Source: Fibrobacter sp. UWB4 (GTDB lineage: Bacteria; Fibrobacterota; Fibrobacteria; Fibrobacterales; Fibrobacteraceae). From it: a stretch of DNA of 64,000 nt. Numbering within the stretch: the stretch's first letter is position 1; the number at the start of each line of letters is the position of its first letter. A model generated the notes under the pieces. That model did no database searches, had not been told where the DNA came from, and saw only the letters and a program-made list of their open reading frames with translations. A program made the translations under genes and the position numbers. Where the stretch lies: contig NZ_MWQI01000007.1 of NCBI RefSeq assembly GCF_002210345.1, forward strand, positions 1-64,000. Direction: 5' to 3'. Positions 1-64,000 of this stretch are shown in pieces.

Positions 1-98
1 TCATCGCTCCGATCGCCATGGAAAAGCAGCTCCGCTTCGCTATCCGCGAAGGTGGTCGCACGGTTGGTGCAGGTTCTGTAACCGAAATCATCAAGTAA
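1..98 (+). CDS. tuf: Elongation factor Tu, 3' end only
   Basis: The window opens inside this gene. The last 31 residues are readable in the frame starting at base 3 and end at TAA 96-98. They match the conserved C-terminus of EF-Tu domain 3, including the [15 protein letters not shown] stretch followed by a short IIK tail. EF-Tu delivers aminoacyl-tRNA to the ribosome as a GTP complex. Only 11 bases separate it from rpmG. The order tuf, rpmG, tRNA-Trp, secE, nusG is common in bacteria, which supports the call. Confidence 0.95.
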
Positions 99-109
99 TA
101 GAGTAAAAA

Positions 110-262
110 ATGCCCAGAGAACTCATCGTGCTTGAATGCACAGAATGTGGTCAGCGCAACTATGATTGCGACAAGAACAAGCGTCTTCATCCTTCCCGCG
201 TGGAATACAAGAAGTACTGCCGCTTCTGCCGCAAGCATACTGTTCACAAGGAATCCAAGTAA
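110..262 (+). CDS. rpmG: 50S ribosomal protein L33
   Basis: A 50-residue basic protein beginning [18 protein letters not shown]. It has two CxxC pairs (ECTEC near residue 10 and YCRFC near residue 37), so it is the zinc-binding form of L33. The length is normal for the family. The ATG directly follows an A-rich stretch with only a weak Shine-Dalgarno (GAGTAAAAA), and the gene probably relies on the upstream tuf transcript. L33 sits near the ribosomal E site. tRNA-Trp follows 12 bases later, so the two are probably cotranscribed and the tRNA cut out by processing. Confidence 0.95.
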
Positions 263-274
263 GGAAGTCCGAAT

Positions 275-347
275 AGGTCGATAGCTCAATTGGTAGAGTC
301 ACGGTCTCCAAAACCGTTGGTTGGGGGTTCGAGTCCCTCTCGACCTG
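275..347 (+). tRNA. tRNA-Trp (CCA anticodon)
   Basis: A 73-base cloverleaf. The acceptor stem AGGTCGA (275-281) pairs with TCGACCT (340-346), with discriminator G347. The D arm holds AGCTCAATTGGTAGAGT, the anticodon CCA is at 308-310 inside an ACGGT/ACCGT stem, and the T arm contains GGTTCGAGTCC. No CCA tail is encoded. Its place between rpmG and secE is the usual one for trpT in many bacterial phyla. Confidence 0.96.
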
Positions 348-366
348 CTCACTTCCCGGAGAAAAA

Positions 367-555
367 ATGCGTAAGGTTCAGCAATATGTATCAGAATCTG
401 TCCAAGAACTGAAACAGGTTACTTGGCCCACCTGGGAAGAACTTAAGGGTTCTACTCTTGTTGTAATGCTTTTTAGCGTTATCATGGGATTCTATATTGC
501 AGGGCTCGACTTTGTGCTCTCTTGGATTGTAAATTTCATTATGGGTAGAGGTTAG
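367..555 (+). CDS. secE: Preprotein translocase subunit SecE
   Basis: A 62-residue short-form SecE. The N-terminal amphipathic helix carries the family signature VQELKQVTWPTWEEL (about residues 12-26). One transmembrane helix follows (about 30-55). SecE clamps the SecY channel in the inner membrane. The start is preceded by GGAGAAAAA, a good ribosome-binding site. nusG follows after three bases, the near-universal secE-nusG pairing. Confidence 0.95.
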   Translation: MRKVQQYVSESVQELKQVTWPTWEELKGSTLVVMLFSVIMGFYIAGLDFVLSWIVNFIMGRG

Positions 556-558
556 TGT

Positions 559-1098
559 ATGTCCATGCAGTGGTATGCCGTTCACACCTTTACCGGTCAA
601 GAAAACAATATCAAGAAACGCCTTGAGCAAATGATTGAGCGCGAAGGCGTTCAAGATAAATTTGGACGTATACTCGTACCTATCCGCGAAGTTGTTTCCA
701 ACGTTCGCGGTAAGCGTCGTGTTAGCGTCCAAAATTTGTTTCCTGCATATATCATTATTGAAATGGAGCTGGACGAGCTCACCCAGCACCTGGTGTCCAC
801 CATCAATGGTGTCACCCATTTCGGCGGAATGACTCGCGCTTCTCGAGTACCTATTCCGCTTCGTCAGAGCGAGGTCGATCGTCTTCTGGGTGTTGATCCT
901 GAAAACTCCATCGAAGGCGAGATCCAAATTCCGTATACAATTGGCGAAAATGTCTGCATCAAGGAAGGTCCTTTCAAGGGCTTTGTGGGCGTCGTAGATG
1001 AAATTATGGAAGCCAAGATTAAGGTCATGGTTTCCGTTTTTGGTCGTTCTACGCCAGTCGAACTCGCTTTTAACCAAGTCGAATCCGCCGACGCATAA
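559..1098 (+). CDS. nusG: Transcription termination/antitermination protein NusG
   Basis: A 179-residue protein with the NGN domain (WYAVHTFTGQENNIKKRL near the start) and a C-terminal KOW domain (ENVCIKEGPFKGFVGVVDEI, about residues 127-147). NusG binds the RNA polymerase clamp and links it to Rho or to ribosomal protein S10. Length and domain order are standard. It lies three bases after secE and 31 bases before rplK. The first in-frame ATG of the domain was taken as the start; a second ATG two codons later cannot be excluded. Confidence 0.95.
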   Translation: MSMQWYAVHTFTGQENNIKKRLEQMIEREGVQDKFGRILVPIREVVSNVRGKRRVSVQNLFPAYIIIEMELDELTQHLVSTINGVTHFGGMTRASRVPIPLRQSEVDRLLGVDPENSIEGEIQIPYTIGENVCIKEGPFKGFVGVVDEIMEAKIKVMVSVFGRSTPVELAFNQVESADA

Positions 1099-1129
1099 TT
1101 GATACGGTCTTTGAAACGGAGATAATACA

Positions 1130-1555
1130 GTGGCAAAGAAAATCACAGGTTATATTAAGCTCCAGATTCCCGGTGGCGCAGCTAACCCAGCTCCTCCGGT
1201 AGGTCCTGCCCTTGGTCAGAAGGGCGTGAACATCATGGAGTTCTGCAAACAGTTTAACGCAAAGACTCAGAATGACAAGGGCATGATTGTGCCGGTCGTC
1301 ATCACGGTCTACGCTGACAAGAGCTTTACCTTCATCACGAAGGTCTCGCCGGTTCCGGCCCTCATCAAGAAGGCTACTGGCGTGCAGAGCGGCTCTGGTG
1401 AACCCAACCGTAAGAAAGTTGGCAAGATCACTCAAGCCCAGATCACGGAAATCGCCCAAAAGAAGATGCCGGATCTAAACACAATCGACCTCGAAGCCGC
1501 CAAGCGCATGGTTGCGGGCACTGCTCGTTCCATGGGTATTGAAGTGGTTGACTGA
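1130..1555 (+). CDS. rplK: 50S ribosomal protein L11
   Basis: A 141-residue L11, starting at GTG ([16 protein letters not shown]). The N-terminal domain has the proline-rich linker [21 protein letters not shown]. The C-terminal rRNA-binding domain runs from about residue 75. L11 forms the GTPase-associated centre with 23S rRNA and L10-L12. The GTG start is fixed by the conserved N-terminus and by an upstream ACGGAGATAA ribosome-binding site. It is the first of the L11-L1-L10-L12 series. Confidence 0.96.
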
Positions 1556-1595
1556 GGCAGGTAATTCACCGTTACGTATCTGACAGGAAAATTTC

Positions 1596-2282
1596 ATGTT
1601 CAGAGGAAAAAAATACAAAAAGATTGCTGAATCTTTCGATCGCACCAAAGCGTACGATTTGAAGGAAGCAATCGAAATACTCAAAAAGTCCGAATTGAAG
1701 TTCGACCAGACGGTCGAAGTACACTTCAATCTCGGTGTGGACCCAAAACATTCCGACCAAGTGGTTCGTGGCACTGTCGTGCTTCCGCATGGTACCGGTC
1801 GTCAGGTCCGCGTCTTGGTGTTCTGCAAGGACAACAACCTTGAAGTTGCCAAAGCCGCAGGTGCTGACTACGCTGGTGGTGCCGACTTGGTTCAGAAGAT
1901 TCAGGAAGGCTGGCTGGATTTCGACGCCGTCGTTGCTACTCCCGACATGATGCCGGTGATTAGTAAGGTCGCACGTGTCCTCGGTCCTCGTGGTATGATG
2001 CCGAGCCCCAAGGCTGGTACGGTGACTGTTAACGTCGCTCAGACCGTCAAGGAACTCAAGGCCGGTAAGATTTCCTACCGCGTTGACAAGGGCGCAAACG
2101 TCCACGCTCCGGTTGGCAAGCTTTCCTTCACTGCCGATCAGCTCGTTGAAAACACGAAGGCTGTCATCGACTCTGTTGTGAAGAACAAGCCTCAATCTTC
2201 TAAGGGCACTTACATCAAGAGCCTCACATTGACGGCTACGATGGCCCCGGGCATCAAACTTGATATGGCACTGACGCGCTAG
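1596..2282 (+). CDS. rplA: 50S ribosomal protein L1
   Basis: A 228-residue L1 with the N-terminal [21 protein letters not shown] segment and the conserved glycine-rich core [17 protein letters not shown] (about residues 128-144). L1 forms the stalk that helps release deacylated tRNA. In E. coli it also represses its own operon by binding the rplK leader; a similar role here is not shown by the sequence. The gene follows rplK by 40 bases and precedes rplJ by 8. Confidence 0.96.
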
Positions 2283-2290
2283 GAGAAACC

Positions 2291-2824
2291 ATGAAAGCTG
2301 TAGTTAAAAAACAACAGACCGTGGACGCGCTCGTCGAGTCCTTCAAGGGCGCTACCGCCGTCTATCTGCTCAATTTCCAGGGCATCACTGTCGATAAGGA
2401 CAATGCCCTCCGCAAGGCCCTCGCTGCTAAGGGTGTCAAGTACCACGCTGTGAAGAACACTCTTCTCAAGCGCGTTCTCGAAGCACTCAAGGTTGAAGGT
2501 CTCAACGACTCCCTCACTGGCGCAACGTCTGTGATGGTCGGTTTCGAAGAAGACCCGCTCCTGCCGGCTCGCGAAATTGAAGCATTCCACAAAGCAAACC
2601 CTGATTTCTTGGTTGCCAAGAGCATTTACCTTGATGGCAAGGCAATGCCGGGCTCCGAAGTCGTGAACCTCTCCAAGATTCCGGATCGTAAGGGCATGAT
2701 CGCAATGATCGTCTCTATCGCTCTCGGACCTGGCTCCACGATCGCCGGTCAGCTCAAGACCCTCCAGGAAAAACTGGAAAAAGAATCGGGTTCCGAAGCA
2801 GCCCCTGCTGCAGCGGAAGCTTAA
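2291..2824 (+). CDS. rplJ: 50S ribosomal protein L10
   Basis: A 177-residue L10. The N-terminal domain, including VYLLNFQGITVDKDNALRKAL, binds 23S rRNA. The C-terminal helix carries L7/L12 dimers. It begins 8 bases after rplA with GGAGAAACC as ribosome-binding site. The short rplA-rplJ gap leaves no room for the long L10 leader known in enterobacteria, so any autoregulation must work differently. The C-terminus is alanine-rich. Confidence 0.95.
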   Translation: MKAVVKKQQTVDALVESFKGATAVYLLNFQGITVDKDNALRKALAAKGVKYHAVKNTLLKRVLEALKVEGLNDSLTGATSVMVGFEEDPLLPAREIEAFHKANPDFLVAKSIYLDGKAMPGSEVVNLSKIPDRKGMIAMIVSIALGPGSTIAGQLKTLQEKLEKESGSEAAPAAAEA

Positions 2825-2875
2825 CAACAAACCACAAACCAAAAATTTTAAACGGAATAATCGGAGAAACACATC

Positions 2876-3250
2876 ATGGCAACTGATATCAAGGCATTGG
2901 GCGATCAAATCGTTGGTCTTACCCTTCTCGAAGCCAAGGCTTTGGCTGACTACCTTAAAGAAACCCACGGCATCGAAGCCGCTGCCGGTGGCGCTGTAGT
3001 TATGGCTGCAGCTGCTGCAGCTCCTGCTGAAGAAAAGACCGAATTCGACGTCATCCTCGCCGAAATCGATCCGGCCAAGAAGATGGCTATCCTCAAGGAA
3101 GTTCGCGCTATCACGGGTCTCGGCCTCGCTGAAGCCAAGAAGGTCGTCGAAACTGCCAACAGCGTCATCAAGGAAGCTGCACCGAAGGCTGACGCCGAAG
3201 CTCTCAAGAAGAAACTCGAAGAACTCGGAGCAAAGGTTACCCTTAAGTAA
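2876..3250 (+). CDS. rplL: 50S ribosomal protein L7/L12
   Basis: A 124-residue L7/L12. The N-terminal dimerisation domain is followed by an alanine-rich hinge (about residues 39-52) and the C-terminal factor-binding domain with [24 protein letters not shown]. The protein forms the flexible ribosomal stalk that recruits translation GTPases. GGAGAAACACATC precedes the ATG. A terminator-like hairpin lies downstream, before rpoB. Confidence 0.96.
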
Positions 3251-3283
3251 TGCTTTTGCTGCATTAATTCTTCCTTACCAATT

Positions 3284-3318
3284 GCCTGCACAACAGTGCG
3301 GGCTTTTGGTGTTTTTTG
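3284..3318 (+). terminator. Attenuator-like terminator between rplL and rpoB
   Basis: The stem GCCTGCAC (3284-3291) and GTGCGGGC (3296-3303) encloses a four-base loop AACA and is followed by a T-rich tract (TTTTGGTGTTTTTT). The one non-Watson-Crick pair is G-T. It lies 33 bases after rplL and 38 bases before rpoB. Enterobacteria have a partial terminator at the same place that lowers rpoBC expression relative to ribosomal proteins. The interrupted T tract suggests leaky termination. Confidence 0.7.
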
Positions 3319-3355
3319 ACTATTATTAGGCTCTTCACCGGATGAGGTATTTCTA

Positions 3356-6300
3356 ATGACGACGGAGCGAAAATCCTATTCCTCCAACAAGTTCCACCTG
3401 GAACTCCCGTACCTGATCGAAGTCCAGAAGGCTTCGTACGAGCAATTCCTTCAAAAGGACATTCCGCAAGAAAAAAGGATGAACGTCGGGCTTGAACGCG
3501 TGTTCCGCGATATCTTCCCGATCACCGATGACAAGGATCTGTATTCCTTGAAGTATGAAGGATATTATTTCGGCATCCCGAAATACAGCATCCCCGAATG
3601 CCGTGAGCGCGGTCTCACGTATTCCATGGAACTTTTTGCAACTCTCTCCCTCCAGGTGTTTGAAAAGGACGGAGAAGAAAGCAAGCTCAAGGAAGAAATC
3701 AAGAACGATGTCTTGGTTTGCGAACTTCCTATCATGACCGAGAACGGAACGTTTATCATTAACGGCGCCGAACGCGTCGTCGTTTCGCAGTTGCACCGTT
3801 CTCCTGGTGTGAGCTTTGACGAAGAAATGCAGCCCAATGGCCGCTCTGACTACAAGAGCCGTATTATTCCGCATCGCGGCGCATGGGTTGAATTCAACAC
3901 CGAAGGCGACATCCTTTACCTCATCATCGACCGCAAGAAGAAGATCGCCGCTACCGCTATGCTTCGCTGCATCGGCTTCGAAACGACTCAGGATATCCTG
4001 AACCTCTTCTACAAGAAGACCGACGAAATCGTTCTCGACGATGCCGCATTCAATGACTTTGACAAGGAAGGTGTCTGCACCCTCATCAACCGCATCATCT
4101 TCAACGATGTCGTTGACGAAGAAACGGGTGAAATCATCCTCGAAGCTAACACTGTCATCGACGACAAGAAGCTCGAACGCCTCCGCGAAAGCAGTGTCGA
4201 AAAGATCACCGTGCTTTCCAAGGAAGAAGACAACCTCCTCATCCACTACACGCTCGCTGCCGACAAGACGAAGTCCCGCGAAGACGCCCTCAAGGCCGTC
4301 TACTCCGTGACCCACCAGCAGCAGGAAGAAGCTCCGAACCTCCAGACCGCCGAACGCTACTTCGACGAACTCTTCCTCAACGACCCGCACAAGTACGATC
4401 TTGGCGAAGTCGGTCGTTACCGCTTGAACGCAAAGGTTTACACCGCTGCTATTCTTGCCAAGGTTAAGGAAGTTGCTGAACGCTTCGACCGCGTCAACGA
4501 ATTCAAGATGCCGTCTGTGACCCAGATGACGATGAGCAAGACTGACTTCCTCGCTATCATCGAATACATGGTCGGCCTCTTCAACGGCGACGAAGGCTAC
4601 ACTCTTGACGATATCGACCACTTGGGCAACCGTCGTACACGTTCCGTGGGCGAACTCCTTGCCGGTCAGATTTCCGTCGGCCTCTCTCGTATGTCTCGCG
4701 TCATCCGCGAAAACCTTTCTCTCCATTCCGAAGAAGAACAGACGACTCCGCGCGAACTCGTGAATACTCGCATGGTCTCTACTGTCGTCCAGGCATTCTT
4801 TGGCCAGAGCCAGTTGTCCCAGTTCATGGACCAGATGAACCCGCTTTCTGAACTTACTCACAAGCGTCGTCTCTCCGCTCTCGGTCCTGGTGGCCTTACC
4901 CGTGAACGTGCAGGCTTCGAAGTCCGTGACGTTCACTACACGCACTATGGCCGCCTCTGCCCGATCGAAACTCCGGAAGGTCCGAACATCGGTCTTATCA
5001 ACTCCCTCGCATCTTACGCCGTGGTGAACCACTTCGGCTTCATCGAAACCCCGTACCGTATTGTGGGTCTCGTTGAATTCAAGGACGCTCAGGGCAACAA
5101 GTGCTACTTCCCGGAAGAAAAGTGGCATTTCGGCATCTTCAAGGGCTTCGTTCATGATCCGCACCTCTTCGTGGAACTTGAACTCACCCAGAAGGAAATT
5201 GACACTGTCCGCCTGAACCTCGACAACCGCCAGCGCGAATTGTTCGAAGGCTTCGTGAACAAGGTCTTCCAGCTCAAGGATGCCGACGGTAATGTTTCTT
5301 ACTGCAAGAACGGCTTCGCCCTCGACGATTTCGACGGCACTCCGGACTACGTGCAGGTGGGCGACGTCGTGGAACAGATCGTTTCCGACTACATCAGCTA
5401 CCTCACTGCAGATGAAGAAGACTCCTTCAAGGTCGCTCCGGCTTCTACCGAACTTGACGAAAACAACCGCTTCAAGGGCGACATGGACGGCTATGTCATC
5501 GTCCGTGACAAGAGCGAATATCCGCACTTGATGAAGCAGGATTCCATCGCCATCGGCGACACCGAAACCGAACGTATCGACCTCATGGACGTGGCCCCGA
5601 TGCAGATCGTGTCTGTGGCTGCTGGTCTTATCCCGTTCCTTGAACACGATGACGCTAACCGTGCATTGATGGGTTCTAACATGCAGCGCCAGGCTGTGCC
5701 TCTGCTCCGCGCCGAAGCTCCGGTCGTGGGTACTGGCCTCGAACGCCGTGCCGCTCTCGACTCGGGTACGGTTGTCCGCGCCAAGCACGACGGTAAGGTC
5801 ACGTTTGTTGACGCTCGCCACATCACGGTGCAGCGCGGCAATATGGTGAACGGCGTATTTGAACCGCTCACTGGCCTTGGCGAAAACTATGAATTCCTCG
5901 GCAAGGATCCGATTGACGAATACACGCTCCGCAAGTTTGAACGTTCTAACCAGGATTCCTGCATTAACCAGAAGCCGATTGTGAACGTGGGCGACTTTGT
6001 GAAGGTCGGCGACGTCTTGGCTGACGGTGTTTCTACTGACCATGGCGAACTGGCTCTCGGTAAGAACATCCTCATCGGCTTCCTCCCGTGGAACGGTTAT
6101 AACTACGAAGACGCTGTCATTATCTCCGAAGAACTTGCCATCAAGGACACGTTCACTTCTATCCATATCGAAGAATACGAAATGGAAGTCCGCGACACCA
6201 AGCGCGGTCCGGAAGAATTGACTCGTGAAATTCCGAACGTCGGTGAAGACGCTCTCCGCAACCTCGACGAAAACGGCGTGATCCGCGTCGGTGCTGAAGT

Positions 6301-7645
6301 CGGTCCGGACGATATCCTCGTCGGTAAGGTTACCCCGAAGGGCGAAACCGAACTCACTCCGGAAGAACGTTTGCTCCGTGCCATCTTCGGCGAAAAGGCC
6401 GGCGATGTGCGTGACTCTTCCCTCAAGGCTCCTCCGGGAATGAAGGGCGTCGTGCTCGAAACCCGTATCTTCAGCAAGAAGGACAAGGCCGACAAGAAGA
6501 GCAAGGAAAAGGATCAGGAAACGATCGAAGAAATTCGTCAGAATTTCCAGAGCCAGATCGACCGCATCAAGGATGCATGCCGTGAACACTTGTTCGACCT
6601 CCTCGCAGGCAAGTCTGCTGGCAAGGTCATGGACAACGAAACTCACGAACTCCTCATCCGCGAAGGCCAGACTTATAACGAACAGAACCTCAGATTCATC
6701 GACGTGACGAAGGTCTCTCCGAACTCCACATTCGTTGTGGATGACGATGACCTCCAGGACAAGGTGCTCTCTCTCGTTCTCGTCGCCCGCGACAACCTCG
6801 ATACCCTTACCCGCACGATGGAAAAGGAAATCGACAAGGTCACGAAGGGTGACGAACTCAAGCCGGGCGTCTTGAAGAGCGTCAAGGTCTACATCGCAAA
6901 GAAGCGCTGCCTCTCCATCGGTGACAAGATGGCTGGTCGCCACGGTAACAAGGGTGTCGTCTCGAGAATCGTTCCGGTCGAAGACATGCCGTTCACTGAA
7001 GACGGTCGTCCGCTCCAGATTCTTCTGAACCCGCTGGGTGTGCCTTCTCGTATGAACATCGGTCAGGTGCTTGAAGTTCACTTGGGCTGGGCTGCAAAGA
7101 CTCTCGGCTTCAAGGTGACGACTCCTGTGTTCGACGGTGCCAAGTTCGAAGATATCTGCAAGGAACTCGAAAAGGCTTACCAGAAGAACCCGATCGTGAA
7201 CTACGAAATGGATCCGGATAACAACAAGATTATCGGTAAGGCCAAGCTTTACGACGGCAAGACCGGTGAAGCCCTCCTGAACCCGGTGACCATCGGTTAC
7301 ATGTACTACCTCAAGCTCGGTCACTTGGTCGACGACAAGATCCACGCACGTTCTATCGGTAGCTACGCTCTCGTGACGCAGCAGCCGCTTGGCGGTAAGA
7401 GCCAGTTCGGTGGCCAGCGCTTCGGTGAAATGGAAGTGTGGGCTATGGAAGCTTACGGCGCCGCTTATACGTTGCAGGAACTCCTCACCGTCAAGTCTGA
7501 CGATGTACAGGGCCGTTCCAAGGTCTATGACGCCATTGTCAAGGGTCAGAATACTCCGAAGCCGGGTATCCCTGAATCCTTCAATGTTATGATTCGCGAA
7601 GTTCATTCTTTGGGTCTTGATATCGAGACCACTGGAGACAAGTAA
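3356..7645 (+). CDS. rpoB: DNA-directed RNA polymerase subunit beta
   Basis: A 1429-residue RNA polymerase beta subunit. The rifampicin-pocket region is intact and wild type in appearance (SQLSQFMDQMNPLSELTHKRR, about residues 486-506). The C-terminal catalytic and clamp motifs GDKMAGRHGNKG and the terminal GEMEVWAMEAYGAAYTLQE are present. A lysine-rich charged segment (KKDKADKKSKEKDQE, about residue 1042) marks a lineage-specific insertion. The ATG follows GATGAGGTATTTCTA. rpoC begins two bases after the stop, so the two are translationally coupled. The long open frame on the opposite strand is a codon-bias shadow. Confidence 0.97.
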   Translation: MTTERKSYSSNKFHLELPYLIEVQKASYEQFLQKDIPQEKRMNVGLERVFRDIFPITDDKDLYSLKYEGYYFGIPKYSIPECRERGLTYSMELFATLSLQVFEKDGEESKLKEEIKNDVLVCELPIMTENGTFIINGAERVVVSQLHRSPGVSFDEEMQPNGRSDYKSRIIPHRGAWVEFNTEGDILYLIIDRKKKIAATAMLRCIGFETTQDILNLFYKKTDEIVLDDAAFNDFDKEGVCTLINRIIFNDVVDEETGEIILEANTVIDDKKLERLRESSVEKITVLSKEEDNLLIHYTLAADKTKSREDALKAVYSVTHQQQEEAPNLQTAERYFDELFLNDPHKYDLGEVGRYRLNAKVYTAAILAKVKEVAERFDRVNEFKMPSVTQMTMSKTDFLAIIEYMVGLFNGDEGYTLDDIDHLGNRRTRSVGELLAGQISVGLSRMSRVIRENLSLHSEEEQTTPRELVNTRMVSTVVQAFFGQSQLSQFMDQMNPLSELTHKRRLSALGPGGLTRERAGFEVRDVHYTHYGRLCPIETPEGPNIGLINSLASYAVVNHFGFIETPYRIVGLVEFKDAQGNKCYFPEEKWHFGIFKGFVHDPHLFVELELTQKEIDTVRLNLDNRQRELFEGFVNKVFQLKDADGNVSYCKNGFALDDFDGTPDYVQVGDVVEQIVSDYISYLTADEEDSFKVAPASTELDENNRFKGDMDGYVIVRDKSEYPHLMKQDSIAIGDTETERIDLMDVAPMQIVSVAAGLIPFLEHDDANRALMGSNMQRQAVPLLRAEAPVVGTGLERRAALDSGTVVRAKHDGKVTFVDARHITVQRGNMVNGVFEPLTGLGENYEFLGKDPIDEYTLRKFERSNQDSCINQKPIVNVGDFVKVGDVLADGVSTDHGELALGKNILIGFLPWNGYNYEDAVIISEELAIKDTFTSIHIEEYEMEVRDTKRGPEELTREIPNVGEDALRNLDENGVIRVGAEVGPDDILVGKVTPKGETELTPEERLLRAIFGEKAGDVRDSSLKAPPGMKGVVLETRIFSKKDKADKKSKEKDQETIEEIRQNFQSQIDRIKDACREHLFDLLAGKSAGKVMDNETHELLIREGQTYNEQNLRFIDVTKVSPNSTFVVDDDDLQDKVLSLVLVARDNLDTLTRTMEKEIDKVTKGDELKPGVLKSVKVYIAKKRCLSIGDKMAGRHGNKGVVSRIVPVEDMPFTEDGRPLQILLNPLGVPSRMNIGQVLEVHLGWAAKTLGFKVTTPVFDGAKFEDICKELEKAYQKNPIVNYEMDPDNNKIIGKAKLYDGKTGEALLNPVTIGYMYYLKLGHLVDDKIHARSIGSYALVTQQPLGGKSQFGGQRFGEMEVWAMEAYGAAYTLQELLTVKSDDVQGRSKVYDAIVKGQNTPKPGIPESFNVMIREVHSLGLDIETTGDK

Positions 7646-7647
7646 TT

Positions 7648-10600
7648 ATGGCTGAAGAAATGACTGAACAGTTTGGCGACATTTCTATTCATCTCGCCTC
7701 CCCGGACCTGATCCGTTACTGGTCCTATGGCGAAGTGACAAAGCCGGAAACGATTAACTACCGTTCCTTCAAGCCTGAAAAGGATGGTCTTTTCTGCGAA
7801 AAGATCTTTGGACCGGTTAAGAACTGGGAATGCAACTGCGGTAAGTTCAAGCGCATCCGCTACAAGGGCGTCATCTGCGACCGTTGCGGCGTTGAAGTGA
7901 CTCACTCCAAGGTCCGTCGCGAACGCATGGGCCACATCGAACTTGCTATCCCTCTGACCCACACCTGGTTCGTCCGTAACCAGCCGTGCGTCATCGGTGC
8001 ACTCCTCAACCTCAATACTAAGGACCTCGACCATATCATCTACTACGAAAAGTACGTGGTGATTGATCCGGGTACGACCGACCTCGAACCGAACTCCCTG
8101 ATCGACGAAGCTCAGTATCAGGACCTCGTTGCCGAAGGCCGTGAATTTGAAGCCAAGATGGGCGCATCTGCTATCAAGCAGTTGCTCGACCGCGTCGACT
8201 TGACCAAGCTCTCCGAAGAACTCCGCTTGCAGGCAACTTCCAAGTCCAAGACCAAGCAGGATGATGCTGTGAAGCGCCTCAAGGTCGTCGAAGCCTTCAA
8301 GAAGTCCCAGATGGAAAGCTTCCGCAGCTACTACAAGAATCCGGATCCGGCCCGCGACGCAAGCAAGGCCTGGCTCAAGGGTCTTGCCGAAGCTGTCGCC
8401 GAATTCAAGGTAGACTACGAAGCCAAGCACTCTGACTTTGTGCTTGCCGACGCCTACGAAGAATTCCGCCACAAGTATCCGAACGAAGCTCGCTTGCTCG
8501 CTAACCAGCCGTCCTGGATGATCCTCGATGTGCTTCCGGTTATCCCGCCTGATCTTCGTCCGCTCGTACCGCTCGAAGGTGGCCGCTTTGCTACCTCCGA
8601 CTTGAACGAACTCTATCGCCGTGTCATCAACCGCAACAACCGCTTGAAAAAGTTGATTGACATCCGTGCCCCTAACGTGATTCTCTGCAACGAAAAGCGT
8701 ATGCTCCAGGAAGCTGTCGACCAGTTGTTCGATAGCGGCCGCCGCACCGCTCGTGCAGGTTCTGCACGTCCGCTCAAGAGCCTCGCTGAACTCCTCAAGG
8801 GTAAGCAGGGCCGCTTCCGTATGAACTTGCTCGGTAAGCGTGTTGACTATTCCGGCCGTTCCGTGATTGTCGTGGGACCGGAACTTCGCATGCACCAGTG
8901 CGGTCTCCCGAAGCGCATGGCTCTTGAACTTTACAAGCCGTTCATCATCCAGCGCTTGGAAGAAGAAGGCATTGTCTACACGCTCAAGTCTGCTAAGAAG
9001 TACGTTGACGCAGAACGTCCTGAAGTTTGGGACATTCTCGAACAGATTATTGAAGACCACCCGGTCATGTTGAACCGCGCTCCGACGCTTCACCGCTTGG
9101 GTATCCAGGCCTTCTATCCGAAGCTCATCGAAGGTAACGCGATTCGCCTCCACCCGCTCGTCTGTACAGCATTCAACGCTGACTTCGACGGTGACCAGAT
9201 GGCTTGCCATCTTCCGCTTAGCTTCGAAACTCAGCTCGAATGCCGCGTGTTGATGCTTTCTTCGAACAACATTCTTCACCCGGCTTCCGGTCAGCCGATC
9301 GCTGTGCCGGGCCAGGACATCGTGCTAGGGCTCTACTACCTGACCAAGCCGCGTCCGAACCGCAAGGGTGAAGGCATGCACTTCTACGACCCGGCCGAAG
9401 CCGTCCGCGCTTACGAAAACGACGTCGTGGATTTGAACGCCAATGTTTACCTCAAGCTCCCGGCAGGTCGCAAGATCTATATGGGCGCTCTCGAAAAGGA
9501 TTGCACCTGCATCCGCGAAATGGCTGATGACAATGGCAATCTCGAAGTCCAGGTCAAGGCTGGCGAAAAGATTAAGTTCCTCACCCTTAAGGAAGACAAC
9601 GTCATCAAGACGACTGTCGGCCGTATCATCTTCAACGAATTTGTTCCGAACGCTCTTGGTTACGCCAACGAAACCTTCGGCAAGAAGGTGATTGCTAAGT
9701 CCATCGACGACCTCTATCGTCGTACCGGCAACCGCGTGACCGTCGACTACCTCGACGACCTCAAGGCTAACGGTTACAAGTGGGCTACTCGCGCTGGTTC
9801 TTCTGTGGCTATCGCCGAAATGGTGATCCCGAAGGAAAAGCAGGAAATGCTCGACAAGGCTGCCGAACAGGTTTCCAAGATTCGCGCCCTTTACGAAGAC
9901 GGTGTCATTACTGACGGCGAACGTTATAACCAGACGATTGACGTGTGGTCCAAGACGACGTCCGATGTCGCAGCCAAGCAGTGGGATTTGCTCTCTCACG
10001 ACCGTGACGGTTTCAACCCGGTCTACATGATGGCTGACTCCGGCGCTCGTGGTAGCCGTGAACAGATTAAGCAGCTGTCCGGTATGCGTGGTTTGATGCA
10101 GAAGCCGATCAAGCAGCTCGGTGGTCAGGAAGTTATTGAAAACCCGATTAAGTCCTGCTTCCGTGAAGGCTTGAACGTGATGGAATACTTCATTTCGTCT
10201 CACGGTGCTCGTAAGGGTCTTGCTGATACGGCTCTTAAGACGGCTGACGCTGGTTACCTTACCCGTCGTCTCGTGGACGTGGGCCAGGACCTCGTTATTA
10301 CCGAACCGGACTGCGGAACTACCGACGGTATCGAAGTTTCCGCATTCAAGGACGGTGACGATACTGTCATTCCTCTTGAAGAACGTCTCCTCGGTCGCGC
10401 ACCGGTCGATGACATCAAGCACCCGGTGACGGGCGAAGTGATCGTCAAGGCTGGCGAACTCGTGACCGAACGCGACCTCCCGAAGATCTCTGCTACGGGT
10501 CTTGAACACATCAAGATGCGCTCTGTGCTCACCTGTAACTCCAAGAACGGTGTCTGCGCTAAGTGCTACGGCCGTATGCTTGCTTCCGGTCGTCCGGTTG

Positions 10601-12087
10601 ACCTCGGCGAAGCTGTTGGTGTGCTTGCTGCACAGTCCATCGGTGAACCGGGTACGCAGCTTACCCTCCGTACGTTCCATATCGGTGGTGCTTCCTCCCG
10701 TTTGACGGTTGAAAGCGACAAGAAGGCTGCAGTCGATGGCCACGTCGAACTCGAACAGGTCGAAACAGTCGACCACGAAGGCCAGAAGGTTGTCGTCTCC
10801 CGTATGGGCGAACTCGTTATTTTCGATACGACCGGCATTAACAAGGGTCGTTACCAGATTCCGTACGGTGCAATCTTGCACGTCGAAAACAATGCTACCG
10901 TCAAGAAGGGCGAAAGCATGTTCGAATGGGATCCGTATAACAGCCCGATTATCACGAACGTGTCCGGTACGATCGCATTTAGCAATCTTATTGAAAACAG
11001 AACTTACCGTATTGAACGCGATGAAATGACCGAAGTCGAAACTTGGATCGTCATCAGCGACAAGCAGCACGGTAAGAACCAATTGCGTCCGGTCATCATC
11101 ATCAATGATGAACGTGGCGAAAAGGTTGGCCACTTCATGTTGCCTGACGGCGCTATCCTCGCCGTGCATCAGGGCGACAAGGTTACCTCCGGTCAGGTTA
11201 TCGCAAAGCTTCCGCGTGCAGCTGGTAAGACCCGCGATATTACCGGTGGTCTTCCGCGCGTCGCTGAACTCTTCGAAGCTCGCGTTCCGAAGAACAAGGC
11301 GTTCATCGCACCGGTTGACGGTCTCGTCAAGTACGGTAACGAAGTGCGCAACAACCAAGAAGTTATTATTCAGCAGATGGATGGCAACGAAGTGAAAGTG
11401 CTGGTTCCGCGTGGTATCCATCTGGCGGTCAATGACGGTGACCGTGTCCGTGCTGGTCAGAAGATCAGCGAAGGCAGTGTGGACCCGCACGATATCCTCG
11501 ACGTTCTCGGACCCGAGGATGTGCAGCGCCACTTGGTGAACGAAATCCAGGCAGTTTACCGCCTGCAAGGTGTGGCTATTGCAGATAAGCACATCGAATG
11601 TATCGTTCGTCAGATGATGCGTAAGGTCCGCATTTTGGATCCGGGTGAATCGGATCTCTTGCCGGGCGAAGAAATTTCCAAGACCCGTCTCCGTACCGAA
11701 AACGAACGTCTGCGCGCTCTCGGTAAGGCTGAAGCTAAGTATCAACCGATGCTCCTTGGTATCACTAAGGCTTCCTTGGCAACGGACAGCTTCATTTCTG
11801 CAGCTTCCTTCCAGGAAACCCAAAAAATCCTTACTCGCGCCTCCATCGAAGGCTGCGTGGATCCGCTCATGGGTCTTAAGGAAAACGTGATTATGGGTCG
11901 ACTTATTCCGTGCGGTACTGGTGCCCGTCACTTGAGGAACGTCCAAGTGATCGATGCCGATGCCGACGAAATGGAAGAACGCTCTCGTTTGCAGAATGTA
12001 CAGGCTGAAAATTATGAATCTGGTTCCGGAATCCAGCTCCTGGATAACGAAATCGGCTCTTCTGACGAGGAAGATTCGGATAATTAA
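7648..12087 (+). CDS. rpoC: DNA-directed RNA polymerase subunit beta'
   Basis: A 1479-residue beta' subunit. The N-terminal zinc ribbon holds [20 protein letters not shown]. The catalytic magnesium motif NADFDGD has its aspartates at 512, 514 and 516. The bridge-helix and trigger-loop region lies around [19 protein letters not shown] (about 793-811). A second zinc site is formed by Cys residues near 890 and 965-975 ([13 protein letters not shown]). The C-terminus ends in an acidic tail, SSDEEDSDN. It directly follows rpoB and is the last gene before a new promoter at rpsL. Confidence 0.97.
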   Translation: [1479 protein letters not shown]

Positions 12088-12098
12088 CAGCTAAGTAC

Positions 12099-12126
12099 TT
12101 GAAATATTTGGAAATAAAACTATATT
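12099..12126 (+). promoter_or_regulatory. Promoter for rpsL-rpsG
   Basis: TTGAAA at 12099-12104 and TATATT at 12121-12126, separated by 16 bases, in the short gap between rpoC and rpsL. The GTG start of rpsL is 28 bases beyond the -10. The same TTGAAA/TATATT pair occurs before the PRPP synthetase gene, which supports it as a housekeeping promoter style in this genome. Confidence 0.6.
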
Positions 12127-12154
12127 TGCACTCCAAAATCTAGGAGATTAAACA

Positions 12155-12544
12155 GTGCCAACTATTCAACAGCTCGTCCGTAACGGACGTGAACAGATCA
12201 GCAACAGGACCGCTTCCGTAGCTTTGAAGTCCTGCCCCCAGAAGCGCGGCGTTTGCACCCGTGTTTACACCAGCACCCCGAAGAAGCCGAACTCTGCTCT
12301 TCGTAAGATTGCCCGTGTGCGCCTCTCCAACAAGATGGAAGTTACCGCTTACATCCCGGGTGAAGGCCACAACCTCCAGGAACACTCCATCGTGCTCATC
12401 CGCGGTGGTCGTGTTAAGGACGTTCCGGGTGTTCGCTACCACATCATCCGTGGTACGCTCGATACTCAGGCAGTCAACGGCCGTCAGAACGGTCGCTCCA
12501 AGTACGGTGTTAAGAAGAAAGGTGCCGCTCCGGCCAAGAAGTAA
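12155..12544 (+). CDS. rpsL: 30S ribosomal protein S12
   Basis: A 129-residue S12 starting at GTG ([13 protein letters not shown]), with TAGGAGATTAAACA upstream as ribosome-binding site. The decoding-centre loops are intact: [11 protein letters not shown] around Lys43 and [10 protein letters not shown] around Lys88, both of the streptomycin-sensitive type. The extra C-terminal basic tail ends [12 protein letters not shown]. rpsG follows 11 bases later. The usual next genes of the str operon (fusA, tuf) are not present here. Confidence 0.96.
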
Positions 12545-12555
12545 GGAAGTAATCT

Positions 12556-13032
12556 ATGTCTAGAAGAAGAAAGGCTCTCCATCGCTCCATCCTCCCGGAT
12601 CCGCGTTTCCACTCCACGCTCGTCACTGAACTCGTCGGTGTCGTGCTCAAGCAGGGCAAGAAGACTATCGCTGAACAGATCGTCTACACCGCTCTCGACC
12701 TCCTCGACAAGAAGGTTGAAGGCAAGGAAACCCCGCTCGAAAAGTTCGAACTCTGCCTTGAAAACATCAAGCCGCGTGTCGAAGTCAAGTCCCGTCGCGT
12801 TGGTGGTGCAAACTACCAGGTCCCGATGGAAGTTGCTCCGGATCGCGCCAAGGCTCTCGCTCTCCGCTGGCTCCTCGATGCAGCTCGTAACCGCAACGAA
12901 GCCAACATGGCAGAACGTCTTGCTGCAGAACTCGTTGCCGCTAAGAACAGCGAAGGCAACGCAGTCCGTAAGAAGAACGATACGCACAAGATGGCCGAAG
13001 CCAACAAGGCTTTCGCTCACTTCCGTTTCTAA
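12556..13032 (+). CDS. rpsG: 30S ribosomal protein S7
   Basis: A 158-residue S7 with the N-terminal basic segment MSRRRKALHRSILPDPRF and the conserved helices KPRVEVKSRRVGGANYQVP (about residues 75-93) that contact 16S rRNA at the E site. Length is standard. GGAAGTAATCT precedes the start. A strong terminator follows 36 bases after the stop, ending the cluster. Confidence 0.96.
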   Translation: MSRRRKALHRSILPDPRFHSTLVTELVGVVLKQGKKTIAEQIVYTALDLLDKKVEGKETPLEKFELCLENIKPRVEVKSRRVGGANYQVPMEVAPDRAKALALRWLLDAARNRNEANMAERLAAELVAAKNSEGNAVRKKNDTHKMAEANKAFAHFRF

Positions 13033-13067
13033 TTCTTGCGCGCAAGCACAGAATTATCCTAGAGAGA

Positions 13068-13097
13068 GGCTCCGCTCAAAAAGCGGAGCCTTTTCTG
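13068..13097 (+). terminator. Rho-independent terminator after rpsG
   Basis: GGCTCCGCT (13068-13076) pairs with AGCGGAGCC (13082-13090) over a five-base loop and is followed by TTTTCTGT. It ends the rpsL-rpsG transcript. Confidence 0.9.
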
Positions 13098-13167
13098 TAT
13101 TTGTATGAAAAGCCTGGTTTTGTCATTCCTTTTTTTATATTATTCAAAGTAGTCTCAGGGAGAAAGA

Positions 13168-14250
13168 ATGAATAAATATTTATCAATTGTTTTTGTTCTG
13201 TTGTTCGTTGCTTGTAGCGATGAGAATCCAATAAATAATCCAATTGATGTAATTGCGATGTCTTCTGACTTGGAACAGTCTTCGTCAAGTGAAAATGTTC
13301 AGTCTTCATCTGCTAAAAAGGGCGTATCATCGTCAAGTAAGGAATTATCGAAATCATCGAGTTCGGTACGCTTTTCTTCAAGTGCAAAAGTTTTATCGTC
13401 AAGTTCTGTTTTGTCATCGTCATCTAGCTCGGCAAGTTTGTCGTCTAGTGCTGAATTTTTTGAATCTTCAAGTTCCGTGCAATCGTCGTCAAGTGTTGTC
13501 TTAGAGTCTTCGTCTAGCGAGGTATTTTCTTCTAGTTCGGTCGCAATATCTTCTTCAAGCGAAGCTTCTTCTTCTAGTGTTTATGTGAAAATTTGTGGAC
13601 CAGAGCCAAGCACCGTGAGCTTGGAAGATGTTTTTGAAAATCAAGGCAAGGCTGCGTATCCAGATACCTCTGAATACCAAGTGAAGATATATATAAACTC
13701 TCCTGGAGTTCTTGAAATGAATTTTGGGATGGCTATTCTTACTGCGGGACCTGACAAGTCGATTACAACTGTCAAGAACAGTTTAGTTCAAACGGAAACG
13801 GTCCGTAATAATGGGCGTATAAAAGTTACTGATTTAAAAACGGGAAAGGTTTTACCTTCGTCTGATGCCGAAACCAATCTTATGGATTTTAGACAGTTTG
13901 TTGGAACGCCGGAAGACTATTCTGGAGCTACTTTTGAAGATGGCCTATGGAAGTTGTCTCCTAAAGATGATGCTGGGAAAATCTTGTATTATTCTGCTTG
14001 TGAAGAAAGAATTATGAAGATTTTTTATGTTTCGGGCGATACTGTGACAACCATGAATTATTCTTATTTTGATGAATTTGCCGATTTTCCTGGAACTGTT
14101 AAGTCGATGAATTTGGAAAGATCCGTTTATTTAAGGGATGCCACTATGCGTGACTATATAAAGTCCGATTCCATGAAGGTTTTCATGGATTGGAGCTTGT
14201 ATAGGATAAAACAAAGGCATCTTTTGCCAGGTAAGCTGTTTGATATATAG
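13168..14250 (+). CDS. Lipoprotein with long poly-serine linker
   Basis: A 360-residue protein beginning MNKYLSIVFVLLFVACSDE, a lipoprotein signal peptide with the lipobox cysteine at 16. Residues about 31-137 are an almost pure serine linker broken by single V, A, L, K and E residues. Such linkers are typical of Fibrobacter cell-surface and secreted proteins. The C-terminal part (about 140-360) has no motif I recognise. It contains one CGPEP segment and several aromatic beta-type stretches. The ATG is preceded by CAGGGAGAAAGA. The gene is AT-richer than the ribosomal cluster. Function unknown; a surface-attached role is inferred only from the lipobox and linker. Confidence 0.85.
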   Translation: MNKYLSIVFVLLFVACSDENPINNPIDVIAMSSDLEQSSSSENVQSSSAKKGVSSSSKELSKSSSSVRFSSSAKVLSSSSVLSSSSSSASLSSSAEFFESSSSVQSSSSVVLESSSSEVFSSSSVAISSSSEASSSSVYVKICGPEPSTVSLEDVFENQGKAAYPDTSEYQVKIYINSPGVLEMNFGMAILTAGPDKSITTVKNSLVQTETVRNNGRIKVTDLKTGKVLPSSDAETNLMDFRQFVGTPEDYSGATFEDGLWKLSPKDDAGKILYYSACEERIMKIFYVSGDTVTTMNYSYFDEFADFPGTVKSMNLERSVYLRDATMRDYIKSDSMKVFMDWSLYRIKQRHLLPGKLFDI

Positions 14251-14251
14251 A

Positions 14252-14698
14252 TTAGGATCCCTTAGCTTTTGTTCTCATCTTCGCAATGCCCGCCTTCCAG
14301 GCGTTGACGGCATCTTGCGAGGTGTTGAGCGCTCAGTCGCCTTCGTAGTCTTTGCTTTGGCTGAACCACATCACGGCAAATACGCGTGAGTAGTCGGTGC
14401 GGAAATGCTCGAACATGTCGGTAATCCATTTGGCCTTGCATCCACCTTTTTCGGAACTGGAGATTTCGGCGATAAAGAGCGGCTTGTTTATATTTGCGAG
14501 TGCCTTGTAGGCGTCATCGAAGACTTGCGCAAAGGACTTCCAGCTGGACCAGCTTTGGCTCTTGCCCCAGTTGTACCCGTCAATGGAAAAGTAATCCACA
14601 AATTCGTCGCCGGGATAGTTGCCCGTGAGCGTGGCGCCTTCGCCGTGGTTCGTGACGTTTGTGGTCCAGACCCACTTGACGTTCTTCACGTTTTCTTC
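14252..14698 (-). pseudogene. Truncated GH26 mannanase copy
   Basis: The minus strand encodes the C-terminal half of the catalytic domain found in the intact mannanase immediately downstream on this map (14921-16069). Homology begins at NVKWVWTTN (residue about 165 of the intact protein) and runs through GNYPGDE, SIDGYNWGK and the nucleophile segment KPLFIAEISSSE. The N-terminal half with the catalytic acid/base is missing. The Trp codon of the motif EGDW is changed to TGA at 14333-14335, after which the frame stays open as ALNTSQDAV to a TAA at 14252-14254. The copy also lacks the C-terminal domain. It is a decayed tandem duplicate and unlikely to be active. Confidence 0.88.
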
Positions 14699-14840
14699 GC
14701 AGAAAATCAGAATTATTGGTGATGTTCCCTTTTGCGTGCATACAAATTCTAAGAGCCGTTTCAATCGGTCAAAAACTCGGCTCTGATTGATTCCATAAAG
14801 CGGCGATTATGGCTATTCCGTTTGGAGAAGCTTAGTAGGA

Positions 14841-14888
14841 ATAAAAAATTCCCACTCTAGCGTTACCTTTGGGGTGGCTAGAATGGGG
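14841..14888 (-). terminator. Terminator downstream of the GH26 mannanase
   Basis: Read on the minus strand, CCCATTCTAGC (14887-14877) pairs with GCTAGAGTGGG (14861-14851), eleven pairs including one G-T, over a 15-base loop, then AATTTTTTATT. It lies 33 bases beyond the mannanase stop codon. The 14,699-14,840 stretch between it and the pseudogene shows nothing I can identify. Confidence 0.85.
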
Positions 14889-14920
14889 GTTGTCTAAGGA
14901 GCTTTATGAATAAGTTTTGT

Positions 14921-16069
14921 TTAGCGCTTCACGGAGAGCTTGAATAGGCTTCGCGTACTTGCCTTGGGGGCGTCGATAGCGTGTACGCCCGCGGAGAAGT
15001 GCTGCACCGGGCTCTGCCATAGGACGCGGCCCTGGTAGTCAAACTGCACGACGCTTGCCTTTAATGCTTTGCCGGTCTGCATGTAGAGCTTGCCGTCTTG
15101 CAGGCGAAAGGAGCTGCTGGATGCCCTCCCGGCTGGTTTGATGGAGGTGCTGCTGTCCAAGGCCTTCATCTTCGCGATGCCCGCCTTCCATGCATCAACT
15201 GCAGCCTGCGAGGTGTTGAGTGCCCAGTCGCCTTCGTTATCTTCCTTGCTCTGGCTGAACCACATCACTGCGAATACGCGGGAGAAGTCGGTCGCGAAGT
15301 GCTCGAACATGTCGGTAATCCATTCAGCCTTGTTGCCGCCAAGTTCGGAGCTGGAAATTTCAGCGATAAAGAGCGGCTTGTTGATCTTGGCGAGTGCGTC
15401 GTAGGATTTTTTGAACACCTGCGAGAACGTCTGCCAGCTAGACCAACTCTGGCATTTGCCCCAGTTGTAGCCGTCGATGGAGATGTAGTCGACGTATTCG
15501 TCGCCGGGGTAGTTGCCGGTAAGCGTCGAACCCTTTCCTGCGTTTGAGGCGTTGGTGGTCCATACCCATTTGACGTTCGTTACGCCTTCTTCCTTGAAGA
15601 TTTTTACGATATGACGGAATGCTTCGGCGACGTTTGCGTCGGTGTTTCCGGCGCCAGCCTTGCCTACGCCCCAGTCGTACCAGTCGCCGTTTGCTTCGTG
15701 AAGCGGCCTGAGCCAGATTTCTTCGCCGTAGTCTTTGACGCCCTTGGCGTATTCGCGGATGTATTCATCGGCCTTGCCGTTCACCAAATCCTGGGCGTTG
15801 TAGCCGTTTGCCATCCAGGTCACCACAAGCGTGGAGCCGTTGTCTTTCGCAACATTTGCGAATTCCTCGGTTGCGTTCCAGTCGTTCACGTCAAAGAGCG
15901 CGAAATAGCTGATGAGGTCGATATGTGTGCCCTGCAAATCCTGGAATGCCTGCACGTTTTCTTGGGTGGGCTGCGGGTATTGGCCGGGGCCACCGACCCA
16001 GGCGCCGACTTGGAATGCTAAAGCGGTCATAGGCAAGATCCCCAATGTGAAGAGTAGTGATTTGAACAT
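14921..16069 (-). CDS. Secreted endo-beta-1,4-mannanase, GH26 family
   Basis: A 382-residue protein. A signal peptide (MFKSLLFTLGILPMTALA) is followed by a glycoside hydrolase family 26 (beta/alpha)8 domain (about 20-298). The catalytic acid/base is E125 in LRPLHEANGDW and the likely nucleophile is E237 in PLFIAEISSSE, the family-conserved positions. GH26 enzymes mostly cut beta-1,4-mannan. The C-terminal 80 residues (SSSSFRLQDGKLYMQTGKAL onward) look like a beta-sandwich sorting domain of the type used by type IX secretion (QGRVLW, then AGVHAI, ending FKLSVKR). That reading is inference. It is transcribed divergently from the regulator at 16214, which may control it. Confidence 0.9.
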   Translation of the reverse strand: MFKSLLFTLGILPMTALAFQVGAWVGGPGQYPQPTQENVQAFQDLQGTHIDLISYFALFDVNDWNATEEFANVAKDNGSTLVVTWMANGYNAQDLVNGKADEYIREYAKGVKDYGEEIWLRPLHEANGDWYDWGVGKAGAGNTDANVAEAFRHIVKIFKEEGVTNVKWVWTTNASNAGKGSTLTGNYPGDEYVDYISIDGYNWGKCQSWSSWQTFSQVFKKSYDALAKINKPLFIAEISSSELGGNKAEWITDMFEHFATDFSRVFAVMWFSQSKEDNEGDWALNTSQAAVDAWKAGIAKMKALDSSTSIKPAGRASSSSFRLQDGKLYMQTGKALKASVVQFDYQGRVLWQSPVQHFSAGVHAIDAPKASTRSLFKLSVKR

Positions 16070-16213
16070 AGTAGCCCTCGATATTCAAAAAGTTGAAGTT
16101 TATTTTGTTTCCTTACATAAATTAGGTTACTAGGCTTTCCCTGTATCTGAATTTTTTGTATGTTCGTGCTATAGTGTATCTAGTGTTATAAAATGAGGTG
16201 AGGGACCGTTTTT

Positions 16214-17533
16214 ATGACAGTCGAAGATTTTTGCAAGTGGATTGGATCGTCTAATTTCAAGGATGGGGATCGGCTCCCGTCCGTGCGCGAGGTGGCGGCG
16301 TCTTCGGGGGCGTCGACGTTCACCATTTTCCGTGCTTACAAGAAGCTGGCGTCTCAGGGGAAGATTTATGGGGAACATGGCAACGGGTATTTTTGGGGGA
16401 TGAAACCTAAAATCGAGGTGCCTGCGCATGAACTCGAAACGGAACGCGTAGAGCGATTGCTGCTGGAGGACTGGAAGTCGGGAAAGATTTCGGTTAATCG
16501 CCCGCTTCCATCAATCAAGGACATGTGTCAGTCTTATGCGACGACGTTGGGGACCATGCGGCGTACACTGGAATCATTGCATGCAAATGGAATTTTGGAA
16601 CGCAGGGGGCAAGGGCGTTATTATTTTGTCGATGCCCGGTTGGCGGTTTCTAAGACAAAAGAAATTCTCCTGATTATGCGTTGCAACCCTAACGGGGATT
16701 TTAATTGTCTTGGCGAACGCGAACTTTCGTTTATGCGAAAAGTGTATGTGGAAGCGCACCGTAATAACTTAAACGTCAAGGCGCTTGGCTATTACGAAGA
16801 AGAGGGCGCATTTTTGGATGCGAACGGCAACCGCATCAAGCTGGAAGAATGCCGAGGCTGCTTTGGAGCCGTTGTCTCGACGATGCTCGTATTCGATATC
16901 AATAAACTATTTGCAAAACTTGCGGCAACGCGTTTCCCTGTAGCAGTGTGGTGGGAGCACCCGCTGTACGACATTCCGCGTGCGTTGAAAAAAGAAAAGC
17001 GATTTGCGTTTTTCAACCTCGCCTTTGGTGAGTTCCCGGGACGCATTGTCGGGCGTTTTCTGAAGAAAAAAGGCTTGACGCGGATAGCCTTTGTTTCTCC
17101 GTATCACATGAGCATGTGGTCGAGGGACCGCTTGAAAGGTCTCAAGAATGTGGGGCTTGAGGTGTTCGAAGCGACTGATGCCTCGCATGCGAGCCCTTAT
17201 GACTTTATGCAGGAACCGCGTGCACATGCCCTTTATAGACAAATTTTAATGACGCTCGTGAAAAAAATCCCGCCTGTGGATGCGTGGGTTGTTTCTAACG
17301 ACAGGGTCGGTGTCGAGCTGATTTCGCTTGCGAACCAGGGCAAGATTCCGCTCCCGCCTTACATGGTTTCGTTCGACAACTCTACGGATAGCTACCGCAA
17401 CCGCCTGGATTCTTTCGAGTTCAACGTGGAAACGCTTGCTGAACAGTCTGTGTTTCACTTGGTTTCGCCGGGTATTACCTTGTATAAAAAAGGCGATTTC
17501 CGTGAACTCTCGGGGCATGTTGTCAAGAAGTAA
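16214..17533 (+). CDS. Regulator with tandem GntR-type winged helices and LacI-type sensor domain
   Basis: A 439-residue cytoplasmic regulator. The first GntR-like winged helix spans about residues 1-63 (RLPSVREVAASSGASTFTIF and GKIYGEHGNGYF). A second, similar unit spans about 75-138 (PLPSIKDMCQSYATTLGTMR and GILERRGQGRYYF). The rest (about 150-430) resembles a periplasmic-binding-protein fold as in LacI/GalR regulators, with SNDRVGVELISLANQGKIPLP and a FDNS segment close to the LacI D-N-S motif. Standard GntR/LacI hybrids have a single winged helix. It is divergent from the mannanase, so a role in sensing mannan-derived sugars is plausible but not shown. Confidence 0.8.
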   Translation: MTVEDFCKWIGSSNFKDGDRLPSVREVAASSGASTFTIFRAYKKLASQGKIYGEHGNGYFWGMKPKIEVPAHELETERVERLLLEDWKSGKISVNRPLPSIKDMCQSYATTLGTMRRTLESLHANGILERRGQGRYYFVDARLAVSKTKEILLIMRCNPNGDFNCLGERELSFMRKVYVEAHRNNLNVKALGYYEEEGAFLDANGNRIKLEECRGCFGAVVSTMLVFDINKLFAKLAATRFPVAVWWEHPLYDIPRALKKEKRFAFFNLAFGEFPGRIVGRFLKKKGLTRIAFVSPYHMSMWSRDRLKGLKNVGLEVFEATDASHASPYDFMQEPRAHALYRQILMTLVKKIPPVDAWVVSNDRVGVELISLANQGKIPLPPYMVSFDNSTDSYRNRLDSFEFNVETLAEQSVFHLVSPGITLYKKGDFRELSGHVVKK

Positions 17534-17591
17534 AATATTTTTGTTCTTATATGGTGCAGGCGAGATTATATTTAAAGTAAAGGATTTGTTC

Positions 17592-18215
17592 GTGAAAAGA
17601 ATAAGGAAATTTATTGTACTTCTATTTTCGGTTTCGCTGTTGTTCCTTGGCGGTTGTGCCAAGAACCATAACGATATCTTTCTTCATAAGACAACGTCTT
17701 TTTGGACGGGGAGCCCGGTGATTAAATTGGATGTCCCGTATCCTGAACCGCTCACTTTTGAACTCCCGTCTGCTGAATGGACTCCTCTTAAAATTCAAAA
17801 GAAGGAAGGTGTAAATACGCGGGTCGAGCTTGCAGAAGGTGTGGCCGATTCGTATGTGAAGGTGGCGATTGAAGGCCAGACTAAGAGCTTATTCGAAAGC
17901 CTTGAAATCGAAAGCGGTGTGGATTTTGGCCAGTCGGATTCGTTGATTCTCATGGGGCTTTTCGATCATTACAAGACGATGACTAAAGCTGAAAATTCTG
18001 ATAAGCCGATTCAGTATAGCGAGACGAAATTCGAAAGGCAGGATGGCGATGCGTTTGCTTGGATGGTAACTTCAAACGGTTCGTACGGTGTTGCGTATGC
18101 GGTACTCATGACGAAGAACAATAATTATTTCACGATTGAAGTCAACCAGAAAAATCGCGAGACGAATATCGAGAAAACGCTTTTGGATATTGTAAAGAGC
18201 CATAAGACGTATTAG
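17592..18215 (+). CDS. Small lipoprotein of unknown function
   Basis: Start chosen at GTG 17592, giving 207 residues with a clear lipoprotein signal peptide, KRIRKFIVLLFSVSLLFLGGC, lipobox cysteine at 22. Translation further upstream in the same frame overlaps the regulator gene and lacks signal character. The mature part contains PEPLTFELPSAEWTPL and a SLFESLEIESGVDFGQSDSL stretch but no motif I know. AAAGG lies about 10 bases before the GTG. The exported paralogue gene follows 42 bases later. Function unknown. Confidence 0.75.
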   Translation: MKRIRKFIVLLFSVSLLFLGGCAKNHNDIFLHKTTSFWTGSPVIKLDVPYPEPLTFELPSAEWTPLKIQKKEGVNTRVELAEGVADSYVKVAIEGQTKSLFESLEIESGVDFGQSDSLILMGLFDHYKTMTKAENSDKPIQYSETKFERQDGDAFAWMVTSNGSYGVAYAVLMTKNNNYFTIEVNQKNRETNIEKTLLDIVKSHKTY

Positions 18216-18257
18216 TAATTGAATGATGAAGAACGTTGCATGGCTGGGTATCATAGA

Positions 18258-19025
18258 ATGAAATTATTTTCTTTGTTCTTTATGTTAATGTTTGCGGTAT
18301 GTGTTTTTGCACAGCCGTCTGCGCAGAATTTGCAGGACTCGCTGGATGCAGATTCGCTTTCGAAAATTTCTCTAGTGCTTGATGTTGATACGAACGGCGT
18401 TGTTGATACGAATAAAGTTGAACATATTGATGCTGGGATTGAAGAAATTCCTATTGCAGAAAGAGAGTTTTTCCCGAGCGGTTTTGTTATGGAAATAGCT
18501 TATGCCGCACCAACGGTGATACAAGTCCCTTTTTTAGGAATGCGTGATAAATCTGCGGTATGGGGAAATGAGTTTGTTGCTACTGGATATGCGGTAGTGT
18601 CAGTAGATGTTGAATTTCGGTCAGGTGGGGTAAGAGTTTCGGATGAATTTTTGTGGGCGTTTATTTTATCTGTGTCGATTTCTGGAAATCCCAATGATCC
18701 TACTATTAACAGAGAAAAACGTGATAGGATTTCGGAATGGGTTGAATACATATTGATTGGCAATACTTATTGGGCGTTGTCGCAAAATGCGAAAATTGGG
18801 TTGTTTGAATCGCATCATTTTGTGGATTATCTCTTCAGCAGTGCCGCTTATTCTGAATTTTGGGAATTTGGTTGGTCACAAGCTGTGGGACTTAGGTATG
18901 TTTATTCGGGAAACGCAAAAGATGGAGGTGCTTATATTGATTTGGGAGCACATGCAAGAATTACAAATAAGCATTTTCTTTTTGGTGTATTTGTGCAGTT
19001 AGGAATTTTCGGCGGTCATAAGTAA
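18258..19025 (+). CDS. Exported protein, tandem paralogue family, copy 1
   Basis: Start taken at ATG 18258 (MKLFSLFFMLMFAVCVFAQ), which gives a clean signal peptide; an ATG at 18219 would add a charged extension ahead of it. 255 residues. It shares with the genes at 19980 and 20659 the blocks SGFVMEIAYAAP, IGLFESHHFVDYLFS, WEFGWSQAVGLRYVYS and a C-terminal FLFGVFVQLGIFGGHK. Copies 1 and 3 also share an N-terminal QDSL..DSLSKISL segment followed by a VVDTNKVE motif. Alternating hydrophobic and polar residues suggest a beta-rich outer-membrane or periplasmic protein. No enzymatic motif. AT-rich compared with the core genes. Confidence 0.8.
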   Translation: MKLFSLFFMLMFAVCVFAQPSAQNLQDSLDADSLSKISLVLDVDTNGVVDTNKVEHIDAGIEEIPIAEREFFPSGFVMEIAYAAPTVIQVPFLGMRDKSAVWGNEFVATGYAVVSVDVEFRSGGVRVSDEFLWAFILSVSISGNPNDPTINREKRDRISEWVEYILIGNTYWALSQNAKIGLFESHHFVDYLFSSAAYSEFWEFGWSQAVGLRYVYSGNAKDGGAYIDLGAHARITNKHFLFGVFVQLGIFGGHK

Positions 19026-19100
19026 AAATTCAAAGTGTCTCTAGTGTTTGGTTGCTGAGAAATTATTTTATATATATACCTATATTGCAAGGACATTTTT

Positions 19101-19910
19101 ATGAAAAAGATTTTTGAGAGCTGTGTTTTGATGATTTCTATTCTTGCCGCTGGAGCTTCGGCCAAAGGACTTTATTTGGAAGGTTCTTTGGGCATCGCCA
19201 AGGCGGATTACGTGGAACAGGAACGCCCTCGCAGGTTGCAACAGGCCGATGACCATGTTGGAGAATGCCTCGACATTGAGGGTTGCAAGGATACGGGACC
19301 TAGCGGGGATTATGCTCCGCGGGATAGGGTGGAATACGTGGGCTATGGCCCAGTGCTGGATTTGAAAGTGGGGTATGGCTGGGAAAAACTGGCTGTATTT
19401 GGTGTTATTCAGGGAGCGTACACCGAAGGTTTCCATGTATTTGATTGTTATGTAATGAGTAAACCCGTGGAATACAATGGCGACCATGAAGGTTATGCGT
19501 TCCACAATCATAGAGTGGAGTATGAAGACTATCTTCGCTATAGTGAGCTTCATTCCTTTTCAACGCGATTGTTCTTTGGGGCCGGATTTACGGTATTTCC
19601 CTTTGCAAAAAAAGAATCGCCCTTGACGGGTTTCCATGCCGGCGCATCATTCGGTTTTTCTATTATCGAGACGCAGGTAGAAGAGGAAAAGACTGGTGTT
19701 GCAGACAGGAATCATGGTGCTATTGAGATAACATCTGCCCCAAATTACAGCCTCACTTTTGATGTGGGACATACTTGGTCTGTTAACGAAAAATGGAATA
19801 TGGGTGTTGCTTTGACCGCGGCGTTTGAAAATCCTGTTGAATTTGAAAAGGAATACAGCATGTTCAACCTTCATACAATTTGGGTGGGGTTGCGGTTTGC
19901 CAGGAAGTAG
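19101..19910 (+). CDS. Exported beta-rich protein of unknown function
   Basis: 269 residues with signal peptide MKKIFESCVLMISILAAGASA. The mature protein has alternating aromatic strands (LYLEGSLGIAKADY, VLDLKVGYGWEKLAVFGVIQGAY, FHAGASFGFSIIETQ) and ends YSMFNLHTIWVGLRFARK, a typical outer-membrane barrel ending. It contains a Cys pair (GECLDIEGCKD). It is not obviously homologous to the paralogues on either side. CAAGGA lies 9 bases before the ATG, and a TATATT at about 19080 could be a -10. An outer-membrane location is inference. Confidence 0.75.
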   Translation: MKKIFESCVLMISILAAGASAKGLYLEGSLGIAKADYVEQERPRRLQQADDHVGECLDIEGCKDTGPSGDYAPRDRVEYVGYGPVLDLKVGYGWEKLAVFGVIQGAYTEGFHVFDCYVMSKPVEYNGDHEGYAFHNHRVEYEDYLRYSELHSFSTRLFFGAGFTVFPFAKKESPLTGFHAGASFGFSIIETQVEEEKTGVADRNHGAIEITSAPNYSLTFDVGHTWSVNEKWNMGVALTAAFENPVEFEKEYSMFNLHTIWVGLRFARK

Positions 19911-19979
19911 TTTTAACGCTAAGCGAATGATCTAAATAGTATAATCCTATTGTTGGCTTAAAATGAAGGAACTTTGTCC

Positions 19980-20636
19980 GTGAAGCTTTCTAAAAGAATG
20001 AATTTGTTTGCGCTATTCTGCTTTTTCGTGCTCACGGTACATGCTTTTGCGCAGCCTGCCGAAGTAAACGAGCCCATTTTGCAGGAATACTGTTATAATT
20101 GCAATGTCTATGATGTGAAACCTTATACACCGTACGGATTTACGGTAGAGGCTGCTTACGCAGGACCATCAGTATTGAGCATACATCTTTTGGGGTACAG
20201 GAATTTTTATATAAAGCATAAAGTCCTTGTTGGCGTGCCTTGGGTTGCTGCGGATATCGATTTTGACGGGGGAAAGGTTTCTGACGAAGGTATATTGGCT
20301 GCAATCCTTTTTTTTAGCAGTTTTGAGCATAATGGCAATTTTTTAATTTGGCTGGATTATTTATTGTTCGGTAACACCTACTACCCTTTGACTGGAGATG
20401 ATGGGATTGGGTTGTTCGAAACGCATCATATTGTAGATTACCTAATTTATGATTTGAGTAATGATAAACCTTGGGAATTTGGTTGGTCACAGGCTGCGGG
20501 CTTTAGGTTTGTTTATGCGAAGGGCGATAGGGATGGTACATATTATCTTGACTTAGGGGCCAATGTTCGATGGACCAATAGGTCTTTCCGCTTCGGTGTA
20601 TTTGTGCAATGGGGCATGACGGGAACACATACGTAA
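19980..20636 (+). CDS. Exported protein, tandem paralogue family, copy 2
   Basis: Start taken at GTG 19980, 9 bases after GAAGGA; a TTG at 19974 is too close to the ribosome-binding site. 218 residues, signal peptide VKLSKRMNLFALFCFFVLTVHAFAQ with a lysine-rich n-region. It keeps the family blocks YGFTVEAAYAGPSVL, IGLFETHHIVDYL, WEFGWSQAAGFRFVYA and FRFGVFVQWGMTGTH. The QDSL/VVDTNKVE N-terminal segment of the other two copies is missing and replaced by a short YCYNCNVYDVKPY stretch with two cysteines. Function unknown. Confidence 0.78.
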   Translation: MKLSKRMNLFALFCFFVLTVHAFAQPAEVNEPILQEYCYNCNVYDVKPYTPYGFTVEAAYAGPSVLSIHLLGYRNFYIKHKVLVGVPWVAADIDFDGGKVSDEGILAAILFFSSFEHNGNFLIWLDYLLFGNTYYPLTGDDGIGLFETHHIVDYLIYDLSNDKPWEFGWSQAAGFRFVYAKGDRDGTYYLDLGANVRWTNRSFRFGVFVQWGMTGTHT

Positions 20637-20658
20637 TTTTTTTTGAGTTATTGTTGTT

Positions 20659-21417
20659 TTGAAGTTGAGTTTTATTCGATTTTTTCTTTGCTGTGTTTTG
20701 ATTTTTGCGACTCAAGCGTTGGCTCAGGAACCTGCTCTGGATTTGCAGGATTCTTTGCGCGTTGATTCACTACATGTTGACTCTCTTTCGAAAATTTCGT
20801 TGACTGCTGATATTGATGCGAACAATGTAGTTGATACGAATAAAGTTGAAAGTGTTGATGCGGGGATATCTCAAAATTTAGATTCTGTAGATGTAATTAA
20901 TCCTTATTATCCATCGGGGTTTACAATTGAGGCTGCTTATGCGGGACCGACTATATTGCAACTTAGATTGTTTGGAGGAAGAGAAAATCCTCATGAGCTG
21001 TTTAAAAATAAATGGATTAGTTTTGGTTTTGCTGTTGGATATCTTGATATAGATTTTCAACGAGGCTTTATTTCAGATGATTGTTTGTTCATGCTCTTAA
21101 TATCTTTAATGGGACGTACGGAGACGTTTGAATCTTTTTGGGTTGTATTGGCATCTGTTGTAAATGGTAATACGTATTTGTCATTAACGGAAAATGCTAG
21201 AATAGGATTGTTTGAAACGCATCATTTTGTGGATTACTTATTTAGTGGTTTAAGTTCGTCGTATGGTTGGGAATTTGGCTGGTCGCAAGCAATGGGAGTA
21301 AGGTTTGTATTGTCAAAAAGTTCTTACCTTGATTTAGGAGGCCATGTTGAAATTACGAACCAACGCTTTCTTTTTGGAGCGTTCGTACAGTTAGGAATTT
21401 TCGGCGGTCATAAGTAA
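20659..21417 (+). CDS. Exported protein, tandem paralogue family, copy 3
   Basis: 252 residues, start at TTG 20659 (MKLSFIRFFLCCVLIFATQALAQ), the only start that keeps the whole signal peptide. It is very similar to copy 1: an N-terminal QDSL..DSLSKISL segment, VVDTNKVES, SGFTIEAAYAGPT, IGLFETHHFVDYLFS, WEFGWSQAMGVRFV and the same terminal LGIFGGHK. The final 24 bases and stop match copy 1, which suggests recent duplication or gene conversion. It follows copy 2 by 22 bases. Function unknown. Confidence 0.78.
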   Translation: MKLSFIRFFLCCVLIFATQALAQEPALDLQDSLRVDSLHVDSLSKISLTADIDANNVVDTNKVESVDAGISQNLDSVDVINPYYPSGFTIEAAYAGPTILQLRLFGGRENPHELFKNKWISFGFAVGYLDIDFQRGFISDDCLFMLLISLMGRTETFESFWVVLASVVNGNTYLSLTENARIGLFETHHFVDYLFSGLSSSYGWEFGWSQAMGVRFVLSKSSYLDLGGHVEITNQRFLFGAFVQLGIFGGHK

Positions 21418-21420
21418 AAA

Positions 21421-21471
21421 TCACTGGATCCTTCCTCTGTCTCCTTACAGGATCCAGAGTCAGGATGACGA
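21421..21471. repeat. REP-like palindromic element, GTCATCCTGA class
   Basis: CACTGGATCCTTCC on the left and CAGGATGACG on the right. Reverse-complemented it gives CGTCATCCTGA and, further on, GGAAGGATCCAGTG, matching the elements at 41910 and 47729 and the arms at 45311. An internal GGATCC-centred inverted repeat can fold. Confidence 0.65.
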
Positions 21472-21483
21472 AGAAGCGTTAAC

Positions 21484-21532
21484 TGATGACTAACAACTAA
21501 TGACCAATGACTAATCGCTAACAACTAAATCT
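21484..21532. repeat. Heptanucleotide tandem repeat
   Basis: Seven successive heptads of the form YAAYRAC: TGATGAC, TAACAAC, TAATGAC, CAATGAC, TAATCGC, TAACAAC, TAAATCT. The same family occurs at 32866, 36359 and 40183. It lies between the exported paralogue and enolase and codes for nothing apparent. The rest of the 21,418-21,624 gap holds the REP-like element and a TATATTT likely to be the enolase -10 at about 21579. Confidence 0.75.
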
Positions 21533-21624
21533 TCACATTTTTTCTTCTTACTGTCTACTACCTACTTCCTACTTTTTTATATTTAGAACACAAAAAATTT
21601 TCACTTTAACAGAAGGTTAATAAA

Positions 21625-23040
21625 ATGGCTAAAATCGCTAAAGTTTGGGCTCGTCAGATTTTGGATTCCCGTGGCAATCCGTCTCTCGAAGTCGATGTCA
21701 CTCTTGACAACGGTATCGTTGGTCACGCAGCTGTTCCGAGTGGCGCATCCACCGGTGAACGCGAAGCTTGCGAACTCCGCGACGGCGACAAGAAGACCTA
21801 TCTCGGCAAGGGCACTCTCACTGCCGTGAAGAACGTCAACACCAAGATCGCTAAGAAGATCGTTGGCATGGATCCGTCCAAGCAGACTGAAGTTGATGAC
21901 GCTATGATCGAACTCGACGGCAACCGCATGCTCAAGAACACGCTCGGTGCAAACGCTATCCTCGGCGTTTCCATGGCTGTTTGCGTTGCTGCTGCTAAGG
22001 ATGCTGGCCTTCCGCTTTACCAGTACATTGCTAAGCTCCATGGCACTGAAAAGCTCACCCTCCCGTGCCCGATGTGCAACGTGATCAACGGTGGTGCTCA
22101 CTCTTCCGCTCCGATCGACTTCCAGGAATTCATGATCGCTCCGGTTGGCGCTAAGACTTTCTCCAAGGGTCTCCAGATGGTGACCGAAATCTTCCACGCT
22201 CTTAAGGCTGTCCTCAAGAAGGGTGGTTTCGACACGACCGTCGGTGACGAAGGTGGCTTTGCTCCGGGCGTTGCTATCAAGCCGGCTAAGAACAAGTTCG
22301 GTTACGAAATCAAGGACGTGATGACCCTCGAAAAGGCTCTCGCTGCTTTGAAGACCGCTACTGAAAACGCTGGTTACGTTTTCGGCAAGGACATCAAGAT
22401 CGCTCTTGACGTTGCTTCTTCCGAATTCTGCGACAAGGATACTGAAAAGGAAGGCTCCAAGGCTGTTACCTACACCTTCAAGAAGAGCACCAAGAAGACC
22501 CTCAAGTCTGCTGACATGGTCAAGCTCTATGAAAAGCTCATCGACAAGTACTCCATCTTCTCCATTGAAGACGGTCTCGATGAAGCTGACTGGGCAGGTT
22601 GGAAGGTTCTTACCGACAAGCTCGGTGGCAAGATCAACCTCGTGGGTGACGACCTGTTCGTTACGAACCCGACCATCTTCGACGAAGGCATCAAGGCTGG
22701 CATCGCTAACGCTATCCTTATCAAGGTGAACCAGGTCGGTTCTGTTTCTGAAACCCTCGCTGCTATCAAGCGCGCTCAGGTTGAAGGCTATGCTCCGATC
22801 GTTTCTCACCGTTCTGGCGAAACCGAAGACACCTTCATTGCTGACCTCGCCGTCGGTACTGCCGCTGGCCAGATCAAGACTGGTTCCCTCTCTCGTACGG
22901 ACCGCGTCTGCAAGTACAACCGCCTCCTCCGCATCGAAGAAGAACTCGGCAAGGCTGCTGTCTACGCTGGCGATCCGCGCAAGGGTGCCAAGGCTCCGGC
23001 TAAGAAAGCTCCGTGCAAGAAGGGCTGCAAGAAGGCCTAA
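21625..23040 (+). CDS. eno: Enolase
   Basis: 471-residue phosphopyruvate hydratase, converting 2-phosphoglycerate to phosphoenolpyruvate in glycolysis. N-terminal [18 protein letters not shown], the catalytic loop [17 protein letters not shown] around the general acid, the magnesium ligands in [11 protein letters not shown] and GDDLFVTNP, the catalytic lysine region LIKVNQVGS and [18 protein letters not shown] are all present. It is about 40 residues longer than most enolases. Part of this is a lysine-rich [15 protein letters not shown] insertion near residue 290, and part a C-terminal tail [19 protein letters not shown] with two cysteines. AGAAGGTTAATAAA precedes the ATG. Codon use is strongly biased, as expected for high expression. 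Confidence 0.96.
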
Positions 23041-23093
23041 TCAGGCGAGAGTCGCGACTGCGACAGTTGCTTTAGAACAAAGTATCTAGAAAG

Positions 23094-23122
23094 AGCCTCG
23101 GCTAAAAGCCGGGGCTTTTTTG
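23094..23122 (+). terminator. Terminator after enolase
   Basis: AGCCTCGGC (23094-23102) pairs with GCCGGGGCT (23108-23116), loop TAAAA, then TTTTTTGCTTTT. Strong Rho-independent terminator 53 bases after the enolase stop. Confidence 0.9.
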
Positions 23123-23149
23123 CTTTTGGTAATTTTCTTGCCCTAAAAC

Positions 23150-23178
23150 TTGAAACGTGGATAGATTCTAACTATATT
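23150..23178 (+). promoter_or_regulatory. Promoter of the PRPP synthetase gene
   Basis: TTGAAA at 23150-23155, 17-base spacer, TATATT at 23173-23178. It lies between the enolase terminator and the gene start at 23221 and is the clearest sigma-70-type promoter in the window. Confidence 0.65.
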
Positions 23179-23220
23179 TGGGAATAACACAAAATAACCC
23201 CCTAAATCAAGGCTAGGAAA

Positions 23221-24387
23221 ATGTCAGATCGTTTTATCGTGACCGGCAACTTTACCGATGATCCTTTTGCCATCGACATGGCGCAGTACATCGGTCTCCG
23301 TGAAGATATCTCCGACGTAGTCTCCCTGAAGACTTTCGCCAACTCCGAATTCTGCCCCCGCTACATGCTGGACATGGATGACCTGGAACATATCGGCAAG
23401 CGTCTGGAAGGCAAGATTGTCTTGATTTGCTCTGTCTCTAACCATGAACGCAGCCGCAACGACTATGCGATGCGTAACTTCATCTTGGCCCGCGCCGCCA
23501 AGGACAACGGTGCAGAACAGGTCGTCCTGGTTGAACCGGACCTCTTCTACAGCGCCCAGGATCGCGGCCCGCACCGCATCGGTGAACTCGAAAAGGACCG
23601 CCCGGACATCGACCTCAAGAAATTCGACGGCCAGGCATTCACGAGCCTCCTTTACGCCCAGCTTTTGAAGACTGCTGGTGTCGATGCCGTTGTCACCTGC
23701 CACAACCACAGCATCAAGGTTCAGAATCTCTTCAACGAAATTTTCGAAGGCAACTTCCACAACTTGATCCCGACGGACGTTTACGCCCACTACATCAAGA
23801 ACAGCAACTTTGTGCAGACCGGCAAGGACGGCAACAACCTCGTGATTGTCTCCCCGGACAAGGGCGCACGTCCGTTCATGAACGCCGTGTTCGACGCTCT
23901 CCAGCTCCCGGAATGCAAGCGAGTCGTGATGGACAAGGTCCGTACTGGCGAACGCGAAATCAGCATGACCTTCAACCCGGAACTCTCCGACATCAGCATC
24001 GAAGAAATCGAAGGCAAGGACGTGATCGTGTTCGATGACATGGTCCGTACCGGTACGACAATCGTTCAGTGCTGCGAACACATCAAGAAGGGCAACCCCA
24101 ACCGCGTGTGCTTTGGCGTGACGCACTTCCACACCAGTGCCGAAGCCCGCGAAAAGCTCAACAGCCCGGCTATCGACGAAATCCTCACGACCTCCACGCT
24201 TCCGGATATCATGAACCGTGACTGCCAGGGCCGCCTCCGCAAGAAACTCACTGTGCTCAAGCTCGGCAAGTGGATTGCTCGCCACGTGATGCAGATGTAC
24301 GGCATGGACGATGGCCGTTTCGAGAAGGACTTCTACAAGATCGATATGTCCTCCAAGAACCCGCGTTGGCCGCCTGCATTCTTCTAG
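23221..24387 (+). CDS. Divergent ribose-phosphate pyrophosphokinase family protein
   Basis: 388 residues. Two phosphoribosyltransferase-type folds: the N-terminal one holds FYSAQDRGPHR (compare FGYARQDRR of classical PRPP synthetase), and the C-terminal one holds the PRPP-binding loop VIVFDDMVRTGTT and VSPDKGARP. The classical DLHAxQIQGFF segment is replaced by CHNHSIKVQNLF. It is some 70 residues longer than the usual 310-320, with extra sequence at the C-terminus (LGKWIARHVMQMYGMDD onward). It probably makes PRPP from ribose 5-phosphate and ATP for nucleotide and amino acid synthesis, but the altered motifs leave room for a related activity. Confidence 0.85.
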   Translation: MSDRFIVTGNFTDDPFAIDMAQYIGLREDISDVVSLKTFANSEFCPRYMLDMDDLEHIGKRLEGKIVLICSVSNHERSRNDYAMRNFILARAAKDNGAEQVVLVEPDLFYSAQDRGPHRIGELEKDRPDIDLKKFDGQAFTSLLYAQLLKTAGVDAVVTCHNHSIKVQNLFNEIFEGNFHNLIPTDVYAHYIKNSNFVQTGKDGNNLVIVSPDKGARPFMNAVFDALQLPECKRVVMDKVRTGEREISMTFNPELSDISIEEIEGKDVIVFDDMVRTGTTIVQCCEHIKKGNPNRVCFGVTHFHTSAEAREKLNSPAIDEILTTSTLPDIMNRDCQGRLRKKLTVLKLGKWIARHVMQMYGMDDGRFEKDFYKIDMSSKNPRWPPAFF

Positions 24388-24407
24388 TAGAATCTGTATA
24401 TGGAAAC

Positions 24408-24444
24408 AAAATCCGGATGTCGAAAGATGTCCGGATTTTTTTAC
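24408..24444 (+). terminator. Terminator after the PRPP synthetase gene
   Basis: ATCCGGA (24411-24417) pairs with TCCGGAT (24430-24436) over a loop that itself contains a TCGAAAGA mini-stem; a run of seven T follows. Confidence 0.88.
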
Positions 24445-24502
24445 TTTTTTAGCTTTTTTCAGGAAAAGTGTTGTTTAACTTGACATAAATTTTTTCGTTG
24501 AT

Positions 24503-24530
24503 TTGAAATTTTAATAATAAAACGTATTAT
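24503..24530 (+). promoter_or_regulatory. Promoter of the hybrid kinase pair
   Basis: TTGAAA at 24503-24508, 16-base spacer, TATTAT at 24525-24530, 30 bases ahead of the first kinase start. The surrounding 24,445-24,560 region is very AT-rich; a TTGACA at 24480 could be an alternative -35 but has no -10 at the right distance. Confidence 0.5.
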
Positions 24531-24560
24531 TTTTATAAGATAGGATATGGGACCTTATTT

Positions 24561-27500
24561 ATGGCTGATGAAAACACGAAAACTTTGACGACCGATAATC
24601 TTGATTGTTTTGGCATTGGGCTGTGGGCTGTCGAAATAGACGAAGGATGCGCTCCGCGGATGACGGCAAACCAGACCATGCTTAAATTGCTTGGTCTTGG
24701 GGATGGTGTACCTGAAGAGGACGTGTTTCATGCCTGGTTTGACAATATTGATCCCGATCATTTTGCTGAAGTCAAGTCGTATGTCGATAAGATGAGTGCT
24801 GGCGAGGCGCCTGAAATCCAGTATCCATGGCATGCTCCCGATGGTCGGGTCCGCTTTGTCCGCTGTGGAGGAACCCGCAATTATGGCTATAAGAAAGGGG
24901 TAAGGCTTGAGGGCTGGCATCGAGACATTACCGAGCTTGCGTTAATCCAGAAGACCGCCGAAGAAGAACTGCGCGACGAAATCAAGACGATGGATCTGGA
25001 TACCCGGCGTGAACGGTTCCAGAGCGCTCTCAACGAGAAGCTTTATGGAAAGGCGATTCTTGATAAGGCCTATAGCTATTTTAAGGTGAATCTTTCTGAA
25101 GGGAAAATTTCGCGCCCCTTTGTCCAGATTGTCGAAGGCGAGTCGCGGGATGTGAGCGGCTCTTTTGGTGAAGATTTTCCGTCGTATGATGCGGTTGTAG
25201 AAAAAATTGCAAACCAGCTTGTCGATAAGGAATACCGTAAGGCGTTTATCCAGCATCTTTCTGCAAAGGCGCTTATTGAACAGTTCCAGAAGGGCGATTC
25301 GATTCCTGAATATACATGCCGCTTTTATTCGCCGCACATAGGCTGGCATTACAGCCGCTTTGTCTGCTATGTCTCGAAGAACGAGATTCTGAACGAATAC
25401 CAGGCGATGATGGTGGCGTACAACGTCTCGGAGCAGCAGAAGCAGGATGCGACGATCCGAGACTGCATCGATGTGCTTTATTCCGAAAAGCGGTCTGAGG
25501 ATGCCATCGAGGAGCTGCTTTCGACGCTTGCCTCTTTTTATGATGCCGATAGGGCCTATATTCTGGAAAGTGATAAGGACAGGGCTTATCTCAGCATGAC
25601 GTATGAATGGTGCCGAAAGGGTGTAAGGCCCAATAAGGCAGGGCTTCAGCGTCTCCCGTTTGAACTTATCAATCCCTGGATCGAGTCTGTTGGCGATATG
25701 GATGCCGTTTATCTCGATTCGCAGAATGACGAGTCTGGAGTTTGGGACAGGCTTTATAAAACGCTGCCGGTTCTGGATGTCAGGAGCGTTGGAGTCTCGA
25801 CGATTGTATCCAGTGAACGGCGGTATGGCTTTGTCGTCATAGATAATCCGAAGGAATCGCAAAAGAATTTTGCCGTGCTGAAGCTGGTCGCTGGTTTTGC
25901 GGAAAACGAAATCAACCGCAGGAAGCGCATGGACGAAGATGCCGCCGTGACATCGCTTTTGGCGTCGGATTATTCGTGCATTTTCTATTGCGACCTGGAA
26001 TCGGACATCGTGACTCCGCATAAGCTGAACGCAAACATCCAGAAGAGGCTTTGCTGTTCTCTCAAGGAAATGACCTATAGCGAGGCGATAAACTTTATTA
26101 TCGGTAACATTGTCGCGGCGGAGAACAAGGACTTCGTCTTTAAAAAGCTTTCGATAAAGAACCTGAAGCCACTTCTCCAGAAAAAGGGGGTCACGAGTTT
26201 TGAGTTCTTGAATTTTGCCGACCACTTCTGTGAGTGCAAAGTCGTTGCCGTAAATAAAAAGCAGAAGGCTTTTGTGATCGGCTTTGCAGATAAGGATGAG
26301 CAAATCCGTACAGCGCGCATGCACCAGAAGAAGATCGAGCAGGATCTGGAAATTATCGATATCCTGGCATCGGAATACTCTTCAGTCTATTATATCGATC
26401 TTGAAAAGGATACCATTACCCCGTATTCGATGAATAAGGAATCGGAATCCCTGTTTGGCAGCCGTTTCCGTTCGGGACTTTCATATTCCAAGGCGTTCGA
26501 GGAATATGTGGATGGCGTTGTCTGGGAACGCGACCGCCAGATGATGCGCGAGGCTGGCGCGATTGAGAATATCCAGAAAAACCTTGTCCGGCAGAAGACG
26601 CTTATCACGACGTATCGCGGGAATGTGGGCGGCCGACCGCACTATTGCGAAATGAAGTTCGTGAAGGTCGGTGACGAGTTAGACAAACCGAAGGCTGTTG
26701 CACTTGGTTTTGCCGAAAAGGACGATCTTATTCTCAAGGATTTCGTGAACGACATCCTGTACGACGATTATGTGTCCATTTACTTTGTAAATGTCGAAGA
26801 CAATTCGTTCCGTACGATTAAATCCTCCAACGTGACGTGGGTTGAAAAGCGTCCGCTATACAGTACGTATTCTACTGAGATCAAGAAAATCAGCAACCTT
26901 GTCCAGGAAGAGTTTAAGCAGGATTGGCTCAAGCTGTCGAACCTGTTCTATGTGCAGAAGTTCTTGAAGGATAACGATCAGCGTGAACAGGAATTCAAGA
27001 TTGAAAGTGGGGAATGGCTGCGCGCGAAGTTTACGACCATTGAACGCAACGATGAAGGCGAAGTGGTTTCGTTTGTACTTTCGTTTATGCTCCTGAGTGA
27101 TGATCAGGTTGAAAAGCTTGAACTGGATGCGAAAATTGCCGAACAGAATGACCTGCTTGAAAAGCAGCAGGTGATGCTCCAGAAGGCGCTTTCAATGGCG
27201 CAGTCTTCGGACCGTGCAAAGACGACGTTCCTTTCTAATATGAGCCACGATATCCGTACGCCGATGAACGCAATTGTCGGCTTTACGGGACTTGCGATGG
27301 CCCATATCGATGAAAAGGAGGTTGTGCTGGATTACCTGCGCAAGCTTGGCCAGAGTTCAAATCATCTGCTTTCGCTCATCAATGATGTGCTGGATATGAG
27401 CCGTATCGAATCGGGCAAGATGATGCTTTCGGAAAAGGACGAGGACCTTGTCGAGATCGTGAATGCGCTTAGGGATATTGTCCAGGCGGATGTTGATGCA

Positions 27501-28343
27501 AAGAAGCTCGTGTTTGATGTGAAAATGAATGTTTCCGATTCAGGAATCGTCTGCGATCGTCTGCGCCTGAATCAGGTGCTCCTGAACGTGCTTTCTAATG
27601 CCGTTAAGTACACGCATGATGGCGGCTCCATCTTGCTGCAGGTCGATGAAAAGAAGTCGAAAAGGCTGGGGGCTGCTCAGTTTGAATTCCGTATACGCGA
27701 TAACGGCATGGGCATGAACGCGGAATTCCTGAAAATGATTTATGAACCGTTTACGCGAGCGAATTCCTCGACGGTGTGCGGGATCCAGGGAACCGGTCTT
27801 GGCATGTCCATCACAAAGAACATTGTGGAAATGATGGGCGGAAATATTGAAATCTTCAGCGAAGAGAACAAGGGGACAGAAGTTGTTCTCAATCTGGATT
27901 TCAAGTTGCACAACCGGGATTGCGCAGAGCTTGAAATGCCGGTAAAAGGTTTCAGTTTCAAGGGCAAGAAGGTCTTGCTTGTTGAAGACAACGAGATGAA
28001 TCGCCAGATCGCAAGCGACATTCTGGTTGATAACGGGTTTGAAGTTTTCACGGCAGAAAACGGAAAACAGGCTGTCGATCTTATGAAGGATTCTAAGCCG
28101 GGACAGTACGATCTTATATTGATGGATGTGCAGATGCCGATCATGGATGGCTTTGCGGCGACCCGAGCAATCCGTGTCCTTCCGGCGGGTTACCAGTCGC
28201 GTATTCCTATTGTTGCCATGACGGCGAATGCCTTTGAAGAAGACCGCAAGGCGGCACTTGATGCGGGAATGGACGAACACATTTCTAAACCGATAGACAT
28301 TGACAAAATGAAGTATATTTTGTCAAAATTCCTTAAAAAGTGA
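24561..28343 (+). CDS. Cytoplasmic hybrid sensor histidine kinase with receiver domain
   Basis: 1260 residues and no transmembrane helix. An N-terminal PAS-type domain ends in the PAC motif GWHRDITEL (about 114-122). A GAF-like domain follows at about 300-450, then further PAS-like repeats around 460-600, 600-740 and 745-870. The HisKA helix has the phospho-accepting H896 in FLSNMSHDIRTPMNAIVGF. The HATPase domain follows (RDNGMGM, GTGLGMSITKNIVEMMGG). A C-terminal receiver domain has phosphoacceptor D1189 in LILMDVQMPIMDG. No DNA-binding or enzymatic output domain is attached, so its partner must be elsewhere. The neighbouring kinase starts seven bases later. Confidence 0.92.
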   Translation: MADENTKTLTTDNLDCFGIGLWAVEIDEGCAPRMTANQTMLKLLGLGDGVPEEDVFHAWFDNIDPDHFAEVKSYVDKMSAGEAPEIQYPWHAPDGRVRFVRCGGTRNYGYKKGVRLEGWHRDITELALIQKTAEEELRDEIKTMDLDTRRERFQSALNEKLYGKAILDKAYSYFKVNLSEGKISRPFVQIVEGESRDVSGSFGEDFPSYDAVVEKIANQLVDKEYRKAFIQHLSAKALIEQFQKGDSIPEYTCRFYSPHIGWHYSRFVCYVSKNEILNEYQAMMVAYNVSEQQKQDATIRDCIDVLYSEKRSEDAIEELLSTLASFYDADRAYILESDKDRAYLSMTYEWCRKGVRPNKAGLQRLPFELINPWIESVGDMDAVYLDSQNDESGVWDRLYKTLPVLDVRSVGVSTIVSSERRYGFVVIDNPKESQKNFAVLKLVAGFAENEINRRKRMDEDAAVTSLLASDYSCIFYCDLESDIVTPHKLNANIQKRLCCSLKEMTYSEAINFIIGNIVAAENKDFVFKKLSIKNLKPLLQKKGVTSFEFLNFADHFCECKVVAVNKKQKAFVIGFADKDEQIRTARMHQKKIEQDLEIIDILASEYSSVYYIDLEKDTITPYSMNKESESLFGSRFRSGLSYSKAFEEYVDGVVWERDRQMMREAGAIENIQKNLVRQKTLITTYRGNVGGRPHYCEMKFVKVGDELDKPKAVALGFAEKDDLILKDFVNDILYDDYVSIYFVNVEDNSFRTIKSSNVTWVEKRPLYSTYSTEIKKISNLVQEEFKQDWLKLSNLFYVQKFLKDNDQREQEFKIESGEWLRAKFTTIERNDEGEVVSFVLSFMLLSDDQVEKLELDAKIAEQNDLLEKQQVMLQKALSMAQSSDRAKTTFLSNMSHDIRTPMNAIVGFTGLAMAHIDEKEVVLDYLRKLGQSSNHLLSLINDVLDMSRIESGKMMLSEKDEDLVEIVNALRDIVQADVDAKKLVFDVKMNVSDSGIVCDRLRLNQVLLNVLSNAVKYTHDGGSILLQVDEKKSKRLGAAQFEFRIRDNGMGMNAEFLKMIYEPFTRANSSTVCGIQGTGLGMSITKNIVEMMGGNIEIFSEENKGTEVVLNLDFKLHNRDCAELEMPVKGFSFKGKKVLLVEDNEMNRQIASDILVDNGFEVFTAENGKQAVDLMKDSKPGQYDLILMDVQMPIMDGFAATRAIRVLPAGYQSRIPIVAMTANAFEEDRKAALDAGMDEHISKPIDIDKMKYILSKFLKK

Positions 28344-28350
28344 TGACTGA

Positions 28351-31300
28351 ATGTTGAAGAATATTGATGGAATCCATAATGAAAAGGTGATGCGTCGGGA
28401 TCACCTTGTTTTTGCCGTAGTTCTTGTCGCTGTTTCGACTTTGTTGTTTTTTATTGCCTGTCAAAAAATTCTGAAGATTGTGGAGGATGGCTGCTTTAAT
28501 CGGTTGCGCGAATATGCCGAAGTCTCGTCGAATGAATTTATTATGAATAACCTGCATTATGGCGGAACATTGCAGTTCGTTGCCGATGCGTTGGGTGACC
28601 GGGAAAACTATTCTATCGACAGCTTGCAGCCTAAGCTCCACGAAATGCAGCCGTTCTTGCGCGATCAGAAAATAAGTGTGCTTTTGCCGGGCGATGTTGT
28701 CGTTTTGCCGGATGGTGCTGTGACGGAATCTTTGAATATGGGGCTTTCGTATAAGGAAGAATCCTCGCAGGATGCTCATGTGGCAGTACACCTTGAAAGT
28801 GACAAACCCGAAGAAAAGCTCCTGTTCCATTTTGTACCGGTCAAGAGCCGTGGGCGTACTGTCGCTGTTGTATTCTGGAAATTTAGCCTTGGGCTTATTC
28901 ACCAGTATTTGCGCAATGACAATCGCTATAATCGCAAGATGTTTGTGTATGTCGTCAACCGCGATGACGGTCGGTTTATTACCGATACCAAGCACGATTC
29001 ATTGAAAAGCATATACGATTACATGAATGAAATGGATAATGAAAAGGGCTTGTTCTCGATGCATGTTGACAGCATGCTTGCCGGTGCTACGGGTGAAGCT
29101 TGTGTTGAAAATTACTGGGAGGAGTCCAACTGCTTTTATTATAGGCCGTTGGCTGTAAACCATTGGAGTATTGTGATATCGGCGCCTGAAAAAACGGCGA
29201 TGGCCGCTATCCACAAGGTGCGCTCTATCTTGCTTTGCTTTGGAATTTTGGTGCTTGTTCTCTTTGTTGCGTATTTTGCGCTGCTCCACCGAGTGGCGAT
29301 ACGCTGTATTTCTAGTGAATTTGACCGTTCGAAACAGGACGATGTCGGAAGGGTCCGTTACATGCAGATGAAGCTTTTGGGATTGCTTTCTAAAAACTTT
29401 ATCCATATCTATTACGTGAATCCGGAATCGGGATCGTATGTGGTTTATCCGAGCGCCATGAATGACTTGTACAAAGAAATTCTAAGCCGTTTCGATTGCA
29501 ATGTTTCGCTTTACGATATCATGAACAACGATGAACTCACGAAAATCCATAAGGACGATCTGGAACTCTGCCATAGCGTGTTCAACAGGGATGCCTTCCT
29601 GGAAATGATGGGGCCGAACGAATCCCGAAAAGTTGTGGATATGCGCTGGTTCATTAACGGGAACTGGGTCTGGTTGCGCCATACGCTGATTGGTTTTGCC
29701 GATGGCAAGGGCGAGGGCTACGTGCTCATCGGTGTTGAAGACGTGAATGACGAAAAGGTCGCTGTCGAGGCTGAACGCGAAAGGCTTTCTGTGATCAAGG
29801 GCCTTTCGGAAGACTTTTCGCTGGTGAGCTTCATCAACCCGTCAACCCGCGAAGACCATCTCTATTACGTCAAGAAGAATAACTGGGCGGATAATCCGAA
29901 CTGGAGAAAGGTCGGGAACTTTGAGGACCGCTTAAAGCTGATCGCGAATACGCTTGTGCATCCCGATGACCGCAAGATGTTCATGGAAATGACGTCTAGC
30001 GAAGTTGTGAGTGAAAAGCTTGCGGCGAAGGGCGCCTATTATGTCAACTACCGCATGATTATCAATGGTGTGGTTGAATATTGGCAGCTCAAGTTTGTGA
30101 TGGCGGGTAAGGCTCCTGATGCGCAGAACCAGATCGTGGCGGGCTTTATCAGCGTCGATGAATCGACCCGTTTGCAGCTGGAGCAGAAGGAACAGCTCGA
30201 AACGCAGGCCGAAGCCTTGAAGCAGGCGCTCTCGGCAGCGCAGGCGGCAAATAGCGCCAAAAAGGAATTCCTCAATAGCATAAGCCATGAAATCCGTACG
30301 CCGCTCAATGCTGTCATCGGCCTTACGTCAATTGCGTCAACGCATTTGGAAGATACCGAGCGCGTCAAGGATTGCCTTGTGAAAATCGACCAGAGTTCTG
30401 ATCGCCTGCTCTCGATTATCAACGACATTCTCGACATGAGCCGTATTGAATCAGGCAAGTTCGACCTCAACGAAGGTCCGATGCACTTGTTCGAAGTCAT
30501 CCATGAGGTGGAACGCGATATCCGCAATGACTTGCAGGCGAAGGACCTCAAGTTTCAGCTGGATTGCGTCGGCATCAATGATGACGAAGTCGTTTGCGAC
30601 AAGGAACGCTTGCGCCAGGTGCTCCTCAAGGTGCTTTCAAACGCGATCAAGTTTACGAAGGAAGGTGGCTCTGTCTCGATGAGCGTCAAGGAAACGCCGC
30701 TCACGAAGTCTAGCTATGCGGCCTACGAGTTCCGCATCAAGGATAACGGTATCGGCATGAGCGAAGAGTTCCTCAAGACGGTCTATGAACCGTTTACGAG
30801 AGAATCTGCAGTGTCGAGAGATGTCCGCGGCATGGGCCTTGGACTTGCCATCACGAAGAACTCCGTCGAGATGATGGGTGGCCAGATTGAAATTGCAAGC
30901 CGCCTGAATGTCGGTACCGAAGTCACGATGACGTTTGAGTTCAAGCTGGTGCAGCTGAAGAAAAACGGAGAAGGCGATACCCTTGTCAACTCCGGATTTG
31001 CAGGAAAGAGGATTCTTTTGGTCGAAGACAACATCCTCAACCGCGAAATTACGATGGAAATCCTCCAGGACAATGGTTTTATCGTGACGGCGGTGGAAGA
31101 TGGCGATATTGCCGTGAAGATGCTTTCAAAGGCAAAATCGAGGCCGTTCGATGTCGTCTTGATGGACGTTCGCATGCCTGTGATGGACGGTTACGAGGCG
31201 ACAAAGCGCATCCGCGCCTTCGAAAACAAGGATGTTGCCGAAATCCCGATTATTGCCATGACTGCTAACGCTTTTGACGAAGACCGCAAGGCTTCTTTCG

Positions 31301-31377
31301 AGGCGGGCATGAACGAGCATATTGCAAAGCCGGTCAGTATTGAAAAACTCAAGGACGTACTTGCGATGTTCTTGTAA
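28351..31377 (+). CDS. Membrane hybrid sensor histidine kinase with receiver domain
   Basis: 1008 residues. Transmembrane helix 1 (about 17-38, LVFAVVLVAVSTLLFFIAC) and helix 2 (about 290-312) bracket an extracytoplasmic sensor of about 250 residues that resembles a Cache-type module. PAS-like regions follow at about 340-470 and 480-610 with a short coiled coil (QKEQLETQAEALKQAL). HisKA carries H646 in SISHEIRTPLNAVIG. The HATPase domain has KDNGIGM and GMGLGLAITKNSVEMMGG. The receiver domain has D939 in VVLMDVRMPVMDGYE. Its kinase and receiver regions closely resemble those of the preceding gene, which suggests duplication with a new sensor. The two are almost certainly one transcript. Confidence 0.92.
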   Translation: MLKNIDGIHNEKVMRRDHLVFAVVLVAVSTLLFFIACQKILKIVEDGCFNRLREYAEVSSNEFIMNNLHYGGTLQFVADALGDRENYSIDSLQPKLHEMQPFLRDQKISVLLPGDVVVLPDGAVTESLNMGLSYKEESSQDAHVAVHLESDKPEEKLLFHFVPVKSRGRTVAVVFWKFSLGLIHQYLRNDNRYNRKMFVYVVNRDDGRFITDTKHDSLKSIYDYMNEMDNEKGLFSMHVDSMLAGATGEACVENYWEESNCFYYRPLAVNHWSIVISAPEKTAMAAIHKVRSILLCFGILVLVLFVAYFALLHRVAIRCISSEFDRSKQDDVGRVRYMQMKLLGLLSKNFIHIYYVNPESGSYVVYPSAMNDLYKEILSRFDCNVSLYDIMNNDELTKIHKDDLELCHSVFNRDAFLEMMGPNESRKVVDMRWFINGNWVWLRHTLIGFADGKGEGYVLIGVEDVNDEKVAVEAERERLSVIKGLSEDFSLVSFINPSTREDHLYYVKKNNWADNPNWRKVGNFEDRLKLIANTLVHPDDRKMFMEMTSSEVVSEKLAAKGAYYVNYRMIINGVVEYWQLKFVMAGKAPDAQNQIVAGFISVDESTRLQLEQKEQLETQAEALKQALSAAQAANSAKKEFLNSISHEIRTPLNAVIGLTSIASTHLEDTERVKDCLVKIDQSSDRLLSIINDILDMSRIESGKFDLNEGPMHLFEVIHEVERDIRNDLQAKDLKFQLDCVGINDDEVVCDKERLRQVLLKVLSNAIKFTKEGGSVSMSVKETPLTKSSYAAYEFRIKDNGIGMSEEFLKTVYEPFTRESAVSRDVRGMGLGLAITKNSVEMMGGQIEIASRLNVGTEVTMTFEFKLVQLKKNGEGDTLVNSGFAGKRILLVEDNILNREITMEILQDNGFIVTAVEDGDIAVKMLSKAKSRPFDVVLMDVRMPVMDGYEATKRIRAFENKDVAEIPIIAMTANAFDEDRKASFEAGMNEHIAKPVSIEKLKDVLAMFL

Positions 31378-31447
31378 TTTTATTCCTATTTATCTGTTAC
31401 AACGGCGGTACGGCTCCAAAAAAATGTAAAAACTTATCTATATTGAA

Positions 31448-32779
31448 ATGCATATGTCAGCACGAGTAACAAGCAGCGATAAAATTGAAGATATGTTTCC
31501 GGAAACCCCGGTACGTAAGATCATCACCCCGATCGAGCGCCTGATGAAGGTGGAGACGACGGGCGGCATAGTGCTTATCATTATGACGCTTGCGGCTCTC
31601 ATCTGGGCGAACCTGAGTCCGTCATCGTACGAGCACTTTTGGCATCTGCCGTTCGTGGTGACGATAGGCAGCTGGGTGGGGGCTGGCGACTTGCACTGGT
31701 TCATCAACGATGCGCTGATGACGATATTCTTCTTCAATATCGGGCTTGAAGTCAAGGGCGAAATGACCTATGGCGAACTCCGCGATCCGAAGGCGGCGAG
31801 CCTCCCGATTATTGCGGCTGCTGGCGGTATGCTTTTCCCGGCGCTGATTTACTTGGCTCTTTGCCCTCCGGGTACGTCACATGGCTGGGGAATCCCGACG
31901 GCGACGGATATCGCGTTTGTGGTGGGCTGCATGGCTATCTTGGGCAAGAAGGTTCCGCATGCGCTCCGCGTGATGATTTTGACTTTGGCCATTGCGGACG
32001 ATATCGGCGCGATTCTCGTGATTGCGATTGGATACCCGAGTGGCGACGGTATCAACTTTGCTGCTCTTGGAATCGCCTTTGCTCTCCTTGCCTTGATTAA
32101 CGTGTTCTTCCGCATCGGTGTGCGTAATCTGCTGCTGTTCCACATTATCGGCATTGCCGTGTGGGCGTTCTTTGTCAAGTCCGGTGTGCACCCGACGATT
32201 GCTGGTGTGCTTCTCGGTCTCTCTGTGCCGGCGAAAGCCGTGGTGGCGAAGGGCGTGGTCGCGAACTTCACGAACAGTGTCGGAAACGTGCTCTCTGGAG
32301 AAACGAAAGACCGCAATGAACAATATGAAGTGTTTACGATGCTCAAGCGCGGTGCAAGCGAAAGTGTCTCGCTTCAGGAGCGCATGTACAAGATGCTTGT
32401 CCCTTGGGTGAACTTTGGCATCATGCCGCTCTTTGCGCTCTCGAATGCCGGTGTCGAAATCAAGCTCGGTGGTCTGGATGTTCCTGTGCTTGGCGCTGTG
32501 GCTCTTGCCCTCATTTTCGGTAAGCCGATAGGTATTTTCCTCTTCAGCCTCTTGTCCGTGAAGGTTGGCGTTTCCAAGAAGCCGAGCTACTCCTGGAAAG
32601 TCCTTTGGGGTGGTGGCATGCTTGCCGGTATCGGATTTACGATGGCTCTCTTTGTCGCTGGCCTTGCTTTTGAAGACGGTGCGAACAAGGACTCTGCAAA
32701 GCTTGGCATCCTCCTCGGAAGCTTTAGTGCCGCTATCCTTGGAACCATCTACATGAGCATTGTATCTAAGAAAGAATAG
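31448..32779 (+). CDS. nhaA: Na+/H+ antiporter NhaA
   Basis: 443 residues, about 11-12 transmembrane helices. The family core is intact: ETTGGIVLIIMTLAALIWAN near the start, PTATDIAFVVGCMAILGKKVP and LAIADDIGAILVIA with the two ion-binding aspartates. NhaA exports sodium in exchange for protons across the inner membrane. It is longer than E. coli NhaA (388), mostly by an extended N-terminus and a central hydrophilic loop with SGETKDRNEQYEVFTMLKRGASE. A TATATT at 31438 just ahead may be a -10, though it sits very close to the start. Confidence 0.95.
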   Translation: MHMSARVTSSDKIEDMFPETPVRKIITPIERLMKVETTGGIVLIIMTLAALIWANLSPSSYEHFWHLPFVVTIGSWVGAGDLHWFINDALMTIFFFNIGLEVKGEMTYGELRDPKAASLPIIAAAGGMLFPALIYLALCPPGTSHGWGIPTATDIAFVVGCMAILGKKVPHALRVMILTLAIADDIGAILVIAIGYPSGDGINFAALGIAFALLALINVFFRIGVRNLLLFHIIGIAVWAFFVKSGVHPTIAGVLLGLSVPAKAVVAKGVVANFTNSVGNVLSGETKDRNEQYEVFTMLKRGASESVSLQERMYKMLVPWVNFGIMPLFALSNAGVEIKLGGLDVPVLGAVALALIFGKPIGIFLFSLLSVKVGVSKKPSYSWKVLWGGGMLAGIGFTMALFVAGLAFEDGANKDSAKLGILLGSFSAAILGTIYMSIVSKKE

Positions 32780-32803
32780 TTGGTGGAGTTTAGAACTTAG
32801 GAA

Positions 32804-32835
32804 TGTCATGCCGGCCTCTGAGCCGGCATCTCCAT
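32804..32835. repeat. REP-like palindrome, GTCATGCC class
   Basis: TGTCATGCCGGC and GCCGGCATCTCC form an inverted repeat around CTCTGA. The same design is seen at 44054 and, with varied arms, at 42449, 55464 and 55562. It directly follows nhaA and may protect or terminate its mRNA. Confidence 0.65.
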
Positions 32836-32865
32836 ATACAGTTCAAATTGCGTTTTTCTAAAGGC

Positions 32866-32886
32866 TAATGACTAACGACCAATGAC
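32866..32886. repeat. Heptanucleotide repeat, three units, overlapping a start codon
   Basis: TAATGAC, TAACGAC, CAATGAC. The ATG of the following GIY-YIG gene (32882-32884) lies inside the third unit. Confidence 0.65.
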
Positions 32887-33211
32887 TCAAGCTCACTTCG
32901 TCTACATGCTCCGTTGCAAGGGTGACCGCATTTACACGGGCTATGCCGTGGATGTCGATGCCCGCTATGAGGAACATTGCAGTGGGCACGGGGCTAGATT
33001 TACCAAGGCGTTTCCGCCGGAATGCATTTTGCGCACGTTCGAACTCGAAACCCGAGAAGAAGCGCTCCGCCTGGAAGCGCGTATCAAAAAGCTCAAACGC
33101 CCGCAAAAGGAACTCCTCGCTACAGGCGGTTCTGCAATAGAAGGTGAACTGCGCGCAGGTCTCGGCGAACGCCTCAAACCGAAAAAGAAACGCCGTAAAA
33201 AGCGCGTATAG
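32882..33211 (+). CDS. GIY-YIG domain protein (UPF0213/YhbQ type)
   Basis: 109 residues covering a single GIY-YIG nuclease-like domain: the FVYMLRCKGDRIYTGYAVDVDARYEEH region gives the two tyrosines and the catalytic arginine, and HGARFTKAFPP and EALRLEARIKKLKRPQKELL match the family. Small stand-alone members have unclear roles; nuclease activity is known for some. The C-terminus is strongly basic (KPKKKRRKKRV). The start codon lies in a heptanucleotide repeat and has no Shine-Dalgarno, so translation may be weak. Confidence 0.88.
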   Translation: MTQAHFVYMLRCKGDRIYTGYAVDVDARYEEHCSGHGARFTKAFPPECILRTFELETREEALRLEARIKKLKRPQKELLATGGSAIEGELRAGLGERLKPKKKRRKKRV

Positions 33212-33284
33212 TCGTTCTCTGGGGTATTGCCTATTGCTTTCAAAATAGTGTATTTTATTAAAGAATATTTTTTGAAAGTAGACT

Positions 33285-34229
33285 ATGATATCCATCGAAG
33301 ACGCCAAAAATCAGGAAGACCTCTTCCAAATAAAGTCCGCCATCATGAGCAAGAAGCTCGAAGAAATTGGCGGCCGAAAAGGCGTGATGGAAATTTTGAG
33401 CCTGTCTTTGGATGCGTACAAGAATAAGGATTACGAAAAGTCGTTGAAGATTCTTGAGCCGCTCATGCAGGCGCTTAAAGAGCATCCGTTTGTGACTAGC
33501 GACGCCGTCAGCTATGTTGCCGTTTCTGATGAGATGGAATGGGTGCTTTATCAGCATTTTTACCAGAATCCATCGCAGCAGATCAAGAATGTCAGCCTCG
33601 TCTGCCCGATGGACTGGATCTATCGCCAGTATGCGCTCGCTGCTTTAGATTTAGGCGATTATTCTACAGCATTGAAAGGAGTCACCGAAGCGATCCAGTG
33701 GAATCCGTCCTCTGCAAAATGTAGGATTTTGTATGCGATGCTCTGCAGTGCAGAAGGCCACTGGGAAAACTTGCGGAAAGAAATTGTCTCTGCCATGAAG
33801 TACACGTATCGCTCTAGCGATATGATTCATTGCTTCCGCTTTTTGAAAGATTACTTTATGTACAAGAAGATGTACAAGGAGGCTGTGTATTGCAGCTTCT
33901 TGCGGTCGCGCTTTTCATCGTCGAGCGATGTCCTGCTTGAAATTGTCGGCGATATGGCGATGCTTCTCAAGAAAATCGATTTTGACTATAAAAGTATAAA
34001 CGATGAAGATATGATTGAATCTTGTAAGAAATATGAGATTACGATAGGCTTCAATCCAGAAGTGATTGCTGTGGCGCAGAGCAGTTATGAAGATGCCTTC
34101 CTTGCCAAAGACTCAGGAAGGGCCGCCTATTTTGCGCAGATCATGGAAGACCTCAAGACAGAACAAGAAAAAAGAGATGCCGCGTATCTACGGCAACTCT
34201 TTGAAAATCACAGGAATCCAGTGAGCTAG
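33285..34229 (+). CDS. Helical-repeat (TPR-like) protein of unknown function
   Basis: 314 residues, no signal peptide, rich in helix. Segments such as LDAYKNKDYEKSLKILEPLMQAL, YALAALDLGDYSTALKGVTEAIQWNPSSAKC and FLKDYFMYKKMYKEAVYCSFL have the A/G/Y/P pattern of tetratricopeptide-like repeats. The protein is probably a cytoplasmic scaffold, but no partner is suggested. It begins 73 bases after the GIY-YIG gene and ends two bases from the stop of the converging TSUP gene, leaving no room for a terminator between them. Confidence 0.8.
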   Translation: MISIEDAKNQEDLFQIKSAIMSKKLEEIGGRKGVMEILSLSLDAYKNKDYEKSLKILEPLMQALKEHPFVTSDAVSYVAVSDEMEWVLYQHFYQNPSQQIKNVSLVCPMDWIYRQYALAALDLGDYSTALKGVTEAIQWNPSSAKCRILYAMLCSAEGHWENLRKEIVSAMKYTYRSSDMIHCFRFLKDYFMYKKMYKEAVYCSFLRSRFSSSSDVLLEIVGDMAMLLKKIDFDYKSINDEDMIESCKKYEITIGFNPEVIAVAQSSYEDAFLAKDSGRAAYFAQIMEDLKTEQEKRDAAYLRQLFENHRNPVS

Positions 34230-34231
34230 AA

Positions 34232-35002
34232 TTATTTCATCACCAAGTCCACCACGAGTGCGATGGCCATGCCGATGCTGCAAATGCTGATGAATCGCTG
34301 GATGAACTTGTTGCCTTTCTTGCGCTGCGTGAAACTGCCGAGGTAGCCGCCGAGCCAGGCGCCTGCGGCCATGATAATGGCGATGGGCCAGTCAATTTTC
34401 CCTGCGATGCCGAGTGCCACTGTGCTTACGATCAGGAATACGTTCGTGAGTGCATTCTTGACGGCGTTCACGTGAATCGGGTCGAGGCCGGTGTAACGCG
34501 TGAGGCTGAAAATTTGTACAAAGCCGACGCCCACCTGCACGATGCAACCGTAGACGGCAATCAAGAAAAATCCGATGGCGCCTTTGACGGTGAGTTTCTC
34601 GGGCGGATTCTCGGGAGGCTTTCCGAGAATGTCCTTGCGCAAGTTGCTCATGATGACCACAAGGCAAATCACGACGGCGAGAATCGCCTGGAAGAGCTTG
34701 TCTCCAATGCGGACCAGGAAGCATGCGCCAAGGAGTGCGCCGAAGAATGTCGGCAGCAGTAGCTGGAAGAATATCTTCTTGTTCAGGTAGCCGTGACGCG
34801 CAAGATTATAGGCGCTGCTGAAGTTCCCGATGATGAGTCCGATGCGGTTTGTGCCGTTTGCGACAGTGGCGGGAAGCCCGAGGAAAATCATGATGGGGAG
34901 GCTGAGTGTAGATCCGCCGCCTGCGATGCTGTTGATGAGGCTTACGACTGCACCCAAAATAAAGAACGCCGGGTACTGGGCGTAATTCCACCAGTCTGTC
35001 AC
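34232..35002 (-). CDS. TSUP family membrane permease (TauE/SafE)
   Basis: 256 residues, about eight transmembrane helices, with the family glycine-rich opening FILGAVVSLINSIAGGGSTLSLPIMIFLG and a repeated second half. TSUP proteins move sulfonates, sulfite or other sulfur-containing anions; the substrate here is not shown. It starts at GTG with a GTGA overlap of four bases with the stop of the upstream lipoprotein gene, so the two are translationally coupled. Confidence 0.9.
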   Translation of the reverse strand: MTDWWNYAQYPAFFILGAVVSLINSIAGGGSTLSLPIMIFLGLPATVANGTNRIGLIIGNFSSAYNLARHGYLNKKIFFQLLLPTFFGALLGACFLVRIGDKLFQAILAVVICLVVIMSNLRKDILGKPPENPPEKLTVKGAIGFFLIAVYGCIVQVGVGFVQIFSLTRYTGLDPIHVNAVKNALTNVFLIVSTVALGIAGKIDWPIAIIMAAGAWLGGYLGSFTQRKKGNKFIQRFISICSIGMAIALVVDLVMK

Positions 35003-36288
35003 TTGGTGAGTTCCTTTTCAATAAACTTTCTGTTGCTTTCGACTTTATCGCGCTGCGTTGTTTCCGGGAATTCCGCGAGGCACTTGTCGAGCGGTGCGAT
35101 GGCGTCGTTCAGCAATTTCTTTTTCTTTTCTTCGTCCGTTTGCTTCAGGGACTTTGCAAAAATCTGCGATGTGGTTTTGCGCTGCTTGTTGCAGTAGGCG
35201 TCGGCAAGGGCTATATACTTTTCGTTTGCTTCTTTGCGGAGCTTGCTTGTCTTGAGCTTGTTCAGCAAATCCTTTGCCTTGTCGAACTTCTCATTTGCGA
35301 TGAGCGTGTCGGCCTGGGCGAGCGCCTTTTCAGGGTCTTGCTTTTCCCACATTTTGGCGGTCTCGGAATCAGTGGCTTTTTCAAGTTCATCGACGTGGTT
35401 CAGGAATGCCTGCACATGGAGTGTGTCTTCGAAATCGCGGTAGCGGATGCGGAATGTTTCGGTCTGCTTACGGGCTTCGGCGAATTGCGCCTTTTCGTCG
35501 GCGAGAACCTTGATTTCGTTGAATTCCTTGGAAGCCTTCTTGAGTGTGTTCGTATAAGCGATTTTCTTCTGGTCTTTAGCCCAGTTCGCGAGCGAGTCTC
35601 CCGGAGCGAGCTGTGAAATCAAGCTGTCTGCGGTTTCGGCGACCATGCTGTACGAGGCTTGCACTCGGTTCATATTCTGAATCTGGAGCGCCATGGATTC
35701 GAATTCTTTAGCCTTTTCTTCGCGGCGCTTGCCGAAATCATTGCGCAATGTATCCGAGTAGGCTTGCCATTCTTGCCACATCGGAGCCATCGTCGAAAAG
35801 CTGTTCAAGATGACGGACGCTGAATCGGTTTGGCCTGCGCGGCTAAGCGTATCGGCGTAGCTAAAGACGTAATTGGCAAGTGCCGGGAATGCCTTGTACG
35901 GGTCCATCGTCGTTTCAAGCGTACAGTGCGAAAAATGGGTCTGGTCGCACGGCGGCAGCATCATCAAGACCGTATCGACTCGCGTTTGTACGAGAATGGT
36001 CGGCGTCTGGTCCGGAGTCAACATCTGCTCGGGTGTCGTGAGCTTGAATTGGTCGAGAATCTGTGTAGCGCTATCGCCTGTAACGACCTGCATCTCGGTA
36101 TGCGTTCCGATTTGCGTTTCTGCGGATTGGACTGTATCTTGTCCGACAACTTTCGTGAACGGAGTGGACTGTGTTTTGTCTGTGGGGTTTGTGTCTGGAG
36201 AGGGGCATTGGCTGGTCCCGATACATGCGGTGAGCGAGAATGCTGTGGCGAATGTGGCTGCCTGAACGAAAACCGTTGATTTAGACAT
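34999..36288 (-). CDS. Lipoprotein with helical repeats, unknown function
   Basis: 429 residues with lipoprotein signal peptide MSKSTVFVQAATFATAFSLTAC, lipobox cysteine at 22. A threonine-rich linker follows. From about residue 130 the protein is strongly helical with coiled-coil or TPR-like stretches (YVFSYADTLSRAGQTDSASVILNSF, ALAQADTLIANEKFDKAKDLLNKLK). Probably an envelope protein facing the periplasm. It shares a transcript with the TSUP permease. Function unknown; no enzymatic motif is visible. Confidence 0.8.
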   Translation of the reverse strand: MSKSTVFVQAATFATAFSLTACIGTSQCPSPDTNPTDKTQSTPFTKVVGQDTVQSAETQIGTHTEMQVVTGDSATQILDQFKLTTPEQMLTPDQTPTILVQTRVDTVLMMLPPCDQTHFSHCTLETTMDPYKAFPALANYVFSYADTLSRAGQTDSASVILNSFSTMAPMWQEWQAYSDTLRNDFGKRREEKAKEFESMALQIQNMNRVQASYSMVAETADSLISQLAPGDSLANWAKDQKKIAYTNTLKKASKEFNEIKVLADEKAQFAEARKQTETFRIRYRDFEDTLHVQAFLNHVDELEKATDSETAKMWEKQDPEKALAQADTLIANEKFDKAKDLLNKLKTSKLRKEANEKYIALADAYCNKQRKTTSQIFAKSLKQTDEEKKKKLLNDAIAPLDKCLAEFPETTQRDKVESNRKFIEKELTK

Positions 36289-36358
36289 GAAACACTCCGA
36301 AAAAATTCAATATTCCTGCGTTATTAAAGATAATAATTAGAATGTGTAAAACCTAGTG

Positions 36359-36450
36359 CAGTCAATAGTCATTGGTCATTAGTTGTTAGAAACCATGATG
36401 GCTTTAGCTGTTTAAGCTATTGACTAATGACCAACTGCTAATAACTAATT
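36359..36450. repeat. Inverted pair of heptanucleotide repeats
   Basis: Left arm 36359-36389 is the reverse complement of the heptad family (AGTTGTTAG is CTAACAACT on the other strand). Right arm 36414-36450 runs forward: TGACTAA, TGACCAA, CTGCTAA, TAACTAA. The two arms can fold on each other. The right arm ends two bases from the penicillin-binding protein stop codon. Confidence 0.7.
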
Positions 36451-36451
36451 G

Positions 36452-39400
36452 TTATTCAGCGTCGGCTTCGATAGGCACGAATGCGTTTTTGCTGTTGAAG
36501 CTTTCAGGCAAATCCCAGTCGTCGTCCTTCGGCATCGCGGCCTGCGGTTTCGGCGGCTGGACTGGCGTGAACGTCTGCTGCGGATTAAGCGGAATCTGCT
36601 TTGCGGCTTCCGTTGCCTTCTTGATGGAATCTGCTTTCATGACTTCTGAAACTGGTCTTGCATCAGCAGGGATGACTTGCTGCGGCTTCGACGCAGTCCC
36701 AGCTTGCGCAGTAGCTGGCTGTGCGACACTGGGAGCGGTTTCTTGTGCTTTAACCGTTGCGGAATCTGTTGCGGTTCCGGTTTGCGGTGGCGTACTTGTC
36801 TGCGGCATCGGCAAGCTCACGACAATTCCAGACTTTGCAATCGTTTCGGCGGCAATCTTCTGCACTTGCGGCGGCGTGAATCCCGGCACATCGAGCCACG
36901 GGAGCGGACGGCCTTTTTCGCCGTTCACAAGCGCTTCGCCGGTCATCGGGTCCACCGTGAGTTCGCCACGTTCGTTTGTCAGCATCAGCGGCACTTCACC
37001 CGTGGCGATCATCGAAATGTCAAGGAAGTCGATCTGCTTCGGGATGCCGAGAATGTCGATTTCTTCCTTTGCAAACGAAGCCCACTGCGGCAAACCGCCC
37101 GAGGCGCCTGCAATACGCGTACGTCCCGATTTCAAGGGCTTGTTGTCGTCAAAGCCCACATAGCTACCAATGGCAATTACGGAATCCAGTGCGATGCCGT
37201 TCTTTTCCTTGACGTATGTTGGGAGCGCTCCCAGGAACGCCACGTTGCGGTAATCATTTGTCGTACCTGTCTTGCCCATCACCGGGTAGCGGAGCTTCGA
37301 GGCGCCTTCAGGATTCTTGACGCTAAGTGCGGTGAGCTGGCTGTGTGCCGTGCCGTTCGTGAACACGGAGCGCAGCATCACGCCCATCTGCGTTGTCACG
37401 GTATCGTCAAGCACCGTCATCGATTCCATCTTGTTCCTGAAAATCGTGCGGCCGTCGCGGTTCCTGATTTCCTTGATAAAGCAGGCTTCGGTCCAGTTGG
37501 CGTCCTTGCACTTGAAAATCTTGCCCGTAAGGAGCGTCTGGTAGGCGGTCGTGATTTCGGCAAGCGTAATGTCGTTCACGCCGAGCGGCATGCTGAACAC
37601 TTTCTGCAATTTCTGGTGGATGCCGATTTCGTTTGCAAAGCGGGCGTAGTCTGCCATCGCAAGCGCACGGCGGTAATCTGGCCAGTAACGCAAATGAGCC
37701 ATGTCAAAGTAGTCCGCGTCGCTATCGACCGGTTCAATCATGGCGTTCAAACGTTTAAAGTCGGCAAGCGTAAAGTTTTCGATCAGCTGCACGGAATCGA
37801 GCGGCAAGAGCTTTGTCGATTCGTCCGGGTCGAGTTCCTGGATTTCTCGGGTGCGCCAGATTTCAGAATAGCGCTTGAAATTGTGATTCACGTACTTCGT
37901 GATTTTCGGGTCGCGCTTCGCTTGTTTCAAGCCGACATCGTTAAATGTTCCGTAGCGCAAGTTTTGCACGGCGCGAGCCTGCAATACCTTGCCGTCGTTC
38001 ATGTAGCGCTCCACAAGAGCGTCGCGAGCCTTCGTAAATTCGATTTCGCGTTTGACTTCGTCCTTCATCATGAGGCCGAACTTGTCGCGCAGGCGTTCGA
38101 TCAGCTTGATGCGTTCTTCGCCAGGCATGCGGGCGAATCCGTTTTCGCGGGCGACATCCTCGAATTCCTTGTCCGAGAGCTTGTCCATGAGGTGTTCCAA
38201 AAGCCAAATACTTGCGATATTTTCGGAACGTGTCGCTGCCCATGCAATGCTTACGACGTCACCCTTGTTTTTGTGGTCCGGACGCGGGAAGTAGAACTGG
38301 TTCCCGTACTGGAATGCGTTGAATTCGTTTTCGAGATTGTCGAGGTAGTTCCAGTGGTACTTGAGGGCAAGCGCGTAAAGAATCGGCTTCCAGCTGGAAC
38401 CGAGCTGGCGGAGCGCCTTGAAGCTACGGTCGAATCCGGTGTTGTGGAACCCGCCCTGGCTTGCGAGCACCTTGCCGTTTCGGATGGCGACGAGAGCGCC
38501 TTGCAGCACCGGTTCCGTTTCAATCTTGCACGGTGCGTAACCGTTGATCGGCATTTCGTCGATGATGCTCACGAGGAGGATGGCGCCCGGCTTGAGCTGG
38601 GTCGCGAGAATCTTGTTCACGTCGCCACCGGCGAGCTTTGCAAAGTCGTTGACGGATTGTTCCGTGACGATGCCCTTGAGCTGGCCGAAGTTCAGCTTCA
38701 GCGATTGCAGCCTGCCGGTCGTATCGTAGAAAACGCTATCCACGGCGCCGTAGAGGTAATCGCCCTTGCGGGCTGTGCGGGCGCGGTTTGCGAATTGCGC
38801 TTTCGGGAGTACAAAACCGCCGAGCTGTAACTGCAAGTTGCTGATGTTTGTCTGCAACGCGCGCTTGGCGGCGTCCTGTGACTTGGCGTTCAAAGTCGTC
38901 GTGATTTCGAGCTGTGCCTTGCGCCAGTCCTCGATGCCTTCGCTCTGGAAAAGCTCGTGGAAAAAGTCGCTGTCGAGGCGTTCTTCCAAGCGTTCGAGCG
39001 TCGTGCTCATCGTGAAGCGGAAATTGCCGTGGTTGAATTCGAGAGGTTTTGCGGTGGCGGCGTCCATGTCGGCCTGCTCGATGTAGCCTTCTTCGACCAT
39101 GCGCCCGAGTACATAGCGGAGTCGCGTCTCGCCGCGTTCGAGCGCCCTTTGCCTGCGCTCTTCGGTGCGCTGGATGAACGGGTCGTAGTTGAACGGTCCT
39201 TTGACCGAGCCTGCGATGAATGCGCATTCGGCAAGCGTCAGGTCCTTGAGTTCCTTGTTGAAGAAGTACTGTGCCGCAATGGCGACACCCTTGCCTGTAC
39301 CCGAGACGTGGAACTGGTTCAGGTAAAATTCCAGGATGTCTTCCTTGGAAAAATGCTTTTCCATGCGGAGCGCGTTCAAAAATTCCTTGAGCTTTTCCTT

Positions 39401-39829
39401 GACGGAACGTTCTTCGCGGCCAAAAATGTTCTTGACGGCCTGCTGTGTGAGCGATGAACCGCCCTGGATGAATCGCCTGGCCTTGATGTTGTTGAACATG
39501 GCTCGCATGAACCCTTTGAAGTTATAGCCGTTGTGGGTCCAGTAGCGGGAGTCTTCGGCGGCGACGAGAGCGTTGATCAGGTTGACGGGAATATCGCCGT
39601 AGGGAACGTAAACTCGGTGGTTCGCGTCAAAGAATGCGCCGAGCAATGTCTCTCCGTCCTCGTAGAAAACGCGGGTTTCTCCAGAAAGGACCTGCAAGAT
39701 ATTGGTCCGGTTGAACAGATTGTCCGGATCGCGTTCGGGAAGGATCTTGAACACGACGATATAGAAGGGTATGCAGCAAATTAGGGCTACGAGAAAAAAA
39801 GCTACAGTGATTTTGACAAACTTATTCAT
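36452..39829 (-). CDS. Class A penicillin-binding protein (transglycosylase/transpeptidase)
   Basis: 1125 residues. One N-terminal membrane anchor (about 8-30). The GT51 glycosyltransferase domain has the catalytic E92 in AAEDSRYWTHNGYNFKG and GGSSLTQQAVKNIFG (about 127-141). The transpeptidase domain has the active serine S478 in GSSWKPI, SEN in ATRSENIASIWLLEHLM and the KTG triad in VMGKTGTTNDYR. The enzyme polymerises and cross-links peptidoglycan in the periplasm. The last 140 residues or so are a low-complexity tail rich in P, A, T, Q and V, absent from typical PBP1. The start at 39829 gives the expected cytoplasmic stub before the anchor. Confidence 0.95.
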   Translation of the reverse strand: MNKFVKITVAFFLVALICCIPFYIVVFKILPERDPDNLFNRTNILQVLSGETRVFYEDGETLLGAFFDANHRVYVPYGDIPVNLINALVAAEDSRYWTHNGYNFKGFMRAMFNNIKARRFIQGGSSLTQQAVKNIFGREERSVKEKLKEFLNALRMEKHFSKEDILEFYLNQFHVSGTGKGVAIAAQYFFNKELKDLTLAECAFIAGSVKGPFNYDPFIQRTEERRQRALERGETRLRYVLGRMVEEGYIEQADMDAATAKPLEFNHGNFRFTMSTTLERLEERLDSDFFHELFQSEGIEDWRKAQLEITTTLNAKSQDAAKRALQTNISNLQLQLGGFVLPKAQFANRARTARKGDYLYGAVDSVFYDTTGRLQSLKLNFGQLKGIVTEQSVNDFAKLAGGDVNKILATQLKPGAILLVSIIDEMPINGYAPCKIETEPVLQGALVAIRNGKVLASQGGFHNTGFDRSFKALRQLGSSWKPILYALALKYHWNYLDNLENEFNAFQYGNQFYFPRPDHKNKGDVVSIAWAATRSENIASIWLLEHLMDKLSDKEFEDVARENGFARMPGEERIKLIERLRDKFGLMMKDEVKREIEFTKARDALVERYMNDGKVLQARAVQNLRYGTFNDVGLKQAKRDPKITKYVNHNFKRYSEIWRTREIQELDPDESTKLLPLDSVQLIENFTLADFKRLNAMIEPVDSDADYFDMAHLRYWPDYRRALAMADYARFANEIGIHQKLQKVFSMPLGVNDITLAEITTAYQTLLTGKIFKCKDANWTEACFIKEIRNRDGRTIFRNKMESMTVLDDTVTTQMGVMLRSVFTNGTAHSQLTALSVKNPEGASKLRYPVMGKTGTTNDYRNVAFLGALPTYVKEKNGIALDSVIAIGSYVGFDDNKPLKSGRTRIAGASGGLPQWASFAKEEIDILGIPKQIDFLDISMIATGEVPLMLTNERGELTVDPMTGEALVNGEKGRPLPWLDVPGFTPPQVQKIAAETIAKSGIVVSLPMPQTSTPPQTGTATDSATVKAQETAPSVAQPATAQAGTASKPQQVIPADARPVSEVMKADSIKKATEAAKQIPLNPQQTFTPVQPPKPQAAMPKDDDWDLPESFNSKNAFVPIEADAE

Positions 39830-40005
39830 TTTACCGTAAGATGTTGACTGTTAACGATTTACAAGATATAAAAGTTTTGCGGGCGCGTCCTGTAGAACGG
39901 TGGCTTTCGTGTAAAAAATAGGCTTATTTGCATGGAAAAACAATGATTTTGCCTGTTACCCCTTGAAAAATTGCTGAAAATTTGTTAAAATTAGGACCCC
40001 AAGAT

Positions 40006-40094
40006 GGGAAGATGGCCGAGTTGGCCGAAGGCGCGTCCCTGCTAAGGACGTATAGGACTAAATCCTATCGCGAGTTCGAATCTCGCTCTTCCCG
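40006..40094 (+). tRNA. tRNA-Ser (GCT anticodon)
   Basis: 89-base class II tRNA. The acceptor GGGAAGA (40006-40012) pairs with TCTTCCC (40087-40093), discriminator G40094. The anticodon GCT is at 40041-40043 in a CGTCC/GGACG stem. A long variable arm (TAGGA...TCCTA) and a T arm GCGAGTTCGAATCTCGC follow. It reads AGC and AGU. No CCA is encoded. Confidence 0.96.
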
Positions 40095-40100
40095 CTGAAA

Positions 40101-40131
40101 AGCCCCGAGTCGAAAGACCCGGGGTTTTTTG
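40101..40131 (+). terminator. Terminator after tRNA-Ser
   Basis: CCCCGAGTC (40103-40111) pairs with GACCCGGGG (40116-40124) with one internal A-C mismatch, loop GAAA, then six T. Strong and placed 8 bases after the tRNA. Confidence 0.9.
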
Positions 40132-40182
40132 TGTCTTCTCCCCGCGGAGGCGGAGAGTTCCCTGCACAAAACTTACCTCCAC

Positions 40183-40224
40183 TAACCAATAACCATTGAC
40201 TAATGACCAATGACTATTGACTAG
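40183..40224. repeat. Heptanucleotide tandem repeat at the diguanylate cyclase stop
   Basis: Six heptads in register: TAACCAA, TAACCAT, TGACTAA, TGACCAA, TGACTAT, TGACTAG. The TAG stop of the minus-strand cyclase gene (CTA at 40221-40223) lies within the last unit. Confidence 0.72.
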
Positions 40225-41810
40225 CTCTTAAACTTCCCTTTATCTATATACATGAACGTATCTGCGCGCTTGAGCACGTCTTTTACGCTTTCGTCGATCT
40301 GTGCGCTATATTCGGCCATCCCCGCAGCGAATGAGATGCGTTCCCTCGGAGACCGTTTGAGGCTGATGGAAGATTTGAGCTTTTCAAAAAGTTCTGCGCG
40401 TTTTTCGTACTGTTCGCCGAAAAGGATGATGACAAATTCATCACCGCCGATGCGGAAAACCGGGCTGTGGCTGAAAACGTTGCAGAAAACCTTGCTGCAG
40501 TTCTTGAGATATTCATCGCCCATGTCGTGCCCGAACGTATCGTTGATAACCTTCAGGTCGTTGACGTCGCATTCTACAAGCGCGAATTTTATTTTGTCCT
40601 TGGCGTTGATTTCGTTGTCAATCAGTTCGCATTTTGCCTTGAACGCGGCGGCGCTCCCGACACCTGTCAGCGGATCCTTATTCGCGATCAGCTTTGTATG
40701 CTGGAGGTCCTTTCTTAACCGTTCTGCCGTTTCTTCGAGACGGTGCTCTTCTTCGACATTGATGATGCCCACGATGAACGCCTGCGCATTGCTCTTGTCG
40801 CTTGCGATTTTCAGGCGGTAATGCTCCGTATGCCCGTCGATGCTGGCGAGGAACGGGATGGTGTAGTAGGGGGCCGTCTGCAAAATGTCGATGCACTTTT
40901 CAATGGTTGATTTCTCGATAAATGCGCTAAACTCATTGGGAACGAAAATTCGCCGCATGAAGTCGTCGAAACTCTTGGGGTCCGATGAATTGCGGCCTTC
41001 CCAGAGGAGCGGTACGAACTTTTCGCTGACCTGGTAGTATTTGGTCTGATTTTTGGTAATGTCCATGTACAGGACAAGGTCGTAGTCTGAAGAAAGCCCC
41101 GCGATGATGACGGCCTTTTGGGTGAGGTCCCTGTTCCTGCTGATTTTCGAGATGAAAAATGCGTAGATCGTGCAGCATCCGAGCATGAATCCGATGGAAT
41201 CGCAGGGGGCAAACGGGTATACCTTTTGGAGCAGCCCGCAAAGAAGCGGCGCAAGAATGAACAGGAAGCTTGCTGCGTAATGGCGCCGCGTGTTTACGTT
41301 TTTCGCGCTTGCGATTCTGTATGCGGTGAATAGCCCAATGACGAAGAATGTAAAGTACTGGCTGTAGTAAAGGAGGTTTCGACCTGACCGTGCGATGTAT
41401 GTCCCGTCGTCCGAAATGTCAAAAATAAATTTTGATTTGTAATTTAAGGCGAGCAGCGCAAATTGGAATAATACGAGCGCAAATGAAAGCATCTTGGCGG
41501 GAATTGCTTTATCGCGTTCGATCCTGATGAAGTTCAGTATGTAGCTCAGCCAGATGTAGGCGGAAAGCGCTGCTGTAGCGTGAAAAACTGTCGATGACGT
41601 GAAAAATAGGGAGTTGTTATGGACAATCCCGCTCCCGAAGATGCCCCAAACGCCGTCCTGGATGCAGAAAAATATCACCCAGATGGAAAGGTGCAGGAAA
41701 TCCTTGTCCGTTTTTTCGCTTTTGTCCAATACAATTTTAAACTGATTCATGAAAATCAGCAGAACAAGGGCGCAGGTAAAAGATAGAACTGAATAGAGTG
41801 GATTTGCCAT
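40221..41810 (-). CDS. Membrane diguanylate cyclase
   Basis: 529 residues. About seven transmembrane helices occupy the first 230 residues (from LYSVLSFTCALVLLIFM to SIGFMLGCCTIYAFFIS). A PAS-like linker follows (about 235-355, with a SDKSNAQAFIVGIINVEEEHRLEE ending), then the GGDEF domain from about 365 (DPLTGVGSAAAFKAKC) with the active-site GGDEF at 455-459. The RxxD inhibitory site normally found just upstream is missing. It should make cyclic di-GMP at the inner membrane in response to an unknown membrane or extracellular cue. No c-di-GMP receptor is encoded nearby. Confidence 0.93.
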   Translation of the reverse strand: MANPLYSVLSFTCALVLLIFMNQFKIVLDKSEKTDKDFLHLSIWVIFFCIQDGVWGIFGSGIVHNNSLFFTSSTVFHATAALSAYIWLSYILNFIRIERDKAIPAKMLSFALVLFQFALLALNYKSKFIFDISDDGTYIARSGRNLLYYSQYFTFFVIGLFTAYRIASAKNVNTRRHYAASFLFILAPLLCGLLQKVYPFAPCDSIGFMLGCCTIYAFFISKISRNRDLTQKAVIIAGLSSDYDLVLYMDITKNQTKYYQVSEKFVPLLWEGRNSSDPKSFDDFMRRIFVPNEFSAFIEKSTIEKCIDILQTAPYYTIPFLASIDGHTEHYRLKIASDKSNAQAFIVGIINVEEEHRLEETAERLRKDLQHTKLIANKDPLTGVGSAAAFKAKCELIDNEINAKDKIKFALVECDVNDLKVINDTFGHDMGDEYLKNCSKVFCNVFSHSPVFRIGGDEFVIILFGEQYEKRAELFEKLKSSISLKRSPRERISFAAGMAEYSAQIDESVKDVLKRADTFMYIDKGKFKS

Positions 41811-41909
41811 AACACCTTGAAGTATTTTAAACTAATATAAGTTTTTTGTACCTTTTTTGCAAGTTTTCGGGAAAAGTGTGCTTTTTATCACGAAATGTGC
41901 CACACGTTC

Positions 41910-41957
41910 TCGTCATCCTGAAACCCGTAAGGGTTGAATGATCCCGTTATTTCACGT
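41910..41957. repeat. REP-like element, GTCATCCTGA class
   Basis: TCGTCATCCTGAAACCC followed by GTAAGGGTTGAATGATCCCGTTA. The ACCC/GGGT arms form a small hairpin. It resembles the left arm at 45311. The rest of the 41,811-42,044 gap holds likely promoters for the cyclase (TTATATTAG near 41,835, minus strand) and for the small coiled-coil gene. Confidence 0.6.
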
Positions 41958-42044
41958 AAAAACGGCATTTTTCTAAAAATATATTGACTTTTACAATCTT
42001 AGAATGGATATTATTAGGTGGATTTAATCATAAGGAGTTTGATC

Positions 42045-42392
42045 ATGAAGACGAATAGCTTTTTGGTCGGCGCCATTCTCGGTGCCGCAGCGACTGTTGC
42101 CATTACGAAGAAGTTTTTTAAATGCGGTTCTTGCAACGAAAACGAAGCCTGTGATAATCCGGTTATCAAGGATGCCGACGACGCCGTCGAAAAGCTCCGC
42201 AATTCCGTGGACAGCCTCCGCAAGGAGCTGAACAGCCGCATCGAATCCGAGCAGACCTACGCCGCCAAGTGCGAAGACCTCAAGGATCAGGTGGCCAAGC
42301 AGAACGCAGAAATCAATAACCTCAAGAACATCTGCGAAATGCAGGACAGCCGCAACAAGAAACTCGAAGACGAACTCGCTAGCAAGAAGTAG
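42045..42392 (+). CDS. Small membrane-anchored coiled-coil protein
   Basis: 115 residues from ATG 42045, which follows AAGGAGTTTGATC, a near-perfect ribosome-binding site. The N-terminus KTNSFLVGAILGAAATVAI is a short glycine-rich hydrophobic segment as in YtxH-type stress proteins. A Cys-rich patch CGSCNENEAC lies at about 27-36. The remainder is a continuous coiled coil (EKLRNSVDSLRKELNSR, QNAEINNLKNICEMQD). The role is unknown. The anchor plus coiled coil suggests a membrane-tethered scaffold. Confidence 0.8.
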   Translation: MKTNSFLVGAILGAAATVAITKKFFKCGSCNENEACDNPVIKDADDAVEKLRNSVDSLRKELNSRIESEQTYAAKCEDLKDQVAKQNAEINNLKNICEMQDSRNKKLEDELASKK

Positions 42393-42412
42393 TTAGCGAA
42401 CGTCCCTGCTAA

Positions 42413-42506
42413 CGTCATTGCGAGGAGCAAAGCGACGAAGCAATCGTTATGTCATTCCGGCCAGAGCCTGTGCTGAGCGGAGTCGAAGTAAGCCGGAATC
42501 TCCATA
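42413..42506. repeat. Two REP-like elements in tandem
   Basis: Element one, 42413-42447: CGTCATTGCGAGGAGCAAAG then CGACGAAGCAATCG, with TTGCG/CGCAA-type pairing. Element two, 42450-42506: GTCATTCCGGCC, GAGCCTGTGCTGAGCGGAGT, then CGAAGTAAGCCGGAATCTCC. Element two is nearly identical to the one at 55464. Versions of both cores are widespread interspersed repeats in unrelated bacterial genomes. Confidence 0.75.
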
Positions 42507-42511
42507 CTTGT

Positions 42512-42709
42512 CTATTATTAAACCAAGATGCCATGTTCTCTATAGTACTGATGAAGGTGATGACGCAGTACTTATGCAAAGACATGTTTCCAAAACATCA
42601 AGAGCTGTAACCAAAACACTTCCAAGAGGGCGAATCGCGTTTTATTACAGTGGCGAAAAAAATTCCGTTGTTATCCATGAAATGGGACATTTACTAGATC
42701 TAAGTGATG
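42512..42709 (+). pseudogene. Remnant of a zinc-metalloprotease-like gene
   Basis: One frame reads about 60 residues that look like a genuine protein: YSTDEGDDAVLMQRHVS, then RGRIAFYYSGEKNS and VVIHEMGHLLDLSD. The HEMGH is an HExxH zinc-binding motif in typical protease context. Upstream the frame runs straight into a REP-like element, and downstream into the signal-peptide region of the next gene, read in another frame. No start codon or ribosome-binding site belongs to it. I read it as an internal fragment left by deletion, cut off on both sides. A chance open frame is less likely given the motif but possible. Confidence 0.5.
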
Positions 42710-44032
42710 TTGATGAAAAAAATATTTTTCTTATTGCTAATTTGTCTTTCTTGTTCTTTGGGCGGAGACTTTTGCGTTTTCGATGCCAATGGTAATTGTG
42801 CATCCGTTTTGCATAGTATGAAAGATGCTCAGAATACCTCAAAAAAAATTGGATTTAAAAAATATTACATAGCCCAAAAAGAAAAAAACATCGTGGCAAG
42901 GCATTCTTACAAAACTGTAAACCCGAAAAAAAATATTGGCCGTAAGAAATGGTACGAGGTGGATTGGAATCAGGGCGTTAAACTTTGTCCTGAATCAAAT
43001 TTCAATATAGGCGACGGAATTTGGATTGTAAATGGATCTGCTCATGTAGATTCTTTAAATTGTATTTATGTAGATGGCTCTCCTTATACTAGAAGTATTC
43101 TTGTCCTTTATGCAAGGAATATGAATGATTTGACTGATGCGGACTCTAGCTGGATTCTAGTAAATCAGACGATTGTGGAATTAGCCGGAAAAACATTTAA
43201 AATATGGGATTCGTATTCTTATGATCCTAAAAAAATAAAAATTCGAAATGTTACTTTTAAGCAAGATTTAATTGTTGATAAAACAGAACTTAGAATACGT
43301 GATGCCATTTGGCTTCGTCGATATATATCTGAGTTGAGAAAATTACGAGATGTTCCTGGATATAACTCTTTTTGGGGGCGGCATAATTATGCTTTTTACC
43401 CTACGAAAGATACTTTGGAAATATTGGATTATCCAGCACCTGGCGATGGCCGATTGACTTTAATACGTTCTATGCTGGATCATCTAGAAATGACATGGAC
43501 GGGTGCTATATTGAAGAATTCGTTAGATGCTGAAGAAAAACAAAGTTATTTTATGCAACCTTCTGTTGAAAATTTACAAGGAGGACTCGACTCATTTGTT
43601 GATGTTTTAGATACTGCTGCGAATGGGTATCGTTATCCATCAAAAGATGAATGGTTTGTATTGCAGAGAGGTGGTGCCACTACAATATTTGCATGGGGAA
43701 ATGATCCCGATGAAAAAGAATTAAGTCGTTATATGAATTTAAATTGCTCCGAAGGAAGAATGGGTGTTTATCCTGTAAGAATGTTTGCTCCTAATGGTTA
43801 TGGATTGTATGATGTATATGGAAATGCTGAAGGAAATGTGATTAACTTTGTGGGTTCCGAATATAGCTATGGCCCCATTTGTAATGGTTATGATGTTTCT
43901 ACTCGTTTGCCTCCAGTGTGTATTTTTATGAAGAAATATGCATGTGTCAGAAGAGATTTAAAGTCTGTAAATTATGACCTTCCTTATGTAAAGGCCCTTA
44001 AGGGCATGCGTCTAGTGCGTAAACTTGAATAA
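42707..44032 (+). CDS. Exported FGE-sulfatase-like protein
   Basis: 441 residues from ATG 42707; ATG 42713 is equally possible. The signal peptide is KKIFFLLLICLSCSLGG. The C-terminal third resembles the formylglycine-generating-enzyme fold: GYRYPSKDEWFVLQRGG, then FAPNGYGLYDVYGNAEGNVINFVG and a final KGMRLVRKLE, the usual series (compare RLPTEAEWE and NxxGLYDMxGNVWEW). The catalytic cysteines of true FGE are not evident. The N-terminal half is not recognised. Fibrobacter has many exported proteins with this type of domain. The gene is distinctly AT-rich, and its start abuts the metalloprotease remnant. Confidence 0.72.
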   Translation: MLMKKIFFLLLICLSCSLGGDFCVFDANGNCASVLHSMKDAQNTSKKIGFKKYYIAQKEKNIVARHSYKTVNPKKNIGRKKWYEVDWNQGVKLCPESNFNIGDGIWIVNGSAHVDSLNCIYVDGSPYTRSILVLYARNMNDLTDADSSWILVNQTIVELAGKTFKIWDSYSYDPKKIKIRNVTFKQDLIVDKTELRIRDAIWLRRYISELRKLRDVPGYNSFWGRHNYAFYPTKDTLEILDYPAPGDGRLTLIRSMLDHLEMTWTGAILKNSLDAEEKQSYFMQPSVENLQGGLDSFVDVLDTAANGYRYPSKDEWFVLQRGGATTIFAWGNDPDEKELSRYMNLNCSEGRMGVYPVRMFAPNGYGLYDVYGNAEGNVINFVGSEYSYGPICNGYDVSTRLPPVCIFMKKYACVRRDLKSVNYDLPYVKALKGMRLVRKLE

Positions 44033-44053
44033 TGACAAAATTTTGGGCTACAT

Positions 44054-44084
44054 TGTCATGCCCTGCTCCGACAGGGCATCGCCT
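44054..44084. repeat. REP-like palindrome, GTCATGCC class
   Basis: TGTCATGCCCTG and CAGGGCATCGCC around CTCCGA. It lies between two convergent genes and could end transcription from either side, though no long T run follows. Confidence 0.65.
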
Positions 44085-44098
44085 TCTCGTAAAATAAA

Positions 44099-45277
44099 CT
44101 ACGCTTTCCCTAAATCCTTCGCGAATTCTACGGCGAGTTCTTCGAGCTTTGCGGCAGAAGCCTCGTCGAGTGCGGACTTGAGCGTGACCGTCGTTTCGCA
44201 GAATGTCACGTTCTTGAGCGTGTCAAGAATCTCGTGCATTTTCTTGGCGGCCATCGGTGCCCATGTGCCGTTTTCAACAATGCCCACTTTGCGGTTGCTG
44301 TAGTTTTTCGCCTTGATGTGCGTGAGGAACTTTTCGGCGGCGGGGAAGAGCCCGGCATCAAGCGTTGTAGCGCATACAGCAAGATGACTGTAGCGGAAAG
44401 CCTGTGCTACCGTTTCCGAAGAATACGTGCGGGCCAAATCCATAATCGTCACGTCAACGCCTTTTTCGCGGAGCGATTCGGCTAGCTTCTTTGCGGCTTC
44501 TGCCGTGTGTCCGTAAACGCCCGCGAATGCAATGAACACACCCTGCGTTTCGGGAGCGTAGCTGCTCCAGGTGTTGTACTTTTCAATGTAGAAACCCAAA
44601 TTGTCTGTAAGAACCGGGCCGTGCAACGGGCAAATCGTTTTGACTTCAATGCCGGCGAGCTTCTTCAAAACGCTCTGCACCTGCATGCCATATTTCCCGA
44701 CGATGTTGATGTAGTAGCGTCTTGCTTCGTTCACCCAGTCTTCGCCGAGCTTGCCTGAAAGTCCGAATGTGCCGAACGCATCAGCAGAGAACAAGATTTT
44801 TTCGGATTCGTCGTAGCTGAGCAAGACTTCGGGCCAGTGGACCATCGGGGCGGCGATAAACTTTAGCGTGTGCTTGCCGAGCGAAAGCGTGTCACCATCC
44901 TTGAGCGTGAACGTCTTTGTGCCTTCCGGGAGCTTGACGAACTGCGGAATGAACGCAAGCGCCTTTGCGGATGCGGCAATGGTTGCGTCCGGGTATTTTT
45001 TGATGAATTCGAGAAAGCCACCGGCGTGGTCGGGTTCCAAATGATGGACAATCAGGTAGTCGGGCGTTTTGCCCTGCAATGCATTTTCAACATTTGACAA
45101 CCATTCACTTACTTTGTGTGCGTCTACGGAATCCGTGACCGCAATCTTCTCGTCAAAAATCACGTAGGAATTGTAAGAGACTCCATCAGGAACCTTGTAC
45201 TGCCCTTCAAATAAATCAATCTCGCGGTCATCCACCCCAACGAACTTAATGCTATCACTAAAATTAGGAACGATCAT
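44099..45277 (-). CDS. Flavodiiron protein (FprA/Rubredoxin-oxygen oxidoreductase family)
   Basis: Start taken at ATG 45277, six bases after a GAGGT ribosome-binding site; a more distal start would add nine basic residues. 392 residues. The N-terminal metallo-beta-lactamase-like diiron domain has HHLEPDHAGG (HxExDH ligands), and further histidines in MVHWPE and LHGPVL. The C-terminal flavodoxin domain begins at about 255 with VFIAFAGVYGHTAEAAKKLAESL. Such enzymes reduce O2 to water or NO to N2O and protect strict anaerobes. No rubredoxin gene is adjacent. Confidence 0.93.
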   Translation of the reverse strand: MIVPNFSDSIKFVGVDDREIDLFEGQYKVPDGVSYNSYVIFDEKIAVTDSVDAHKVSEWLSNVENALQGKTPDYLIVHHLEPDHAGGFLEFIKKYPDATIAASAKALAFIPQFVKLPEGTKTFTLKDGDTLSLGKHTLKFIAAPMVHWPEVLLSYDESEKILFSADAFGTFGLSGKLGEDWVNEARRYYINIVGKYGMQVQSVLKKLAGIEVKTICPLHGPVLTDNLGFYIEKYNTWSSYAPETQGVFIAFAGVYGHTAEAAKKLAESLREKGVDVTIMDLARTYSSETVAQAFRYSHLAVCATTLDAGLFPAAEKFLTHIKAKNYSNRKVGIVENGTWAPMAAKKMHEILDTLKNVTFCETTVTLKSALDEASAAKLEELAVEFAKDLGKA

Positions 45278-45310
45278 TTTTCTACCTCTTATTTTTAATT
45301 TCACTCATCG

Positions 45311-45412
45311 CGTCATTCTGAACCCCTGAAAGGGGTGAAGAACCCAGTTAATTCATGTCTATGCATTACGAGACTTTACTGGATTCTTCGGGGCGTGCCC
45401 CTCAGAATGACG
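45311..45412. repeat. 102-bp inverted repeat of two opposed REP-like elements
   Basis: The left end CGTCATTCTGA is matched by TCAGAATGACG on the right. Internally CCCCTGAAAGGGG and CGGGGCGTGCCCC form small stems, and AGAACCCAGT faces ACTGGATTCT. The whole can fold into a long branched hairpin. It lies between the divergent fprA-type gene and iorA, and fills most of the 45,278-45,560 gap. The iorA -10 TATATT is at about 45514. Confidence 0.75.
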
Positions 45413-45560
45413 ATTTTGCGTAGTTAAAACCTTAATAATATATAACAAAAAATTACTTCTTGTTTTTGCGTTTCTTGAAGTCCGTGCCAAGGATGCGCAA
45501 AATAGTTTTTTTCTATATTGCAGTTCGTTTAAAAAACGATTAAAACAAAAAAGGAATATC

Positions 45561-47228
45561 ATGCCAGCTTTTGATCCAAATGCGAAAAAGATGCTGATTT
45601 CGGGCAACGAAGCCATTTCCCTTTCCATGCGTCATTGCAATGTGCAGCTTGCCGCAGGTTATCCGGGAACTCCGTCCACCGAAATCTTGGAAGATTACTC
45701 TGAACTGGGTGGCTATGCCCAGTGGGCTCCGAACGAAAAGGTCGCTGCCGAAGTCGCTCTCGGTGCCGCTTTTGGTCATGCCCGCAGTGTTGTCACCATG
45801 AAGATGGTTGGCTTGAATGTGGCAAGTGATGTTCTCTATACTGCAACTTACACGGGTGTCGATGGCGGCATGGTGTGGATTGTTGCCGATGACCCGGGTC
45901 AGGGCAGCTCCCAGAACGAACAGGATACGCGTAACCACGCTAAGGCATCTGTTTGCCCGATGTTCGAACCGTCCAACTCTCAGGAAGCCTACGATTTCTT
46001 CCGCATCGCCATGCAGACGAGCGAAAAATTCAAGATTCCTGTCATCCTCCGCATGACCACCCGCGTGGACCATTCCAAGTCTATCGTCGTGCCGAAGGAA
46101 GAACTCCCGGCAATGGTGCCGAACTTTGAACGCAACATCGCCCAGCACGTGATGGTGCCTGGCTTCTCGAAGCCGGCTGGCCGTCGCCTCCGCGCCAAGA
46201 TGGACGAAATGGAAGCCTGGAACGTTGCCGAAGGCCCGAACAAGGTCGAAATGCGCAGCGCAGATTTCGGTATCATCGTGAGCGGCATCAGCTACCACCA
46301 CGTTCGCGAAGCCGCCCCGGAAGCTAGCATCCTCAAGCTCGGTATGACCTACCCGCTTCCGATGCAGCTCATCAAGGATTTCGCCAAGAAGTTCGAAGGC
46401 AAGCGCCTCATGGTCATCGAAGAAAACGACCCATGGCTTGCTGAAAACATCAAGGCCGCTGGCATCCAGTGCGAAAGCAAGTTCGACCCGATTTTCCGCT
46501 TTGGTGAACTCGATGTGAACCGAGTCCGCCGCATTATCGCTGGCGACAAGAACCCGGATCCGGTTCCGGTCAAGGGCAAGCCGCCTATGCTCTGCCCGGG
46601 CTGCCCGCACCGCAGCTCCTTCGCAGTTCTCAAGGAACTCGACTGCATCGTCTCCGGTGACATCGGCTGCTACACGCTCGCCGCTCTCCCGCCGATCAGC
46701 GCCATGGACTACATGATTGACATGGGTGCCGCTATCGGTATGGGTATCGGCCTCCGCAACGTGCTCCCGCGCGAACAGGCAAAGCGCGTTGTCTCCGTGA
46801 TTGGTGACTCTACGTTTGTTCACAGCGGTATCACCGGCCTTGTTGAAGCGGGTTACAACCGCCCGGAAACTGGCCACGTCGTCATCATTCTCGACAACAG
46901 CATCACCGCTATGACCGGTCAGCAGGAACACCCGGGTACGGGCCGTCACCTCGACCACACTCCGGCATACAAGATTGACTACGGTGCTATTGCAAAGAAC
47001 GCCGGTTTTGACAATGTCTACGAAGTGAACCAGGTCAAGGAACCGGAAGAATTCAAGCGCCTCGTGAAGGAATCCCTCGAAAAGGACGAACTCACGCTCA
47101 TCATCGCGAAGAGCCCGTGCATTCTCGCTCTCAAGAGCATCCTCGCTTGGGACAAGGCTAACAAGGAAAAGGCAGAAAAGGCTCTCGCCGAAGCAGAAGC
47201 CGCTGCCAAGAAGAACGGTAACATTTAA
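45561..47228 (+). CDS. iorA: Indolepyruvate ferredoxin oxidoreductase, alpha subunit
   Basis: 555 residues. The N-terminal pyrimidine/transketolase-like domain has AAGYPGTPSTEILEDYSEL and EKVAAEVALGAAFGHAR. The thiamine diphosphate-binding half has MLCPGCPHRSSF (about 338-349), SGDIGCYTLAALPP and GDSTFVHSGITGL. IorAB oxidises aryl pyruvates or, in the reverse direction, forms aromatic amino acid precursors from aryl-acetyl-CoA. The usual C-terminal ferredoxin domain with two 4Fe-4S motifs is absent: the protein ends in an alanine- and lysine-rich helix (KAEKALAEAEAAAKKNGNI). iorB follows after 18 bases. Confidence 0.92.
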   Translation: MPAFDPNAKKMLISGNEAISLSMRHCNVQLAAGYPGTPSTEILEDYSELGGYAQWAPNEKVAAEVALGAAFGHARSVVTMKMVGLNVASDVLYTATYTGVDGGMVWIVADDPGQGSSQNEQDTRNHAKASVCPMFEPSNSQEAYDFFRIAMQTSEKFKIPVILRMTTRVDHSKSIVVPKEELPAMVPNFERNIAQHVMVPGFSKPAGRRLRAKMDEMEAWNVAEGPNKVEMRSADFGIIVSGISYHHVREAAPEASILKLGMTYPLPMQLIKDFAKKFEGKRLMVIEENDPWLAENIKAAGIQCESKFDPIFRFGELDVNRVRRIIAGDKNPDPVPVKGKPPMLCPGCPHRSSFAVLKELDCIVSGDIGCYTLAALPPISAMDYMIDMGAAIGMGIGLRNVLPREQAKRVVSVIGDSTFVHSGITGLVEAGYNRPETGHVVIILDNSITAMTGQQEHPGTGRHLDHTPAYKIDYGAIAKNAGFDNVYEVNQVKEPEEFKRLVKESLEKDELTLIIAKSPCILALKSILAWDKANKEKAEKALAEAEAAAKKNGNI

Positions 47229-47246
47229 TAGAGAGGTTGAATAATT

Positions 47247-47720
47247 ATGAGCGTAATTAACGTTAAATTTGCAGGCCTCGGTGGCACAGGTGTTATCAAG
47301 GCTAGTGACGTGATGGCCGAACTTGTTTTCGAACAAGGTTACGATGTGAAGAAGGCCGAAGTCCATGGCATGAGCCAGCGCGGTGGTTCCATCGCTTCTG
47401 ACGTTCGCTTTGCAAAAGATGAAGAAGTTCAGTCCCCGATGATTCCGTGCGGCGAAGCCGACTACCTCGTCGTCTTTGACGAAACGCAGGTTGTCGTGAA
47501 CGAAGCCTACATGAAGCAGGGCGGCGTGCTCCTCACGCCGGCGGACATCGATGTTTCCAAGCTCGAAAATGTGAAGGCTTTGAACGTCGCCATGCTCGGC
47601 AAGCTCTCCAAGTACTTCGACTTCACCGTGGACCAGTGGCTCGTCGCTTTGAACAAGCTCTTTGCCGAAAAGTTCCACGAAGGCAACAAGAAGGCATTCA
47701 TGCTCGGCCGCGAAGGCTAA
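47247..47720 (+). CDS. iorB: Indolepyruvate ferredoxin oxidoreductase, beta subunit
   Basis: 157 residues, the gamma-type domain of 2-oxoacid:ferredoxin oxidoreductases: FAGLGGTGVIKASDVMAE, then EVHGMSQRGGSIASDVRF and the end of the Rossmann-like fold. It is somewhat shorter than the 190-200 residues usual for IorB. GAGAGGTTGAATAATT precedes the ATG. With iorA it forms the complete catalytic unit. Confidence 0.92.
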   Translation: MSVINVKFAGLGGTGVIKASDVMAELVFEQGYDVKKAEVHGMSQRGGSIASDVRFAKDEEVQSPMIPCGEADYLVVFDETQVVVNEAYMKQGGVLLTPADIDVSKLENVKALNVAMLGKLSKYFDFTVDQWLVALNKLFAEKFHEGNKKAFMLGREG

Positions 47721-47728
47721 TTGCTTAC

Positions 47729-47797
47729 CGTCATCCTGAACGAAGTGAAGGATCCAGTAACATTTCAAAAGGACTGCCCCCGCGCAGTCCTTTTTTC
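47729..47797 (+). terminator. REP-like element followed by the iorAB terminator
   Basis: A REP-like CGTCATCCTGAACGAAGTGA ending GGATCCAGTAA (47729-47760) is followed by a terminator: AAGGACTGC (47769-47777), loop, GCAGTCCTT (47784-47792), T run of six. The terminator cleanly separates iorAB from the lpt operon. Confidence 0.88.
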
Positions 47798-47892
47798 TGT
47801 ATAGTGCATCTCCCCAAGAAAATCGCCCAATTTCCCTCAAATTTCTGCGAAAACCCCAATTCCCGCCCCTTTTTATTTGTAATTTGTATTCG

Positions 47893-47908
47893 TGGCACAA
47901 TTTTTGCA
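47893..47908 (+). promoter_or_regulatory. Sigma-54 promoter of the lptC-rpoN operon
   Basis: TGGCAC (47893-47898), five bases, TTGCA (47904-47908). The GG at 47894-47895 and GC at 47906-47907 are exactly 10 bases apart, the invariant -24/-12 spacing. The match to TGGCAC-N5-TTGCA is complete. Transcription would start near 47919, just ahead of lptC. rpoN itself is the fourth gene of the operon. Confidence 0.75.
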
Positions 47909-47936
47909 GAACATTCGATGCATTCAAAATGCGCTT

Positions 47937-48707
47937 GTGCCGGCATCTTGCCCGGCGACATCCCGTATTGCATTCCGCGCATCTCGCAGAGCCTCCCGCT
48001 TGTGGGGCGTTTTTGCGTGTGCCATTTTGGCCGCATTTTTGCTCGGTTGCGAAGAAATCGAAGAACCCAAGCCCTGGATTCGTGTCGAGCGCCCGCAGAT
48101 GCTTTTTACCGATACGACGCTTCTCGACAGCTACGACAAGGGCGTGCTCAACTGGCGCCTGAAAACCGCTTATCTGGAACGCTGGGCTGACAAGGAAATT
48201 GTGACGGTGCGTCCGGTGTTCGTGGACATTTACGATTCCATCGGCGAGCGTGTAGCATTCTTGCGTGCGGACTCCGGCAGTCTCGACATGACGTTCACGT
48301 ACGTTTACGCTTACGGTCACGTTTATGCGCTGACTCCCAAGGGCGCCTCGGTCCGTGCCGATTCGCTCCTCTGGAACAAGAAAGATAATTTGGTCAGAAC
48401 CGCAAGCTATGTGCGCGTTGTCTCCGAAGATGGCGACGTGTTGCAGGGCGTTGGTTTTGAAAGCGATGCGCAGTTCGACAACTGGAAAATCCTTTCGAAC
48501 GTGACGGGCATTTTCCAGGATGCGGCAAAGCGCATGAAGGATGAAGACAAACGACAGGCTGAGGCGGAACGTCTCAATAATCCTCCTTCTTCGTCTTCTC
48601 GTGCGGTACCAGCGTCAAAGCCTGTTTCGTCGTCTTCTTTGGCGAAGCCTCGTAAAGGTGGTTTAGCAGGGTTGCCTTTTATGCAAAATAAAGCGGGGAA
48701 GCCGTGA
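47937..48707 (+). CDS. lptC: LptC-like LPS export lipoprotein
   Basis: Start taken at GTG 47937, because a GTG at 47892 would lie inside the sigma-54 promoter and upstream of its start site. 256 residues. An arginine-rich n-region leads to AILAAFLLGC, a lipobox. The mature part (ERPQMLFTDTTLLDSYDKGVLNWRLKTAYLE, ADSGSLD, GHVYALTPKGASVRADSLLWN) is the LptC/OstA-like beta-jellyroll. LptC links the LptBFG ABC transporter to LptA in the periplasm. The C-terminal tail is Ser/Pro-rich (PPSSSSRAVPASKPVSSSS), as in many Fibrobacter proteins. lptA starts in a TGATG overlap. Confidence 0.82.
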   Translation: MPASCPATSRIAFRASRRASRLWGVFACAILAAFLLGCEEIEEPKPWIRVERPQMLFTDTTLLDSYDKGVLNWRLKTAYLERWADKEIVTVRPVFVDIYDSIGERVAFLRADSGSLDMTFTYVYAYGHVYALTPKGASVRADSLLWNKKDNLVRTASYVRVVSEDGDVLQGVGFESDAQFDNWKILSNVTGIFQDAAKRMKDEDKRQAEAERLNNPPSSSSRAVPASKPVSSSSLAKPRKGGLAGLPFMQNKAGKP

Positions 48708-50044
48708 TGAATTTCCGCGCATTTCTCTCCATCGCCTCGTTGGTTTTGGCGTCTACTCTCGCGTTTGCGCAGTCTTCTCCGCTTATTATGTACCATGCTG
48801 ATAACCTTGAAGTGTCTCGCAAGCGAGGTACGCTTTTGCTGTACGGAAATGTCCATTTCGTACATGATAGCGTCGCGTTCAAGACGCAGCGCGCTTCCTG
48901 GAACCGCAATACCGAAACAGTTGAGTGCAATGGCGGTTTTCTCTTCACGCATCCGTCTGGCTTTGTCCGGGCGAAAAACGGCTCTTATCAGAAGCGCAGT
49001 GAAATCGCAATTGCTTCTGGCGAAGTAAGCGCCGGTGATTCTGCGGGCAACTATTTAATGACGGGCCAGTATTTAAAGTATGACCGCAAAGAAGACATTG
49101 TTTCAATCCCGATGTCGCCACGCCTTTATCAGTACGACAAGCAGAAGAACGGAAAAATCGATACGGTAACGATTGAATCCCGTTCCCTTATTTACGATAA
49201 AAAGAATAGCTTTGCACAAGCTTATCAAGACGTGAAGCTCACGCAGAAAGATCTCGTGGTCACTTGCGATACGGGTTACTTTAATCGCAAAGACAACTGG
49301 CTTAGCATGAAGGGCCACCCGACGTGCGACATGAAAAACTACCATCTTACGGGAGATTCCATTTTTCTCGTGCTTGATGAAACGGGCAAAATGCTCAAGT
49401 CGGCCCTTGTCATTCGTAATGCTCATGGCATCCAGCATGAATCCCCGAAGCACGGCAACCCTGGCAACGTGACTGAAGCTTTTGGCGATACGCTTTACTG
49501 CGAATTCAAGAAGGGAAAAATTGAGCGTCTTTACGTGAACTTGAATGCAAAGGGATTTTTCTACGAAACGGACTTGAAGGATTATCGCAACTTGATGGAC
49601 GGTGACCGTCTAGATTTGTATTTTAAAAAGGGGCGCATGGATCGCGCTGTTGTTTCGGGCAAGGCGCAGAGCACCTACTTCTACGTGAAAAAGGATAGGA
49701 CAGTCTCTGGCAAGAACGAGGCGGCGGGCGACACGATTCACATCTTGTTCGATGCCCAGAAGAATGCGGTAAAGTCGCTCAAGCTCATGGGCCGTAAGAC
49801 TAACGCTAGTGGGCGATTTATCGATCTGGAAAAGGAAAACCGCAATAAAGAAAAGGCAAGGCAGGATTCTTTGGCGAAGCTTGATTCTCTTTCGGGGAAT
49901 GCTTCAAAAAAGGTTTATACTGCAGCCGATACGGCCAGGTTTGAAAAGGCTTTTGGCGGTAAGAATTTTAAGGGCCTTTTCGATCGACGGAGAAGAAGAG
50001 CGAAACAGGACGGCGAAACTGCGAAAACGGAGGACGCACAGTGA
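48707..50044 (+). CDS. lptA: LptA/OstA-like periplasmic LPS transport protein
   Basis: 445 residues with signal peptide [22 protein letters not shown]. The LptA-type beta-jellyroll starts at [38 protein letters not shown], and OstA-like strands recur to about residue 370 ([36 protein letters not shown]). It is more than twice the 180-190 residues of proteobacterial LptA, and the extra repeats may form a longer periplasmic bridge on their own. The basic C-terminal tail ends [10 protein letters not shown]. lptB overlaps its stop by four bases. Confidence 0.82.
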
Positions 50045-50778
50045 AAAATTTGGTTAGCACGATACGCACCGACAAGCTGCGCAAGATTTATGGCCATCGC
50101 CAGGTGGTGAGCGACGTCTCCATTCAGGTTTCGCAGGGTGAAATCGTCGGGCTGCTGGGTCCGAACGGTGCCGGAAAGACGACTACGTTCTACATGATTG
50201 TGGGCATGGTCCGCCCGGATGCCGGCCACATCTTTTTGGACGATATCGAGATGACGGACAAGCCGATGTACAAGCGCGCCCGCCTCGGCGTGGGCTACCT
50301 TCCGCAAGAAGCTTCCATCTTCCGCAAGCTCTCCGTTGAAGACAACATCATGGCGATTCTCGAAACGCAGGACATGAAGCGTGCCGAGCGCAAAAAGAAG
50401 CTGGAACAGCTCCTTGAAGAATTCAAGATCACGCACATCCGCAAGACAAAATCCATGAGCTGCTCCGGTGGTGAACGCCGCCGTCTTGAAATTGCACGTG
50501 CGCTTGCAAGCGACCCCTCGTTCCTTTTGCTCGACGAACCGTTTGCGGGTATTGACCCGATTGCCGTTGCCGATATCCAGTCCATCATTTCGGAACTCAA
50601 GGACCGCGGCATGGGCGTACTCATCACGGACCACAACGTGCGCGAAACGCTTTCGATTACGGACCGCGCTTACATCATGTACAAGAGTCAGGTGCTCACG
50701 GAAGGTTCTTCGGAACATCTGGCCAAAGACCCAGAAGCGCGCCGCATTTATCTCGGTGATTCTTTCCGCTTGGATTAG
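50041..50778 (+). CDS. lptB: LPS export ABC transporter ATP-binding protein LptB
   Basis: 245 residues from GTG 50041, which overlaps the lptA stop. Walker A is GPNGAGKTT (about 37-45), the signature is [15 protein letters not shown] and Walker B is [13 protein letters not shown]. The C-terminal ending [19 protein letters not shown] matches LptB. It powers lipopolysaccharide extraction from the inner membrane with LptFG, which are not in this window. rpoN follows after eight bases, the same order as in Proteobacteria. Confidence 0.95.
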
Positions 50779-50786
50779 GAGTTTTT

Positions 50787-52421
50787 ATGAATCTTGGGAT
50801 GCAGGCAAATATCGGACAGACGCAGGAGCAGACGCTATCACCTGCGCTTCTCCAGTCTGTGAAGATGCTCCAGAAAACATCGCAGGAACTGGAAACCGCT
50901 ATCAAGGAAGAAGTCGAAGTCAACCCGCTTTTGGAAGTGGACGATGGCGACTTTGACGATCAGGAAGTTCCCGTGGACAAGGACCCGGAAGAACTCGATC
51001 CGCGCGCAAATGATTCCAGTGAATTCCCCGATGATATCGAGGATATGGCTCGTGGCTCCCTGGACGATACTGCCGATGTCGATAGCAGTTATCTTGACGG
51101 TGAATCTACGGATGTGAATTGGGATAGCTATTTGGGCGATGGCACATCGTACGATGACGCGCCGTTTAACGATTTGAATTCAGGTTCGAAGGACCCGGAC
51201 GAGGATTGGGACCGCCCGATCAAGGACGTGGGCAAGAGCTTGCAGGAACAGCTCGAAGACCAGCTCCGCCTCTGGAACGGCACCCGTGAATTGCAGGAAC
51301 AGCTCCAGGAAAATGGCGTTACCGAAGAGCATTTCCGCAAGTTGGTCCAGTACCTCATCAACTCCATTAACGATGACGGGTTCCTTTGCGATTCCAGTCG
51401 CGAAGGTGAATCCGAGGCGATGGTCGTCCAGTCGGACGACAAGTATATTGACGAGATTGAGCGCGTACTCCGCGGGGAACTCAAGCTCGAAGACGCGAGC
51501 CTCCCGGTGCGCGAGGCGGTTCACGTTTTGCAGTCCTTCAAGCCGAGCGGCATTGGTGCCCGCGACCAGCGCGAATGCTTCCTGATCCAGGCGTACGCAA
51601 TTCCGAATTTCCCGAGCCTCGCTATCCGCATTCTCGAGAAGGAATACGAGAACCTCTTGCAGCTCCGCTATGCAAAGATAGCGAAGGCCCTGAGTGTTTC
51701 CGCCGATGAAGTCAAGACCGCTGTCGCAAGCCTCTCACGTTTGCGCCCGCATCCGGGATTCCAGCTTTCGCATTCGTATTCGCACATCATCAATGCGGAC
51801 TTGAAAGTTGTCGAAAAGAAGGGCAATTACGAAGTCATCTGTTTCAAGACCAAGATGCAGAAGTCGCTCCGCATCAACCAGACGTACAAAGCGATCCTCA
51901 CGGATCCGTCTGCATCCAAGCAGGACAAGGAATACGTGAAGGCGCAGCTTGCGAAGGCGACAGACCTCATCAAGGCGGTCGATAACCGCTTCTCGACGAT
52001 TGAGCTTGTGATGCGGGCGATTGTCAAGCGCCAGCGCGGATTCTTTGAAAACGGCCCTGCATTCCTCAAGCCGATGATCCTCCAGGATGTCGCCGACGAT
52101 GTCCATTTGGCGGTGAGCACGGTGCAGCGCGCGACCGACCAGAAGTACGTGGAAACGCCTTATGGCATGTACGAACTTAAACAATTCTTTACGTCCGGTG
52201 TCAAGCAGGGCACGGCCCCGGATGCCGAAGAAGTGGGTTCCGCGCAGATTATCGACGCCATCAAGACGCTTATTGACGAAGAGGACAAGTCTTCTCCGCT
52301 TTCCGACCAGGACATCAGCGACGAGCTTCTGAAGCAGGGAATCAAGGTAGCGCGCCGTACAGTCGCCAAATACCGCGAAAAAGAACTCAAGATTTTGCCT
52401 AAAAATCAAAGAAAACGGTAA
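50787..52421 (+). CDS. rpoN: RNA polymerase sigma-54 factor
   Basis: 544 residues. The N-terminal activator-interacting region is Gln/Leu-rich (TQEQTLSPALLQSVKMLQ and ELETAIKEEVEVNPLLE). A long acidic region II follows (about 52-130). The core-binding and DNA-binding parts follow. The C-terminal RpoN box ARRTVAKYRE is intact and the protein ends LKILPKNQRKR. Sigma-54 needs an AAA+ activator; none is encoded here. AGGAGTTTTT precedes the ATG. Confidence 0.95.
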   Translation: MNLGMQANIGQTQEQTLSPALLQSVKMLQKTSQELETAIKEEVEVNPLLEVDDGDFDDQEVPVDKDPEELDPRANDSSEFPDDIEDMARGSLDDTADVDSSYLDGESTDVNWDSYLGDGTSYDDAPFNDLNSGSKDPDEDWDRPIKDVGKSLQEQLEDQLRLWNGTRELQEQLQENGVTEEHFRKLVQYLINSINDDGFLCDSSREGESEAMVVQSDDKYIDEIERVLRGELKLEDASLPVREAVHVLQSFKPSGIGARDQRECFLIQAYAIPNFPSLAIRILEKEYENLLQLRYAKIAKALSVSADEVKTAVASLSRLRPHPGFQLSHSYSHIINADLKVVEKKGNYEVICFKTKMQKSLRINQTYKAILTDPSASKQDKEYVKAQLAKATDLIKAVDNRFSTIELVMRAIVKRQRGFFENGPAFLKPMILQDVADDVHLAVSTVQRATDQKYVETPYGMYELKQFFTSGVKQGTAPDAEEVGSAQIIDAIKTLIDEEDKSSPLSDQDISDELLKQGIKVARRTVAKYREKELKILPKNQRKR

Positions 52422-52507
52422 AAAAGGCGTTTTTTGGGCGGTTCGCCATAGCAAATATTCCAAGATGGAACGATTTTTTTTGCAAAATCCAATTTAGTTG
52501 TGGATTT

Positions 52508-52536
52508 TTGAAAAAAAAAGATGTATATACTTTAAT
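52508..52536 (+). promoter_or_regulatory. Internal promoter for hpf
   Basis: TTGAAA at 52508-52513, 17 bases, TTTAAT at 52531-52536, in the 184-base gap between rpoN and hpf. It would let hpf-hprK-MCE be expressed apart from the sigma-54 promoter. Confidence 0.5.
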
Positions 52537-52605
52537 TGCGGAACGGAAGTTCCAAACTGTTTTATTTCGTTAAAATATCTTAACATTAACATACGGAGGT
52601 TCATT

Positions 52606-52923
52606 ATGGATATTCAGTTTTCTGCTCGTCATTTTAACGCATCTGCAGGTCTTCAGGACCGTATTCAGGAAGAAATGGATAAGTTGGCCAAATTTTACCC
52701 GAATATCACTAGCGCCTCTGTAATTCTTGACCATGAAGTCGAACACCAGCGTCATTGCGAAATTTCTGTCAATATTACAGGTTCTGTCATTGTCGCTTCT
52801 GCCGACGAGGAGAACATGGGCAAGGCAGTCGATGTGACGCTTGAACGTATCAAGGTCCAGCTCAAGAAGGCCAACGACAAGCAGAACGATCATAGGGCTC
52901 AGCCGGTTTCCGAACTCACGTAA
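52606..52923 (+). CDS. hpf: Ribosome hibernation promoting factor, short form
   Basis: 105 residues from ATG 52606, which follows CGGAGGTTCATT. MDIQFSARHFNASAGLQDRIQEEMDKLAKFYPNI and the second half (VTLERIKVQLKKANDK) match HPF/YfiA. It lacks the long C-terminal extension of the long form. HPF binds the 30S subunit and inactivates ribosomes under starvation. The position after rpoN is the same as in many Gram-negatives. hprK starts in the TAATG overlap. Confidence 0.93.
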   Translation: MDIQFSARHFNASAGLQDRIQEEMDKLAKFYPNITSASVILDHEVEHQRHCEISVNITGSVIVASADEENMGKAVDVTLERIKVQLKKANDKQNDHRAQPVSELT

Positions 52924-53951
52924 TGGCTGATAGATTGAAAGATATCAAGATCCTGCACCGGGAACGCTTCCCGGTGCGGGACTTTTTTATCCGCTATGGC
53001 AAGGACTTGCAGTTGGTACAGCACTGTCCCGACGAAGACATGGAATCTTGCATTGAAGAAAGCGGAATTCACCGCCCTGGCCTTGCCATGGCTGGTTATA
53101 CGAAAGTTTATAGTTCGCAGCAGATTCAGGTGATTGGCCACACGGAGTGGAATTACCTGGAATCGGTCGGTCCTGAAGCGCGAGCGAAGATTTTTGAAAA
53201 TTTGTCTGTGTTCCGTGCCCCCATGTGGGTCGTGACGCATGCGCAGACTCCGCACGATGAACTTAAGAATATGTGCAACCGATTGCACATCCCGCTGTTC
53301 TCAACAACGCTCCACACGTTTGAATTTTTCAAGATGAGCCAGAGAATCCTCGACGAGTTCTTTGCGCCTCATGCAATTATTCATGGAAGCCTTGTGGATG
53401 TCTATGGCGTGGGCATGCTCTACGTGGGCGACAGTAACGTCGGTAAGTCTGAATGTGTCCTGGATCTTGTCGAAAGCGGACACCGTATGGTGGCCGATGA
53501 CGTTGTCCACATCAGTCACGTGGGTAAGTCTATTATTGGCCGTCCGGACCCCTTGATCCGCCATCACATGGAAATTCGCGGTGTCGGCATTCTGGATATC
53601 CGCTCGATGTTCGGTATCCACGCGATTCGAAAAGTCAAGAAAATCGAAATGATTGTTGAACTCCAGCCGTGGCGCCAGGATGTTTCTTATGAACGTACTG
53701 GACTCAACGAAATGGAAGAAAACATCATGGGCGTGAACATCCCGAAAGTCGTGTTGCCTGTGGCTCCCGGCAAGAACATGACCGTGATTTCAGAAGTCAT
53801 TGCGATGAACGCCCTCATGAAAATGAGCGGCCAGAACGTAGCTCAGGATTTTAACGAGTCTTTATTGCAAAAGATCAAAGCTAAGGCAAAGGGTGAGTTT
53901 ACCGATGATTTGCTAGATTTTAATCCGCAGAACTGGTCTTTCTATGAATAG
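52923..53951 (+). CDS. hprK: HPr kinase/phosphorylase
   Basis: 342 residues. The C-terminal kinase domain has the P-loop VGDSNVGKSECVLDLV (about 163-178), followed by HRMVADDVVHI and the HprK signature MEIRGVGILDIRSMFG. The N-terminal domain (IKILHRERFPVRDFFIR) is typical. HprK phosphorylates HPr on a serine and reverses this with phosphate. No ptsH or ptsI is nearby. The MCE gene overlaps its end by eight bases. Confidence 0.93.
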   Translation: MADRLKDIKILHRERFPVRDFFIRYGKDLQLVQHCPDEDMESCIEESGIHRPGLAMAGYTKVYSSQQIQVIGHTEWNYLESVGPEARAKIFENLSVFRAPMWVVTHAQTPHDELKNMCNRLHIPLFSTTLHTFEFFKMSQRILDEFFAPHAIIHGSLVDVYGVGMLYVGDSNVGKSECVLDLVESGHRMVADDVVHISHVGKSIIGRPDPLIRHHMEIRGVGILDIRSMFGIHAIRKVKKIEMIVELQPWRQDVSYERTGLNEMEENIMGVNIPKVVLPVAPGKNMTVISEVIAMNALMKMSGQNVAQDFNESLLQKIKAKAKGEFTDDLLDFNPQNWSFYE

Positions 53952-54861
53952 TTTGCTGTTTAAAATCAAGAAAAACTTTGTCGCAAGTTTCATCTTTGTC
54001 GTTATCGTGGTTTCGTGTGGGCTTTTGGCCTATTTTTTCCATCCGGCAAGCCCGTATCGCGAACGCTATACGTTTGTGGTAAAATACGAGACCATCGGTA
54101 CGCTTTCTCCAGGCAACCTTGTACGCGTCCGTGGCATTGCTATGGGCGAAATAGTCGATGTCAAGCTCACTGAAGAAGCTGTCTATGTTTCTGCTCGAGT
54201 GCTTGCTGAAGCTCGAATCCCTGTGAACTCTGAATTCCGACTCGTGACGGCGGGCCTCATGGGCGAACGCGAAATGAGCATCATCACCGGGAACTCAAGC
54301 AAGCTCGTTGCCGAAGGCGATACCGTGAAAGGCCTTTATGACGAAGGCACTGCGGGCATCACGAAGAACCTTGCAGAGGTTTTCAAAGATATTGGCGATG
54401 TCAAGCAGACACTTACGGATTTCTATGATTCGATGACTGTAGGTGAGGCGGGCAAGCGGATGGACCGCGTGGCGAAAAAAGCGACAAGGATTGTTCGCGT
54501 GACGAAGGCCGATGTCCGCAAGTGGAAATCCCTCGTAGACGAATTGCTCGACGGTTATCATGAAGCGGGTGAGAAGATTGAATCTTCCTTGCGGGAGCTT
54601 TCGGACCGTGGCGGCGAGACCGCTGCAAAGGCGAACGAAGCTTTGGACCGCGTACGTGCCTTGATGGACCGTATTGATGTTTCGAAAAACGCAGCTGTTG
54701 CCGTTATTGCGAAATTTGATGAAAGCGATGGTACTGTAAGCCAGTTCCGCGACGAGACTTCTAGGCTGAATAAAGATCTTGATAACCTAAAAAAAGATTT
54801 TGAAGCGATGCTCAGCGGCGTCAAAAAAGACGGCCTCAAGCTTAACGTGGACATTTTTTAG
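53944..54861 (+). CDS. MCE/MlaD-family lipid transport protein
   Basis: 305 residues with one N-terminal membrane helix (about 12-32, FVASFIFVVIVVSCGLLAYFF). The MCE domain spans about 42-125: VKYETIGTLSPGNLVRVRGIAMGEIVDVKL, RLVTAGLMGEREMSIITG. A helical coiled tail follows, with EALDRVRALMDRIDVSK. MlaD-type proteins form hexameric rings for phospholipid transport between membranes. No mlaE or mlaF is adjacent in this window. It ends the operon; the ORF ends in KLNVDIF. Confidence 0.87.
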   Translation: MNSLLFKIKKNFVASFIFVVIVVSCGLLAYFFHPASPYRERYTFVVKYETIGTLSPGNLVRVRGIAMGEIVDVKLTEEAVYVSARVLAEARIPVNSEFRLVTAGLMGEREMSIITGNSSKLVAEGDTVKGLYDEGTAGITKNLAEVFKDIGDVKQTLTDFYDSMTVGEAGKRMDRVAKKATRIVRVTKADVRKWKSLVDELLDGYHEAGEKIESSLRELSDRGGETAAKANEALDRVRALMDRIDVSKNAAVAVIAKFDESDGTVSQFRDETSRLNKDLDNLKKDFEAMLSGVKKDGLKLNVDIF

Positions 54862-54912
54862 TAGACAGTAGATCGATTTATCAACATTTTTTTTGAAAAA
54901 ATAATATTTTAA

Positions 54913-54940
54913 TTGTTCTTTTTTGTAAAAAAAAGATAAT
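54913..54940 (+). promoter_or_regulatory. Promoter of dksA
   Basis: TTGTTC (54913-54918), 16 bases, GATAAT (54935-54940), in a very AT-rich gap between the MCE gene and dksA. Confidence 0.45.
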
Positions 54941-54987
54941 TTAAAGCGGTGCTTATCACAGTGTAACTCACAAAGAAGGAGTTTAAT

Positions 54988-55461
54988 ATGGCTGAGAAGA
55001 AACCCGTAAAGATGAGCGATGCTGATCTTAAGTTCTTTGAAGAAATGCTTTTGGAGAAAAGGCGCGAGCTTGTGACCGCCCAAAGTGAGTCCGAAAAGGC
55101 TAATGTGTTCCAGGGCCAAAAATCCCAGTCTGGTGACGGTGGCGATTCTGATGGTGCCGATTCCGCGACGGACTACAATTCACTTGAGACTAATTTCTCG
55201 TTGGCTGCCCGCGAAGGCAAGTACCTTGTTTACCTTGAAGAAGCTCTCAAGCGCATCAAGAACGGGACGTTTGGCGTTTGCAAAATTTGTGGACAGCTGA
55301 TTCCGAAGGCAAGGCTTATGGCCGTGCCGACTGCTACCAAGTGCGTGAACTGCAAGGAAGAAACCAAGAAAAAGGAAATCCTTGACAACCGCATGGAAAT
55401 GGCCAAGATGTTCGCTGAAGCCCAGCGCAAGGAAATGCTCCGCAAGGCCTCCGGCCGCTAA
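54988..55461 (+). CDS. dksA: DksA/TraR family transcription factor
   Basis: 157 residues. Helical coiled coil (ADLKFFEEMLLEKRRELVTAQSE), an acidic tip DSDGADSATDY, then the second helix (SLAAREGKYLVYLEEALKRI) and a C4 zinc finger: CKIC (about 94-97) and CVNC (about 115-118). DksA enters the RNA polymerase secondary channel and works with ppGpp. AAGGAGTTTAAT precedes the ATG. It is the only gene of its transcript. Confidence 0.92.
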   Translation: MAEKKPVKMSDADLKFFEEMLLEKRRELVTAQSESEKANVFQGQKSQSGDGGDSDGADSATDYNSLETNFSLAAREGKYLVYLEEALKRIKNGTFGVCKICGQLIPKARLMAVPTATKCVNCKEETKKKEILDNRMEMAKMFAEAQRKEMLRKASGR

Positions 55462-55463
55462 TT

Positions 55464-55517
55464 TGTCATTCCCGCCGGAGCCTGTGCTGAGCGCAGTCGA
55501 AGTAAGCGGGAATCCCC
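55464..55517. repeat. REP-like element, GTCATTCCNGCC class
   Basis: TGTCATTCCCGCCGGAGC, CTGTGCTGAGCGCAGT, then CGAAGTAAGCGGGAATCCCC. It is almost identical to 42450-42506, with compensating changes in the outer arm (CCCGC/GCGGG here, CCGGC/GCCGG there), which means the stem is conserved. Confidence 0.8.
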
Positions 55518-55521
55518 TTTT

Positions 55522-55593
55522 TAAAAAAAAACGACCCGTACGCGGGCCGTTTTTGCATTCTTGTCAAGCCCGCCTCCGAGCGGGCTTCTCCTT
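55522..55593. terminator. Two bidirectional terminators between dksA and the beta-lactamase-like gene
   Basis: First: AACGACCCG and CGGGCCGTT (55530-55551), A run before and T run after, so it can end both strands. Second: AAGCCCGC and GCGGGCTT (55566-55587), followed by CTCCTTTT. It ends at the stop codon of the minus-strand gene. Confidence 0.8.
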
Positions 55594-56637
55594 TTATCCA
55601 GAAATCGCGCCGAAAAACGTGTCCGCGAGCGTTGCGCGGAATGCGTGAATCCTGTCGGCGTTCGGTTCGCGGTGCGGATAAGTGAAGTTGCTGAGGAGAA
55701 TGATGGCGCCTCCCTTGTCCGGGTCGGCGACGATGCTTGCGCCCGTGAAACCTGTCTTGCCGAATGCTTGCGGCGAGACCTTTGTGCCCATGAACTTGCT
55801 TGTGTGCAGCTCCCAGCCGAGTGCGGTTTCTGCTCCGACGCTATCGGCGAGGGCGTTGTGGCTCACGATGTCCAGGATCCCGGCAGGGGCGATTTGCTTA
55901 CCTTCGAATTTGCCGTCCATCAGAATCATCTTCACGAATTTCAGAAGGTCGGGTACACAGCTGAACATGCCGGCACTCCCGACGGGGAACAGCTTCTGCA
56001 ATACCCAGGCGCTTTCGTCGTGGACTTCGCCCTGGATTTCGCGGTGGCGGAATTCGCAAAGCTCAGTCGCCGCAATTTCTGATTTTGGAACGCGCGTGAG
56101 CGGATTGTAGCCCGAGCGCGTCATGCCGAGCGGCGTAAAGAACCTTTCGTTACCTTGTTCCTGCAAGTTCTTGCCTGTAAGTCTCTGCAACAAAATGCCG
56201 AGCAGTACGCTTGCTGGGTTTCCGTAATTAAAGATGGTTCCTGGAGCGGCATCGAACTGGTACGTATAAAGTGCGTCCAGGATTCCTTCGGGCGAGAGCG
56301 TCCTAAGCGTCTTCATCGGCACACGGTAATCGAGGCTGTGCGTGAGCAAGTGCGAAACGTAAATCTCGTCGCGGTAGTTTGTCTTAAGTTCCGGGATGAA
56401 GTCGATGACTTTTGCGTCGATGGAGAGCTTGCCTTCGAGAATGTACGAGAGCGCAAGCGTCGATGTGGGGCAGACCTTTGTGAGCGACGCAATGTCGAAA
56501 ACCGTGTCTTCGGGAGTGTTTAGCGTGACTGTATTGCTTGTGCCGTCCGGGAGCAAGTAGCCTACGACGGCCTTGTCAAAAATATCTTCGGATTCTGCGT
56601 TCTCTAAAAGTTCAAATATTTTCTCGGAAATCTGCAT
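55594..56637 (-). CDS. Class C beta-lactamase-like serine hydrolase
   Basis: Start taken at ATG 56637; a GTG at 56661 would add eight residues. 347 residues. SxxK is SLTK (ASLTKVCP), the YxN triad is in FNYGNPASVLLG and the third motif is KTG in FGKTGFTGASI. No signal peptide is visible, so it is probably cytoplasmic. This family (Pfam beta-lactamase, PF00144) covers peptidases, esterases and lactamases; the substrate is not shown. It converges on dksA. Confidence 0.88.
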   Translation of the reverse strand: MQISEKIFELLENAESEDIFDKAVVGYLLPDGTSNTVTLNTPEDTVFDIASLTKVCPTSTLALSYILEGKLSIDAKVIDFIPELKTNYRDEIYVSHLLTHSLDYRVPMKTLRTLSPEGILDALYTYQFDAAPGTIFNYGNPASVLLGILLQRLTGKNLQEQGNERFFTPLGMTRSGYNPLTRVPKSEIAATELCEFRHREIQGEVHDESAWVLQKLFPVGSAGMFSCVPDLLKFVKMILMDGKFEGKQIAPAGILDIVSHNALADSVGAETALGWELHTSKFMGTKVSPQAFGKTGFTGASIVADPDKGGAIILLSNFTYPHREPNADRIHAFRATLADTFFGAISG

Positions 56638-56665
56638 TTTCGCCCCGGCAAATTTTGCCACAAAT

Positions 56666-56829
56666 AAAAAAAGGGCATCTCCTACGGTGCGAACACTCGA
56701 AACTACTATTTTACAATGATAGCAGCGCCTCGGGGATTTGTTTTTCGCGTCGATGCGCGCCTAAACTGAACCACAAGAGCAACGAGCTGATTTATTCCTG
56801 TTAGATCGGGTGTAAAATCCGTGGGATGC
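56666..56829 (-). ncRNA. Structured non-coding RNA, candidate 6S RNA
   Basis: On the minus strand a -10 TATTAT (56841-56836) precedes an RNA starting near GGGCATCCCACGG. The 3' end CCGTAGGAGATGCCC pairs with it (GGGCATC with GATGCCC, ACGG with CCGT, then ACAC with GTGT), and seven T follow at 56672-56666. So a long closing stem brackets about 160 bases. A small hairpin CTGCTAT/ATAGTAG lies on the 3' side of the central region and a GC-rich stem at the far end (GCGCG/CGCG). Size, shape and position next to zapA recall 6S RNA. The identification by synteny is inference; SRP RNA motifs are absent. Confidence 0.6.
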
Positions 56830-56875
56830 CCACGTATAATATATGTTTCTTAAAAGGCAAAAACAAGGGAGAAAA

Positions 56876-56908
56876 TGAAAAAAATCTCGGCACAAAATAC
56901 CGAGATTT
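56876..56908 (-). terminator. Terminator of the zapA transcript
   Basis: On the minus strand AAATCTCGG (56908-56900) pairs with CCGAGATTT (56890-56882), followed by a run of seven T ending near 56878. It lies 29 bases after the zapA stop and ahead of the promoter of the ncRNA. Confidence 0.88.
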
Positions 56909-56937
56909 CGAATGTGTATTAAATGTATCTGTTGAGC

Positions 56938-57252
56938 CTAAACTTGGTTGTCGGCTTTAGGGAGCGCTTCGTCCAGCTGGAGCGAAAGTTCTCTAATATC
57001 TTTATCCATCAGGTCATGATACGATTTGGCTTTGCGTAATTGCTTACGCAGCTCGACAATTTCGGAAGTGAGTTCCACAGCCAGCAAGCAAAGCTGCTTT
57101 TTCATTTCCAGTTTAAATTTCGAGGAATTATCGAGACGACTTTCGATGAAATCGACGATTTCCTTCAAGTCCGTATCGGGCAAGTCTGTGCGGATGTGGA
57201 TGCGTTCTTGAGCGACGTTAATGCTGACTGATCTAAGTGTCTCGTTTGCCAT
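56938..57252 (-). CDS. zapA: Cell division protein ZapA
   Basis: 104 residues: an N-terminal beta-rich domain (SVSINVAQERIHIRTDLPDTDLKEIVDFIESRLD) and a C-terminal coiled coil (SEIVELRKQLRKAKSYHDLMDKDIREL). This is the ZapA fold, which bundles FtsZ filaments at midcell. It follows the repeat-rich coiled-coil gene by 45 bases on the same strand. Confidence 0.85.
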   Translation of the reverse strand: MANETLRSVSINVAQERIHIRTDLPDTDLKEIVDFIESRLDNSSKFKLEMKKQLCLLAVELTSEIVELRKQLRKAKSYHDLMDKDIRELSLQLDEALPKADNQV

Positions 57253-57297
57253 ATTATTTCATTCCTACGCCGAATGGATCGTTATCCAACAACCACC

Positions 57298-58200
57298 TTA
57301 GCCGAAAAAACCGGGTTGCGAGCCTCCATTGCTCGCGAACAGGTCTGGGGTTTCTTCCTGAGGTTTGTTTTCTGCCTGTTGAGCAGGGGCTTCTGCCTGT
57401 TCTGCTGCCGGCTCGTTGATATTGATTTCGGTGCCGAGTTCGTTTTCGATCGTAGAAAGGAGCTGCTGGAACTTGCTCTGGGCTTCGGCGATTTCGTTGC
57501 CCTGGTTCTGGACCTGTCCGTTGAGGTTGTCGATGATGTCGTTCTTTTCAGCGATCTGTCCGTTGAGGCAATCAATGATGTTGTTCTTTTCGTCCATCTG
57601 GCCGTTCAGAGAATCAATGATGCTGTTCTTTTCGTTGACCTGACCGTTGAGAGCGTCGATGATGCCGTTCTTTTCGGCGACCTGTCCATTGAGGGAATCA
57701 ATGATGCCGTTCTTTTCGGCAACTTGGCCGTTAAGGGCGTCAATGATACCGTTCTTCTCGCTGATCTGGCCGTTCAGGGAATCAATGATGCTGTTCTTTT
57801 CGTTGATCTGACCGTTGAGGGAATCGATGATGCCGTTCTTTTCGGCGACCTGTCCATTGAGGGAATCAATGATGCCGTTCTTTTCGGCGACTTGGCCGTT
57901 AAGGGCGTCAATGATACCGTTCTTCTCGTTGACTTGGGCGTTCAGGTTGTCGATAATGCCGTTCTTCTCGTTGATAGCTTCGTCCTGGGCGGCGGCCTGG
58001 TTGGCTCTTGCATTGAGGGCGGCTTCGTAGTCGGCGATCTTTGCGTTGGCGGAGTCCAGCAGGTTTTTCTGGTCTTCTGCCTGAGCGTTTTTGCTTTCGA
58101 GAAGCTGCTTGAGTTTGGCGTTTTCTTCACGCAGGGCGCGTACTGTTCCGAGGACGCTTTCAACCTTCTGCGACAACAAGTTCATGTTTTCGAAATTCAT
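57298..58200 (-). CDS. ZapB-like coiled-coil protein with 14-residue repeats
   Basis: 300 residues, almost entirely coiled coil. The start MNFENMNLLSQKVESVLGTVRALREENAKLKQLLESK resembles ZapB (a short coiled-coil division protein). From about residue 79 to 233 it is eleven repeats of 14 residues with consensus IIDxLNGQVxEKNG. The final part (NEIAEAQSKFQQLLSTIENELGTE, then an alanine, glutamine and proline-rich stretch) ends PGFFG. It is cotranscribed with zapA, so a role in division is likely. GGAGAAATA precedes the ATG. Confidence 0.8.
   Translation of the reverse strand: MNFENMNLLSQKVESVLGTVRALREENAKLKQLLESKNAQAEDQKNLLDSANAKIADYEAALNARANQAAAQDEAINEKNGIIDNLNAQVNEKNGIIDALNGQVAEKNGIIDSLNGQVAEKNGIIDSLNGQINEKNSIIDSLNGQISEKNGIIDALNGQVAEKNGIIDSLNGQVAEKNGIIDALNGQVNEKNSIIDSLNGQMDEKNNIIDCLNGQIAEKNDIIDNLNGQVQNQGNEIAEAQSKFQQLLSTIENELGTEININEPAAEQAEAPAQQAENKPQEETPDLFASNGGSQPGFFG
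57502..57963. repeat. Eleven tandem 42-bp coding repeats
   Basis: The 14-residue units above are encoded by 42-bp repeats of the type TCAATGATGCCGTTCTTTTC (plus strand). Some neighbouring copies are identical over long stretches, for example around 57690 and 57870, which points to recent slippage or unequal exchange. Bounds are approximate. Confidence 0.85.
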
Positions 58201-58389
58201 TATTTCTCCATATTTGGCGGGGTGCGAAATTTACTATGTAAGATATATAAAATTTTCTTGTAACTAGAGTGTGATGAAATGTAAAATGACCTTTGTATTA
58301 TAGATTTTTTGGATCCTAATTGAGAAAAGGGAATTGCCTGATTTTAATGGGGCGCGACAATATAAAAAATTAAATAGATTTGAAATTAC

Positions 58390-60291
58390 ATGATTCCAGT
58401 AAGTGAACACATTGAGCGGCGACTGGCGGAACTCCCTCTGCTGCCTGGGGTGTACATCATGAAGAACGCCCAGGGGAAGATTATATATATAGGGAAGGCG
58501 AAGGTCCTGAAAAATCGCGTGTCGAGCTATTTCGACGGCAGTGACCATGCCGGCCACCGTGCGGCGACGCTCATGCTCCCGTATATTCGCGATATTGAGT
58601 GGATTATCACGGAGAGCGAAACCGAAGCGCTCATCCTGGAAGCAAACCTCATTCGAAAGCATACGCCTAAGTACAACGTATTGCTCAAGGACGACAAGCA
58701 TTTTCCGTATCTGGCGTTCTCCGTGAACGAGCCGTTCCCGAGACTGTTTCTGAGCCGCTCCGTGAAGAAGGACGGCTGCCTGTATTACGGGCCTTATATG
58801 AGTTCGCGCATGATTCGCCAACTGCAAGACATTGCGGCGAGGCTGTTCCAGATTCGCGAATGCAAACTGAAGTTGCCACTCAATCGGCCGGTGCGCCCTT
58901 GCCTCAATTACCACATTGGGCGTTGTGGCGCTCCGTGTGCAGGTCTTGTGACACGTGAAGAATACCAGAAAAAAGTGGCGCAGACGCAGATGCTTTTGGG
59001 CGGCAAGCGAGATGACCTGATTCAACTTTGGGAACGCGAAATGCTTGAGGCGAGCGAACGCATGGATTTTGAGACGGCGGCGAAAAAACGCGATGCGATT
59101 CAGGCGCTCAAGGCGACGAGTGCGCACCAGAAAACGGACGTGTCCGATGCTAGCCTCTGCGTGGATGTGCTCTCGCTCAAGCGTAACGGCACGATGGCTG
59201 CTGCTGTGATTTTCGAGTACCGTAATGGAGTGCTTTGTGGGCGCCGCCACTACCGCCTGGAATGCAAGCTCGAAGACGACGAGACGGAAATTTTCCGCCA
59301 GATGGTGGTGCAATGGTACATGGATGTGGAATTTATTCCGGGCGAAATTGCGACGGATGTGCCGCTCCCGACGGACATGGCGGAGCGTGAGTCCATTGAA
59401 CAGGCGCTTGCATCCAAGACGACGCATAAGGTCGTGCTCACGAATCCGCAGCGCGGCGAAAAGCTTGGATTCTTGAAACTTGCCTCCGCGAATGCCGACA
59501 TGATTCTCGTGGAAATGCGCGCCGAAGTGCAGAAGTATAGCGAAATCGACAGCAGCGTTTTCGAACTGCAAAAAGTTCTCGGTTTAAAGAAGACTCCTTT
59601 CCGCATCGAATGTGTGGATATTTCGCATTTGTCCGGTACGAACACGGTTGCAAGCCTTGTGGCGTTCAAGAACGGGCGCCCCGACAAGAGCAATTACCGA
59701 AAGTTTATTATCAAGACTGTAACAGGTGTTGATGACTTTGCGAGCATGCGCGAAGTGATGACCCGTCGCATCCGCCGTCTGGAAGAAGAAGGAATTCCAA
59801 TGCCTGACTTGTGGGTGTGCGATGGCGGTAAAGGTCAAGTCGATGCCACGATGCAAATTTTAAAGGAACTCGGTCATGATAAGGACTTGCCGCTGATCGG
59901 GCTTGCGAAGCGCCTCGAAGAAATCGTGTTCCCCGATGACCGCAAAAGCATCGTGCTGCACCGTACAAGCCCCGCGCTAAAGCTTTTGCAGAATGCCCGC
60001 GACGAGGCGCACCGATTCGCCATCACGTACCAGCGCAGCAAACGCAAAAAAGATCTCGAAGTCGAATGGCTCAAGATGCCGGGCGTCGGTCACGAAACAC
60101 GCGTCAAGATTCTGAGCAAGTACAAGAGCGCCGAAGCATTCATGGACGCCCCGCTTGAAGACATCATTGATTTGCTCGGCAAAGTCCGCGGCACAAAGCT
60201 CCGTGAACAAGTCGCTGAATACTGCGCCGGCGGCGATTCTGTCGAGGACTCTGTCCCCGTTGAAATTTCTGACGAACAAGATAACGATTGA
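58390..60291 (+). CDS. uvrC: Excinuclease ABC subunit C
   Basis: 633 residues. The N-terminal GIY-YIG nuclease domain has LLPGVYIMKNAQGKIIYIGKAKVL (about 17-40), followed by the Cys motif CLNYHIGRCGAPCAG (about 176-190) and the UvrB-interacting UVR segment (about 207-240). The RNase H-like second nuclease has CVDISHLSGTNTVASLVAF, and the C-terminal helix-hairpin-helix pair is in LEVEWLKMPGVGHETRVKILSKYKSAEAFMDAP. UvrC cuts on both sides of a lesion in nucleotide excision repair. It is divergent from the coiled-coil gene across a 189-base AT-rich promoter region. Confidence 0.95.
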   Translation: MIPVSEHIERRLAELPLLPGVYIMKNAQGKIIYIGKAKVLKNRVSSYFDGSDHAGHRAATLMLPYIRDIEWIITESETEALILEANLIRKHTPKYNVLLKDDKHFPYLAFSVNEPFPRLFLSRSVKKDGCLYYGPYMSSRMIRQLQDIAARLFQIRECKLKLPLNRPVRPCLNYHIGRCGAPCAGLVTREEYQKKVAQTQMLLGGKRDDLIQLWEREMLEASERMDFETAAKKRDAIQALKATSAHQKTDVSDASLCVDVLSLKRNGTMAAAVIFEYRNGVLCGRRHYRLECKLEDDETEIFRQMVVQWYMDVEFIPGEIATDVPLPTDMAERESIEQALASKTTHKVVLTNPQRGEKLGFLKLASANADMILVEMRAEVQKYSEIDSSVFELQKVLGLKKTPFRIECVDISHLSGTNTVASLVAFKNGRPDKSNYRKFIIKTVTGVDDFASMREVMTRRIRRLEEEGIPMPDLWVCDGGKGQVDATMQILKELGHDKDLPLIGLAKRLEEIVFPDDRKSIVLHRTSPALKLLQNARDEAHRFAITYQRSKRKKDLEVEWLKMPGVGHETRVKILSKYKSAEAFMDAPLEDIIDLLGKVRGTKLREQVAEYCAGGDSVEDSVPVEISDEQDND

Positions 60292-60293
60292 TT

Positions 60294-60391
60294 TGTCATG
60301 CTCGCCACCTTTGTCATCCCGGACTCTGTTCTGGGAGGGCATCTCCCTTTCATGACGAGATGGAGAATCCCGATTAAATCGGGATTGACAA
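60294..60391. repeat. Composite REP-like element after uvrC
   Basis: TGTCATGCTCGCC, then TTGTCATCCCGGACTC with CTGGGAGGGCATCTCC, then GAGATGGAGAATCCCGATT facing AATCGGGATTGACA. Several GTCAT cores and a 9-bp inverted repeat ATCCCGATT/AATCGGGAT are present. The remaining 60,392-60,574 contains a TATATT at about 60509, likely the -10 for the following transporter genes, and a GGGGGCCCCGCGAAGGCCC hairpin in its leader. Confidence 0.6.
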
Positions 60392-60574
60392 AAATGCGGC
60401 AACAAAGCTGTGAAGGTAAACTTTTGTAAATGTAAAATTTGTTAAACGCGGTTTGAAATCATCAAGACTTTTTTACTAAGTCGCAAAATTATTTTTTAAA
60501 GGAATAATCTATATTAGGTTTTGAATTTTCAATTAAAGGGGGCCCCGCGAAGGCCCTATTCTAAGAGGACTCAA

Positions 60575-62392
60575 ATGATTGGATTGAAATCGATTGCTAG
60601 AACGGCCTTGGTGCTTTCGGCAACTGGCGCACTTTTTGGGTGCGGTAGCTCATCGCAAGACGAGCTTGCCAGCGGTTCCTTGCCGCGTCAGGAAACGCTC
60701 TATTTGTCTGGGCAGCAGAATGATGCTCCTGGTACGTTCAACCCCCTTGCAGAAAGCTGGATGACTACCTGGCCTGTGAGTGGTCGTTTCAACTTGATGT
60801 ACGAACCGCTTCTCACCTACAACTCCTTGACGGGTGAAATCGAATCCCTCCTCGGTACGCTTGTGAACAAGAACAACGATAGCATCGTTGTTGACTTGAA
60901 CCCGGCTGCAAAGTGGAGCGATGGTGAAAAGGTCACATCCCGTGACGTGAAGTTCATCTACACGATGGGCTCCATCAACACTAGCGAACAGATTTCCGCA
61001 ATCCATGTCGATACTGTTAAATCCGAACCGGCAGGTGCAGTGGAACGCATTGCTTTCCTTATCAACAAGAAACAGCGCAACAACCCGCTTTCCGTTCTTG
61101 ACTTGTTGCAGGCCATCCGTATTGTCCCTGCTCACGTGTTCGAACCGCTTATCGAAAAGCTCGGTTCCAAGGACGAAGTGAAGAAACTCCCGATGGACCA
61201 GAATCCGGTTGTTTCCGGCCCGTACGCTCTCCGCAGTGCCGACCCGAACAAGATTATTCTTGAACGCCGTGATGACTACTGGGGCAACGCCGCTCTCCAC
61301 AATGGTCAGCTCCCTGCTCCGAAGTACATCGTTCATCCGATTTACAAGAACAACGAACATAACACCATCGCTATGCGTAGCGGCAACCTCGACGCTTCCC
61401 AGAGCTACATCCCGCGTATCAACCGCAAGGCTGGCGCTGGCGTACACACATGGCTCAATGAACCGCCTTACTTCTTGCCGGGTGCAATGCCGATGCTCAT
61501 CATCAACACGATGAAGGAACCGCTTAACGACAAGCGCTTCCGCCGTGCTCTTGCAACCGCTATTGACTACATGGCTCTCCGCAAGTTCGCTGTGTCCGAC
61601 TACACGGACCAGATCAAGCCGGGCCTCATCATGCCGACTAACCTCGAAGGCAAGTACATCAGCGACGAAGACCTCGCTAAGTATGGTGTCAAGCTCACCA
61701 TCACGGACGAAAAGGAACGCGTCGAAACTGTGAAGCAGATGCTTTCTGAAGCTGGCTACAAGTCTGTCTGGAATAGCGACGGTACGCTCGACCACATGGA
61801 AAATGCCAAGGGCGAAAAGATCCCGACGATGTACATCACGAGCCCAAACGGCTGGACCGACTGGGAAGCTATGGTGACCATCGCTGTCGAAGGTATGCGC
61901 AAGGCTGGTATCGATATTCGTGAAGGCTTCGTGGATGGCGGTTCTTACTGGCCGGCCATGGGTCTCGGTAACTTCGACCTCATCATGCACAAGCCTGTCG
62001 CTGACGTGACTCCGTCTCTTCCGTGGAGCCGCTTCAACGAAATCATGGCAAGCCGCGACTGGCAGCCGCTTGGCGCCTGGGCTGGCGTGAACATTGGCCG
62101 TTACAACCAGCCGGGTACCGAAGGTTTCCGTCCGGAAGTCGACAAGCTCCTCAATGCTATCCCGCTCATGAAGAATGCTGATTCTATCGCAACTGCTTAT
62201 CGCGAACTCAACAAGATCTTCATGGAAGATCAGCCGTCCATTCCGCTGGTCTACTTGCCGGAACAGTTCTATGAATTCAGCGACCGCGTCTGGACGAACT
62301 GGCCGACTGCTGAAAACCCGTATGCTCCTGCTCAGCTTCCGTGGGTGGCCTCGGGTACCAAGACCCTTTGGAATTTGAAGCTTGCTAAATAA
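60575..62392 (+). CDS. Peptide-type ABC transporter substrate-binding lipoprotein
   Basis: Start at ATG 60575, after AAGAGGACTCAA. 605 residues, lipoprotein signal IGLKSIARTALVLSATGALFGC with cysteine 23. The body is a family 5 solute-binding protein (DppA/OppA type): NLMYEPLLTYNSLTGEIESLLGTL, AKWSDGEKVTSRDVKFIYTMGS, GPYALRSADPNKIILERRDDYWG and RFRRALATAIDYMALRKFAV are in the usual order. It binds peptides or another oligomeric ligand outside the cell membrane; the ligand is not shown. The permeases follow. Confidence 0.93.
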   Translation: MIGLKSIARTALVLSATGALFGCGSSSQDELASGSLPRQETLYLSGQQNDAPGTFNPLAESWMTTWPVSGRFNLMYEPLLTYNSLTGEIESLLGTLVNKNNDSIVVDLNPAAKWSDGEKVTSRDVKFIYTMGSINTSEQISAIHVDTVKSEPAGAVERIAFLINKKQRNNPLSVLDLLQAIRIVPAHVFEPLIEKLGSKDEVKKLPMDQNPVVSGPYALRSADPNKIILERRDDYWGNAALHNGQLPAPKYIVHPIYKNNEHNTIAMRSGNLDASQSYIPRINRKAGAGVHTWLNEPPYFLPGAMPMLIINTMKEPLNDKRFRRALATAIDYMALRKFAVSDYTDQIKPGLIMPTNLEGKYISDEDLAKYGVKLTITDEKERVETVKQMLSEAGYKSVWNSDGTLDHMENAKGEKIPTMYITSPNGWTDWEAMVTIAVEGMRKAGIDIREGFVDGGSYWPAMGLGNFDLIMHKPVADVTPSLPWSRFNEIMASRDWQPLGAWAGVNIGRYNQPGTEGFRPEVDKLLNAIPLMKNADSIATAYRELNKIFMEDQPSIPLVYLPEQFYEFSDRVWTNWPTAENPYAPAQLPWVASGTKTLWNLKLAK

Positions 62393-62409
62393 AGGATAAA
62401 GGACTACCA

Positions 62410-63810
62410 ATGCTTAAACAATATCCTATGCTACGTTATGTCCTGCAGAAGGCGTTCTGGTACTTGCTGACCTTCGTCTGCGCAGTGGCACTCAACTTTG
62501 CGTTGCCGCGTCTCGGCGACAACAACCCGGTTGACATCATCATGGGTCAAGCCGGTAAGGGCCTTTCTCCGACTGAAGCTCAGAAGAAGAAGGCTGAACT
62601 CCTCGTCTCCTTCGGTATGGCCGAAGTTGATGAAAATGGTAATGTTATCTATGAACCTGAAACTGATGAAAACGGCAACGTTGTCATGCAGAAGGTTCCC
62701 AAGCTCGACGAAAACGGCCAGCCGGTCGTGAACGTCGTCAAGGTCGTTGACGAAGCCGGCAATCCGGTGATGGTCGAACGCCAGAAGCTCGATGAAGCTG
62801 GCAATCCGGTCTTTGTTGAAAAGTCCCCAGTCGCTCAGAAGGGCAAGAAGGCTAAAAAGGCAAAGAAAGTCAAGAAGGCCAAGAAGGGTGCAAAGGTCGC
62901 TAAGGCAGCTGCAGATAAAGTCCCTGTCATGGAAAAGGTTCAGGCCGAACGTATCGATACAGTCATGGTCGATCAGCCGGTCATGAAGACCGATCCGAAG
63001 CTCGCTTCCGCTGTTTCCCAGTTCTTCCGCTATGTGGGCAACGTGTTCCACGGCGATCTCGGTCTCTCTTACCAGAACAACGAACCGGTGACGAATGTTA
63101 TCAAGAAGTCCCTTCCGTGGACGCTTGCAATCCAGGCTCCGACGATTCTTCTCGGCTGGATCGTGGGTAACCTTCTCGGTGCCTTCGCTGCATACAAGCG
63201 CGGCATTTTCGACAAGGTATTCTTCCCGTGCGCCATGTTCTTAAACGGTGTGCCGTTCTTCGTGTTCGGTATGCTCTTGGTGGCTCTCTTCTCCATCACG
63301 CTCGGCTGGTTCCCGGCTATGGGCGCTTACAGCCCGGACATTCCGGAACTCACGTTCAGCTGGACTTGCTTCAAGAGCGTCAGCTGGTACTACGTGCTCC
63401 CGTTCTTCTCTGTGTTCCCGATTCTTCTTTCTGGTCAGGCAACGGGTATGCGTTCCATGTCCATTTACGAACTCGGTACTGATTACATGAAGTATGCAAA
63501 GTGGCTCGGTCTTCGCGAAGGCAAGATCATCAGCTACGTGTTCCGCAACGCTATGCTCCCGCAGCTCACTGGTCTTGCCCAGAGCCTTGGTGCCATGGTG
63601 GGTGGCGCTCTCATTACCGAAATGATCTTCTCTTATCCGGGTCTCGGTATGGCAATGCTCAATGCCATTCAGAAGAACGACTACGCAACGATTCAGGGCT
63701 GCACCTTGATGATCTCTACTTGCGTTCTCGTTGCAAACTTTGCAGTTGACGTTTTGATCGCTGTCTTTGACCCGCGTGTCAAGGCCGGTCTCCAGATGGG
63801 AGGTAAGTAA
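62410..63810 (+). CDS. Peptide-type ABC transporter permease 1 with large inserted loop
   Basis: 466 residues against about 320 in DppB/OppB. The first transmembrane helix (about 16-35) is followed by PVDIIMGQAGKGLSP as usual, but residues about 70-195 are an insertion: five repeats beginning DENG or DEAG, four of them spaced 14 residues, then a Lys-rich run KGKKAKKAKKVKKAKKGAK and VDQPVMKTDPK. The normal sequence resumes at FFRYVGNVFHGDLGLSYQNNEPV, and five more helices follow. The EAA loop (ELGTDYMKYAKWLGLREGKII) is intact. By DppB topology the insertion faces outward. Confidence 0.92.
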   Translation: MLKQYPMLRYVLQKAFWYLLTFVCAVALNFALPRLGDNNPVDIIMGQAGKGLSPTEAQKKKAELLVSFGMAEVDENGNVIYEPETDENGNVVMQKVPKLDENGQPVVNVVKVVDEAGNPVMVERQKLDEAGNPVFVEKSPVAQKGKKAKKAKKVKKAKKGAKVAKAAADKVPVMEKVQAERIDTVMVDQPVMKTDPKLASAVSQFFRYVGNVFHGDLGLSYQNNEPVTNVIKKSLPWTLAIQAPTILLGWIVGNLLGAFAAYKRGIFDKVFFPCAMFLNGVPFFVFGMLLVALFSITLGWFPAMGAYSPDIPELTFSWTCFKSVSWYYVLPFFSVFPILLSGQATGMRSMSIYELGTDYMKYAKWLGLREGKIISYVFRNAMLPQLTGLAQSLGAMVGGALITEMIFSYPGLGMAMLNAIQKNDYATIQGCTLMISTCVLVANFAVDVLIAVFDPRVKAGLQMGGK

Positions 63811-63812
63811 TC

Positions 63813-64000
63813 ATGGGTAAGCTTTTAAGAAACCTTCTCAAGTCCCCGATGTTCGTGATAGGCGTGTCCATCTTTGTGCTCACGCTCCTCATCGCCATCT
63901 TTGGACCTCTTTTCTACAACGTAGACACTCACGCTCGTGATATCGTCGCTGGCCCGTATGCAGGCTCTAGCTCTGCTCACTGGCTCGGCACCGACCACCT
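63813..64000 (+). CDS. Peptide-type ABC transporter permease 2, 5' part only
   Basis: Starts at ATG 63813 after GGGAGGTAAGTAATC, two bases past the previous stop. The visible 62 residues begin MGKLLRNLLKSPMFVIGVSIFVLTLLIAIFGPLFY and reach HWLGTDHL, which is the DppC/OppC start and its conserved LGTD motif. The gene runs out of the window. Confidence 0.93.
   Translation, partial: MGKLLRNLLKSPMFVIGVSIFVLTLLIAIFGPLFYNVDTHARDIVAGPYAGSSSAHWLGTDH

Follow-up and report, generated by a model that had tools for sequence, protein, structure and literature searches.

AraR of Bacillus subtilis is a repressor that has one winged helix per chain and recognizes a palindromic operator. Activators of the AraC family carry two helix-turn-helix units per chain, which occupy adjacent major grooves, often upstream of the sugar genes that are activated. 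The chains of MocR-type regulators have one winged helix. The MocR-type regulators GabR and PdxR are described as being divergent from their target, as acting as autorepressor and activator from one intergenic region, and as having direct repeats in the operator (PMC5320631), and the PdxR box is given as AAAGTGGW(-/T)CTA (PMC4494728). Our literature search, made mostly at the level of search results, found no description of tandem GntR regulators and no named regulator or operator for the fibre-degrading genes of Fibrobacter. We have analyzed one such tandem regulator in a 64,000-nucleotide stretch of DNA from Fibrobacter sp. UWB4 (hereafter, the window). We favor, with moderate confidence, a model built on sequence comparison in which the tandem helices would read tandem half-sites and the regulator would repress its own gene and activate hydrolase genes through the predicted binding. 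The features of the regulator are the following.

16214 to 17533, plus strand: gene of the regulator (439 aa), which belongs to family A among the tandem-GntR/LacI-sensor proteins of Fibrobacter
16220 to 16396, plus strand: unit 1 winged helix, residues 3-61, PF00392 when scored alone, helix-helix-helix-hairpin in the model, match to 2du9
16436 to 16627, plus strand: unit 2 winged helix, residues 75-138, PF00392 when scored alone, matches to 1hw1 and 5d4r
16658 to 17530, plus strand: LacI-type sensor, residues 149-439, matches to 3miz_B, 3tb6_B and 5ysz_A, weak PF13377

The preliminary description of this locus had placed two GntR-type winged helices ahead of a LacI-like sensor. The motifs on which it relied (RLPSVREV/PLPSIKDM and GNGYF/GQGRYYF) are present in the regulator ORF, and PF00392 was found twice, as it had anticipated (58.9 bits, E 3.8e-16). 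Each unit also exceeded the cut-off of 27 by itself, with 35.4 bits for unit 1 (residues 1-66) and 32.1 bits for unit 2 (residues 67-149), and both fall within the GntR superfamily as defined by an N-terminal PF00392 match above the curated cut-off. Peripla_BP_3 (PF13377) at residues 282-411 stayed under its cut-off (21.8 vs. 26.5), and the LacI-type HTH (PF00356) was absent from the Pfam hits of the whole regulator up to E 10.

The AlphaFold2 model of the whole regulator, computed from 40 aligned sequences, had a pLDDT of 89.3. Unit 1 consists of helices 3-12, 24-31 and 35-47 and strands 51-54 and 58-61, unit 2 of helices 75-89, 101-108 and 112-124 and strands 128-131 and 135-138, and the sensor begins at residue 149. 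With the whole model, structure matches were obtained only over the sensor, and residues 1-147 were modeled and searched separately. In this second model, unit 2 matched the FadR-DNA complex 1hw1 (Z 12.2, rmsd 1.7, 73 aligned) and AraR-DNA 5d4r (Z 11.2), and unit 1 matched 2du9 (Z 10.7, 64 aligned). Residues 148-439 matched LacI-family chains, namely 3miz_B (Z 20.1), the AraR sensor 3tb6_B (Z 18.1) and the CelR-cellobiose structure 5ysz_A (Z 18.0). Both parts of the proposed architecture were thus borne out, the two GntR-type helices by Pfam scores above the cut-off for each alone and by fold matches to solved GntR domains, the sensor by its fold match in the model. Unit 2, on which the preliminary reading hinged, is a winged helix in the predicted structure. 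We ruled out that it is a degenerate repeat, as it passes the cut-off alone and has a signature of its own that is conserved throughout the phylum.

The tandem arrangement occurs across Fibrobacterota and is not a one-off. Relatives of the regulator were present in 71 of the 80 genomes of the genus, and profile matches in 118 of 167 phylum genomes. The genus has three paralog groups, A (the window regulator), B and C, with both units in the alignment for all of them. The window genome encodes one of each plus a fourth GntR gene, apparently PdxR, beside a PdxS-like gene. Among 72 distinct distant ORFs in which a winged helix was matched, 66 had two units, a median of 77 residues apart; this rate is biased because the ORFs were collected with the tandem profile. 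Unit 1 of the distant proteins scored better with the Fibrobacter unit-1 model in 61/66 cases, and unit 2 with the unit-2 model in 63/66. Since the two identities are kept apart in distant proteins, the tandem would most simply be one old arrangement with two separate roles, and not the outcome of repeated recent duplications.

Large expansions of tandem-GntR/LacI-sensor proteins were seen in the distant Fibrobacterota genomes G117, G115 and G112 (L249-L280), with 66, 29 and 22 profile matches, respectively. A scan of contigs returned 80 loci, all labeled Fibrobacter, Fibrobacteraceae, Fibrobacterales or Fibrobacteres/Fibrobacteria except for two Treponema MAG contigs. The regulator A proteins encoded by the latter (L085 and L092) are 94% and 80% identical to that of the window, and both are probably Fibrobacter contigs in mis-binned or mis-labeled genomes. 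Searching plasmids with the query gave three records that covered 15-22% of it. A B-type regulator is divergent from a gene for a small secreted protein (L061, 4322-4930, minus strand), which resembles the Fibrobacter major paralogous domain; no ACASTT repeat was seen by eye in the promoters of B-type paralogs, L061 included.

The regulator gene has a divergent neighbor, and the intergenic region between them contains the candidate regulatory elements. These and a second operator-like site are listed below.

14921 to 16069, minus strand: GH26 mannanase gene, presumed target and divergent partner, PF02156 with E 4.4e-14
16119 to 16124, minus strand: putative GH26 -10 box TAATTT, 48 nt from the operator core
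16159 to 16164, plus strand: putative regulator -10 box TATGTT, proposed from the sequence, with a conserved T-A-T there
16171 to 16187, plus strand: operator candidate ATAGTGTATCTAGTGTT, core 16173-16187, in which A(S)TGT is directly repeated at a conserved period of 9
19032 to 19048, plus strand: second operator-like site AAAGTGTCTCTAGTGTT, 5' of ORF 19101-19910 (plus strand)

The neighbor is indeed the divergent mannanase gene that the regulator had been said to face. Counting the window, GH26 divergently adjoins regulator A in 28 of 33 loci (27/32 among the loci fetched, from 32 genomes). In genomes at 60% identity the GH26 pair is retained, and no other gene of the window that was compared lies nearby. 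The five loci in which GH26 is not adjacent to regulator A are L017, L018, L043, L047 and L048. An operator-bearing GH26 gene lies elsewhere on the same contig in G012, G020 and G042, which have non-adjacent loci; the GH26 genes of G067 are at least 16 kb from regulator A, and G066 gave no GH26 match at E<=1e-90.

Several other GH26 arrangements were observed. A short ORF of the window (14333-14764, minus strand) aligns with GH26 and is apparently the remnant of a second mannanase gene, and a second GH26 gene follows the first in L239 and L325. In L246 and L247, the neighbor of an operator-bearing GH26 gene is a regulator A remnant that has a large internal deletion. In L373 (G025), the divergent partner of GH26 is another tandem regulator (L078, 32% identical), and the diverged operator AACACTTGAAACGGTT lies between the two.

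Paired half-sites, which the preliminary description had expected within 16,070-16,213, were found at 16173-16187, where the core 15-mer AGTGTATCTAGTGTT lies between the regulator and GH26. The repeat has the form A(S)TGT-N4-A(S)TGT, which reads ACASTN-GAT-ACASTT on the other strand. Taken alone, the 5-base direct repeat in the 17-mer is weak evidence (shuffle P 0.028, i.e., 2.8% of shuffles). An inverted repeat was ruled out as the form of the operator, the best inverted run in the 17-mer being 4 and the direct run 5.

The 15-mer was present 5' of regulator A in all 35 loci examined, in 32 of them exactly and in three with one change. Together with 12 GH26-only sites, these form 47 collected sites, 38 of which equal AGTGTATCTAGTGTT. 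Position 2 is G in 43 and C in 4, position 11 is G in 42 and C in 5, and three sites carry one other change each. The G/C exchanges at these two positions, which are equivalent under a 9-bp shift, are the sole recurrent core changes. The operator was retained at regulator A in 5/5 loci without an adjacent GH26 gene.

Searching the 80 genus genomes for the exact 15-mer gave 47 copies, a set that overlaps with but differs from the 47 collected sites, and one copy for the reversed control. By coordinates, 35 of the 47 exact copies lie just 5' of regulator A, and each of the other 12 is found some 100-120 bp away from the start of a GH26 gene, of which, in L240, just 27 residues are visible at the contig end. 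We therefore rejected the idea that the motif is a general element of promoters or ribosome sites, since exact copies occur at two gene types only and the reversed control gave one; the distance to the regulator start also ranges from 14 to 126 nt. The exact operator was found in 35 of 38 genomes with regulator A and in 1 of 42 without it (Fisher 4.9e-18, uncorrected for kinship). Of the three A genomes that lack an exact copy, two (G022 and G049) differ by one change each, and in the third (G062) the gene start is missing.

The second operator-like site, AAAGTGTCTCTAGTGTT at 19032-19048, is identical to the operator variant of the second mannanase. This 17-mer is also found before a GH26 gene in G017, G042, G067 and G075, and the variant recurs in L046 (core at 6789) before a homologue of ORF 19101-19910, an ORF that had no Pfam hit. 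In G067, no operator lies within 170 nt of the start of the first GH26 gene. An operator shared with the genome's own PdxR-like gene was ruled out, as the L080 intergenic region had no match to the 17-mer at fewer than 5 mismatches.

The position of the operator relative to the two putative promoters suggests how it may act. Among 20 GH26-bearing representatives (<72% alike, compared ungapped and anchored on the 15-mer), a -10-like TAWTTT is conserved; no conserved -35 was seen in these 20 promoters, an absence that has no baseline. The best -10-like hexamer lies 48 or 49 nt from the operator in 39 of 42 GH26 sites (the exceptions being L059, L060 and L246), as compared with 261/4000 (6.5%) for random anchors and 0-2/42 for anchors shifted by 3-12 nt. 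Taking the -10 hexamer as -12 to -7, the operator center would be at about -68 of the GH26 start, and, counted from the putative regulator -10 box, the operator would span about +3 to +17 of the regulator transcript. The former is a usual place for activators and the latter for repressors.

We propose that the protein would be a sugar-responsive factor, with two tandem GntR winged helices fused to a LacI-type sensor, and that the two helices of one chain would read half-sites A(G/C)TGT lying on one strand, 9 bp apart. The single operator of the window would serve both promoters. Because it would overlap the regulator's own transcript start, binding should shut off the regulator gene, and because it would lie at about -68 with a fixed spacing, binding should assist RNA polymerase in initiating transcription of the mannanase gene. 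The state of the regulator would be set by a sugar, probably a manno- or gluco-oligosaccharide, and the paralogs would act on cellulase, xylanase and lichenase genes through operators of this type with the same spacing. Within this model we infer the binding of the operator by A, autorepression, activation, the ligand and the placement of one chain over both half-sites.

The same geometry bears on whether the protein could be a pure repressor of both genes that is released by sugar, in the manner of AraR. AraR shares the sensor type and the GntR winged helix and is named a repressor in the solved chain, but a site that precedes the GH26 -10 box by about 56 bp, with strictly fixed spacing, is unlike an operator that blocks polymerase, and we regard pure repression as quite unlikely.

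The two units would have different shares in the reading of the DNA. In 22 A orthologs, the recognition face of unit 1 (R25, S34, T37 and F39) is invariant. Unit 2 keeps K102, R117, R130, G132, G134 and R135 across the same orthologs, whereas the start of its recognition helix (residues 111, 112, 114 and 116) varies while the operator does not. The invariant face of unit 1 and the variation in unit 2 indicate that unit 1 probably supplies most of the base specificity, with unit 2 binding through its basic wing and fewer contacts. An Arg of the FadR and AraR recognition helices is described as contacting G (PMC4494728); in our own alignment, this Arg is absent from both units, T35 and L112 standing in its place. 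This absence and the variation in unit 2 speak against the favored model. The suggestion of the preliminary description that two units in one chain could read a longer or split operator accordingly holds in part: a conserved period-9 direct repeat is present in the intergenic region, and the same repeat type occurs at other hydrolase genes, but an equal reading of the two half-sites by the two units was not supported.

This asymmetry could also arise if A were an ordinary dimer that places two unit-1 helices on the operator, unit 2 providing only a non-specific grip or dimer contacts. The invariance of S34, T37 and F39 in the 22 orthologs while their unit 2 equivalents vary, and the conserved basic wing of unit 2, are compatible with such a dimer. 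A two-fold dimer would, however, favor an inverted repeat, whose run here is the shorter (4 vs. 5), and the wider operator described below completes a hexamer direct repeat. We consider this arrangement rather doubtful, although with an appreciable chance of being right, and retain the reading of tandem half-sites by tandem helices.

Sites of the same type were then found before other hydrolase genes. When one mismatch to the operator was allowed, the sister sequence AAASTGTATCAASTGTT was found before other genes, with a -10 at 48-49 nt in 12/12 sites; two further hits (L321 and L322) were off-spacing and look like chance. In many genomes, genes for cellulases, xylanases and lichenases are preceded by the sister operator ACASTT-GAT-ACASTT with the same spacing. 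A composite pattern (operator + 47 N + TANNTT, up to 2 mismatches) gave 154 matches in 63 of the 80 genomes vs. 13 for the reversed control, so that chance would account for about 13 of the 154. Fifteen of the 16 scanned targets were glycoside hydrolases (GH16, 7; GH5, 3; GH9, 2; GH10, 2; GH26, 1) and one was an M50 peptidase. Among the matches listed, T occupies the free base of the pattern in 94 of 108 typed sites that are not of the GH26 type, and in 42 of 54 distinct 16-mers; with T, the left hexamer ACASTT equals the right one. The GH26/A sites and those of the other hydrolases thus differ at one base, A vs. mostly T. Several composite sites are followed, at about 1.2 kb, by a C-type paralog (e.g., G003 C5, G018 C95, G043 C6, G053 C5 and G070 C11), and the gene between site and paralog is a GH16 gene by Pfam in L370 and by eye in L347, L348, L350 and L371. 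In the window's own genome, the wider operator was not enriched (7 matches vs. 8 for the control at 3 mismatches).

Such a broad distribution raises the question of whether the operator is instead that of another, global activator of fibre enzymes, e.g., of the OmpR type, the tandem-GntR proteins being just members of its regulon. OmpR-type response regulators also read direct repeats, and the wider operator, present in 63/80 genomes before many hydrolase genes, would suit such a factor. So would the four genomes that have a GH26-type operator and in which regulator A was not found: in G059 the operator before GH26 is exact, and in G007, G017 and G057 it is a near-variant. These four may have lost the regulator, or their site may be recognized by a different paralog or protein. 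They count against the favored model, as do the first GH26 gene of G067, which lacks a nearby operator, and the absence of enrichment in the window's own genome. Against a global activator, the operator at A lies just past the putative -10 box, a place for autorepression, and is kept there without an adjacent GH26 gene. Composite sites are also rare in genomes without an A, B or C gene (1/9 vs. 62/71 with one; Fisher 6.7e-6, uncorrected for kinship), as they are at completeness >=90 (0/2 vs. 40/42; P 0.006, likewise uncorrected), and the one-base difference between GH26/A and other-hydrolase sites is what would be expected of paralogous regulators. We therefore judge a separate global activator unlikely.

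Extending the favored model to the paralogs, Fibrobacterota may have their own class of fibre-sensing activators, with two non-equivalent GntR helices per chain and a tandem operator whose halves are 9 bp apart, in which paralogs reading ACASTAGAT vs. ACASTTGAT would control a regulon of mannanase, cellulase, xylanase and lichenase genes. We put this forward tentatively, at slightly less than even confidence. If true, it would provide a cellulase/hemicellulase regulon for Fibrobacter, with a concrete protein, an operator, a spacing rule and a gene list for enzyme switch-on in a major rumen cellulose degrader. It would also bring to the large GntR superfamily a new domain arrangement that pairs a doubled DNA-binding unit with a doubled operator.

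In comparison with the known systems, the two DNA-binding units per chain recall the AraC family, but the AraC-family units are not GntR winged helices and no kinship is claimed. In plan, the protein is a GntR-superfamily regulator closest to AraR, with which it shares a GntR winged helix before a sensor that is of the LacI/GalR type, the fit of unit 2 to the AraR-DNA structure 5d4r (Z 11.2) and that of the sensor to AraR 3tb6 (Z 18.1). It differs in having two tandem winged helices where the solved DNA-binding chain of AraR has one unit, and it may also differ in its operator, the candidate being a direct repeat where that of AraR is palindromic. Having two winged helices, it was not filed as AraR. 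From the MocR type it differs in its sensor, which is aminotransferase-like there and LacI-type here, with no aminotransferase Pfam hit. The PdxR box AAAGTGGW(-/T)CTA resembles AAAGTGTATCTA. With GabR and PdxR the locus shares the divergent orientation from the presumed target gene, direct repeats in the candidate operator and site positions that would fit both roles, and the regulator would work most like a GabR-style divergon regulator.

Follow-up and report, generated by a model that had tools for sequence, protein, structure and literature searches.

A probable, strongly diverged 6S RNA downstream of zapA in Fibrobacter and its family

Does Fibrobacter possess a 6S RNA? In other bacteria, this small RNA takes hold of RNA polymerase as growth slows down; members of Fibrobacter count among the major degraders of cellulose in herbivore guts. 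The question was raised by a segment of Fibrobacter sp. UWB4 within the 64,000-nucleotide stretch of DNA analyzed here (the window). A preliminary description, made from the sequence of this stretch, had pointed out a -10 box, a closing stem, a hairpin on the 3' side and a T run, all on the minus strand, and had proposed a 6S RNA next to zapA. All of these elements were found where they had been placed, and the strand, coordinates and size held up as well, at 159 nt plus a U tail (Table 1). The 159-base segment starts with GGGCAUCC, ends with GAGAUGCCC, and is followed by seven U (56672-56666); it would form a rod-shaped RNA, open at its centre, and lies immediately downstream of a ZapB-like/ZapA gene pair.

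The obvious check, a search with Infernal and the Rfam 6S model RF00013, failed on this segment: no match was obtained in the window or the genome (none at E<=10 in a local scan, and nothing reaching the gathering cutoff of 46.4 bits), nor in any Fibrobacteraceae genome searched. At the locus, none of the Rfam models gave a credible match. SRP RNA and RNase P RNA were excluded, both being found elsewhere in the genome with no match at the locus.

Table 1. Features of the locus in window coordinates. CM, covariance model; R1, R2 and R3 are the genus, family and outgroup models described in the text.
Feature	Position	Strand	Details and evidence
Probable 6S RNA (ssrS), body	56673..56831	-	159 nt, 5' end near 56831; end-to-end CM R1/R2/R3 matches, family conservation
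U7 tract 3' of closing stem, probable 3' end/terminator	56666..56672	-	sequence
-10 box TATATT	56838..56843	-	6 nt before RNA 5' end at 56831
Weak -35 box TTGTTT	56861..56866	-	17-nt spacer to -10
Closing stem P1, 5' arm	56825..56831	-	compensatory changes at every pair, family-wide
Closing stem P1, 3' arm	56673..56679	-	compensatory changes at every pair, family-wide
Stem P3 at bubble border, 5' arm (ACACCCGA)	56806..56813	-	double change in 4/7 pairs (helices 3-4)
Stem P3, 3' arm	56693..56700	-	family alignment
Central bubble, 5' side (UCUAACA...)	56781..56805	-	unpaired in CM; GAUCUAACA invariant in genus
Apical stem-loop, internal loop AGG/AA	56727..56780	-	covariation in helices 5-7; alignments
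Central bubble, 3' side, including hairpin 56703-56725	56701..56726	-	MFE; conserved sequence, little covariation
zapA, cell-division protein ZapA	56938..57252	-	Pfam ZapA 17.7 bits, under cutoff; orthologues at same position pass
ZapB-like coiled-coil gene, upstream of zapA	57298..58200	-	N-terminal 68 aa versus Pfam ZapB, under cutoff
Intrinsic terminator between zapA and RNA	56881..56909	-	terminator prediction

Distribution and transcription signals

By blastn, the segment was detected in 35 of 37 sampled genomes of the genus, a count that includes the genome of the window; another 24 genomes, drawn from the order, class and phylum, gave no match. Covariance models reached further. The genus model (R1) recovered the RNA in 76 of 80 genus genomes and in 14 from other genera of Fibrobacteraceae, and the family-wide model (R2) did so in 100 of 111 Fibrobacteraceae genomes (55 of the 56 good ones), in single copy; the one second match with R2 was weak and came from a genome with 8% contamination. 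The ZapA encoded in the window was 88-100% identical to ZapA of Fibrobacter genomes, several of which are MAGs named F. succinogenes.

Of 46 family loci, 45 have a -10 box (TATATT/TATTAT/TATAAA) 4-9 nt ahead of the RNA 5' end, versus 5.7% of control positions. The gene agrees with the 6S class in this promoter-like box of its own, in its single copy and in its near-universal presence. Many genus loci also carried TTG(T/C/A)TT at a 17-nt spacer; a generic promoter scan found no site at the window locus, where the -35 is weak. A T-rich stretch, with T at 6 or more of 8 positions, marked the 3' end in 35 of the 46 loci. Because a terminator intervenes and a separate promoter is present, the RNA is probably transcribed independently of zapA.

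These signals bear on whether the segment could instead be a regulatory element, situated either in the 3' untranslated region that follows zapA or in the 5' leader preceding the serine-hydrolase (beta-lactamase family) gene. The RNA does lie between these two genes on the same strand, and 4 nt separate the end of its U tract from the listed GTG start of the hydrolase open reading frame. The hydrolase, however, follows the RNA only in loci L001-L006, the terminator parts the RNA from zapA, the -10 box that belongs to the RNA is conserved, and the RNA persists where zapA has moved; we regard an untranslated region or leader as having a negligible chance of being correct.

Fold and covariation

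The single-sequence fold was only mildly better than those of shuffled sequences (z -2.13; 6 of 200 shuffles at least as good), and with a stability this modest the case rests on comparison. On the first genus alignment, made with MAFFT and left untrimmed, RNAalifold did not recover the closing stem, since the ends of the L023 group had been misaligned. In the trimmed genus alignment (A2), to which the structure was assigned by hand, 95.2% of cells were paired and 8 pairs had double changes, versus none for slid partners. Across the family, a 20-sequence alignment had 90.7% of cells paired, double compensatory changes in 27 of 38 pairs, and a covariation score of 0.398 versus 0.05-0.09 for slid partners, in an alignment that was itself fitted to the structure and thereby flatters the pair counts. 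Changes in the outer stem are visible by eye, as the arms read GGGCAUCC/GGAGAUGCCC in the window, GGCGGUCC/GGGACCGUC in L023, and AAACAUCC/GGGAUGUUU in L093.

Helices P1-P3 and the apical stem, all with covariation, thus frame an unpaired centre in the rod architecture of the 6S class, and the covariance match spans positions 1-172 of the outgroup model (R3). The hairpin on the 3' side of the bubble (helix 8) was conserved in sequence, with covariation support in the family alignment that was almost nil. An alternative fold of the window sequence, which lengthens both stems bordering the bubble, was calculated at -47.2 versus -48.6 kcal/mol; as a speculation from these modelled energies, two near-equal folds would be in keeping with the refolding that 6S RNA is known to undergo. 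Loci L032, L033, L034 and L035 carry an insertion of ~40 nt in the apical hairpin, the remainder of the RNA being nearly unchanged.

Homology to recognized 6S RNAs

Of 168 Fibrobacterota genomes, 23 yielded 6S RNAs with RF00013, all of them outside Fibrobacteraceae and three above the gathering score. A direct link from the family to these RNAs was not obtained: R1 gave no meaningful match to the RF00013 loci, and R2 matched neither most RF00013 loci of family f10 nor E. coli ssrS. The link runs instead through intermediates. In genome G051, from another family of the class, an RNA 28 bases after the zapA domain (L118) was matched by RF00013 (31.1 bits), R1 (24.8 bits) and R2 (26.2 bits), on one strand and over a near-equal extent. 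Family f3 has conserved RNAs of the same design after zapA in six genomes (L119-L124), as do four other genomes (L133-L136). Aligned together with L118, these RNAs form a rod with an open centre and have compensatory changes in 25 of 50 pairs.

From this alignment we built R3, comprising 11 zapA-adjacent sequences (L118, L119-L124 and L133-L136), none from Fibrobacteraceae. It matched the window at 56674-56830 on the minus strand, end to end and as the sole match in 64 kb, with 34.4 bits (E 3.5e-7), a score that is not fully independent, since L118 and L119 had entered the model partly because R1 and R2 matched them. Scores reached 48.4 bits in other Fibrobacteraceae, 39.3, 29.5 and 20.9 bits for the Rfam-threshold 6S loci L041, L039 and L040, respectively, and 54.2 and 47.7 bits for the 6S loci L058 and L049 of family f4. 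With filters off, the best match of R3 in the E. coli locus was ssrS itself, at 1188-1362 versus the annotated 1184-1366; this match was weak (12.5 bits, E 0.006) and in register. When the whole genome was searched with R3, no match was found among the 150 of 739 first-look candidates that were scored; this limit on candidates most likely explains the result, since the window RNA is matched by R3 directly. The preliminary description had held that a lack of covariance support would count against a 6S RNA; bridging covariance models do match, and the failure of RF00013 taken alone would mislead.

The apical internal loop can be followed along the same chain. The AUG/AA form occurs in E. coli (GCAUGCUCGG...CCGAGAAGC), in L118 (GCAUGCCCGG...CCGGGAAGGGC) and in L115 (UUUAUGCCCAG...CUGGGAAAAAC); Fibrobacter has AGG/AA (UUUAGGCGCG...CGCGAAAAAC) where related genera and E. 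coli 6S have AUG/AA.

The antisense strand of genus RNAs (L001, L007, L009 and others) also scores with R1, because the rod is nearly self-complementary, and strand calls from such models should therefore be checked against the promoter and the flanking genes. That rod-like RNAs score somewhat in these models, with genus antisense matches of up to 34.9 bits with R1, is what might be said for an unrelated small RNA having converged on a rod shape. Yet the outgroup-built R3 matches end to end and on the correct strand only, and both the apical internal loop and the position after zapA are shared; convergence is accordingly very improbable in our estimation.

Somewhat less improbable, though still unlikely, is a relative of 6S resembling Ms1 RNA of Actinobacteria, which would bind the core enzyme of RNA polymerase in place of the holoenzyme with the housekeeping sigma factor, and would make no product RNA. 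Ms1 has a structure related to that of 6S and goes undetected by 6S models (PMC9130861), and the Fibrobacteraceae sequence is likewise far enough from RF00013 to be missed; both have a 6S-like fold and came to light through gene context. Ms1, which binds core RNA polymerase, has a different gene context (HAD hydrolase), and no homology link to it was found here. The homology of the Fibrobacteraceae RNA runs instead to RF00013 6S RNAs in the same phylum and to the zapA context, and the bubble edge (CGAUCUAAC) is among its most conserved parts, as a template site should be.

Taken together, the bridging models bear out the proposed identity, and sequence comparison argues strongly that the window RNA is a divergent, previously unannotated 6S RNA (ssrS) of Fibrobacter. 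It would be ordinary in kind, a divergent member of the 6S class that is new as far as these tools show. A literature search for 6S RNA and Fibrobacter returned only an unrelated match; the main 6S survey (Wehner et al. 2014) lay outside its scope, and an earlier listing there is possible. Like RF00013 6S/SsrS, to which it is homologous through the R3 intermediates, the RNA is a rod of ~160-200 nt with a closing stem, open centre and apical stem, encoded by a single gene, but its sequence has diverged below any RF00013 detection. It resembles E. coli 6S in having zapA directly upstream, and differs from it in the apical loop (AGG/AA, not AUG/AA) and in that no fau lies directly downstream in the window. 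Other Fibrobacterota 6S RNAs (L039-L061, L118-L124) have the same fold and a similar bubble edge, with UUGACUAACA versus CGAUCUAACA, and several follow zapA; they differ in their longer closing stems, in that some have folD or RNase Y downstream, and in that several are recognized by RF00013.

Gene neighbourhood and predicted function

The naming of zapA as the neighbour was correct, since orthologues at the same position pass the Pfam cutoff (e.g., 33.3 bits in G002). For the gene upstream of it, the N terminus matched Pfam ZapB at 26.3 bits (E 1.1e-5), which is under the 31.5 cutoff and in a class of protein, coiled coils, that attracts false matches. Near-perfect copies of EKNGIIDSLNGQV recur many times in this ZapB-like open reading frame (57298-58200), which varies in length between relatives.

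The position of the RNA beside zapA, which the preliminary description had likened to that in Proteobacteria, is kept in much of Fibrobacterota. Within Fibrobacteraceae, zapA lies 99-200 nt upstream of the RNA on the same strand in 39 genomes (among those with detectable zapA), ~3 kb away in 14, and on another contig in 9. In 11 fetched genus loci without adjacent zapA, uvrC was directly beside the RNA; in these (L012-L014, L017-L020, L032-L035), zapA is ~3 kb off on the opposite strand, which suggests a local rearrangement across uvrC. In genus g17 (G096-G107), most genomes have the RNA, which was not found beside zapA (different contigs). Outside Fibrobacteraceae, RNAs begin 20-38 bases after the zapA domain in G051, G049, G038, G052 and G054, of which only that in G054 was found without a prior look at zapA (by RF00013).

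Genes further downstream vary. In family f3, folD follows the zapA-adjacent RNA (L119, L122; Pfam THF_DHG_CYH on L122), while in family f4 (L125, L126) a folD-like open reading frame comes directly after zapA, the 6S RNA being elsewhere; E. coli likewise has a folate gene (fau) after zapA-ssrS. In G052 (3' part of L129), the order is zapA, 6S-like RNA and an RNase Y gene (Pfam RNase_Y_N); in G056 (L128), an RNase Y-like open reading frame follows zapA, and no RNA was detected between them.

The locus annotation of E. coli gives the order zapA-ssrS-fau, and ZapB-ZapA-SsrS is the order in beta- and gammaproteobacteria (PMC7641849), which equals the ZapB-ZapA-6S order in the window. The ZapB-like/ZapA neighbours suggest a link between growth state and division. 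A more tentative idea, which we consider possible but doubtful, is that this order is older than the divergence of Fibrobacterota from Proteobacteria and marks a functional coupling of the 6S brake on RNA polymerase with Z-ring assembly.

Promoter mimicry, sequestration of the housekeeping RNA polymerase and release by product RNA have been described as background for 6S RNA (PMC8414754). By homology, the rod with its open centre would mimic a melted promoter and, on nutrient depletion, occupy the housekeeping sigma-RNA polymerase holoenzyme, so lowering transcription from housekeeping promoters; on regrowth, the polymerase would copy the 5' side of the bubble into a short product RNA, which would unzip the rod and free the enzyme. 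The predicted template runs from ~56805 back through the 5' arm of P3. Were the bubble edge CCCGAU to serve in this putative role, the product would start with AUCGGG and read about 5'-AUCGGGUGUAAAAUCC. The E. coli product RNA starts with AUCGGC.

Standard Rfam annotation would leave Fibrobacter without a 6S RNA, and the absence of an RF00013 match is not the absence of 6S. The RNA described here very probably supplies the missing 6S gene for the whole family Fibrobacteraceae and closes this gap in detection. The pairing of zapA with 6S, familiar from Proteobacteria, also occurs in several families of Fibrobacterota, making its age and purpose testable.
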